A stretch of DNA of 31,659 nt, taken from positions 1 to 31,659 of IMG/VR virus record IMGVR_UViG_3300025127_000136. One strand, given 5' to 3'. Positions 1-31,659 of this stretch are shown piece by piece. The translations under genes and the position numbers were made by a program. Origin of the DNA: a virus. The notes beneath the pieces were generated by a model. The model had not been told where the DNA came from and did not search any database. It saw only the letters and a program-made list of their open reading frames with translations. Numbering within the stretch: position 1 is the first letter of the stretch; each line of letters begins with the position of its first letter.

Positions 1-1840
1 TATGAACGAACCCTCCAAGGTTGCTAATAGTTGTGTTACCTGTGGCGTAGTCTGCACTCACAAGCGAACCTGCTGTGTCTGCTACACGAGTACCCCAGAA
101 TGTTGCTGTAGCACCAGAACCTACTGTGACTGTGCCGTCATTGTTGTTAGTAGATAAATCCTGTACTGTGGTTGTACCAATGTCGCTTTGGAAGTCATAT
201 TCAGCTTTAGTAGTACCACCATCAGTTATTTTAAAGGAGTGAAATTCTCCGTCGAAATATCCAGTACCTCCTTTTTGTCCTAATATAAGATTAGCTGAAC
301 TAAATGTAGGAGTTCTTGTGCCGCTTCCTACAGTAGTGTATGTGCTATCTGTTGCAACCTTCACTTTAACTACCCAAGCGTTTGATGATGCTGTATATTC
401 TACACGAGTATCATATAATGTTTCTGTTGCAGGGTCTATTCCTGTACTAGCTGAAAACACATAACCATTCCCAGCATATAACTGCCATTCTCCATCGTTA
501 ATTCTAAAAAAGTATCCTGCATTTCCATTACATTGATGAATAGTTCTTGTACCAGTAACAGTATCTGCCTTTATTCTAGCATCTATTATTAAGTCACCGC
601 TAGGGTTGTAACCTGTGTTTATCTCGTCAGCCGCACCATCAAAGGTAGCAACCTGTTTAGTTTTGGTGTTGAGTGCGGGTATTTTTTTAACAACAGTAAA
701 CTTAAGGTCACTAATAACTACATTAGCACCATTAAGTACAATAAGTTGAATATCACAAGTGCTTGAAGTAGCATTAAGAGTAGTAGAAAAAGTGTATGTA
801 CCTATTTCACCGCCTAAGAATACAGACCCTTCAGACCATCCTGCCGAGCTTGATGATATAGCTACATCAGCATCAGAGCCAGCTCCCCCTGTTTGCACTA
901 TAGTACCAGATACAACCAAGGTGTCGCCAGAAACTAACCCATCAACAACTTGCCTAATTCTGCTAGAAGTTCCTGTGTTACCTGTTAATGTAAGATTAGA
1001 TTCATTTATTGTCCAAGCACCACTAGCGCTAGAAGTTAAATCCCAATAACCTTCGTAACCTTTAAGTATATCTGTATCAAAACCATACTCGTGATTCCAA
1101 GACTCGACTCCGTTAAGTGTAGTCCAAGTAGCAGTTGTTATTACTCCGTGATGTCCATTACCGCTTACATCGTATGCTTTAGTGCCAGAGCCTTCTGCTA
1201 ATGGTGCGTGTACTAAAGTATCAAGACCAACAACAACTTTAAAGTTTGACACTTTTCCTGCCGCACAAGTAGTTGTTCCAGAAGTATGACCTTTCATTAA
1301 ATTAAGATCACCAGTAGCTTCTGAATCTTCTGAGCTGACAGATAACGCAGATTCAGCAACACCATTAATAGTTAGTTGGATTGAGTTAGAGCCGTTATAT
1401 GCAAAAGATAATTCATATTTTGTATCTGCGGATATTGACCCTGCATCAGCTACTAACGCACCTCCTTTTCCGTGAAGAAAAGTTTTAATAGAGCCATTAG
1501 CCATTACACGAAGCCATCCTCTGCCTGTGCCTGATCCTGCTGACTGAGATAATATGTCATCATCATTTACAAGAGTAGAGGGAGCTTCATAAACAAAGCT
1601 AACTGTAAATGCACTTGTGTTAAAACCACCTACACTAAAAGAAACAAAATCATTTGTACCATCAAAGTCGAGGCAGTTGACACCAGTCAGGTTAGCATCC
1701 GTACCCTTGCTGTTTGCAAGCGTTTTGCCATCTGCCGTAGGTGCTTTAAGCCAAGACGTTATGTTGGTGAAGGAAGGCAATAACCCTCCAACACCAGCAC
1801 CGAATGAACCGAAGCCCGCTCCAAACGAACCAAAGTTCAT
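1..1840 (-). CDS. LamG/concanavalin-like virion appendage protein (C-terminus beyond window)
   Basis: Open on the minus strand from ATG at 1840 through the left edge (about 613 codons, no stop), so the C-terminus is missing. The N-terminus is Gly/Phe-rich (MNFGSFGAGFGSFGAG). It is followed by at least two laminin-G/concanavalin-like beta-sandwich modules, recognisable from phrases such as CLDFDGTNDFVSFS, then AYDVSGNGHHGVIT, and later QVATFDGAADEINTGY, LYDTRVEYTASSNAW and QDLSTNNNDGTVT. Such domains bind sugars or act as trimeric fibre segments in phage tails. Its ATG overlaps the stop of the upstream 109-aa gene (TAATG), at the distal end of the tail module. I infer an adhesin or fibre-tip protein working with the tail fibre; no enzymatic motif was seen. 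Confidence 0.75.
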   Translation of the reverse strand, partial: MNFGSFGAGFGSFGAGVGGLLPSFTNITSWLKAPTADGKTLANSKGTDANLTGVNCLDFDGTNDFVSFSVGGFNTSAFTVSFVYEAPSTLVNDDDILSQSAGSGTGRGWLRVMANGSIKTFLHGKGGALVADAGSISADTKYELSFAYNGSNSIQLTINGVAESALSVSSEDSEATGDLNLMKGHTSGTTTCAAGKVSNFKVVVGLDTLVHAPLAEGSGTKAYDVSGNGHHGVITTATWTTLNGVESWNHEYGFDTDILKGYEGYWDLTSSASGAWTINESNLTLTGNTGTSSRIRQVVDGLVSGDTLVVSGTIVQTGGAGSDADVAISSSSAGWSEGSVFLGGEIGTYTFSTTLNATSSTCDIQLIVLNGANVVISDLKFTVVKKIPALNTKTKQVATFDGAADEINTGYNPSGDLIIDARIKADTVTGTRTIHQCNGNAGYFFRINDGEWQLYAGNGYVFSASTGIDPATETLYDTRVEYTASSNAWVVKVKVATDSTYTTVGSGTRTPTFSSANLILGQKGGTGYFDGEFHSFKITDGGTTKAEYDFQSDIGTTTVQDLSTNNNDGTVTVGSGATATFWGTRVADTAGSLVSADYATGNTTISNLGGFVH

Positions 1841-2169
1841 TACACTTCTCCGATTGACACCACATTAATTATCGCAGAGGTAGCAATACGCTCACCTGCA
1901 CGAACAATAGTAGTGTAAGAACTCCCAAATGTAATTAGCTTGCCGAGGCTGTAACCAGTACCAGTCCCATCAGGAACAGTAGATGTCCCATTAGGTGTTA
2001 CCGATACATAAGCATCTGCTGCTGTTGGTGTGATTACAACGTGACGATCACTACCTGCATCCCATATAGTTGTAGATGCGGCTGCTAAGTTTTGTGCTTG
2101 TGATACATTCAAATGTGCATACTGCATATTATTATTGTATCTGTCTTGTGCTAACATTATATCTATCAT
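1840..2169 (-). CDS. Small virion-associated protein, unknown
   Basis: 109 aa starting MIDIMLAQDRYNNNMQ. A short helical N-terminus is followed by a Thr/Val/Gly-rich, probably all-beta region with the phrase HVVITPTAADAYVSVTPNG. No membrane segment and no recognised catalytic motif. The start is preceded by three tandem AAGGT units (2170-2184), the middle one at good SD distance. It lies 19 nt after the tail fibre stop and overlaps the LamG protein start by 1 nt, so it is co-translated with the adhesion module. The composition resembles small head-fibre, decoration or fibre-chaperone proteins, but this is a guess from context. Confidence 0.6.
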   Translation of the reverse strand: MIDIMLAQDRYNNNMQYAHLNVSQAQNLAAASTTIWDAGSDRHVVITPTAADAYVSVTPNGTSTVPDGTGTGYSLGKLITFGSSYTTIVRAGERIATSAIINVVSIGEV

Positions 2170-2188
2170 ACCTTACCTTACCTTTATG

Positions 2189-3439
2189 TTATAATTGAAA
2201 ACTTCTATGGTGCATATTTGATTGATCTGTTGAGGAATAAGTTACTCTCCAATAATAATTAGCAGGAACAATACCGCTAACGGTTGCCTCTGAATCTCCT
2301 GAAGAATCACTTAAAATCATAAATTGACTAATCAAAATGCTGCTACTCATATCACTATTTGTACTTATATTTAAATCGAGCTGACTGATATCATTACTTG
2401 AGTGTAACCCAAAAGAAACAAACAATGGTCTACCTGTATTATTTTCAAATATTGTATTGTTAGTAGTTGAATGACTTAAATTATTATATCCTCTTAATGG
2501 GTCTGCCGCCCTAGCATTTACTATAGTATCTGTATACGCTTTAATTGATTGCTGTGTAGCAAGAGCAGTTGGACTATCAGAAACCATATTATCTTCGTCA
2601 TTAACAACAACTTCTTGTGGTGCCGTAGTAGAGCCACTTGTGTTACCCAATACACGCATATTAGTCACGTTTTCAATCTTAGCCTTAGTGATAGCACTAT
2701 CAGCAACCTGTGCTGTACCTACCGCATTGTCTGCAATCTGGGCTTGTTCAACAGCGTCATTAGCAATCTGTGCTGTATCTACCGCATCATCAGCTATAAG
2801 AGAGTTGGTAATGCCATCATCCTTAACGCCTACTTGATTGTTAACAAGTTGCAAGCCACGGCTAGTATCAACGGATGCAGAACCTTGAATCTGTGCAAGC
2901 TCTGTTATGCTACCATTGGAGTCAAATCCTAAAATCTTACCAGCACGATCTGTGGCAGATGAGTCCACGTTATATGTGGTAGTGTCCGCATCGGTTACAG
3001 GGAATGTAATTGAGCGACTGAACTCGTCATTCTGCTGTTGGTTCTGTGCTACAACCCGGTCAAACGCTTTGTTCAACGCTGTGGGGTCGATGGTTGCACC
3101 TTCCTGTAGGTCGTACTCTTGAGTGTATGCAACGTCACGCTCGACTGTGTACTTGTCACCAGCAGTAGAACTAGCGATTGTTACTGTGCAACCCTGTGCT
3201 GGGTCGCCATTGGTTGCTGCGATCTTAAAGTTATCAGCACCGACCACGCCTGATGTGGGAGTAAGCTGTGTGATCACACCAGCAGATGTTTCTCTGGCAA
3301 CCTTGATGTCACCAAACTTCTTAGTTGTACCCGAATCACCAGCCAGAACTGTATCGAAAAAAGGTAAACTAGATGTCAAAGATGTTGTTCCCGCTGCTGG
3401 GGAAAAACTCTGTTTATTTGTTGTACCAGACAATGCCAT
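2189..3439 (-). CDS. Tail fibre protein with T7-like N-terminal attachment domain
   Basis: 416 aa starting MALSGTTNKQ. I chose ATG 3439 because GAGG lies 7 nt upstream; the in-frame TTG two codons earlier would sit 1 nt from that SD. Residues 1-150 resemble the particle-binding domain of T7 gp17-type fibres (TVERDVAYTQEYDLQEG then TIDPTALNKAFDRVVAQNQQ). The middle contains degenerate repeats of the type IADDAVDTAQIANDAVEQAQ, typical of trimeric fibre shafts, followed by a beta-rich C-terminus (RPLFVSFGLHSSNDISQLDL). It is shorter than T7 gp17 (about 550 aa), and receptor binding may be shared with the downstream LamG protein. A sigma70-like promoter lies just upstream. Confidence 0.85.
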   Translation of the reverse strand: MALSGTTNKQSFSPAAGTTSLTSSLPFFDTVLAGDSGTTKKFGDIKVARETSAGVITQLTPTSGVVGADNFKIAATNGDPAQGCTVTIASSTAGDKYTVERDVAYTQEYDLQEGATIDPTALNKAFDRVVAQNQQQNDEFSRSITFPVTDADTTTYNVDSSATDRAGKILGFDSNGSITELAQIQGSASVDTSRGLQLVNNQVGVKDDGITNSLIADDAVDTAQIANDAVEQAQIADNAVGTAQVADSAITKAKIENVTNMRVLGNTSGSTTAPQEVVVNDEDNMVSDSPTALATQQSIKAYTDTIVNARAADPLRGYNNLSHSTTNNTIFENNTGRPLFVSFGLHSSNDISQLDLNISTNSDMSSSILISQFMILSDSSGDSEATVSGIVPANYYWRVTYSSTDQSNMHHRSFQL

Positions 3440-3457
3440 AACCAAACCTCGCTTGTT

Positions 3458-3487
3458 GTTATATTAAACTCTTTATATTAATGTCAA
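3458..3487 (-). promoter_or_regulatory. Candidate sigma70-like promoter for the tail fibre/LamG genes
   Basis: On the minus strand TTGACA (3487-3482) is followed after 18 nt by TATAAC (3463-3458), about 20 nt before the tail fibre start. The -35 context (CTTGACA) recurs upstream of the capsid leader and near 29813. It would let fibre genes be transcribed separately from the upstream late operon. Confidence 0.45.
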
Positions 3488-3500
3488 GATTATTTTTCTT

Positions 3501-6500
3501 TTAATTATATTTCATTCCTAAATCTATATTAATAGGCTCATTATCTTCAGATATTCCAAGTATTTCTAATGGATTTCCAGTTTCAGCAGCATTTCTAATT
3601 CTATTTGAAAGCGTTACTGGATACCCAGCTAATGCTAATCCATCTTCAAAATCACGCCATTTAAGTTCTTCACCCTTAATAGCTTTAGAAAAAGTTTGTG
3701 TAGCAGCTTTAGCTCCCGCAATAACAGGAATTTCATATTCATATCCTTTTCTTGTTTGGTTAGCTACATTTCCCAAGGGTGTTCCTGCTGTAAGTATTAA
3801 TTGAAGGGCAGCATCAGCAAGTTCTTCTGGACTTTCAGGTAGTTTTAAATCATTGTCTATAATCCATATACCCATACCAGATAAACCTAATGATGTTAAA
3901 AGTGTTGCTGCCTTTTCTCTGGATTCTGCGTCTTTAAAGTTTTTTGCTAAACGTGGGTATCTAACAAAAAGAGCATTAGTATTTTTTACTAACTGGTTTG
4001 TAAACATAAGAAACCATCTAGCTCCTTCGTTTCTATATATACTTGGTAACTCTTCTGGTAAACTTGTAGGCTGTGTTCTTGATGTAGCATCTCTTGCTAA
4101 ATTTAAAGCTTGCTCTTTAGTTTTTCCATCAGCTCTTGCTTTTTTATATACAGCATAAGAACCTGCAACCTTTACCTCTAAGTCCATTCTCATAATAGCT
4201 TTAAAACCAAGCATAGCACCATCATCTAATATTTTTTGAAATAATTTAGGATTTTTATTTCTAAAATCATTAAGAATACTATCGATTGTATTTTGTTTTA
4301 ATACAGGATCATTAGATAAAATAAATTTTCTTATTTCCGGGTTTACAGTTGATTCGGCAAAAGAAACCATTAATCTAGTAAAACCTTCTGCACCACCACC
4401 TAGTTCTTCCATATATCTAAAGTAAGATGGAATCTGTTTTAAAACTGTTTTAAAGTTATATGCTAAATAAGCAGTAGAAACATTTTTTCTTAATCCTCTG
4501 CTTAATTTATTTCCTATAGTATAACCTAAATTAGGATTAGCTACTACATCTGCGTGAGATTTTAATTCTTCTAATATAGAATTTCCGTAAGCTTTTTTAA
4601 TTAAAGGAGCTGTTGTTTTGTTTGTAGCTAAACCTCGTAATGTTTTTACAACATCATATTGCGTCATATAATGTTCTTGCATATCTACCATACGTTTATA
4701 TTCACCAAATAAATCAAGATTTACTTTTGCGTTTGACTTAACACGTTCTTTAGTAAATGGATTTGCTATACCATTATTATTATCATTTTTTTTGCCAGAA
4801 AACATATCGTGTATATCATCTGATCCACGTTTAAATTCTGCGTCTTGTCTAAATAAAGGAGTATAATAATCAATTTTAGCTAACACTTTTCCTGTATATC
4901 TAGCATAAGCTTCGGCTAATCTAGGTCTATGAGCTGCATAATCTGCTATAATAAAATCAGCTATTTTTTTTAAATTAACATTATCTTCAACATATTTTAT
5001 TGCTGCATTTAAAGCATTAGTATCTTTTTTAAAGTTTCCATTAAGAATAGCATCATAACCACCCTTTTGTTTTGATTTAGCATATATACCCGCTAATTCA
5101 GATAAAGATAATTTTTGATACCCTTTATAAAAAGAAACCCGTTTACTTAAATCTCTTGCTGTAAATTTAAGATTTTTTAATAAATTATTAAATGCACCTA
5201 TTCTTGCTTGAGTATTTTTTAAAGCAGTTGATCTTCCTTCTCTTCTACGAGTAACAACAGAATTATACAATTTACCACCATACTTACCTTTAGTTCCGTC
5301 AAGTAAATCTACAATATTATCTATAGTAACAAATTTTCTTCCTTGACTTACTAAATTTCTAACAACACCTTTTACGCCTGTTTCAGGTCTATCAATAACT
5401 TCTATTTTTTTAGGTTGTTTTTTTGGTAAATTAGCTTCAACGCTTTTATAAATTTCTTTTCTGTTTTCTGATTCAATTTTATTAGAACTTGTTTTAATTT
5501 CTTTTGCTTCTACTTTTGCTGCTTTTTTTCTAGCATTACTAATATCAACAATTAATTTTTCTTTAGTAACACCTGATCCACCAGCTTTTATTCCTAAAGA
5601 TTTTGCTTCTGCTCTAATTTGATTATATGATGCTGTTTCTAAATTTAATATATCTGTAGATACTTTTTGAGGTGCAAGCTCTGCATCTGTAGAACCTTTT
5701 TCATAAATTGTTTTAGCTATATCTTCACTTGTTTTTAATACAGGATTATCCTCAACTTCTTTAATTGCCTTTTGCCGTTCTTGTTTTGTTACTTTTACAC
5801 CTTTTGCTTTAGGCGCTGGCATAAATTCAAACCCACCAACTACAGGTAAATATTCAGGAAGTTTTACATTAGTTTGAACACGCCTAGTCATAACACCAAA
5901 CACAACATCAGCAGTAAATAGTTGTATTCCTTCTGACATTAAAAATTGTTTTTCTATTTCAAATATTTCTTCTTCAGTAGCATTTTCTCCAGCAACTTGA
6001 ACAGCCATTAATCTTGCTTTTTCTTGTGCATCTTTCCATCTAAAAACTAAAGACCCTGTAGCATTAGCACCTATATCTTTTATAATAGCTCTAAAATTTG
6101 TTTTTGATAAAGAAGTAAAAGCAGGTGTCATAGAAAGACCACCCATTATGGCTGCATTTTTAAGTCTAGTTTCTTGATCGCCAGTAGTAGTTAAATAAGT
6201 ATAAGCACCCATAAAACCAGAACGTAATGATGTTATTTTAAATAATTCTTTATAAGATTTACCTTTTGCTATAATAGAAAGTTTTTTTCCTTTAAGCAAA
6301 AAGTTTGCAGCTTGCATCATTTTACCTATTAAAATAAAATTGCCTGCAATATCACCAACTCCCTTTTTAATAGTTCGTTGATAAAATTTATTTTTGTCAC
6401 CTTCTAATAAAGCTTCATTTAAACCTTGTTGTTGAATTGCTTCAAATTGTTGAACTTTTTTATTAAAATAATTATCTTCTTCTGCACCAATTAAATCAGC

Positions 6501-6998
6501 TAATCCACCTACTCCACCAAATATAGCTTTACCAAAACCAATACCTATAGCTAAAGGAGTTCTATCAGATACTTGATCTTCTAAAAATTCACCTGCCGCC
6601 GCATTGCCAAGAAAAGAAGTTTCTATTATGTCAGCAACAACTTCACGTTCTTCTTCAGTAAATTGTTGCATACTAGGCATTTGTTTTACTTGTTCTTTAT
6701 TGTAAACTTCTTTTAATTGAGGAAAGGCTGTAAAATCTACATTATCATCTTTTTCTTTTAATATAAAAGAGGATAAATTAAATTCTTCTTTATCTACAGG
6801 CTCAACCACAGGTTCAACCACAGGTTCAACTTTAGGCTCAACTACAGGTTCAACCGCAGGTTTTTTTAATATATTAAAATCTTCTTCATTAGCTAAACCA
6901 TTAAGAATAGCTTTTCTTTTAATTTCTTCTTTAGAAGTGCCTTCAGGAACATTTTTAATTACAGAACCATTAGGAAGTCTTATATCTCTAATAGCCAT
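3501..6998 (-). CDS. Large internal virion (DNA-ejection) protein
   Basis: 1165 aa, last and largest of three proteins in the position of T7 gp14-gp15-gp16, which form the channel through the cell envelope during ejection. Visible parts: a small N-terminal domain (LPNGSVIKNVPEGTSKEE, about 1-45); a Val-Glu-Pro repeat linker (48-68); hydrophobic glycine-rich helices around 147-172 and 215-235; a likely SAP-type DNA-binding motif at about 455-490 (NLETASYNQIRAEAKSLGI); and long helical, Lys-rich C-terminal regions. T7 gp16 carries an N-terminal lytic transglycosylase; none is seen here, although a separate SLT protein is encoded at 22857. The reading frame is markedly AT-rich compared with the fibre and capsid genes. 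It starts 3 nt after the upstream gene, with AAGGA inside that gene as SD. Confidence 0.75.
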   Translation of the reverse strand: MAIRDIRLPNGSVIKNVPEGTSKEEIKRKAILNGLANEEDFNILKKPAVEPVVEPKVEPVVEPVVEPVDKEEFNLSSFILKEKDDNVDFTAFPQLKEVYNKEQVKQMPSMQQFTEEEREVVADIIETSFLGNAAAGEFLEDQVSDRTPLAIGIGFGKAIFGGVGGLADLIGAEEDNYFNKKVQQFEAIQQQGLNEALLEGDKNKFYQRTIKKGVGDIAGNFILIGKMMQAANFLLKGKKLSIIAKGKSYKELFKITSLRSGFMGAYTYLTTTGDQETRLKNAAIMGGLSMTPAFTSLSKTNFRAIIKDIGANATGSLVFRWKDAQEKARLMAVQVAGENATEEEIFEIEKQFLMSEGIQLFTADVVFGVMTRRVQTNVKLPEYLPVVGGFEFMPAPKAKGVKVTKQERQKAIKEVEDNPVLKTSEDIAKTIYEKGSTDAELAPQKVSTDILNLETASYNQIRAEAKSLGIKAGGSGVTKEKLIVDISNARKKAAKVEAKEIKTSSNKIESENRKEIYKSVEANLPKKQPKKIEVIDRPETGVKGVVRNLVSQGRKFVTIDNIVDLLDGTKGKYGGKLYNSVVTRRREGRSTALKNTQARIGAFNNLLKNLKFTARDLSKRVSFYKGYQKLSLSELAGIYAKSKQKGGYDAILNGNFKKDTNALNAAIKYVEDNVNLKKIADFIIADYAAHRPRLAEAYARYTGKVLAKIDYYTPLFRQDAEFKRGSDDIHDMFSGKKNDNNNGIANPFTKERVKSNAKVNLDLFGEYKRMVDMQEHYMTQYDVVKTLRGLATNKTTAPLIKKAYGNSILEELKSHADVVANPNLGYTIGNKLSRGLRKNVSTAYLAYNFKTVLKQIPSYFRYMEELGGGAEGFTRLMVSFAESTVNPEIRKFILSNDPVLKQNTIDSILNDFRNKNPKLFQKILDDGAMLGFKAIMRMDLEVKVAGSYAVYKKARADGKTKEQALNLARDATSRTQPTSLPEELPSIYRNEGARWFLMFTNQLVKNTNALFVRYPRLAKNFKDAESREKAATLLTSLGLSGMGIWIIDNDLKLPESPEELADAALQLILTAGTPLGNVANQTRKGYEYEIPVIAGAKAATQTFSKAIKGEELKWRDFEDGLALAGYPVTLSNRIRNAAETGNPLEILGISEDNEPINIDLGMKYN

Positions 6999-7001
6999 TA
7001 T

Positions 7002-8576
7002 TTAATCCTTTAAATCATTCCAATTTTTTGTTTCACCTACAGGTTCAACCACAGGTTCAACTACAGGTTCATCTAATAAATTATACTCATCAATTAAAGA
7101 AGCAATACTTTCTGTGTTATATTTTTCTCTAACACGATTCATTTCAGTCATTGCTCTTTTTCTAACTTCTTGTCTCGAAGGCATTTTAGGTTGACTACTA
7201 ACCCAAATTTCCATAGCGTTTTGAAAATCAGACATAGCATACCTAGAAAGTTCTGCAACAAACTCTTTTCTTTCTGTTGTATTCATATCTCCCCAGACTG
7301 CTTCTCCCATTATTTTACTTCCCAAATTCATAATAAAATTAGGACTAGTTATTAACTCTCCTTTCGCTATATCTGTACTTAACGATGCTTCAAAAACTGC
7401 CATAACATCTTTATAATTTGGATTTTCATATCTTTCTGTTATTAAAGTTTTATTTAAAGCATAACTCATTAATTGACTCATAAATTGAGGTGGTAAATCA
7501 GGATCAGACGTATATTTATCAATAATAGTAGATATTTGATCTTCTTTATTATTAATAAAAGCTGATCTAATATCTTCTTTAGCTCGTTGAAGTTCTGTTA
7601 TATGCTTCCCCTCTAAAGGAATATTATTTTTTAATCTATTTATTTCAGCTAATCCCTGTTTTTCAGGCAAATTATTATTAGCTATAGCTATTTCTACTGA
7701 AGCTATTTGTTCGGATACTAAAAGATTTTGATAATTTTTATTTAAAAAGAATTCTGTTGCTTGTTGATTTTGTTGTCTACCTAAAACCTGCCTAGCTTCA
7801 TTTAAAGCTACTTTTAATTCTCCTTCATCTAAACCATTATAAGAACCTTCTGGTTCTTTTCCTTCTCTTTGTTCTGTTAATATTTGAATAACTCTTGAAG
7901 GGTCATTATTCATATCTACTGTTAATTTTTGAAAAGTTAAATTTTTATTTAAGTTATTACTAAAGTCTGCCTTTTGTTTAGTAGCCCAAGCTGGAGTGTA
8001 CTCTTTTGAAAGACCAATGAGTTCATCTGTTGCTGTATTAAATTCAGCTTCGGTTCTTGCACCTGTTTCGGATTCTGCTCTTATAAGTTCTAAAGTATTA
8101 ATTCTTTCTAAAGTATTATTAGCACCTACTGCCGCAATAGCTTCTATATCAAATCTTTTATCTTCCCCTATTCTTGAATAATTAATATCCTGCATAGATT
8201 GCGGAAGATATGTATTGCTATCAACAAGTTTATTTACATCTTGAGTAAAGGTATTAATTAACGCATTTGCTTCTTCTTCATTTTTAACATCTTTTAATGA
8301 ATCTTTAAGTGCTGTTTGCATATTAGTATATTCAACATTAAACTTTTGCACTTCGTTTTTGCTTTGTATTTCTTCTGTTTCTTTTCTAATAGCCTCTTTT
8401 TGTTTTTGAAAAACATCAAATACATCACCAGCCGCTCCAGCAACCGTTGCTAAAGTTTGAGCATCAGCACCAGCAGCTTGAATCATTGCACTAGCTGTTG
8501 CACCGCTAATAGCTTGAGTTCCAGTTTGAGCCGACACCCCTACTTGTCTGTCATATTTTTTAAGTGAAATAGCCAT
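7002..8576 (-). CDS. Internal virion protein (gp15-like position)
   Basis: 524 aa, mostly alpha-helical and charged, with coiled-coil-like stretches (FQKQKEAIRKETEEIQSKNE; LEGKHITELQRAKEDIRS). The N-terminus is Ala/Gly-rich (SAQTGTQAISGATASAMIQA). The last 25 residues contain EPVVEPVVEPV, the same Val-Glu-Pro repeat found near the N-terminus of the next protein. By position between a gp14-like protein and a 1165-aa protein it is the equivalent of T7 gp15, part of the ejected core complex. No catalytic motif is visible. The low GC content matches the downstream neighbour, suggesting the two were acquired or are evolving together. Confidence 0.65.
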   Translation of the reverse strand: MAISLKKYDRQVGVSAQTGTQAISGATASAMIQAAGADAQTLATVAGAAGDVFDVFQKQKEAIRKETEEIQSKNEVQKFNVEYTNMQTALKDSLKDVKNEEEANALINTFTQDVNKLVDSNTYLPQSMQDINYSRIGEDKRFDIEAIAAVGANNTLERINTLELIRAESETGARTEAEFNTATDELIGLSKEYTPAWATKQKADFSNNLNKNLTFQKLTVDMNNDPSRVIQILTEQREGKEPEGSYNGLDEGELKVALNEARQVLGRQQNQQATEFFLNKNYQNLLVSEQIASVEIAIANNNLPEKQGLAEINRLKNNIPLEGKHITELQRAKEDIRSAFINNKEDQISTIIDKYTSDPDLPPQFMSQLMSYALNKTLITERYENPNYKDVMAVFEASLSTDIAKGELITSPNFIMNLGSKIMGEAVWGDMNTTERKEFVAELSRYAMSDFQNAMEIWVSSQPKMPSRQEVRKRAMTEMNRVREKYNTESIASLIDEYNLLDEPVVEPVVEPVGETKNWNDLKD

Positions 8577-8590
8577 TATTTTCCTCCCAT

Positions 8591-9094
8591 CTAAGATAAC
8601 GCATTTGCTGCACCCAATACGCCACCAATCATAGCCTGACGACCTTGTGCTTTATATGCTGATGCCTGTGCCTCTGCTCCCATTCTAGCCATTTGTGCCT
8701 GTGTTTCCCCGCTAATTCGTGCAATATCTTGTTGACGTTCTAACTCTAACAAATCAAGTTGCATTTCTTTAGCAGATTCAATTAAACTTAGCAAGTCAGT
8801 TCCAAATACTAATCCACCTCTAGCTGCAATACTCATACGTTGAGTACTTTTAAACTCACGTTGTTGTTTCATTAATCTTTTAGATGTAAATTCTATTGCA
8901 TCCTGTTCAGCTTCAGATTGTATCATCGCAACTTTAGCGTTGTACTCACCAATCTGCTTAGCTTTTCTAGCTTGTTTTTTAGCAGCACTTCTTCCAAATA
9001 AACCTCCAATTAATGAAGTAGCCGCCATTACTCCTAATCCTACAGGACTAAATGCACCTGCCGCTTTTGTTCCCGCTACCGCTTCTGCCGCCAT
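8591..9094 (-). CDS. Internal virion protein, T7 gp14-like
   Basis: 167 aa. A hydrophobic, Gly/Ala-rich N-terminus (AGAFSPVGLGVMAATSLIGG, about 12-34) could insert in a membrane. A long Gln/Glu/Ala-rich helix (RKAKQIGEYNAKVAMIQSEA onward) leads to a second hydrophobic patch at the end (IGGVLGAANALS). This layout is typical of gp14-type virion proteins, which are ejected and form a pore in the outer membrane. Its ATG overlaps the stop of tail tubular protein B (TAATG). Confidence 0.75.
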   Translation of the reverse strand: MAAEAVAGTKAAGAFSPVGLGVMAATSLIGGLFGRSAAKKQARKAKQIGEYNAKVAMIQSEAEQDAIEFTSKRLMKQQREFKSTQRMSIAARGGLVFGTDLLSLIESAKEMQLDLLELERQQDIARISGETQAQMARMGAEAQASAYKAQGRQAMIGGVLGAANALS

Positions 9095-11967
9095 TACGCA
9101 CCCTCCGCATTAACGTGCGTTGCTATGCTTAATACCGTCATTGGGTATGGTAAGTCTTGCCGCACTTCTATTAGTTTTTCACGCTCATAATCTGACCCCA
9201 CAAAGAATCTCTGTTGTCCAGTTTTCAAATCAATAACCTGTCCGGATGAATCTTGTGTATCTGCTACGGGGAATGTTGTTAGTTGCCTCCCAGCTTCACC
9301 AACCTTAGCACCCTTAGTCTTAAAAAACCGAACAATAATCTTAGCTATAGCTTTGACTCGGCTTTGTGATAACTTTTGATACAACGCTGGCTCGATAGGC
9401 ATAGGACGCAACGTAGAAGTGTAGGGCAATCCAACAAGTAAAGTACTATAATAATCTGTTGTTGTAATTTTATTGCTGGATACTGTAGCTTCTTCTATAA
9501 ACGAACCATCTCCAACAACTTGAACCGTTTTTCCTTCAAGGTGATTTAACCCTGTAATCTCATTGTAAACAGCTTGTACTGTTGCACCAGAGCCAAAGCT
9601 AAAGTTATAACTATTAAGTACAGTTGAACCAAGAGACTCTTCCCACCACGGAATGTTAATCCTATTTAAAGGATTTAAAACACTACTGCTTAAAGTGTAT
9701 TGATTGCCAGTTTGTCCTTCTAATAAATCCCATTGGTAACTTTGACCATCAGTTGTAGATAAAAATATTTCTGATCCCTCAGCAGAATCTTTTAATACCC
9801 ATTTATAGCTACGATATTTTACAACATCTCCTACAGGATTTCCCATAACTTCTTCTTGCCAAGATTGTATACCTCCATCAACTAACTCCCAAGTTCCAGA
9901 GTATATGCTTGAGCCATCTGCAATAATATTTTGAGGAGTATTATATCGAATGTATGCAGAGTTATCTGTTGCTTTTATTTTAAATGTGTTAGTAGTACTA
10001 TCAGATACTCTATATGGTGTTTCGTTTAACTGGCTAGATATAGTCCCAGTAAGCTCTACAAAGTCACCATTTGAAAATCCGTGTGAGTTGCTTGTTATAA
10101 CAATATCAGTAGTAATATCAGAAGAGCTAATAGATTTAGCTGTGCCGCTGTCCAGTTTTTTACCAGAATCTACATACCAATCTAAATCTTTGCGGGGATG
10201 AAACTTCTCAATGCAGTACTTGCTATCTCGTTTTACACAAGCCCATACAATATCTTCGCCACCATTGTGAATAGATGCTGCACTGTAATACTCACCATCT
10301 GTATCGATTCTTGCCCACCCACGAACATTTTGCCCACGCTCATAAGTTAGCACACAAGCGTCACCGTTTTCTTTTATGCACCAAATAAACTGGTTAGGTT
10401 GTTTTTGAACAAACATTTCAACAATACCAGACTCAGTAATGTCCTCACTAATCAAGTTAAGATCGTTACCAACAAAGGTATCTTCACCCTGCGAATAAAC
10501 CAACTCACGCACCTTTAGTCCGTCACGTTGCACATATACAATAACATCGTTAGCTACTTCAGCTTGCAATGCAGCAGAGCCGTATGCGTTTTCTACTAAC
10601 GTAGTAATGTTGTTTTGTGTAATTAAAGAGTCACGGTCTGCCGAACGAATAGATACTGCTGTACCCGCTGTACCCAAGAATAAATATCGTTTGCTTTCCA
10701 ACCACTTCGGTTCTTCTGGTGAATCGATTGTACGCTTGATTGCATCAGTTGATAGTGTACCGGATAGGAAGTTAAATATTTCACCAAACACAGAAGCAAA
10801 AATATCTGCTGGTTGATCTTTAGAACCTGCCATCCATAGTCTGTTTTCAAAAAATTCTGTAGCAGGGCAAAACCCACGATAGGTAGAAAAAGCACCTTCA
10901 GACCAATGCAGGGTAGCATCAGGGTCAGCTTGACCTCCTTGTATTTGTGATACTATTGTAGCTGTTGCAGTATTTGGATTTGCAGATTCATCTACTGCTG
11001 TAATTTTTACTATACCTTTATGATAAACATTTTCTGCTTCTATACTTGCACTTATAGTATTTGTAGCTATTACAACACTTATTCTTATTTCTGTATTAGC
11101 ACCTTCTGGTGTATCAGAAGCATATTTAAAATTTCTTGCTACACCTCCAGTAGTATCACCTATAACAACATAATCTATAAAACTACCACCATCTATTCGT
11201 CTTTGTATAACAACAGAACCTTTCCAAGTTTCATCTGTTTCAAAAGACCAATTAGAAAAACTAACATCTAATGGGTCACTTTGTGCTGTTCCATTTGAGC
11301 TTAGTGTAATTTCTTTTTTATCTGCCGCACGAATATGATCGATAGCCCAATGTGAATCAACGTGACCTGCAAAAAATATTTCTGAACTTGGAGTTAAAGT
11401 TACAACACCAGAATATTGATTTCCAGAATTTAAAGTAGAAACATCAATAGTGGTAGATGTAATGTTTACTTCTTGCAAAGGAGGATAAACAAAAGAAATT
11501 TCTTCAATAGTAAATGTAGGAGTAATGGTTGCTCTTTTTAAGACTTGAGTTTCTTTTGTAGGACAAGTAAGAATTAATGTATCGTACTTGCGGTTAAACT
11601 GAATCTGTCGTAGTTCTGTACTAGTATAAGCAGGTACGGTTCCTGTTACATTAACTACTTGGTCAACACCTGAGTCATCTGTGTAATGTACTTTAGCGTA
11701 ACTTGTACCTAGCTCTATAACAAAACGAATGTCACTAGAAAAATCAAACTCAATCATACGAGCTGGATTAGTGCCGTCTGGTGTATTTCCAGAACCCGCA
11801 AACTGGATAAACTCTGTACCCGCTCTACGTTCTACACCGCCCTGTGGTAATACAAAAAAGTTGTCAAGATCACGACAACCAGTTTTGTAAACCTCTAGGT
11901 CATTACGACCATCCATCTTCCGAGATATTTCACCCGCATTGAACGCCTGTGTGTAATTAATAGCCAT
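9094..11967 (-). CDS. Tail tubular protein B (gp12-like nozzle protein)
   Basis: 957 aa. The N-terminus MAINYTQAFNAGEISRKMDG followed by LDNFFVLPQGGVERRAGTEF is diagnostic of T7 gp12-like tail nozzle proteins, as is the beta-propeller-type sequence with FFENRLWMAGSKDQPADIFA and ENAYGSAALQAEVANDVIVY. The C-terminus has PMPIEPALYQKLSQSRVKAI. It assembles under tail tubular protein A and carries the fibres. It is longer than T7 gp12 (about 794 aa). Residues about 135-350 form an AT-rich, Ser/Thr/Ile-rich block that looks like an inserted beta-sandwich, and a second AT-rich patch lies at about 630-790. ATG overlaps the upstream stop. Confidence 0.9.
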   Translation of the reverse strand: MAINYTQAFNAGEISRKMDGRNDLEVYKTGCRDLDNFFVLPQGGVERRAGTEFIQFAGSGNTPDGTNPARMIEFDFSSDIRFVIELGTSYAKVHYTDDSGVDQVVNVTGTVPAYTSTELRQIQFNRKYDTLILTCPTKETQVLKRATITPTFTIEEISFVYPPLQEVNITSTTIDVSTLNSGNQYSGVVTLTPSSEIFFAGHVDSHWAIDHIRAADKKEITLSSNGTAQSDPLDVSFSNWSFETDETWKGSVVIQRRIDGGSFIDYVVIGDTTGGVARNFKYASDTPEGANTEIRISVVIATNTISASIEAENVYHKGIVKITAVDESANPNTATATIVSQIQGGQADPDATLHWSEGAFSTYRGFCPATEFFENRLWMAGSKDQPADIFASVFGEIFNFLSGTLSTDAIKRTIDSPEEPKWLESKRYLFLGTAGTAVSIRSADRDSLITQNNITTLVENAYGSAALQAEVANDVIVYVQRDGLKVRELVYSQGEDTFVGNDLNLISEDITESGIVEMFVQKQPNQFIWCIKENGDACVLTYERGQNVRGWARIDTDGEYYSAASIHNGGEDIVWACVKRDSKYCIEKFHPRKDLDWYVDSGKKLDSGTAKSISSSDITTDIVITSNSHGFSNGDFVELTGTISSQLNETPYRVSDSTTNTFKIKATDNSAYIRYNTPQNIIADGSSIYSGTWELVDGGIQSWQEEVMGNPVGDVVKYRSYKWVLKDSAEGSEIFLSTTDGQSYQWDLLEGQTGNQYTLSSSVLNPLNRINIPWWEESLGSTVLNSYNFSFGSGATVQAVYNEITGLNHLEGKTVQVVGDGSFIEEATVSSNKITTTDYYSTLLVGLPYTSTLRPMPIEPALYQKLSQSRVKAIAKIIVRFFKTKGAKVGEAGRQLTTFPVADTQDSSGQVIDLKTGQQRFFVGSDYEREKLIEVRQDLPYPMTVLSIATHVNAEGA

Positions 11968-12581
11968 TAGAATCTAGTATCTTGATGAAACCGTGAAAGT
12001 AAAAAGTCGCTTTCTTCCATTTCCCAATACTTGTTTTCTAATGTATCAACGCTTCGGGCTTGTGGAAGTATTACGTTGTTGTATTCTGAAATCAAATTGT
12101 TTTGCATTACTTGATCGAGCTGCATAGGAACTGATAGCTTAATAGCTAGGTTCTGCACTACAGCTTGCGTTAGGAATGCGTCTAACGTGTTTACATCTTC
12201 AGGTAGGTGTACATAGCATAAGTAAACAGTTTCGTAGTTACAAAGGATTGTACGCCCTTCTACGACCCATTCTGTGCGATCATCGTAGGCTTTCTTATCC
12301 TCATATACATTAACAACCCGAACGCAGTCGTTGGGTAGTTGGTATTTGTATTCAAACTTAAATGCTGGTACTTCAGTTAGTCTAGGAAGTTCCGCACGTT
12401 TTAATGCACTATTCCACCGATAGGTTCTTAGTACTTCTTCTAATGCTTGATTAAAAAAGATATTACAGAGCTTTGCACTCTGCACAACCGCTTCTTGGTC
12501 ATTCTGATTGATGTCAAGGGAGGCAATAGTGTCTGCTCCAATCTTAAGCAGGGCGTGATTACATATCTCTACTTTAGTCAT
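11967..12581 (-). CDS. Tail tubular protein A (gp11-like adaptor)
   Basis: 204 aa, close to T7 gp11 (196 aa). Typical family features: the N-terminal helix MTKVEICNHALLKIGADTIA, the central LRTYRWNSALKRAELP, and FEYKYQLPNDCVRVVNVYED. The protein forms the dodecameric ring joining the portal to the tail nozzle. An SD GGAGG lies upstream of ATG 12581, immediately after a terminator hairpin that separates this gene from the capsid gene, so expression depends on read-through. It overlaps tail tubular protein B by 1 nt. Confidence 0.9.
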   Translation of the reverse strand: MTKVEICNHALLKIGADTIASLDINQNDQEAVVQSAKLCNIFFNQALEEVLRTYRWNSALKRAELPRLTEVPAFKFEYKYQLPNDCVRVVNVYEDKKAYDDRTEWVVEGRTILCNYETVYLCYVHLPEDVNTLDAFLTQAVVQNLAIKLSVPMQLDQVMQNNLISEYNNVILPQARSVDTLENKYWEMEESDFLLSRFHQDTRF

Positions 12582-12589
12582 ACTACCTC

Positions 12590-12643
12590 CAAAAAAATAA
12601 AATGGAGGGCTTACATCAGCAGAGAAGGTTGCTGAAAGCCCCC
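12590..12643 (-). terminator. Intrinsic terminator after the capsid gene
   Basis: Read on the minus strand, AAGCCC... pairs across a two-part hairpin: outer GGGCTT/AAGCCC (12607-12612 with 12636-12641) and inner CAGCA/TGCTG (12617-12621 with 12630-12634). A T-rich tract (ATTTTATTTTTTT, about 12603-12591) follows. The location directly behind the capsid gene matches T7 terminator Tphi. Partial termination here would raise capsid mRNA over tail mRNA. Confidence 0.75.
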
Positions 12644-12651
12644 AAGTTTAA

Positions 12652-13602
12652 TTATGCTTCAGAAACTTGAATCTGAACAACTTTGTCTTCTTCCATACGA
12701 ACAGACCCGCAACGCATTGCAGAGTAAGCGTAGTAGTTGAAGCGTTTGTCAGCACGTTTCGCAACATCAGTTTCAATGTTGATTCCAACACCTGTACGGA
12801 TACCAGACTTAACCCAAGCAAAGTTAACACGAACGTTGTCGTCGGTAGAAGATACCGCAGGAACGTCAGATGCAGACCAAGTAAGGTTAGCAACATTAGT
12901 ATTTGTAGCTACGAAAGGAAGCAAGTTAGAAACAACAATCTTGAAACCATAGAATGTGTCAATAGCACCAGAAACCAATGCTTTAACATTCATAAAGTCA
13001 GCAGATGTAGCCTTTTCAGCACCCAACAAATCTTCGATCTGTGTAGGAGTAACTGCCAAGTATGCTTCGTTTAGTGGGTCGTCTAGGTCAACGCCATTCT
13101 TCTGCAAGATAGCACGAGCTTCACGAATCTTGTCGATTGTAAGACCTGCGTTTGCTTGCAAGATTTTGTTGCCAGCAGCTAAGTCAGCAGAACCAGCACC
13201 AGCTTTACCTGTAGAAGCAGTACCTAATGCACCCTTGATGAACTCAATGTCTTTCTTACGCATCAAAGAAGAAACCTGACGCATAACATACTCAGACTCA
13301 GGGTTGATGAGTGTCTGAACCTTATCGAAACGGTCAAGCAACAAACCAACTTCATAGTTAGTTAAGTCCAACTTACGACGCAAGTGTGAAATGCTATCGC
13401 TAGGTGAATCTGTGTCTGATCCTGAATCAACTACTGCTGTAGCAAATACAGATCCCAACTGATCGTAGTATGCATCTTCACCAGTTACGGTGTCTTCAAG
13501 AGACATACCAGTAAACTTACCGCCTTTTGTTTCAGCAACAAGATCAAGAGTCTTGCCATACTGATTAACAAACGCAGTATCAATTCCATTCAAAAAAGCC
13601 AT
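12652..13602 (-). CDS. Major capsid protein
   Basis: 316 aa. Starts MAFLNGIDTAFVNQYGKTLD and contains SHLRRKLDLTNYEVGLLLDR, EYVMRQVSSLMRKKDIEFIK and a C-terminal KRADKRFNYYAYSAMRCGSV, all characteristic of T7-like HK97-fold capsid proteins of marine podoviruses. GC content and codon use look stronger than in the ejection proteins, fitting high expression. SD AAGGAG lies 6 nt before ATG 13602. The gene has its own long leader (with an anti-SD element), a possible promoter upstream and a terminator downstream, so it is set up as a separately regulated, strongly expressed unit between scaffold and tail genes. Confidence 0.9.
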   Translation of the reverse strand: MAFLNGIDTAFVNQYGKTLDLVAETKGGKFTGMSLEDTVTGEDAYYDQLGSVFATAVVDSGSDTDSPSDSISHLRRKLDLTNYEVGLLLDRFDKVQTLINPESEYVMRQVSSLMRKKDIEFIKGALGTASTGKAGAGSADLAAGNKILQANAGLTIDKIREARAILQKNGVDLDDPLNEAYLAVTPTQIEDLLGAEKATSADFMNVKALVSGAIDTFYGFKIVVSNLLPFVATNTNVANLTWSASDVPAVSSTDDNVRVNFAWVKSGIRTGVGINIETDVAKRADKRFNYYAYSAMRCGSVRMEEDKVVQIQVSEA

Positions 13603-13680
13603 TATAATCTCCTTGTTTTAAGTTTAGGCTCAATTAATTAATAATACACTAATCGGCTCTGATTATCTCACAAGGAGGTC
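13603..13680 (-). promoter_or_regulatory. Capsid mRNA leader with SD-sequestering element
   Basis: The capsid SD region ACAAGGAG (minus strand, 13616-13609) is perfectly complementary over 8 nt to CUCCUUGU (minus strand, 13677-13670) in the same leader. The element also mimics the 16S rRNA anti-SD (ACCUCCUU). A competing local hairpin CAAG-ACCUC-CUUG can form around 13670-13682. The leader could therefore switch between SD-blocked and SD-open forms; this is inference from complementarity. Confidence 0.5.
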
Positions 13681-13761
13681 TTGCCTACCATTTAACGTCT
13701 GGTTGGACGGCAACTTAGGTGGGTCTTGCGATTGTCCACCCTTCGTTGCATATACCTTTAA

Positions 13762-13782
13762 CATATTATAATTTTATGTCAA
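13762..13782 (-). promoter_or_regulatory. Possible promoter upstream of the capsid leader
   Basis: TTGACA occurs at 13782-13777 (minus strand) in the same CTTGACA context as the promoters near 3487 and 29813, just after the scaffold stop. No good -10 lies 16-18 nt downstream; TATAAT occurs too close (6 nt). The -35 match is clear but promoter status is uncertain. Confidence 0.25.
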
Positions 13783-13788
13783 GTCTTT

Positions 13789-14664
13789 TTATCTGTTTTC
13801 TTTCAATCTAAATTGCTTTTCACCTAGAGTATTTCTTTTCTCCAGAATATGGGAAGGAATCTTTTCGCCCCTTTTGATGTATCCTTTGATTTCTGTTTCA
13901 ACATCAAATATCTGATCTGTTAATCCTGCCATCGTGCTTGTTTGATGATGCCCAATTTCAGGGTCGTCTTGGAAGCGTGTAGCAATATTAGCTAGTGTGG
14001 TTGCAAGTGCAGGGTCACGCAGTAGTCCAGAGTCGACTGCAAACTGCAAGTTTTCCTCTGGCATACCGTTGGCTTTAAGCATAGCAGTAATGCCATTCAT
14101 CATACCATCGTAGCCATCACCCCACTCACCCCGAAGCTCTTTATCCATAGCCTCGTCGGCTTCCTTCATTGCTGTGTTGGATTCTTCGATTTCTTGAGCA
14201 ACCATTCCAAGATACCAATCAACAAGTCCCTCAGCTTTTTCTGAACTAGCTCCCATTTGGTATGCTTGTTCTTTAAACCCCTCAACCGCTTTCTCAAAGA
14301 ATGGAGCCGAATCTTCGCCAACAAGTTCTCGAAACTCATCACCAACCGTAAAATCATATCCGTCAGTACTTTCAGGGCGACCAAGTTTGCCATAAAACTC
14401 AGCCCACTCGTCTTCCGTAGCGTCAGGTTTAGGTATATCACCCTTTTTACCAGCGAAACTCTGAAGCTCCTTAATGTACTTTCCAACTTCTGTAGCATCT
14501 TTGCCCTCCAAGTTCTTCCAAAAGCCAGCATCTTTTACTTCGTCATCCTCGATCTGGCTTAACATAGAGCCAACAAATGACTCTGGCTGTGTGTTGCTTT
14601 CCTCAACAGGTGTTTCCACTACTTCTTCTGTCGTTACTTCTTCAGTTGTTACTTCTTCACTCAT
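13789..14664 (-). CDS. Capsid assembly scaffolding protein
   Basis: 291 aa, acidic. The N-terminus is a low-complexity Glu/Thr/Val repeat (MSEEVTTEEVTTEEVVETPV). It is followed by the family-typical block GRPESTDGYDFTVGDEF preceded by DATEDEWAEFYGKL, then helical segments (EKAEGLVDWYLGMVAQEIEE) and a basic C-terminal tail (LEKRNTLGEKQFRLKENR). Basic C-termini of scaffolds bind the inner capsid face. The position between portal and capsid genes matches T7 gp9. It overlaps the upstream 91-aa gene by 8 nt. Confidence 0.85.
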   Translation of the reverse strand: MSEEVTTEEVTTEEVVETPVEESNTQPESFVGSMLSQIEDDEVKDAGFWKNLEGKDATEVGKYIKELQSFAGKKGDIPKPDATEDEWAEFYGKLGRPESTDGYDFTVGDEFRELVGEDSAPFFEKAVEGFKEQAYQMGASSEKAEGLVDWYLGMVAQEIEESNTAMKEADEAMDKELRGEWGDGYDGMMNGITAMLKANGMPEENLQFAVDSGLLRDPALATTLANIATRFQDDPEIGHHQTSTMAGLTDQIFDVETEIKGYIKRGEKIPSHILEKRNTLGEKQFRLKENR

Positions 14665-14932
14665 AATCTTCCCTCTCTATTTCTTTCATATTGAGTTGTT
14701 TTTTAATAGATAGAATCACACTCCGTAGAGAGTTCATCTTAGATTCAATGATGGGGTCGTTGTATTCGGTGTAATCTTCCCACTTGCAAATCTGCACAAG
14801 AAACCTAGCTACCAAACAAGCGTTGTTATTTGCCGGGTCAAAGACCTCAATGAACGCTCGTCTTGTTTCTTCTGATAAATCCTTCTCACTGTCCCACATA
14901 AAGTCGTAGGTCACTTTATCAATTATATCCAT
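14657..14932 (-). CDS. Small protein between portal and scaffold, unknown
   Basis: 91 aa, acidic and helical, starting MDIIDKVTYDFMWDSEKDLS. It contains DPANNNACLVARFLVQICKW and ends with a charged tail (KEIEREDYE). No membrane segment or known catalytic motif. Its ATG overlaps the portal stop and its end overlaps the scaffold start, so the three genes are translationally coupled. A small protein is often found here in podophages and may assist prohead assembly; that role is inference. Confidence 0.65.
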   Translation of the reverse strand: MDIIDKVTYDFMWDSEKDLSEETRRAFIEVFDPANNNACLVARFLVQICKWEDYTEYNDPIIESKMNSLRSVILSIKKQLNMKEIEREDYE

Positions 14933-16581
14933 TAACCACCCATTGCTTGTTGTGTTATTTGTTCAATTAACTCAGCACCCGAACCTTCTTCAGGAGTCTT
15001 TTGAGTTTTGACGTATGCGTCACTTAAAGTTTGTGCATTAGCCCGTTGTTCCGCAGCAGCTTGTGCTTCAGCACGTTGACCACGAATTTCATCAACCTCT
15101 GCTTCTGATAGCTGTAGGTCAATCGGAACCATATTAACTTCTTGAATAAATCTTGCAGTTTTATCTGCATTTACGTTGTCTAGAATCTCTGGCTTAAACT
15201 GTGCAATCTGCATCATTTGCTGCATTGCTGTCATTGTTCCAAACAACTCAATCTGCCGTGAAGCGATAGATGCTTTACCAACCAAGTCAAACTCAAGAGT
15301 CGCACCAGATAGTTCTTCTATTTCAAGCTCTGGGAACATACCCGCTCGTAGCATAATACCAAACGAACGCTCTAAGATTGGTGTAACAAAGTATTTATTC
15401 AAACGGTTCACCGCAGGTGTTAAGAATTGCAAAGATAAGTTAAGTCTTTCTTGCGACTCAAACGCTGTCATATTTTGCTTATTAAGAAGCGGGTTGAACA
15501 GCGGAACATAGAACGCATCTAAAATCTCCTGCTCTTTCTTTTCAATCATCTGGTCGTTGACGATTACGTTATCCATTGGGCGTAACTGCTCAGGCTTGGA
15601 TAGCGGGTTGCCAGCGTTCCAGTAAATGATAGAACCAGAATCGTTGCTGATACGACGAACACTTCCGTCATTCGGAGCCAACCACGGTGGATTGGAAACA
15701 CGTTCTGCACCACGGATGCGGGACACTTCCATACGGTTAATCATAGGCATTGTAGCAAATACTTCCAACGCAGGTGAGCGTCCGTACTTCTCATAGTTTG
15801 TTTTATAAAACCGACCCACCGAGTAGGGCATTTCATCAAACCCTGACTCCAGAACCAACTTGCTACCCTCCAGAGAAATATAATATGAAGCAATAGGCTT
15901 CTCAGTCTTCTCAGGTGAGTCGGGTACAAACTTGTTTCGAGGCATTACAATGTGGATAAATGTAAATTCTTTTGTAGAACTCTTAGGGTCTTGTGCTAAA
16001 TCAGCGATGTTTTCAGGGCAATCATCACCAAACTGCTGAACAGCCTGACGAGCAGTTAGCTTGAACTCACGGATAACTGTGTCAACCTCACCTAGATAGT
16101 TTTCGCAGAAGTAAAATTGATTGATATAGTGCGAACGGAAGTTAAGTATACGCTTCGCAGTTGGCTCACAATACAGCGATGTAGTACCAATGTAACCACA
16201 ATGGTCAATACATTGTCCCATCTCTTCATAGAAGTTAGACTCTTCGATTGCCCGAACAAACTTCTTAGTAACAGAACTTAATGCCCGCACCACGTTGTCG
16301 CTCTGCTGTAGGTCACGGTTCTGCGGTACAACACGAATCCAGTTCTGCCCCTGAGGAAATAAGTGGCTCATCATACCAGCCGTGAACATACGACGAGCTT
16401 TGATACCAATGTCGGTTATACGTTGCTCATCATCCCGCTGACCCTTAGATCGTTTGCTTTGGATGTTATCAGCACTTGGGTTGCAAAACTCTGCCGCTGA
16501 CTCGTAAAGATTTTCGAAGTTCTGCCGTTCAGAGCTAGACTTCTCACGCTTATACATTGTAATTAAAGAAGATACTTCCAT
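14932..16581 (-). CDS. Portal (head-to-tail connector) protein
   Basis: 549 aa, close to T7 gp8 (536 aa). Family features: an N-terminal helix-rich start (MYKREKSSSERQNFENLYES), RRMFTAGMMSHLFPQGQNWI, YEKYGRSPALEVFATMPMIN, PPWLAPNDGSVRRISNDSGS, and MTAFESQERLNLSLQFLTPA before a long C-terminal helix rich in Gln/Ala. It forms the dodecameric ring at the capsid vertex through which DNA is packaged and ejected. It starts 1 nt into the upstream gene's stop codon (TAATG). Confidence 0.92.
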   Translation of the reverse strand: MEVSSLITMYKREKSSSERQNFENLYESAAEFCNPSADNIQSKRSKGQRDDEQRITDIGIKARRMFTAGMMSHLFPQGQNWIRVVPQNRDLQQSDNVVRALSSVTKKFVRAIEESNFYEEMGQCIDHCGYIGTTSLYCEPTAKRILNFRSHYINQFYFCENYLGEVDTVIREFKLTARQAVQQFGDDCPENIADLAQDPKSSTKEFTFIHIVMPRNKFVPDSPEKTEKPIASYYISLEGSKLVLESGFDEMPYSVGRFYKTNYEKYGRSPALEVFATMPMINRMEVSRIRGAERVSNPPWLAPNDGSVRRISNDSGSIIYWNAGNPLSKPEQLRPMDNVIVNDQMIEKKEQEILDAFYVPLFNPLLNKQNMTAFESQERLNLSLQFLTPAVNRLNKYFVTPILERSFGIMLRAGMFPELEIEELSGATLEFDLVGKASIASRQIELFGTMTAMQQMMQIAQFKPEILDNVNADKTARFIQEVNMVPIDLQLSEAEVDEIRGQRAEAQAAAEQRANAQTLSDAYVKTQKTPEEGSGAELIEQITQQAMGG

Positions 16582-17045
16582 TAAATTATCATCCCGCCCT
16601 CAGGGCTTATAGATTCATTGTTTCGAGCTGCAATACCTTTTTGACGTTGTTTTAAATACTTGTCATAAGCTGTTTGTCTTTCTCTTTTTCTGTTTTCTAC
16701 TCTCTTTCGTTTTTGACTTTGTTTTCCACTAGAACTACGAGCTGCTTCAATTTTTTGAGTATATATTGGATCAAAAGTTTCAATCGTTTTAGCTTCGGCT
16801 ATTGGTGTACTTTTAGCAGCCTGTGCAGCCGCTCTAACGTTAGCTAGTTGGATAGGTGCTGCACCCAACAATTGTCCACCCGCTCCCATCCTTTGCCCTC
16901 TAGTAACATAGGCTCCTGCTCTTTGACGACGAGCCGCTTCTTGACGCATAGTAGGTGCAATTACTTCTGCCGTAACATCCTCTGCTGGCGGTGGCGGGGC
17001 TTTTGGTGGTGGTGGTGGCGGGGGTGTGCTACTATCTCGACCCAT
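16581..17045 (-). CDS. Proline-rich basic protein upstream of portal, unknown
   Basis: 154 aa. Starts MGRDSSTPPPPPPPKAPPPP, a polyproline run, then a Gly/Ala/Arg-rich segment and a very basic region (GKQSQKRKRVENRKRERQTA). SD AGGAG lies 8 nt before ATG 17045. Similar Pro-rich short proteins are common next to the portal gene in marine podophages, without known function. It may bind nucleic acid through its basic half or bridge head components. It overlaps the end of the preceding 110-aa gene by 14 nt. Confidence 0.65.
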   Translation of the reverse strand: MGRDSSTPPPPPPPKAPPPPAEDVTAEVIAPTMRQEAARRQRAGAYVTRGQRMGAGGQLLGAAPIQLANVRAAAQAAKSTPIAEAKTIETFDPIYTQKIEAARSSSGKQSQKRKRVENRKRERQTAYDKYLKQRQKGIAARNNESISPEGGMII

Positions 17046-17364
17046 AACTTAATCTCCTGATCCTGTCCAGTTTATAAAACTTCAAGGGTTTGTCCCCTCG
17101 TTCAAACGCAACCCAAGTTAACTCGTATGGGCAAATCTCATATAGACGTTTTATGTCTCCTGCTGCATAATGTACATACCAGCAATCAAGTTTGTCAAGT
17201 TCTTTTTCAGAGTTTTTTCCTTCTAAAAGATTTTTATTGTGCATAACCGCCATAACAAACAAGCGGTTGTCGCTATACACCACCCCAGTTGTCGAGTAGT
17301 GATGTATCAATTCCTCTAACTCGCTCCCATAGCGGTCTTTGGCTTTCTGTATTGGCGTGTTCAT
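17032..17364 (-). CDS. Small protein overlapping the terminase gene, unknown
   Basis: 110 aa from ATG 17364 (MNTPIQKAKDRYGSELEELI). This start has a perfect SD (AGGAG) 7 nt upstream, inside the terminase gene, giving a 92-nt overlap in a different frame; a TTG eight codons earlier lacks such a signal. The body contains CWYVHYAAGDIKRLYEICPY and LTWVAFERGDKPLKFYKLDR. The order helix - 'SDNRLFVMAVMHNKNLL' - strand resembles small T7-group virion-assembly or acetyltransferase-fold proteins, but I do not recognise it securely. Co-transcribed with terminase and portal. Confidence 0.6.
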   Translation of the reverse strand: MNTPIQKAKDRYGSELEELIHHYSTTGVVYSDNRLFVMAVMHNKNLLEGKNSEKELDKLDCWYVHYAAGDIKRLYEICPYELTWVAFERGDKPLKFYKLDRIRRLSYGSR

Positions 17365-18718
17365 TGACGTACTCCTGTGCTGAACCAACTCTCGTCGGTA
17401 GGTTCTTAGCCATACCTTCTCCTAAGTACGACTCTACTAAGTTTAAATGGATTGCCATTACCATAGTGCGGAAGGCATCCGCCCCGTGGGAGTGTGCATC
17501 GTGTACTGGTCGCCCTGCTGACCCCTCACGGTAGCTATCTAGATGTTCTAGCAAGTCTTGACACCGCTCGTGGATGCAAACATCACGCATCATACGTCTA
17601 CATATCTCAATATCTTGCAAGACTGAGTTGGTCTTTGGTACTCTTCTAAAGTCTATACCCACCTCTTTGGCTCTGGTAACCAGATCACCGAACAACATAC
17701 GCTTGGATACATCGTGTGGGGCGTAGTGTCCACCATAATTGTAGTTTTTGCTGTTGATTACTGTAGCGTAGTCCTCAATCTTCTTACCTGTGGACTCGTG
17801 GTAATCAATAATAAAGGGCTTTCCATCGACCAACTGAGCAAACACAATGCTAGTAGCATCACTAGTTCCCAAGTCCCAAAAGGTATAGACTCGTCCAGAG
17901 CCACTATAGTTTCCAAAACGCCCTTCATTCCTGAGGATTTGCAGCTCGTGACCATAATAACTGTTCTCTACCTGTGATACGGCTTCATTGAGATACTCTT
18001 GCCTTGCCATTGCGTAAGAAATAATTCCGCTATCCACATCTTCTTGGATATTTTTAAAAGGTTTACCGTCGTATGGATTAATCTTTCCAGCCAGTTCAGG
18101 ATTAATTGATACACCATCCCCAACCCAGTAAGCAGTCTTGGTGTCCTCAAGGGTGTACCACTGAGTAAACCAATCCTTACGTTCTTTGTTATTCTCGTAC
18201 AGTCGCCATAGATGATTCGACTTTCCACGCAGTGTGCCATTGAAAATAACGAATGCAGAACCTTCCGTAAGGATAGGAGCCAGAAAGCCACTAACCTCCT
18301 CTTTGTGCAATGAAAACTCCGACAATACATAACCGCTCCCTCCCTGTCCGACAAAGTTCAAGTTGTCCGTTCCATCTATCTTTATACGGGAACCATTGAT
18401 TAAATCCAAGAAAAAATCGCTATTGTTCTTTCGCAAAACAACACCGGGCGGGCAGAGCAAGTCAATAAGTTTTTTACCCCCCGCCCACTCGCAGATATTG
18501 TCCCACAATGCCCGTTGTGCCCACGCTCTGGTCGGGAATAGGTAGTAATAGTTGCCGGGTCTTTGTATCGCCCGCTTCATCAAAGCATTGAACGACGTCA
18601 CATCCTTACCCGCACGACGGTGCCACGAGATAACAGAGTACTGTGTACCCGCATCAAATGCTTTTAAAAATGGTACTTGATAATCTCTAGGCGAGATCGT
18701 CGGGATACGAATCTTCAT
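17273..18718 (-). CDS. terL: Terminase large subunit
   Basis: 481 aa. The ATPase domain has a Walker A-like WHRRAGKD (about 32-39), the adenine/coupling region LFPTRAWAQRALWDNI, and a Walker B-like YVLSEFSL (about 130-137). The RNase H-like nuclease domain has an acidic cluster starting TFWDLGTSDATSIV (D282) and ending HSHGADAFR (D414). It cuts concatemeric DNA and pumps it into the prohead through the portal. ATG 18718 overlaps the stop of the upstream 47-aa gene (ATGA). The 3' end contains the start and SD of the next gene. Confidence 0.93.
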   Translation of the reverse strand: MKIRIPTISPRDYQVPFLKAFDAGTQYSVISWHRRAGKDVTSFNALMKRAIQRPGNYYYLFPTRAWAQRALWDNICEWAGGKKLIDLLCPPGVVLRKNNSDFFLDLINGSRIKIDGTDNLNFVGQGGSGYVLSEFSLHKEEVSGFLAPILTEGSAFVIFNGTLRGKSNHLWRLYENNKERKDWFTQWYTLEDTKTAYWVGDGVSINPELAGKINPYDGKPFKNIQEDVDSGIISYAMARQEYLNEAVSQVENSYYGHELQILRNEGRFGNYSGSGRVYTFWDLGTSDATSIVFAQLVDGKPFIIDYHESTGKKIEDYATVINSKNYNYGGHYAPHDVSKRMLFGDLVTRAKEVGIDFRRVPKTNSVLQDIEICRRMMRDVCIHERCQDLLEHLDSYREGSAGRPVHDAHSHGADAFRTMVMAIHLNLVESYLGEGMAKNLPTRVGSAQEYVNEHANTESQRPLWERVRGIDTSLLDNWGGV

Positions 18719-18858
18719 TGCGTATCAGAATCCTCATCCATCTTCTCAGTGTAGCACTCTAAACACATAGCTTCAATCACATTGCCGTGGTCATCCTCAA
18801 CCTCAATAATTGGGTTGTCAGATGTTTCAGCACAACAACATTCGTAACAAGTTCTCAT
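18715..18858 (-). CDS. 47-aa zinc-knuckle/ribbon protein
   Basis: Short acidic protein starting MRTCYECCCAETSDNPIIEV, with a second pair in AMCLECYTEK. CYEC and CLEC form a C-x2-C ... C-x2-C arrangement suited to one zinc ion. SD AAGGTG lies at proper distance upstream. ATG directly follows the TAG of the 73-aa gene, and the TGA overlaps the terminase ATG, so it is part of a tightly coupled series. Function unknown; a nucleic-acid or protein adaptor role in packaging is possible. Confidence 0.7.
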   Translation of the reverse strand: MRTCYECCCAETSDNPIIEVEDDHGNVIEAMCLECYTEKMDEDSDTQ

Positions 18859-19080
18859 CTATATCACCTTTATATCCTTTATGCAACCAACTGGTATTAC
18901 AATTTTGTCTGCCAGTTCTATTGTATCCTTATATTTCGTTGTAAACAAACGCAAGTATTTTTTTGTGTGAGTGTCAATCCAACCCACACTTTGGGCTAGG
19001 GCGGGTTCAATGTTATTCTCCGTGTGCAAATCAGCCACGATGTCCCACCATTCAACATAAACCATAGTTCCCTTTTTCAT
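18859..19080 (-). CDS. 73-aa protein, unknown
   Basis: Starts MKKGTMVYVEWWDIVADLHT and ends DKIVIPVGCIKDIKVI. It looks like a small beta-barrel: the pattern of a short strand, a 'W..D' turn, then VGWIDTHTKKYLRLFTTKY and a final strand is shared with small SH3/OB-like phage proteins, but no family is certain. It stops one base before the start of the 47-aa zinc protein. A purine-rich AAGGGG lies 11 nt before the ATG, an unusually long spacing. Confidence 0.65.
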   Translation of the reverse strand: MKKGTMVYVEWWDIVADLHTENNIEPALAQSVGWIDTHTKKYLRLFTTKYKDTIELADKIVIPVGCIKDIKVI

Positions 19081-19083
19081 TAA

Positions 19084-19236
19084 TTACAAATCCCCTTCAA
19101 CCATATTATCAAATTCTATGCCGCAGTATGGACAATAAGTAGGGTCATTCATTCCAGATGGTGTTCCTGATATTTCGTGTATAAAAAAATAGTTATGGCA
19201 GTTATAACACTCACAGTAACTAAGGCTATTAAGCAT
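19084..19236 (-). CDS. 50-aa zinc-ribbon protein
   Basis: Starts MLNSLSYCECYNCHNYFFIH and ends with a CPYCG knuckle followed by IEFDNMVEGDL. C10-x2-C13 and C35-x2-C38 give a classical zinc ribbon. No strong SD is present; ATG lies 5 nt after the stop of the terminase small subunit-like gene, so translation is probably by coupling. The next ATG follows after 3 nt. With the 47-aa protein it makes a pair of zinc-binding micro-proteins upstream of the large terminase. Confidence 0.6.
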   Translation of the reverse strand: MLNSLSYCECYNCHNYFFIHEISGTPSGMNDPTYCPYCGIEFDNMVEGDL

Positions 19237-19241
19237 ATCAA

Positions 19242-19625
19242 TTATTTGTTTGTAGTCGATTTTGATTTCCCTTTTGGAGCTTTGCTTTTCTTTTTAGGTG
19301 GAGTCGATGTTTTTTTGACATCATTGTAGTTAACCACTTCGATAATAATGTCCTGTTTCTCCTCACCAAGTCCAGCCAGCTTCGCCAGCTTGTCCGATGC
19401 CTGTGCGTTGCCACGCTCACTCTCTGTAAACAGATGCTCTAAAACAGCCTTACGCAGTCCATCCTTGTCCTCCAAGTCTACTGCCGAGGTGGTAGCTATC
19501 TTAACCTGTTCATCAGCCTTAGCCAGCTTCCTATACAAAGCCTCAAACTCCTGCGATAAAGCCCACAACTTCTTGTTGTCGTCTGCAGACTCTTGCAACC
19601 TAGCGTAAATTTCTTGTGAAGTCAT
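19242..19625 (-). CDS. Terminase small subunit-like DNA-packaging protein
   Basis: 127 aa, first gene of the late operon. Helical N-terminal region (MTSQEIYARLQESADDNKKL), a central KDGLRKAVLEHLFTESERGN followed by ASDKLAKLAGLGEE, and an extremely basic Lys/Ser/Pro tail (TPPKKKSKAPKGKSKSTTNK). The central part resembles the DNA-recognition helices of small terminases, with the common 'ASDKLAKL..L' phrase, and the position two to four genes before the large subunit fits. The tail could bind DNA. The start has only a weak GGA 9 nt upstream. A sigma70-like promoter lies 30-57 nt before the ATG. Confidence 0.7.
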   Translation of the reverse strand: MTSQEIYARLQESADDNKKLWALSQEFEALYRKLAKADEQVKIATTSAVDLEDKDGLRKAVLEHLFTESERGNAQASDKLAKLAGLGEEKQDIIIEVVNYNDVKKTSTPPKKKSKAPKGKSKSTTNK

Positions 19626-19653
19626 TTTAAATTTCCAAATTTAATATATATTC

Positions 19654-19682
19654 TGTATAAGACATTAACTAGGGTAGGTCAA
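19654..19682 (-). promoter_or_regulatory. Sigma70-like promoter of the late operon
   Basis: Minus strand TTGACC (19682-19677), exactly 17 nt spacer, TATACA (19659-19654), placed about 30 nt before the first late gene. The match and spacing are good for a housekeeping sigma factor. Timing could be set by the repeats located upstream of it in the divergent region. Confidence 0.6.
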
Positions 19683-19759
19683 TAAAAAAGATTTTCTTTT
19701 TAATATCAAATTTTACAAATCTTGGTAGAGGTCTAAATACATACATACACAGCAACTCG

Positions 19760-19793
19760 CCCCCGACGCCCCCCCCTCACAAATGCCCCCCCC
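19760..19793 (-). other. G-run cluster (possible G-quadruplex on minus strand)
   Basis: The plus strand has C-runs of 5, 8 and 8 (19760-19764, 19769-19776, 19786-19793), so the minus strand carries G-runs long enough to supply four G-tracts. The rest of the window is AT-rich, making this stand out. It lies in the divergent control region next to iteron-like repeats. Possible roles are origin structure, packaging signal or polymerase pause; none is shown. Confidence 0.45.
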
Positions 19794-19875
19794 TATGTAC
19801 GCCTTTAAATACCTACAACTTGTACGCCTATTAACTCGCAAGGGTATTAATGCCTACAGTTGGTACGCTTTTAGC
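19792..19875. repeat. Three iteron-like repeats in the divergent control region
   Basis: A motif close to CCTACARYTKGTACGCCTWTTAA occurs as a core TGTACGCCTTTAA (19796-19808), as CCTACAACTTGTACGCCTAT (from 19812), and as CCTACAGTTGGTACGCTTTT (from 19853). Core spacings are 25 and 40 nt. Such repeats may be binding sites for the phage initiator or a repressor, between the late promoter and the early transcript. Confidence 0.5.
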
Positions 19876-19991
19876 CCGTGTGTGTGCGTATAGGGGTTTG
19901 GCTTGATGGAAGCTGCGAGGGTTTAAACTCTCTTTATGTTCCCCTTATAGGTTCTTTATCTTTCCCTATATGGTTTAGCTCTATTACTCTC

Positions 19992-20149
19992 TAAGTCATT
20001 GACTGTTAACTACTTATAAAAAATATGTAAACGATCTCTTTCGTAAGTCATTGAATATCAAGGGTTTACATAAGTTGATTTTCATTTATGCAAGTTATCG
20101 GAAAGAAGCCCCAAAAAAGATGAAAAAAAATTCTTTCGTAAGTCGTTGA
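19992..20149 (+). repeat. Three direct repeats AAGTC(A/G)TTGA
   Basis: TAAGTCATTGA at 19992-20002 and 20044-20054 and TAAGTCGTTGA at 20139-20149; the second and third are also preceded by TTTCG. Each brings a TTGA suited to a -35 (TTGACT, TTGAAT, TTGATT). They may be operator or activator sites, or -35 parts of serial early promoters. Other sequence from about 19880 to 20190 shows only AT-rich DNA and the 8-bp palindrome GTTTAAAC at 19921. Confidence 0.45.
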
Positions 20150-20178
20150 TTGACAGCAACTTAAGTACTTAATTTTCT
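20150..20178 (+). promoter_or_regulatory. Candidate early promoter (rightward)
   Basis: TTGACA at 20150-20155 is a perfect -35, inside the third AAGTC repeat. At 17 nt the -10 would be TTTTCT (20173-20178), a weak match. A start near 20185 would place the folded RNA beginning at 20194 at the very 5' end, which fits. Other weaker pairs are TTGACT (19999)/AATATG and TTTACA (20065)/TATGCA. Confidence 0.35.
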
Positions 20179-20189
20179 TTAACAAAATT

Positions 20190-20486
20190 ATTCGCTGGAA
20201 CCGCTGCACGGTTTTTGTACATTGGTACTCGTTCGCAGGGAACAAGCCAGCCCACTAAGACGACTGCAAGAGCAAGCGGTGATGATGAAAGACCGGCAAC
20301 CAAGTCAGGACAGACTTAACCAGTCAGGCCGAATCCACACGGACAATCAGTGGACGGTGAGTGTCAGACCCTTCAACCGAAGCAACTCGACTCGCCGCGA
20401 ATCAGCAGGCGGAAATAAAACGTTGATGAAACAGCCATCCTCTAAGGCTTAGGCGGTCAATGAATGAGTACGTGGACGACTGACCG
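20190..20486 (+). ncRNA. Candidate structured non-coding RNA at the 5' end of the early transcript
   Basis: GC-richer than its surroundings and full of nested hairpins. GCUGG/CCAGC (20194-20198 with 20247-20251) closes a four-way junction containing AACCG/CGGUU (20199-20213), GUAC/GUAC (20217-20228) and GUUC/GAAC (20231-20243). Further helices: CGGU/ACCG (20277/20292), AAGUC/GACUU (20302/20313), GAGU/ACUC enclosing CUUC-AACC-GAAG (20359-20388), CGCC/GGCG (20393/20408), AGCC/GGCU (20433/20446) and CGGUCA/UGACCG (20454-20459 with 20481-20486). A 76-codon open frame crosses it, but its Ser/Arg/Gln-rich composition and lack of an SD argue against coding. Cleavage by the first hammerhead at 20508 would release it from the mRNA. 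I do not recognise the class. Confidence 0.55.
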
Positions 20487-20490
20487 GAAA

Positions 20491-20538
20491 ATCGAAACCC
20501 TAAGGGTCTAGCGGATTGGTGACCGCTACTGATGAGAT
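20491..20538 (+). ncRNA. Hammerhead ribozyme 1 (type II)
   Basis: Order AUC-GAAA-stem III-GUC-stem I-CUGAUGAG-AU, i.e. stem II is the open helix. GAAA at 20494-20497; stem III ACCC-UAA-GGGU; cleavage predicted after C20508; stem I UAGCGG (20509-20514) pairs perfectly with CCGCUA (20523-20528) around an 8-nt loop; CUGAUGAG at 20529-20536; short stem II AUC/GAU, possibly extended by GG/CC. All core nucleotides are present. It lies between the structured RNA and the first early gene. Confidence 0.88.
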
Positions 20539-20569
20539 AGCCAATTTAAATTAAAATAGGAGGAAGCAA

Positions 20570-20941
20570 ATGAATTACGGAAATTTTGCAGAATGGGAAA
20601 TTAAGAGTGCTTGGATGGGATCGGGTTTTGCTCGTGATTTATGTGCAAGATGGTTTGACTGGAATGAAGATGATCTTGATGACTGTTGCGGGCTTGATAC
20701 AAAGGGAAGGCACAGGGGTGAGATATACTGGTTAACTGTCAAAAAAGGCGGGTGGCAAGGGGGAGTGACTAGCAGAGGGATGAAATGCGTTGCCATTGTG
20801 GTAGATGGAGAGGTTATTGCCAAGGCTTGGAAGGATAATAGATTCCCCAGTAACCTTGATGATTACCTGAGACGTATTCAACACGATACTAGGGAGTATT
20901 CTTTGCAGGATTTATTCTTTTGCGATGAGGTAAGCAACTAA
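20570..20941 (+). CDS. First early protein, unknown
   Basis: 123 aa starting MNYGNFAEWEIKSAWMGSGF. It is rich in Trp, Asp and Gly (CARWFDWNEDDLDDCCGLDT; LTVKKGGWQGGVTSRGMKCV) and looks like a compact mixed alpha/beta acidic protein. No membrane segment or known motif. SD AGGAGG lies 7 nt before ATG. As the first gene of the early transcript, flanked by hammerhead ribozymes on both sides, it is a candidate host-takeover protein; this is positional inference only. Confidence 0.7.
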   Translation: MNYGNFAEWEIKSAWMGSGFARDLCARWFDWNEDDLDDCCGLDTKGRHRGEIYWLTVKKGGWQGGVTSRGMKCVAIVVDGEVIAKAWKDNRFPSNLDDYLRRIQHDTREYSLQDLFFCDEVSN

Positions 20942-20955
20942 CAACACCTTTATAA

Positions 20956-21010
20956 ATCGAAACGGGTTTCGACCCGTCTGTCTAGCGTGGTGGCTAGGCA
21001 CTGATGAGAT
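20956..21010 (+). ncRNA. Hammerhead ribozyme 2 (type II)
   Basis: GAAA at 20959-20962; stem III is six pairs (ACGGGU/ACCCGU) capped by a UUCG tetraloop (20968-20971); cleavage predicted after C20978; stem I UGUCUAG/CUAGGCA (20979-20985 with 20994-21000, one G-U) with loop CGUGGUGG; CUGAUGAG at 21001-21008; stem II AUC/GAU. All catalytic positions are intact. Cleavage would leave the upstream mRNA ending in the UUCG hairpin and the downstream one starting with the stem I hairpin. Confidence 0.92.
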
Positions 21011-21040
21011 AGCCAATTTAATTAAAACAGGAGAAAACAA

Positions 21041-21286
21041 ATGAATGACGAATTAAAAAAATTAATCAAAAAGCTAGACTTGGAGGAAGGGATCGCCAAA
21101 AAGCGGTATGAATTGGAAGAATTAAATTACGATATGGATGCACCTTCATATGAGGATAATGGTGAACTAGAAAGAACAAGGGCAGATTGGAAGCAAAAAT
21201 TTGCGGTATGTGTAGCAGTCTCCAAAGCTCTGGGACAAGATGAGCAGGGAAACGATATATACTTTAAACTTCTAAAAGAGGATTAA
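21041..21286 (+). CDS. Small acidic helical early protein, unknown
   Basis: 81 aa starting MNDELKKLIKKLDLEEGIAK. Highly charged; the first 50 residues look like an amphipathic or coiled-coil helix (KKRYELEELNYDMDA), followed by a second helix (RADWKQKFAVCVAVSKALGQ). SD AGGAG 8 nt upstream. It stands alone between two almost identical hammerhead ribozymes. No known family; small early phage proteins of this kind often bind host enzymes, which is only a general expectation. Confidence 0.7.
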   Translation: MNDELKKLIKKLDLEEGIAKKRYELEELNYDMDAPSYEDNGELERTRADWKQKFAVCVAVSKALGQDEQGNDIYFKLLKED

Positions 21287-21341
21287 ATCGAAACGGGGTT
21301 CGCCCCGTCTGTCTAGCGTGGTGGCTAGGCACTGATGAGAT
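21287..21341 (+). ncRNA. Hammerhead ribozyme 3 (type II)
   Basis: Starts on the base after the stop codon of the 81-aa gene. GAAA at 21290-21293; stem III ACGGGG/CCCCGU with UUCG loop (21299-21302); cleavage predicted after C21309; stem I UGUCUAG/CUAGGCA (21310-21316 with 21325-21331); CUGAUGAG at 21332-21339; stem II AUC/GAU. An alternative longer pairing of UUAAAUC (21283-21289) with GAUUUAA (21345-21351) exists. Nearly identical to ribozyme 2 although the flanking genes are unrelated; stem III differs by compensating bases. Confidence 0.92.
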
Positions 21342-21371
21342 AGCCGATTTAAATTAAAAGGAGACAAGCAA

Positions 21372-21584
21372 ATGACAAAAAATGAAATAATCGAAACAAT
21401 TAGAATCAGAAGAGAACGAAATCAAAAGATCGCATCAATACAGGAATTTATTGATGACACCTACAAGCAAATGGAAACATCACCTAAAGAGGGTATCGCA
21501 GGCACCATCGTAAAATCTCATTCAGTGATGAAGGGATGGATTAAACAAGCTGAGGAGCAGATCGAACAGTTAAGAGGATGGTAG
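21372..21584 (+). CDS. Small helical early protein, unknown
   Basis: 70 aa starting MTKNEIIETIRIRRERNQKI, with a helical, Glu/Lys/Ile-rich sequence through MKGWIKQAEEQIEQLRGW. Likely a coiled-coil hairpin. SD GGAG lies 9 nt upstream. Its stop is followed directly by the 5' strand of a type I hammerhead (CCUAA at 21585). Function unknown. Confidence 0.68.
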   Translation: MTKNEIIETIRIRRERNQKIASIQEFIDDTYKQMETSPKEGIAGTIVKSHSVMKGWIKQAEEQIEQLRGW

Positions 21585-21633
21585 CCTAACTGATGAGCCG
21601 TAGACGGCGAAACCGCAGTGATGCGGTCTTAGG
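21585..21633 (+). ncRNA. Hammerhead ribozyme 4 (type I)
   Basis: Here stem I is the open helix: CCUAA (21585-21589) pairs with UUAGG (21629-21633). CUGAUGAG at 21590-21597; stem II GCCG-UAGA-CGGC; GAAA at 21609-21612; stem III ACCGCA/UGCGGU with GUGA tetraloop (21618-21621); cleavage predicted after C21628. All core bases are present. The downstream mRNA would begin UUAGGAUUUAAAUUAAAA, a short unstructured leader with its SD. Confidence 0.92.
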
Positions 21634-21661
21634 ATTTAAATTAAAACAGGAGATAAGCAAA

Positions 21662-21997
21662 ATGAAAGTATCAACAAAATATGAAGTGTTAGAAACAAGA
21701 TATCTAAATGAAGTTGAGATCTACGGAATCGAAGCAATGATTAATAAATACATCGATGATTTATATGAGGCACAAGGCACGCATAAAACTGGTTTGTACG
21801 AATGCGGGGGAATGCTGCACCCCGAAATCGATTTACATTGCGATGAGGGAAAAATCTCACGCTTAGGAATGGTATACGATAGGGTTGTTGTTGAAATAGA
21901 GTTGACCAATGACGAGGACGAAGGTACCGATGAGTTTATTAAATACTGGTTTTTACCTCGTGCGGGCGGGTTTGAATTGTACCAAATTGGGGGATAA
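21662..21997 (+). CDS. Acidic early protein, unknown
   Basis: 111 aa from ATG 21662 (MKVSTKYEVLETRYLNEVEI), preceded by AGGAG. The frame stays open upstream to an ATG at 21593, but that 23-residue extension (MSRRRRNRSD...) is the translation of hammerhead 4 and its leader, lacks an SD, and recurs before an unrelated gene; it should not be annotated. The protein is acidic with beta-strand-like segments (ISRLGMVYDRVVVEIELTND) and a His/Cys-containing CGGMLHPEIDLHCDEG. No recognised family. Confidence 0.68.
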   Translation: MKVSTKYEVLETRYLNEVEIYGIEAMINKYIDDLYEAQGTHKTGLYECGGMLHPEIDLHCDEGKISRLGMVYDRVVVEIELTNDEDEGTDEFIKYWFLPRAGGFELYQIGG

Positions 21998-22000
21998 AAG

Positions 22001-22049
22001 CCTAACTGATGAGCCGTAGACGGCGAAACCGCAGGGATGCGGTCTTAGG
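22001..22049 (+). ncRNA. Hammerhead ribozyme 5 (type I)
   Basis: CCUAA (22001-22005) with UUAGG (22045-22049); CUGAUGAG 22006-22013; stem II GCCG-UAGA-CGGC; GAAA 22025-22028; stem III ACCGCA/UGCGGU with GGGA tetraloop (22034-22037); cleavage predicted after C22044. It differs from ribozyme 4 at one position in the tetraloop, which stays in the GNRA class. Confidence 0.92.
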
Positions 22050-22074
22050 ATAAACAATAAAAAAGGAGTCAGAC

Positions 22075-22344
22075 ATCAAAACGACAGCGAAAAAAATAGG
22101 TAAGTACACAGTTGAACTCAACAACGAAAACGATGGTTGGTCAGTTATTTCTTATGGCAACTACTCGTCAACACTCCAAGCTATGGAGATGACAGGCGAA
22201 CTAAGTAATATGAGTGACTCTGGTGCTACCGAACACATCGTTCCTGTAGCGGATCAGATAAAAATTCATAAGTGGGTTGGCAAGCAAACGGAGCAAGACT
22301 ATTCCGATCTCTATGATGAGGAGGAGTGGAACGCTATAGCCTAA
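22075..22344 (+). CDS. Early protein with an apparent ATC start codon, unknown
   Basis: 89 aa if initiated at ATC 22075, reading IKTTAKKIGKYTVELNNEND. AGGAG ends 6 nt before this ATC, exactly where a start should be; the frame is stopped upstream by TAA at 22051, and no ATG, GTG or TTG occurs until 22183. The body looks like a real small alpha/beta protein (DGWSVISYGNYSSTLQAMEM; WVGKQTEQDYSDLYDEEEWN). Either a rare AUC start is used, the gene is silenced by a G-to-C change, or the base is a sequencing error. Its stop codon lies within the 5' strand of hammerhead 6. Confidence 0.6.
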   Translation: MKTTAKKIGKYTVELNNENDGWSVISYGNYSSTLQAMEMTGELSNMSDSGATEHIVPVADQIKIHKWVGKQTEQDYSDLYDEEEWNAIA

Positions 22345-22388
22345 CTGATGAGCCGTAGACGGCGAAACCGCAGGGATGCGGTCTTAGG
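22340..22388 (+). ncRNA. Hammerhead ribozyme 6 (type I)
   Basis: CCUAA (22340-22344) with UUAGG (22384-22388); CUGAUGAG 22345-22352; stem II GCCG-UAGA-CGGC; GAAA 22364-22367; stem III with GGGA loop (22373-22376); cleavage predicted after C22383. The UAA of its stem I is the stop codon of the preceding gene, so a terminating ribosome would cover the core. Confidence 0.92.
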
Positions 22389-22413
22389 ATTTAAATTAAA
22401 ATGGGAGAAGCAA

Positions 22414-22626
22414 ATGAGTAAATATGTCATATTAGTAAATCAAATGGATGATAAAGGAAAAATAAGAAAATTACATACAGGCACATACGATTACGAAAGA
22501 GCATTAGAAATCTACAATAGAGACAAGAAGGATGGCTGGCAGGTTTTTATGCAAAAAGAGGTCGAGTTTAAAATAAATCGAATGCACGAAATGGCGCAAG
22601 AATTAGAGAAATGGAGATTTGCATAA
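22414..22626 (+). CDS. Small early protein, unknown
   Basis: 70 aa from ATG 22414 (MSKYVILVNQMDDKGKIRKL), preceded by GGGAG 6 nt upstream. An in-frame ATG at 22348 would add MSRRRRNRRDAVLGFKLKWE, which is hammerhead 6 read as protein, and is rejected. The N-terminal strand and charged helix (YDYERALEIYNRDKKDGWQV) followed by a C-terminal helix suggest a small alpha/beta fold. Its stop is directly followed by hammerhead 7. No known family. Confidence 0.65.
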   Translation: MSKYVILVNQMDDKGKIRKLHTGTYDYERALEIYNRDKKDGWQVFMQKEVEFKINRMHEMAQELEKWRFA

Positions 22627-22681
22627 ATCGAAACGGGGTTCGCCCCGTCTATCCGATGTGGTGATCGGGTACTGATAAGAT
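22627..22681 (+). ncRNA. Hammerhead ribozyme 7 (type II, degenerate core)
   Basis: GAAA 22630-22633; stem III ACGGGG/CCCCGU with UUCG loop; expected cleavage after C22649; stem I UAUCCGAU/AUCGGGUA (22650-22657 with 22664-22671) is an eight-pair helix of different sequence from ribozymes 1-3. The core reads CUGAUAAG (22672-22679), so G8, the catalytic base that pairs with C3, is A (22677). Architecture is preserved but activity is expected to be strongly reduced or lost. Confidence 0.82.
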
Positions 22682-22710
22682 AGCCAATTTAATTAAAATA
22701 GGAGAAAAAA

Positions 22711-22860
22711 ATGAATAAAAGAATAAAAGTTCTAGGTGAAGTAAAACTAAAAGGCAAAGGCACAAATCTTTTCAACTATCAATACATAGATCAAGATGGA
22801 AAGCCTATATCAGCAACTTTTCAGGCAACAAAATCAGCATTGATGGGGATGGTAAAATGA
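22711..22860 (+). CDS. 49-aa basic protein upstream of lysozyme, unknown
   Basis: Starts MNKRIKVLGEVKLKGKGTNL and ends SALMGMVK. Beta-strand-rich (NYQYIDQDGKPISATF), basic, no membrane segment. SD AGGAG lies 6 nt before ATG. Its TGA overlaps the ATG of the SLT protein (ATGA), so the two are translationally coupled. It is the first gene after the last hammerhead. Function unknown. Confidence 0.6.
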   Translation: MNKRIKVLGEVKLKGKGTNLFNYQYIDQDGKPISATFQATKSALMGMVK

Positions 22861-23234
22861 ATTGGGCGGGATTATTATTCGTGATCGCAATGGTGGAAAG
22901 CGGGGGCAACCCTAACGTAAAAGATGGGGACGATGGCTTGGCGTTCGGTATGTATCAAATCCATTCGGGCTATGTCGAAGATGTCAACAGGGTTTACGGC
23001 ACAACCTACACCCACGAGGACGCAAGAGACAGAGAGACGGCTGAGTTAATCGTTGTCCGTTACCTAAGATTCTGGGCGAATCGCTACGAATTGAACACGG
23101 GCAACAAGGCAACCGCTGAAGATTATTTCAGGCTGCACAATGGCGGATGCCATTTTTGGAAGAAGAAACACAAGACAGACGGCTATGTAAAAAAGTGTTT
23201 TAAAATTATCGACAAGTACGGCATACGCCTGTAG
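22857..23234 (+). CDS. SLT-type lytic transglycosylase (endolysin candidate)
   Basis: 125 aa. Catalytic glutamate motif at VESGGNPN (E14), then GLAFGMYQIHSGYVEDVNRV matching the SLT 'GxxQI' block, and YFRLHNGG near residue 90 as the third motif. It would cleave the MurNAc-GlcNAc bond of peptidoglycan. The hydrophobic residues 4-12 may form part of the first helix rather than a signal peptide. T7-like phages often carry this domain on the large internal virion protein, but here it is a stand-alone enzyme. Its placement in the early operon rather than beside the holin-like gene (30108-30533) is unusual. It is coupled to the preceding gene by ATGA. Confidence 0.78.
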   Translation: MNWAGLLFVIAMVESGGNPNVKDGDDGLAFGMYQIHSGYVEDVNRVYGTTYTHEDARDRETAELIVVRYLRFWANRYELNTGNKATAEDYFRLHNGGCHFWKKKHKTDGYVKKCFKIIDKYGIRL

Positions 23235-23259
23235 TTTATACATAAAGAAAGGATAAAAA

Positions 23260-23367
23260 ATGATTGAGCCACCTATCGACCCACCAGAATCTTACTGGGG
23301 TTATGAAGAAGAAGAAGATTACTCACTTGAATTATCAAAAATACAAACAGAAAAGGAAATGGAATGA
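23260..23367 (+). CDS. 35-aa acidic protein, unknown
   Basis: MIEPPIDPPESYWGYEEEED followed by a short helix ending EKEME. AAGGA upstream of ATG at 7 nt. Its stop overlaps the start of the next small gene (ATGA), as for all neighbours in 23260-24314, which supports its reality. Very acidic and Pro-rich. No function inferred. Confidence 0.5.
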   Translation: MIEPPIDPPESYWGYEEEEDYSLELSKIQTEKEME

Positions 23368-23492
23368 ATAATGATGCACTAAACGAAATGATTAAAGACC
23401 TAGAGTACTCGGTTGAGTTTCACGCCAAGCAACTAAAAGCAAAAAAGATACAACTAAAAGCGTTAAAGCAAATGAAAGAAGGTGAAAAATGA
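23364..23492 (+). CDS. 42-aa helical protein, unknown
   Basis: MNNDALNEMIKDLEYSVEFH followed by a Lys/Leu/Gln-rich helix (KQLKAKKIQLKALKQMKEGE). The whole chain is predicted as one amphipathic or coiled-coil helix. AAAGG upstream, ATGA overlaps at both ends. Unknown role. Confidence 0.55.
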   Translation: MNNDALNEMIKDLEYSVEFHAKQLKAKKIQLKALKQMKEGEK

Positions 23493-23671
23493 TATTGGAA
23501 ATAGAGCGGACAGAACGAGGCTTCAACATATCCGGGTTGGAGTACACAGTCGAGGAGGCAATGTATATTGCTGACTGGATTGTAACCAAGCTACAGGACG
23601 AGCATCCAACGCAAGAGATGATCGATGCCGAGATAGGTGCTTGGGAATATCAAAACAAGGATCGTGTCTGA
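23489..23671 (+). CDS. 60-aa acidic protein, unknown
   Basis: MILEIERTERGFNISGLEYT followed by VEEAMYIADWIVTKLQDEHP and a C-terminal helix. Looks like a strand-strand-helix-helix small fold. GAAGG is 7 nt before ATG. It overlaps the previous gene by 4 nt and the next by 1 nt (TGATG). No family recognised. Confidence 0.6.
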   Translation: MILEIERTERGFNISGLEYTVEEAMYIADWIVTKLQDEHPTQEMIDAEIGAWEYQNKDRV

Positions 23672-24036
23672 TGAATGGATATGTAACCAAAGCAGAACGC
23701 AAGCATCGTAGCCATTGGAACCGCAAGGTATGGCGTAAAGCAAAGAACGATTGGGAGACTGCATTGGCTCCCATCGAAAACAAGTACCTCAAGATCAAGA
23801 TAGCTACGATTGTATTCTTTGATGGCTCACACGATACAGTTGCAGCAGGGCGAGACTTCACATATTTGCGGAGTATATCCTCGCAGTATCGTTGGGAATA
23901 TGAGAACGGATACACGCTTGAAGATATTGAGCAAACCCTAATTGACTTGGGGTACCCAAAGAGAATAGCACATAGACGATCACAGATACCCAAAGGTTGG
24001 GATAATTACGAACGACATAGAAGAGGAGTAAAATAA
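23671..24036 (+). CDS. Basic protein, unknown
   Basis: 121 aa from ATG 23671 (MNGYVTKAERKHRSHWNRKV). An in-frame TTG at 23641 lies inside the previous gene without an SD and was rejected; the ATG is coupled to the upstream stop. The N-terminus is strongly basic with Trp; the C-terminal half (ENGYTLEDIEQTLIDLGYPK) looks like a helix-turn-helix, and the end is basic again (RRSQIPKGWDNYERHRRGVK). DNA binding is possible. Overlaps the next gene by 1 nt. Confidence 0.6.
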   Translation: MNGYVTKAERKHRSHWNRKVWRKAKNDWETALAPIENKYLKIKIATIVFFDGSHDTVAAGRDFTYLRSISSQYRWEYENGYTLEDIEQTLIDLGYPKRIAHRRSQIPKGWDNYERHRRGVK

Positions 24037-24314
24037 TGAAGCTAGTTACAAATAGATTCACATATAATGAATGCGATCTTGACACAGTAAAGAAGCTTAT
24101 AGATGAAGGCAATATATTTCCCGTAGTATTTCCAACCATAGTTGAGGAAGATGGCGAGGATTATCCAGACTTCCAATACAGTTGGTATTTAAAAGAATCA
24201 GCTGTACTAAGTGATGGAGTAATTATAGAAAAAGTTTTTTCGTTTTTTGAACACAAAGAAGAAGTAAGAAAATGGCTAAGAGATTGCTATAATGGTTTAG
24301 TATATACAGATTAA
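24036..24314 (+). CDS. 92-aa acidic protein, unknown
   Basis: MKLVTNRFTYNECDLDTVKK then LIDEGNIFPVVFPTIVEEDG and FSFFEHKEEVRKWLRDCYNG. Mixed alpha/beta. SD AGGAG lies in the end of the previous gene, 7 nt upstream, and the ATG overlaps the previous stop (TAATG). Unknown function. Confidence 0.6.
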   Translation: MKLVTNRFTYNECDLDTVKKLIDEGNIFPVVFPTIVEEDGEDYPDFQYSWYLKESAVLSDGVIIEKVFSFFEHKEEVRKWLRDCYNGLVYTD

Positions 24315-24329
24315 AAGAGGAGTAAAACA

Positions 24330-25259
24330 ATGATACTTAAATTAGTAGGCGTTACATTCGCCACAGATAGAAACCCCGAACTTAAACAGCTACGACCTAG
24401 TGGCGTGGTGAGTTTCGAGGCAGAGCCAGACAACGAGTACGACCCGAATGCGGTCAAGGTTATGTATAAAGACCAACACATCGGGTATGTACCCAAGTCT
24501 GAACTCGCACAGAAAACAGCGTTGGAGTACGGCACGGCAAAAATAATTGATTATGCCTACTGGGATTCCGACATCAAGTGGAACGAGAACCACATCGGGC
24601 AGTTCCAGTCTATGACATTCGAGATCGGTGAAGTTGAGATGGACAATGGCAGAATCATTGGCGGTAGATACATTCGCTGCACCAAGTTCCTCAAGTACTT
24701 CGACCCATACGGAGGCGGTGACGGCTTGTTGCGTTGGGCATTCAATCAGGGTGACACCTTTGAAAAGTACGAAGAAGCCTTGAACGAGTGTGCTGAGAAT
24801 GGTACATTGATGCACGATGCGATTGAGAACTGGCTTCGTGATGGTACTGAGTCCGACCTGTTACCAGAGGGATGGGACAACTTCGTCAACAAGTACAGTC
24901 CTGAGTTTGTGTATGGTGAGGAGAGGTTCTACGACAACAACCTTATGATCACAGGGCAGCCCGACTTCGTTGGGTACATTGACTGGAAGGGACAACGGAT
25001 TCGTGCGGTGGTGGATTGGAAGTCTAGTAAGAAACCAAGTATGAAGCACAAGATACAGGCAAGTATATACTCGATGAACTGTTCTATCGATGAACAACCT
25101 ATCGAGGGTGCGTTGGTTGTGGCGTTCGGTGCTAGTACCAAGCAAGGATTCAGCGTAGGGTATGTTAGTCGAGAGCAGATCGAGTCAAACTACCTTGCGA
25201 TGGAGCATATAAAGAAAGCAATGGAATGTGTAGGAGTGTATGTAGATGAATACTATTAG
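24330..25259 (+). CDS. HIRAN domain fused to RecB/Cas4-like PD-(D/E)XK nuclease
   Basis: 309 aa. Residues 1-75 form a HIRAN domain: a strand (LVGVTF), then FEAEPDNEYDPNAVKVMYKD and IGYVP, the family's 'E..N.YDPNAV' signature, which binds single-stranded 3' DNA ends in HLTF-type proteins. Residues 115-309 carry the RecB-family nuclease motifs: GTLMHDAIENWL (H162), GQPDFVG (D212), VVDWKSSK (D229, K231) and QASIY (Q243, Y247). It would bind damaged or stalled DNA ends and degrade or trim them, perhaps in replication-coupled recombination or host DNA breakdown. No four-Cys iron-sulphur cluster is seen, unlike true Cas4. It overlaps the next gene by 14 nt. Confidence 0.85.
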   Translation: MILKLVGVTFATDRNPELKQLRPSGVVSFEAEPDNEYDPNAVKVMYKDQHIGYVPKSELAQKTALEYGTAKIIDYAYWDSDIKWNENHIGQFQSMTFEIGEVEMDNGRIIGGRYIRCTKFLKYFDPYGGGDGLLRWAFNQGDTFEKYEEALNECAENGTLMHDAIENWLRDGTESDLLPEGWDNFVNKYSPEFVYGEERFYDNNLMITGQPDFVGYIDWKGQRIRAVVDWKSSKKPSMKHKIQASIYSMNCSIDEQPIEGALVVAFGASTKQGFSVGYVSREQIESNYLAMEHIKKAMECVGVYVDEYY

Positions 25260-25869
25260 AACATCGCACGCTTTCAATGTAGAGGAAGCGGTTAAGTATG
25301 GAGTAGAGAAGGCTATACTTCTGCAGCACATTAGGTTTTGGTGTGTTCAGAATGAAGGGAAGAAAGATAGCCTACACGATGGTCGTGTGTGGATGTATCA
25401 GAGTGTAGAAGATATGCACAAACATTATCCGTACTGGTCAACCCATAAGCTACATAGGATGTTGAAGGATATGGAGAGAGATGGAATAATTGTATCCGGC
25501 AACTACAACAAGATCGGATATGATAGAACGAAGTGGTATTCTATCAATCTCCATTCTGCAAATCCGCCAAATGGAACTTGCGAAAGTGCAACACCTATAC
25601 CAGATACTAAAGAAGATACTAAAAAAGATACTATGTTTGAAGAGTGTTGGAAACTGTATGGTCGTAAGGGAACTAAAAGACAGGCTTTTAGATACTGGAA
25701 TAAGTTATCTAACGATGATAAGTTAGCTGTATTAAAAGCAATTCCTAGATACTGCGATAACACAAACTACGAGTATCGCAAGTTCTTTGAAGGTTGGATT
25801 AATCCCACTAATAGAATGTGGGAGAACGAAATAGTTGTTAAACAAGAAGAAAGGATAATATTGAAATGA
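25246..25869 (+). CDS. Winged-helix replication initiator/helicase-loader-like protein
   Basis: 207 aa. The N-terminal half (SHAFNVEEAVKYGVEKAILL; WMYQSVEDMHKHYPYWSTHK; LHRMLKDMERDGIIVSGNYN) is the DnaD/replisome-organiser type winged helix found in phage replication modules. A polar linker follows. The C-terminal domain (EECWKLYGRKGTKRQAFRYW; YRKFFEGWINPTNRMW) resembles the helicase-loading part of such proteins. It lies immediately upstream of a DnaB-like helicase, which is the usual partner. The iteron-like repeats at 19792-19875 are candidate binding sites. The start overlaps the nuclease gene. Confidence 0.7.
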   Translation: MNTIRTSHAFNVEEAVKYGVEKAILLQHIRFWCVQNEGKKDSLHDGRVWMYQSVEDMHKHYPYWSTHKLHRMLKDMERDGIIVSGNYNKIGYDRTKWYSINLHSANPPNGTCESATPIPDTKEDTKKDTMFEECWKLYGRKGTKRQAFRYWNKLSNDDKLAVLKAIPRYCDNTNYEYRKFFEGWINPTNRMWENEIVVKQEERIILK

Positions 25870-25982
25870 ATGAATTAAGTAATTGTTGTGAAGCGAGTGT
25901 ATATTGTAGCAATAATGGTATGGCTATATGTTCATCCTGTAAAGAGTGGTGTGAACCCATCGAAGTGGAGGATGAGCAATGA
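25866..25982 (+). CDS. 38-aa zinc-ribbon protein
   Basis: MNELSNCCEASVYCSNNGMA then ICSSCKEWC. Paired cysteines (C7, C8, C14 and C22-x2-C25, C29) form a compact zinc ribbon typical of small phage proteins. ATGA overlaps on both sides place it between the initiator-like and helicase genes. A replication accessory role is positional inference. Confidence 0.6.
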   Translation: MNELSNCCEASVYCSNNGMAICSSCKEWCEPIEVEDEQ

Positions 25983-27232
25983 AGCTACCACACTCACCAG
26001 AAGATGAACTCGGTGTGTTGGGTTCCTGTCTACTAGACTGCTCGTTGATTCCAAAGATCGACCTGCAGCCCAAAGACTTCTACGACCCACGCCACGAAAA
26101 ACTATGGAACTCACTACAACAGCAGTACAACGAGGGCAAGGCTATGGATGCGATTACCATCGGTGCTTGGCTTAAGAGTAAGGATATGTTGTATCAGGTT
26201 GGTGGCTATGACCACTTGGTTCGGTTGCAGTCCGATGTACTTGTTCCTGCTCACTCACAGCACTACGCAGAGGGTGTCCGAAAAGCCTCAAAATTGCGTC
26301 AGGAGATCTCTGTACTTCAAGATGGGTTGGGAGTAGCCTATGGTGGAGAAAGTGTCTCAGAAAGGGTAATAAGTGCCTTAAACCTGTCAGCCCTCGGCAC
26401 TAATAAAGACACTCCGCTTGACGAGTTAGGTGAACAGTTCATACAAGACTGTATTGAGGGTAATGTCGGTCACTTCAACTGGTGGTGCGATGAGTGGACA
26501 CAACATCTAGGCAAGATGAACTCAGAGTTGATGATTCTACACGCACCCCGGTCGACAGGTAAGACTGCGATTATGTTGCAATGGATTGTCAATGCACACC
26601 GCAACGAGATGCGTACACCGCTTGCCTCGATTGAGATGCTGAAGCCAGAGTTGATGCCACGATTGATTGCTCACGCAGGGCAGGTCAACACCTACACAAT
26701 GAGAACCAGAGGCTATACAACCGACAGCGAGATAGGTCGGTCACGCTCTGCCAACAAGGAGATCAAGGTGCTTGAGTTGTGTGTTCGGGACAAGGGTATG
26801 AGCATCGAGGACATCCGAGGTTGGGCTATCGCTGAAGCTAGGAATGGTGCAGATGCTATCTTTATCGATAACCTTCTATCGATTAACGATGGTGGTAAGA
26901 AGTTCGACAGCAAGACGCTGATGTATGACCACTTCATCCGTAAGCTGCGTGATCTGCGTGACGAGTTGGAAGTACCTATAATTATCCTTGCACACCCCAA
27001 CCAGAACAACGAGGTTGCGTGGAGTAAAGATGTAGAGAACTTTGCCGATGTGATTCTGTTCCTAATGAATGTACCTTATGAGGGTATGCAGGTGAATGGA
27101 AAGAACATACAGCACGAGGGTGACGGACACGTTATCGCTAGGTTCCAGAAGAACCGACAGGGTATCAGCCCGACAGCGAGCCTTCACTTCAACAAGCAGT
27201 ATCAAACATTTGAGCATAGAGAATGGCATTAA
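25979..27232 (+). CDS. DnaB-like replicative helicase
   Basis: 417 aa. The N-terminal DnaB domain (PHSPEDELGVLGSCLLD; YDPRHEKLWNSLQQQYNEGK; YQVGGYDHLVRL) is followed by the RecA-like ATPase: Walker A HAPRSTGKT (188-196), ADAIFIDNLL as Walker B (D297), and VPIIILAHPNQ as the sensor region. The C-terminus has VIARFQKNRQG, the arginine-finger region. It unwinds DNA at the replication fork as a hexameric ring. Shorter than E. coli DnaB (471 aa), common for phage versions. Its end overlaps a 55-aa gene by 10 nt. Confidence 0.88.
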   Translation: MKLPHSPEDELGVLGSCLLDCSLIPKIDLQPKDFYDPRHEKLWNSLQQQYNEGKAMDAITIGAWLKSKDMLYQVGGYDHLVRLQSDVLVPAHSQHYAEGVRKASKLRQEISVLQDGLGVAYGGESVSERVISALNLSALGTNKDTPLDELGEQFIQDCIEGNVGHFNWWCDEWTQHLGKMNSELMILHAPRSTGKTAIMLQWIVNAHRNEMRTPLASIEMLKPELMPRLIAHAGQVNTYTMRTRGYTTDSEIGRSRSANKEIKVLELCVRDKGMSIEDIRGWAIAEARNGADAIFIDNLLSINDGGKKFDSKTLMYDHFIRKLRDLRDELEVPIIILAHPNQNNEVAWSKDVENFADVILFLMNVPYEGMQVNGKNIQHEGDGHVIARFQKNRQGISPTASLHFNKQYQTFEHREWH

Positions 27233-27390
27233 GACATATCTATAAAGAGAACGAGATCCGAAAGGTTGTAGAATTTCCTTACAAAAGTTCACGAAAAGGT
27301 ATTGACTACAAGCAACTAGATCCATATTATGAATGGAGAAATAAAAACAGACACACCGAGTGGTTGGGTTTGTTTATAACAAGAGACTAA
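27223..27390 (+). CDS. 55-aa basic protein, unknown
   Basis: MALRHIYKENEIRKVVEFPY then KSSRKGIDYKQLDPYYEWRN and WLGLFITRD. Starts inside the helicase 3' end in another frame and fills the gap before the SSB-like gene. Only a weak GAG-containing SD. The KQLDPYYEWRNK and TEWLGLF phrases look like a real small phage protein, but I cannot assign it. Confidence 0.45.
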   Translation: MALRHIYKENEIRKVVEFPYKSSRKGIDYKQLDPYYEWRNKNRHTEWLGLFITRD

Positions 27391-27407
27391 CTAATAGGAG
27401 TAACACA

Positions 27408-27983
27408 ATGGGACTAACTAACAGCGAAACAAGTAACAGCAAGATAGTAACAATCGTCAAAGGTAAATTCACTATCCGTTTACCAGACGACAGCGACAAC
27501 CCCAAAGCAGTAGAGCGTGAGCTTACTATGGGTGTCAACGCAGGTAAGATCGTAAAAGAACTACAGTACACAGGCATCGAGGGTACAATCGAGCGGTGTT
27601 ATGTAGACGAGTCAGACTATGGTGCAAACTTCATCACCGAACTTATTGATGATGAGGGTGCAAGATTCAAACTGCAGATAGCACTCGACTCGCAGTTCTT
27701 CGGTCAGTATACGAAGCGTATGCCTAACATCGATGCAGCCAAGCCTTTATTCTTAGGGCTAGGGTATGATCGTGAGCGAGGTCGTAACTTCCTTTATGCA
27801 CGACAGGGTGAAGAGAAGGTATCTATGGCTTATACCAAAGACAACCCCAACGGACTGCCTGAACCAACCAAGAAAACTGTGAAGGGCAAGGAAGTATGGG
27901 ACTGGGAAGAGCAAGAGAACTTCCTGTACGAAGTAGCTATGGACTTCTCATCCAAGTTGGAAACCTCTGACGTTCCCTTCTAA
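27408..27983 (+). CDS. Single-stranded DNA-binding protein-like
   Basis: 191 aa from ATG 27408 (MGLTNSETSNSKIVTIVKGK), with SD AGGAG 7 nt upstream; an in-frame GTG at 27360 has no SD. The N-terminal 150 residues are beta-rich (KFTIRLPDDSDN; ELQYTGIEGTIERCYVDESD; ARFKLQIALDSQFFGQY), compatible with an OB fold. The last residues are TSDVPF, matching the conserved acidic-Pro-Phe tip (DDIPF type) by which SSBs recruit repair and replication enzymes. Location between helicase and recombination genes fits. Confidence 0.72.
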   Translation: MGLTNSETSNSKIVTIVKGKFTIRLPDDSDNPKAVERELTMGVNAGKIVKELQYTGIEGTIERCYVDESDYGANFITELIDDEGARFKLQIALDSQFFGQYTKRMPNIDAAKPLFLGLGYDRERGRNFLYARQGEEKVSMAYTKDNPNGLPEPTKKTVKGKEVWDWEEQENFLYEVAMDFSSKLETSDVPF

Positions 27984-27997
27984 ACGAAGTTATTATA

Positions 27998-28420
27998 ATG
28001 AAACTTCCCCACAACAGAACGTGGTACACCAAGAAGCTCGTTGAGAAGGCGAAGCGGTGTGTCAAGTTGCGTGATGATTATACCTGCCAGTACAGCGGAC
28101 AAGTTGTATCAGGTTCTAACTGCCACGCAAGCCACGTTCTGAATGTGGGAACTCACAAGTGTATGGAGCTAGACCCTACCAATATGAAGGTTCTATCTTC
28201 CTACTACCACCTGCATTGGTGGCACAAGGATGTACTGCACGCTACCGAGTGGTTCAAAGATAAGTTCCCAGATCGTTACGAGTATCTAATGATGATGGCG
28301 AAACTTAAATGTAAGATACCAACAGTAACCCTAGCCGAGCTGCACGAGACAACAAAAGCTGATGGTTCTGACTATGGGCAAGCGTATTACACAATGATAC
28401 AGGAGATGATAAATGGATAA
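27998..28420 (+). CDS. NinG/HNH-like recombination nuclease
   Basis: 140 aa. Contains RCVKLRDDYTCQYSGQVVSG, then NCHASHVLNVGTHKCMELDP and TNMKVLSSYYHLHWWHKDVL, followed by ATEWFKDKFPDRYEYL. This order (cysteine, central H-x2-H-V block, 'N..L....H' block, helical end) matches lambda NinG (Rap)-like structure-specific nucleases with an HNH-type core. It would resolve branched recombination intermediates. The CxxC zinc pairs usual in NinG are reduced to single cysteines, so the metal site may differ. Confidence 0.65.
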   Translation: MKLPHNRTWYTKKLVEKAKRCVKLRDDYTCQYSGQVVSGSNCHASHVLNVGTHKCMELDPTNMKVLSSYYHLHWWHKDVLHATEWFKDKFPDRYEYLMMMAKLKCKIPTVTLAELHETTKADGSDYGQAYYTMIQEMING

Positions 28421-28505
28421 AGAATTTTATTACGAACTGATCGGTGCAGCACTTATAGGTTTAACCTTTGCTTGTTTGTTCCTTGAACTAAAGAAGTACT
28501 TTTAA
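28413..28505 (+). CDS. 30-aa single-pass membrane protein
   Basis: MDKEFYYELIGAALIGLTFA followed by CLFLELKKYF. One transmembrane helix (about residues 9-24) with a basic C-terminus. SD AGGAG lies 7 nt before ATG, inside the previous gene's end, and its TAA overlaps the next ATG (TAATG). Such mini-membrane proteins may act in lysis control or membrane takeover; no evidence for either. Confidence 0.6.
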   Translation: MDKEFYYELIGAALIGLTFACLFLELKKYF

Positions 28506-28783
28506 TGTTACCAACAGACGCACAAGAGCGTAAGAATATACCAGTCTACACAGGCTTCATTAAATACTTTCCCGATGCTATAATAGAAGTAACAAAGCAA
28601 TCGGTAGCAGGTAGCAAGCAACATCACGGAGACGAGGTGTGGTGGGATAAAAGCAAATCGAAAGACGAACTAGATTCACTAATGCGTCATTTGCTAGAAG
28701 GGGACTGGGCTGCGGTGGCTTGGCGGGCAATGGCTAACCTGCAAAGGGAGTGCGATGAAAGAAAAGGAACGCAAGATTGCTAA
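28505..28783 (+). CDS. Putative phage dATP/dGTP diphosphohydrolase-like protein
   Basis: 92 aa. NIPVYTGFIKYFPDAIIEVT, then VAGSKQHHGDEVWWDKSKSK, DELDSLMRHLLEGDW and AWRAMANLQRECD resemble a widespread phage family annotated as the N-terminal domain of dATP/dGTP diphosphohydrolases (all-alpha, MazG-like metal-binding helices with His and Glu/Asp). It may clean or shift the nucleotide pool during replication. The match is by memory of the family pattern; moderate confidence. Confidence 0.55.
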   Translation: MLPTDAQERKNIPVYTGFIKYFPDAIIEVTKQSVAGSKQHHGDEVWWDKSKSKDELDSLMRHLLEGDWAAVAWRAMANLQRECDERKGTQDC

Positions 28784-29171
28784 GAGTTTGGCTGAACTCT
28801 ATCCAGTATTGGGTGAGATGATAGAGCCAGCCAACCAGTACAGCCCGTATGACTTTGAGTGCAAGCTGTATATCATCGAGGTCAAAGCTAGGGATGCAGA
28901 CTACCCGGACTGGTTGATAGAGAAGGTTAAGTTCGATAAGAATCTTGTGTTGTCCAGAGATATGAACAAAGACTTCCTGTATCTCACTGAGTATGGTGGG
29001 ATTGGTTACATCTACAACGTCAACAAGTTGGTAGAGAATAACTATGAGTTCAAGTGGCAGATGAAGCGGCTGCCCGAAACCACCGAGTTCAATCGATGCA
29101 ACTGGGTAGAGAAAGAGGTAGGATTTTTAGACAAAAACTCAGCAAGAAAGGTAAAGTTAAATGGCATATAG
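28755..29171 (+). CDS. Putative PD-(D/E)XK-fold nuclease
   Basis: 138 aa. YDFECKLYIIEVKARD contains an acidic residue followed by E-x-K (IEVKAR), the minimal PD-(D/E)XK signature, followed by a helix (DWLIEKVKFDKNLVLSRDMN) and a strand pair (KDFLYLTEYGGIGYIYNVNK). This is the layout of small Holliday-junction or restriction-type nucleases. SD GGGAG 4-5 nt before ATG 28755, inside the previous gene. Active-site assignment is tentative. Confidence 0.5.
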   Translation: MKEKERKIAKSLAELYPVLGEMIEPANQYSPYDFECKLYIIEVKARDADYPDWLIEKVKFDKNLVLSRDMNKDFLYLTEYGGIGYIYNVNKLVENNYEFKWQMKRLPETTEFNRCNWVEKEVGFLDKNSARKVKLNGI

Positions 29172-29304
29172 TAAGCGTAAAGCAGTAATGATCGAGCAGC
29201 TAGTAAAGCTGTACGACCTTGAAACAGTAGCGGATGGGTTAGAGATAACAGTTGAGAGTGTTAAACGAGCTATAAGATATGCGAGGAACGTATGCTTGAA
29301 GTAA
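29161..29304 (+). CDS. 47-aa helix-turn-helix-like protein
   Basis: MAYSKRKAVMIEQLVKLYDL then ETVADGLEITVESVKRAIRY. The second part matches a helix-turn-helix of the 'TVAdgLeITvesVKraI' kind (sigma/transposase-like). Basic ends. AAAGG lies 9 nt upstream. It overlaps both neighbours. It may be a small DNA-binding regulator. Confidence 0.55.
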   Translation: MAYSKRKAVMIEQLVKLYDLETVADGLEITVESVKRAIRYARNVCLK

Positions 29305-29504
29305 CAATCAAACTAAACGATGTGTCGCTAACGATGAAAACAGATAGTGACTCGGTTGAGGACTGCGTAGAACTAACAGCATCAGTGATGTCTTTCCTGT
29401 ATGAAGATACGATTGACCTGTTGTTATACGAAGAAGCAGAGGATGATAACATTTACTGCGAGGGTATCGAACCCTTAGAGGAACGAGAGATTGATGGGCT
29501 GTAA
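29292..29504 (+). CDS. Acidic 70-aa protein, last gene of the early operon, unknown
   Basis: MLEVTIKLNDVSLTMKTDSD followed by CVELTASVMSFLYEDTIDLL and a very acidic tail (YEEAEDDNIYCEGIEPLEER). SD AGGA 4-6 nt upstream. Overlaps the HTH-like gene by 13 nt. It is followed immediately by the tandem repeats and the terminator. Acidic composition suggests a protein-binding or DNA-mimic role, unproven. Confidence 0.6.
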   Translation: MLEVTIKLNDVSLTMKTDSDSVEDCVELTASVMSFLYEDTIDLLLYEEAEDDNIYCEGIEPLEEREIDGL

Positions 29505-29508
29505 CTGG

Positions 29509-29576
29509 TCTAGAATCTGTACCAGTCTAGAATCTGTACCAGTCTAGAATCTGTACCAGTCTAGAATCTATACCAC
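29509..29576 (+). repeat. Four tandem 17-bp repeats in the early 3' UTR
   Basis: TCTAGAATCTGTACCAG at 29509-29525, 29526-29542 and 29543-29559 are identical; the fourth (29560-29576) is TCTAGAATCTATACCAC. The sequence CTGGT before copy 1 can pair with the ACCAG of copy 1. Located between the last early stop and the terminator. Confidence 0.9.
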
Positions 29577-29578
29577 AT

Positions 29579-29603
29579 AAGAGGGGCTAGTCGCCCCTTT
29601 TTT
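29579..29603 (+). terminator. Intrinsic terminator of the early operon
   Basis: AGGGGC (29582-29587) pairs with GCCCCT (29593-29598) around loop TAGTC, followed by TTTTTT. Strong, plus-strand oriented. On the minus strand the hairpin lacks a T-run, so leftward transcripts from the right arm are not clearly terminated here. Confidence 0.88.
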
Positions 29604-29664
29604 ATTTATCCAACTTAATTACTTTAACGTAAGTTGAACCCCGATAGTTGAGAGTCACTTCCAT
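29602..29664 (-). CDS. Possible 20-aa micro-protein
   Basis: MEVTLNYRGSTYVKVIKLDK with a perfect GGAGG SD 7 nt before ATG 29664. It lies downstream of a good minus-strand promoter (29813-29786). The strong SD is the only support; it might be a leader peptide or an unused signal. Confidence 0.35.
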   Translation of the reverse strand: MEVTLNYRGSTYVKVIKLDK

Positions 29665-29785
29665 TGTAATACCTCCAATGTTAGTGCGTTCCTTCGCTCA
29701 CTATGAGTTACTTCCGAGCGTCACCGCAGGTAAGGGTCAAAATTAAACCCTTCACACGTTGGACAGCTTGAACGATCTTAATACC

Positions 29786-29813
29786 AATATATAAATATTA
29801 AATTCATTGTCAA
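29786..29813 (-). promoter_or_regulatory. Sigma70-like promoter, leftward
   Basis: TTGACA (29813-29808), 16-nt spacer, TATATT (29791-29786) on the minus strand. It overlaps the stop of the 50-aa gene. It would transcribe about 190 nt containing the micro-protein and a region rich in short inverted repeats (29690-29760), perhaps a small RNA, running into the early terminator region convergently. Confidence 0.55.
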
Positions 29814-29962
29814 GACTTTAATACTAAGATTTGGAATGTGCCATTCTTTTCTATGCTAGGATTCTTTTCCCACGCCAACTGTAATACTTCACTTCTATTA
29901 TACTTACCTGATTCTACTACCGCTTCGTTGCCCTTCCAGTCGACAATTTTATACATAGACAT
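29810..29962 (-). CDS. 50-aa protein, unknown
   Basis: Starts MSMYKIVDWKGNEAVVESGK and continues YNRSEVLQLAWEKNPSIEKN to ILVLKS. ATG 29962 is chosen because GGAGG lies just upstream (4 nt; a second ATG is 10 nt away); an upstream in-frame ATG at 30013 has no SD. Looks like a small strand-helix-strand fold. Unknown function. Confidence 0.55.
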   Translation of the reverse strand: MSMYKIVDWKGNEAVVESGKYNRSEVLQLAWEKNPSIEKNGTFQILVLKS

Positions 29963-30076
29963 ACGTCCTCCGTTAATGGTTAATAAACAAATGGTCATTT
30001 TAAGGCTTTTACTCATGCTGACCAAACACGAGAGGAATGGGTATGAACAGACCCACAGGATAAACCTTTAACCTAC

Positions 30077-30100
30077 GATGGTACCATCTAAAATTTAGAT
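30077..30100. repeat. Adjacent palindromes after the holin-like gene
   Basis: GATGGTACCATC (30077-30088) is a perfect 12-bp palindrome and overlaps ATCTAAAATTTAGAT (30086-30100), a 7-bp inverted repeat. They sit just after the stop of the 141-aa gene (minus strand). No T-run follows, so an operator or RNA-processing site is as likely as a terminator. Confidence 0.5.
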
Positions 30101-30107
30101 AGCAAAT

Positions 30108-30533
30108 CTATTTTACTTGCGATGATCCGAAGTAGAATCCAACGAGTGCTAGCATAGTCTGTCTGACTTCAGGTAGTAGCACATATCCTTGTAATTCTAT
30201 CCAACCATTTCCTTTACTAAACAAACTTCCAAACAGGAATCCAAAAATACCACCAGTTTCGCCTGCCTCGATAGTTACTGGCTCATTAAAAAACGCCATC
30301 ATAAATGGTGCAAAGATCACAGCGAACAGAGTACACAAAGCGATAGTTCTACGAACGATAGCACCCGCCTGTCCATCACGACTAGCCGCACGATCAGCGG
30401 AGTCATCAGCGACACCTTGCTTCTTAATCATATTCTCAACCATTGCAGTCTGCGATTGTGCCTGTGCCGCAATTAGTTTCATCACAAAGCCACTAAGGCT
30501 ACCACCCAACATTGCCAATAATTCTACGCTCAT
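30108..30533 (-). CDS. Membrane protein, holin candidate
   Basis: 141 aa. Hydrophobic N-terminal segment (VELLAMLGGSLSGFVMKLIA, about 3-22), a polar helical middle (SQTAMVENMIKKQGVADDSA), a strong transmembrane helix (IVRRTIALCTLFAVIFAPFM, about 59-80) and a hydrophobic C-terminal segment (QTMLALVGFYFGSSQVK). Size and layout fit phage holins or superinfection-exclusion proteins. The lysozyme candidate at 22857-23234 is far away and on the other strand, so they would not be co-transcribed. Overlaps the upstream gene by 4 nt (ATGA). Confidence 0.6.
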   Translation of the reverse strand: MSVELLAMLGGSLSGFVMKLIAAQAQSQTAMVENMIKKQGVADDSADRAASRDGQAGAIVRRTIALCTLFAVIFAPFMMAFFNEPVTIEAGETGGIFGFLFGSLFSKGNGWIELQGYVLLPEVRQTMLALVGFYFGSSQVK

Positions 30534-30844
30534 TTAGCTTTTCCCATCACAGTTTTAGATTTTTGTTTTTGGCTTTTCTTTTTATCTTTACCTTTATTTA
30601 TAAGAGTGTCAGCCATGCCGTAAGCACCTTTATCTTTAGCCGCTCTACGATAAACTTCTTCTAAATAACGCTTTGTTCCTTCATCCATATCTTCCATGTT
30701 AGATGGCATATTGGTTACGCCTTTTTCACGCTGTCTACGCTCGGCTTCCCGTTTCTTTCTAGCCTTGATGCGTTCTTCCTCACGATCATTTCTTTCCTTG
30801 TAGTTGTCAGATACTTGTTTTTTTGATTTTTCTTTCTTAGCCAT
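30530..30844 (-). CDS. Very basic, low-complexity protein, unknown
   Basis: 104 aa, with charged repeats (KERNDREEERIKARKKREAE) at the N-terminus and a Lys-rich C-terminus (KGKDKKKSQKQKSKTVMGKA). The middle (MEDMDEGTKRYLEEVYRRAA) is helical. Similar basic small proteins are virion components in marine phages. Overlaps both neighbours (TAATG and ATGA). Likely nucleic-acid binding; inference only. Confidence 0.55.
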   Translation of the reverse strand: MAKKEKSKKQVSDNYKERNDREEERIKARKKREAERRQREKGVTNMPSNMEDMDEGTKRYLEEVYRRAAKDKGAYGMADTLINKGKDKKKSQKQKSKTVMGKAK

Positions 30845-31077
30845 TATCTATACCTCGCTGTTTTCTTTGCGATACCTTTTGGTTGTTTTACAAATTGTTT
30901 ACCTTTTTTAGTTCCTTTACGTTTAGCTCGTGTTGTTGAGGCATACTCCTGTGGTGTGAGTGCTTTGATAGCCGCCTCTGGTAGATAGCGTTCGCCTGTA
31001 ACAGATGACTTCTTACCAGACTTGGTACGCCACTTCTGCTTTGTCCATTTGTTTAACGCTGTCTGCGGTGCCTTCAA
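30844..31077 (-). CDS. DUF5872-like small basic protein
   Basis: 77 aa. KWRTKSGKKSSVTGERYLPE followed by ALTPQEYASTTRAKRKGTKK and KGIAKKTARYR matches a conserved phage domain I know as DUF5872. The start is TTG 31077, overlapping the previous stop (TTGA), with a G-rich GGTGGGGG upstream; no ATG exists before the conserved motif. Function unknown, probably DNA-associated. Confidence 0.65.
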   Translation of the reverse strand: MKAPQTALNKWTKQKWRTKSGKKSSVTGERYLPEAAIKALTPQEYASTTRAKRKGTKKGKQFVKQPKGIAKKTARYR

Positions 31078-31244
31078 GAAGTGTATCCCCCACCTTTAGA
31101 TTTATACATACGAGCTAGCATTTGTGCTTTACGAGCAGACCATTGCCCTGCCTTGCCACCCTTCGTGCCTGCCTTGATGCGGTTGAATAGTGTCTTACGC
31201 ATGGTAGGTTTGGTGTAGTTTCCCGCTTCGTTTACTCTACTCAT
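31074..31244 (-). CDS. Conserved 56-aa basic phage protein
   Basis: MSRVNEAGNYTKPTMRKTLF followed by NRIKAGTKGGKAGQWSARKA and QMLARMYKSKGGGYTS. This pattern recurs in many marine and freshwater phages beside DUF5872 proteins, with no known role. ATG 31244 overlaps the stop of the 66-aa gene (ATGA), and its TGA overlaps the TTG of the next gene. Basic, likely virion or DNA associated. Confidence 0.7.
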   Translation of the reverse strand: MSRVNEAGNYTKPTMRKTLFNRIKAGTKGGKAGQWSARKAQMLARMYKSKGGGYTS

Positions 31245-31441
31245 TTCAATAATTTTCCACTTAACAATGCTATACCCGCTAGAACTATCCCTACAAACAA
31301 CGCACGACCAATCATCAAAGAGGTTGTATCTACAATCTTTAGTATCTGACCCAAGATGGGAAGGTGCTTGCTCTCTATATATTTAGATGCAGTCTCCACC
31401 CACTCTTTTTCTCTTACGCTAAACTGTCCGTCTTGTTTCAT
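31241..31441 (-). CDS. Small single-pass membrane protein
   Basis: 66 aa: MKQDGQFSVREKEWVETASK polar N-terminus, then amphipathic ILGQILKIVDTTSLMIGRAL and a C-terminal transmembrane helix (FVGIVLAGIALLSGKLLK). Could be a holin-like or spanin-like accessory. Its ATG overlaps the stop of the PEP-CTERM gene (ATGA). Confidence 0.6.
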   Translation of the reverse strand: MKQDGQFSVREKEWVETASKYIESKHLPILGQILKIVDTTSLMIGRALFVGIVLAGIALLSGKLLK

Positions 31442-31659
31442 AATGCAAATTTTCTCTTTATAAATAATAATGTGACGGATGCTAGTAGAACAAAGCTAAT
31501 ACTAGCGGGTTCAGGCACATTGCAATCTGTTACTTCTTTGTTAAAAAATTTAAAAACTTCCTTACCTTGCTTCCCTTCGGTAAAAACATAGTTACCATTG
31601 ACAGGATGCCAAGAATCCCAATCCCAATCACAATCAGGTTTTCCTTTATCGCCTCTAAA
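31438..31659 (-). CDS. PEP-CTERM protein, C-terminal end (start beyond window)
   Basis: Open from the right edge to the TGA at 31440-31438 (73 residues visible). The start of the visible part reads RGDKGKPD, a possible end of a collagen-like Gly-x-y repeat, then a Trp/Asp-rich stretch (CDWDWDSWHPVNGNYVF). The C-terminus is VPEPASISFVLLASVTLLFI followed by KRKFAL: a VPEP motif (31518-31507), a transmembrane helix and a basic end, exactly the PEP-CTERM sorting layout recognised by exosortases of Gram-negative bacteria. Finding this on a phage protein is unusual. Confidence 0.7.
   Translation of the reverse strand, partial: FRGDKGKPDCDWDWDSWHPVNGNYVFTEGKQGKEVFKFFNKEVTDCNVPEPASISFVLLASVTLLFIKRKFAL

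Follow-up and report, generated by a model that had tools for sequence, protein, structure and literature searches.

The role of many bacterial and phage hammerhead ribozymes has been under question since 2011. A viral DNA of 31,659 nucleotides (IMG/VR record IMGVR_UViG_3300025127_000136), which is referred to here in its whole length as the window, poses this question in serial form: what is the use of a ribozyme in every gap of a gene cluster? Positions 20491-22681 of the plus strand contain seven hammerhead elements among the genes g1 to g7 (Table 1). Each of these ribozymes follows a stop codon and precedes the next Shine-Dalgarno (SD) sequence, and six genes are each bounded on both sides by same-strand hammerheads. 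We believe that the region is probably a ribozyme-punctuated operon, in which protein-free co-transcriptional processing would produce monocistronic mRNAs with hairpin-protected ends.

Table 1. Ribozymes, genes and other features of the array region of the window; all cut positions are predicted.
Feature	Position	Strand	Description	Basis or remark
Leader	20205..20490	+	Probable untranslated leader preceding element 1	Partly conserved in L012 and L060 (three sequences only)
Element 1	20491..20538	+	Type II hammerhead, cut after C20508, core intact; precedes g1	Rfam and structural scan
g1	20570..20941	+	123 aa, no known family	ORF; no PHROG or Pfam match
Element 2	20956..21010	+	Type II hammerhead, cut after C20978, core intact	RF02276 and structural scan
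g2	21041..21286	+	81 aa, no known family	ORF; no PHROG or Pfam match
Element 3	21287..21341	+	Type II hammerhead, cut after C21309, core intact; directly 3′ of g2 stop codon	RF02276 and structural scan
g3	21372..21584	+	70 aa, no known function	ORF; PHROG and Pfam scans
Element 4	21585..21633	+	Type I hammerhead, cut after C21628, core intact; directly 3′ of g3 stop codon	Structural scan, sub-threshold HH9, covariation with relatives
g4	21662..21997	+	111 aa, weak match to phrog_4874 (function unknown)	PHROG search
Element 5	22001..22049	+	Type I hammerhead, cut after C22044, core intact	Structural scan, sub-threshold RAGATH-1, covariation with relatives
g5	22075..22344	+	89 aa open frame	Starts ATC behind GGAG; first ATG only at 22183
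Element 6	22340..22388	+	Type I hammerhead, cut after C22383, core intact; overlaps g5 stop codon	Structural scan, covariation with relatives
g6	22414..22626	+	70 aa, no known family	ORF; no PHROG or Pfam match
Element 7	22627..22681	+	Type II hammerhead, cut position C22649; core mutation G8A (CUGAUAA)	RF02276 and comparison with relative L012
g7	22711..22860	+	49 aa	ORF; overlaps lysozyme gene start, no ribozyme between
Lysozyme gene	22857..23234	+	Transglycosylase/lysozyme-like, just 3′ of the array	Pfam SLT, 23.9 bits vs 21.3

The catalytic core is complete in six of the seven elements. According to the core rules of PMC3088659 (C3 U4 G5 A6 N7 G8 A9; G12 A13 A14; A15.1-U16.1; H17), elements 1 to 6 have every required nucleotide, and element 7 deviates at G8, which is an A. 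The structural scanner recovered the six intact copies and returned no match in 100 Markov-shuffled windows or in 380 kb of shuffled loci; a chance origin is thus ruled out. All seven hammerheads of the preliminary description were found, with the positions, types and cut sites given there, and the scan bore out its count of six intact copies. The Rfam covariance models, which it had named as a check, agreed in part. Three type II elements exceed the threshold of RF02276 (Hammerhead_II) in cmscan (20955-21018, 60.3 bits; 21286-21349, 60.2; 22626-22689, 52.1), and element 1 (20490-20546) is 0.2 bits short (36.8 vs 37). These four elements align over the whole model length and possess its pseudoknot between loop I and the 3′ tail (7 bp in element 1 and 4 bp in each of the others), although they depart from the family in the score of element 1 and the G8A of element 7. 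The same pseudoknot comprises 3-6 bp in 21 scanned elements of a 24-element array of another viral contig. The Rfam matches to freshwater-2 at 20961 and 22632 (24 bits vs 49.9) overlap the type II hairpins.

The type I copies are below every Rfam threshold, with about 18 bits for HH9 (RF02275; 18.3 for element 4) against 52, and 31 (element 5) and 23 bits for RAGATH-1 (RF03152) against 56.3. Although elements 4 to 6 have the core and the strand order of these two families, they score far lower, and their stem I is a short helix of 5 bp, beyond which lies a conserved G.A mismatch. On the basis of core and predicted structure, they are classed as type I hammerheads and not as members of HH9 or RAGATH-1. 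Comparison with relatives reveals four pairs with double-sided changes in the type I elements; 4 of 500 shuffles were as high, and slid controls gave 0-1. In-context energy folding does not favor the short closing stems (stem I of type I, stem II of type II), which is usual for hammerheads without tertiary contacts. A minus-strand type I candidate from a loose scan (5892-5984, CTGAAGA, long weak loops) was rejected as a chance match inside a 1165-aa ORF.

Covariation of the type II stem I within one genome had also been proposed. Variants do exist, but the window holds only three, and elements 2 and 3 share one sequence; the stems of the type I copies are invariant within the window. Stem I of type II is paired in 72% of the pattern matches listed (244 elements), compared with 4% when the partners are shuffled. 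Element 7 lacks the C3-to-U change that compensates for G8A in active variants, and its counterpart in the relative L012 is intact. It is probably dead or slow, and its activity is predicted to be lost or largely lost. In the relatives L025 and L057, type I-like copies persist that carry U4C and have a mismatch at the first pair of stem II. Because element 7 is mutated and these copies are altered, cutting does not appear to be required at every junction.

The genes g1 to g7 may be early genes, as their position suggests, and we assume that they are carried on one transcript. PHROG and Pfam scans assigned no known function to any of them. Between 19600 and 23400, sigma-70 promoters are not in excess (7 found vs 8.8 expected), and terminators are in weak excess (5 vs 2.5 expected). 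On a rightward g1-g7 transcript, a hammerhead would follow nearly every stop codon and lie just 5′ of the next SD. Each hammerhead would fold during transcription and cut itself once with no protein, an activity expected from the intact cores and from published assays of other hammerheads. The products would be one-gene mRNAs, each retaining its own ribosome-binding site, and the cut of element 1 would remove the probable leader. After a type II cut, the upstream mRNA would terminate in stem III and carry a 2′,3′-cyclic phosphate, and the downstream mRNA would begin with stem I at its first base and carry a 5′-OH; a type I cut would leave structure on the 3′ side only. Folding predictions for the post-cut ends gave hairpins on both sides for type II and a free SD in most cases. 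Each small mRNA may gain independent translation and stability, the latter because 5′-OH, hairpin-capped ends would be poor substrates for decay of the RppH/RNase E type. The early mRNA of T7 is cut between cistrons by RNase III, which yields separate mRNAs with structured ends. The intercistronic cuts proposed here would be a protein-free counterpart: T7 uses a host protein enzyme, whereas the transcript of the window is expected to cleave itself.

Ribozyme position and core were also compared across phages. Our survey comprised 212 distinct hammerheads at 112 loci; its counts are among the matches listed, and the search patterns fix the type. Among these matches, an ORF stop precedes 97% of the 212 hammerheads, at a median of 2 nt upstream of the ribozyme for type II, and an SD and start codon follow 80%. 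The two features occur together at 78% of the hammerheads; the corresponding figures are 25% for random positions and 9% for the antisense strand. Among the matches listed, 51 type II elements were identified solely by structure and outside the search patterns, and all 51 have a perfect core. A role in processing, as predicted from anatomy and comparison, is therefore well supported by the position of the ribozymes and by a core conserved across phages. The same counts bear on whether the elements are stable intergenic hairpins that stay uncut and merely space the genes. Plain hairpins do occupy related junctions (L060:7951 and L055:1175), and the core is mutated in some copies. However, the unpaired catalytic letters are perfect in 51 of 51 unselected elements among the matches listed, and PMC3088659 reports cleavage of similar tandem sets. 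Core conservation rules out inert repeats as the main reading, and we assign this explanation a negligible probability.

The relatives of this phage show how mobile the units are. The gene g1 is preceded by a type II element in the window, by a type I element in L059 and by a bare hairpin in L060, whose g1 orthologue has no ribozyme in front. The type II variant in front of g3 differs between the window and L016, and that in front of g2 likewise differs in L012. As these gene orders suggest, cassettes consisting of a near-identical ribozyme and an A+T-rich leader may act as junctions for gene reshuffling between related phages. It could be argued that the cassettes persist mainly for this purpose, as homologous junctions for swapping small accessory genes, and that cutting is incidental or only confers position-independence. 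This argument is consistent with the near-identical copies in the window, which form repeat families of 106 nt and 72 nt, with the reshuffled gene order and ribozyme type among relatives whose genes are 70-100% alike, and with the related contigs, several of which terminate within the array. However, recombination has no need of a catalytic core, and in other arrays the pairwise identity of ribozymes within an array falls to 53-65% at its low end, with cores still perfect among the matches listed. Catalysis, and not sequence identity, therefore appears to be what is maintained, and we consider a mainly recombinational role unlikely.

A different explanation is regulation, in which the rate of cleavage, responding to ions or to a ribosome or RNA-binding protein bound at the overlapping leader, would tune the expression of each gene or switch it off. 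Because the ribozyme ends just 5′ of the SD and a pseudoknot strand lies near it, ribosome and ribozyme could compete, and PMC3088659 mentions regulation as a possibility. Nevertheless, in the cases examined the predicted cut spares the SD, the start codon and the ORF, the loops are short with no added aptamer-like domain, and the same arrangement is found on many unrelated genes. Such switching is quite improbable.

A further explanation starts from the ends themselves. Retrozymes and viroid-like RNAs use repeated hammerheads to release RNA of unit length. In the window, two hammerheads likewise flank each gene, a geometry that would yield monomers with ligatable ends, and the 5′-OH and cyclic-phosphate ends might be joined into circular or spliced RNAs. 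Unlike in those elements, the units here are protein-coding genes of a DNA phage, and circles, retrotransposition and RNA replication have no support. Moreover, no RNA ligase or RtcB-like gene was found among the window proteins scanned (part of the window set), and spliced or circular products were sought in tandem arrangements and not detected, according to PMC3088659. We regard ligation as very improbable.

Processing by serial hammerheads has a precedent. Perreault et al. (2011; PMC3088659) described hammerheads of types I, II and III that occur several at a time in phage operons, where they surround a single gene or a short block of genes. Clusters of this kind in prophages were proposed to process transcripts into single-gene mRNAs, three tandem arrangements were cleaved in vitro, and an Agrobacterium triple was cleaved in E. 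coli. The array of the window, in which several same-strand hammerheads flank single phage genes, belongs to this kind of clustered phage hammerheads. The preliminary description had suggested that a serial array which would cut a polycistronic early mRNA into monocistronic pieces is, to its knowledge, undescribed. Hammerhead identity and seriality stand, as does the processing reading as a prediction from anatomy and comparison, but not the claim of novelty. As far as the consulted part of that paper goes, the window differs in having six intact copies and one mutant in a row, types II and I mixed and every g1-g7 gap filled, and its array is longer than the one tested arrangement named there as a triple; the reshuffling among relatives and the arrays of 8, 13 and 24 in other phages (among the matches listed) are further differences. 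What is newly added over the 2011 clusters, judged from the same part, is scale and generality: among the matches listed, 24 type II ribozymes lie within 7.6 kb of one viral contig, 13 lie in phage Marav, and type I-only arrays also occur. One of the latter, in another phage (L379), has no blastn match among cultured phages. A literature search that covered few subscription papers turned up no subsequent account of long hammerhead arrays in phages.

The ribozyme-punctuated layout is widespread in phages, with arrays of up to 24 among the matches listed. Three features argue for message processing as the function under selection: the arrays are long and have a single gene in each interval, the cores are retained although the stems drift, and genes that carry ribozymes are shuffled. 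Tentatively, and with some doubt, we suggest that ribozyme-punctuated operons may be a general, repeatedly evolved mRNA-processing system of phages, in which hammerheads of either order, arrayed in long series (7 in the window, 13 in a cultured phage and 24 in another contig), would replace protein nucleases, provide an end-protected mRNA for each small gene and allow genes to be swapped as self-contained ribozyme-leader-gene cassettes. If true, this would be a natural enzyme-free conversion of an operon into single-gene mRNAs, with a use in synthetic biology too. Processing is directly testable in the cultured Streptomyces phage Marav, in which 13 predicted ribozymes lie at 40820-49689 of OQ995441.1, all 13 in gaps between annotated genes.

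Seven hammerhead ribozymes had been claimed in the small-gene region of the window, and they are borne out by the sequence reading together with the Rfam run. The Rfam check upheld three type II copies, which scored 60.3, 60.2 and 52.1 bits against the curated threshold of 37 bits for Hammerhead_II (RF02276); element 1 remained below it at 36.8 bits, and the type I copies (elements 4-6) scored far under the type I thresholds. All of the core letters and the three stems are present in the type I copies, and comparison with relatives revealed compensatory changes, with four pairs altered on both sides and standard pairing in 97.8% of pair cells (nine sequences, six distinct), compared with 24-39% when the partners were slid by 1-3 columns. 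A structural scanner found no hammerheads in 100 shuffled windows. The core is complete in six of the seven elements, as had been proposed, and element 7 carries G8A. According to Perreault et al. (2011; PMC3088659), active A8 variants carry U3 as well; unlike these variants, element 7 has A8 without U3. Its counterpart in the related contig L012 has an intact core.

Elements 2-7 each follow the stop codon of a small gene and precede the Shine-Dalgarno (SD) sequence of the next, in the same orientation as the genes, and element 1 is placed in the leader ahead of g1. Therefore, genes g1-g6 are each bounded by two elements, and the description of ribozymes at both edges of every gene from 20570 to 22626 holds in the layout. 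The first base of elements 3 and 4 directly follows a stop codon, and element 6 shares bases with one. No element separates g7 from the lysozyme-like gene immediately 3′ of the array. No function is known for any of g1-g7. The 31.7-kb virus record encodes a portal protein with approximately 30% identity to pelagiphage connectors and a DnaB-type helicase. The contig is a metagenome assembly with short array repeats (54-106 nt), and the ending of several related contigs inside the array suggests that arrays hinder assembly. The g5 frame is open from an ATC preceded by GGAG, with the first ATG 36 codons inside; this ATC points to a rare start codon, mutation of the start or faulty assembly. The leader of element 1 is conserved in the related loci L012 and L060 and could form a structured RNA; it shows six double-sided pair changes, with an unfavourable covariation term from three sequences only. 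A possible regulatory repeat occurs in the divergent intergenic region upstream of the array.

Positions of the features, in the window unless a locus or accession is named (L and G numbers, other viral loci and contigs)
Feature	Position	Strand	Content
Hammerhead array	20491-22681	+	Types II, II, II, I, I, I, II
Elements 1-7 (starts)	20491, 20956, 21287, 21585, 22001, 22340, 22627	+	
Genes g1-g7	20570-20941, 21041-21286, 21372-21584, 21662-21997, 22075-22344, 22414-22626, 22711-22860	+	
Leader	20205-20490		5′ of element 1
Upstream repeat	20018-20054, 20113-20149		CTTTCGTAAGTC(A/G)TTGA
HIRAN protein	24330-25259		
17-mer copies	29508-29575		GTCTAGAATCTGTACCA
Glutamine riboswitch aptamer	29683-29776	-	RF01739
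L004/G001			7-8 type II (pattern scans)
L152			8 type II (pattern scans)
L096, L102			7 type II each (pattern scans)
L135, first stretch			10 type II (pattern scans)
L302	G034:C1:8500-19500		24 type II
Phage Marav (L427)	OQ995441.1:40820-49689		13 type II
L379			9 type I, one type III (type I array)
L311, L344			6 each (type I arrays)
U4C copies	L025:1597-1652, L057:6148-6203		Type I-like
Bare hairpins	L060:7951-7974, L055:1175-1200		AT(C/T)(G/T)AAACGGGGAGGCAACTCCCC-like

Pattern scans of viral contigs recovered, among the matches listed, many loci with several same-strand hammerheads; because the patterns were type-specific and counts were made only among these matches, the frequencies reported here are not prevalence estimates. 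In the whole 57-kb record behind L135 (locus L302), all 24 elements exceed the Rfam threshold and fall within 7.6 kb, and by our own gene calls a single small gene occupies most intervals and is followed by a ribozyme at -1 to +4 nt relative to its stop codon. The cultured Streptomyces phage Marav represents an independent check of the layout because its genes were annotated by others: every one of its ribozymes lies in a gap between annotated genes, one directly 5′ of an OCR-like antirestriction gene, and 11 of the 13 exceed the threshold. A single hammerhead is present in Vibrio phage vB-Vv-ZX4290, and likewise in Rhodobacter phage RcWaterboi. Among the matches listed, 97% of 212 distinct elements (112 loci) are preceded by an ORF stop no more than 160 nt away (type II median, 2 nt), and 80% are followed by an SD and start. 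Both features occur in 78%; random positions show both in 25% of cases and the antisense strand in 9%. For type I (n = 164, among the matches listed), both features occur in 63% versus 21%.

As a test of selection on catalysis, a structure-only search, in which we counted type II elements outside the patterns used for fishing, returned 51 with no core deviation and none with one, and a further nine with two deviations that resemble background. Pairing of stem I is seen in 72% of 244 type II pattern matches, compared with 4% with shuffled partners, and identity between ribozymes inside one array falls to 53-65%. The stems are free to change. Cores without deviation alongside such variable stems indicate that catalysis is what is kept.

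Orthologues of g1, g2, g3 and g6 occur in relatives in different gene orders and behind different ribozymes. In the window, g1 is preceded by a type II element; its orthologue in L059 has a type I at this place, and the one in L060 a plain hairpin. Gene g3 is preceded by a TGTCTAG type II in the window and a TAGCGG type II in L016, and g2 by a TGTCTAG type II in the window and a TATCCGAT type II in L012; in L054 the g6 orthologue is followed by a TGTCTAG type II. Because orthologues stand behind different ribozymes, we consider the ribozyme, its A+T-rich leader and the SD to act as an exchangeable junction. The type I-like copies of two different phages (L025 and L057) have U4C (CCGAUGA) and a mismatch at the first stem II pair (10.1/11.1), and their stems still covary; they are possibly a naturally occurring core variant or a derivative that does not cut. 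In L060 and L055, junctions before the SD and start consist of a bare hairpin only, resembling the type II 5′ half without core or stem I. Such core-mutated and bare-hairpin junctions imply that cutting is useful and not needed at every gap.

Cleavage of the elements is expected from the intact cores and from published tests on other hammerheads; Perreault et al. (2011) describe in vitro tests of tandem sets from Clostridium scindens, Azorhizobium and Agrobacterium, and the Agrobacterium set was tested in E. coli too. After a type II cut, the upstream product would terminate 3′ in stem III and the downstream product would open with stem I from its first base, and in predicted folds of these products both end hairpins form and the SD is unpaired in most. 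A type I cut would give structure at the 3′ side alone. Judging from what is generally known about bacterial mRNA decay, and from the T7 early mRNA analogy, we infer that 5′-OH, hairpin-capped ends would resist decay and that separate mRNAs would be the benefit.

The preliminary description regarded such an array as not a described system; the idea is not new, because Perreault et al. (2011) had already reported groups of hammerheads flanking single prophage genes and proposed the same processing. Compared with the text of that paper, the arrays here are longer and mixed in type. To our knowledge, within the searchable literature, the additions are these longer and mixed arrays, their breadth, the unselected test of core conservation, the reshuffling of ribozyme-gene junctions and the 13 elements of a cultured phage.

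Elsewhere in the window, one protein carries a HIRAN domain at its N terminus and weakly matches PD-(D/E)XK nucleases. The riboswitch aptamer (36.1 bits, threshold 35) has no obvious gene immediately 3′ on its strand and is also present in the related contigs L025 and L026. Beside it, between convergent gene sets, lie at least four direct copies of the 17-mer.
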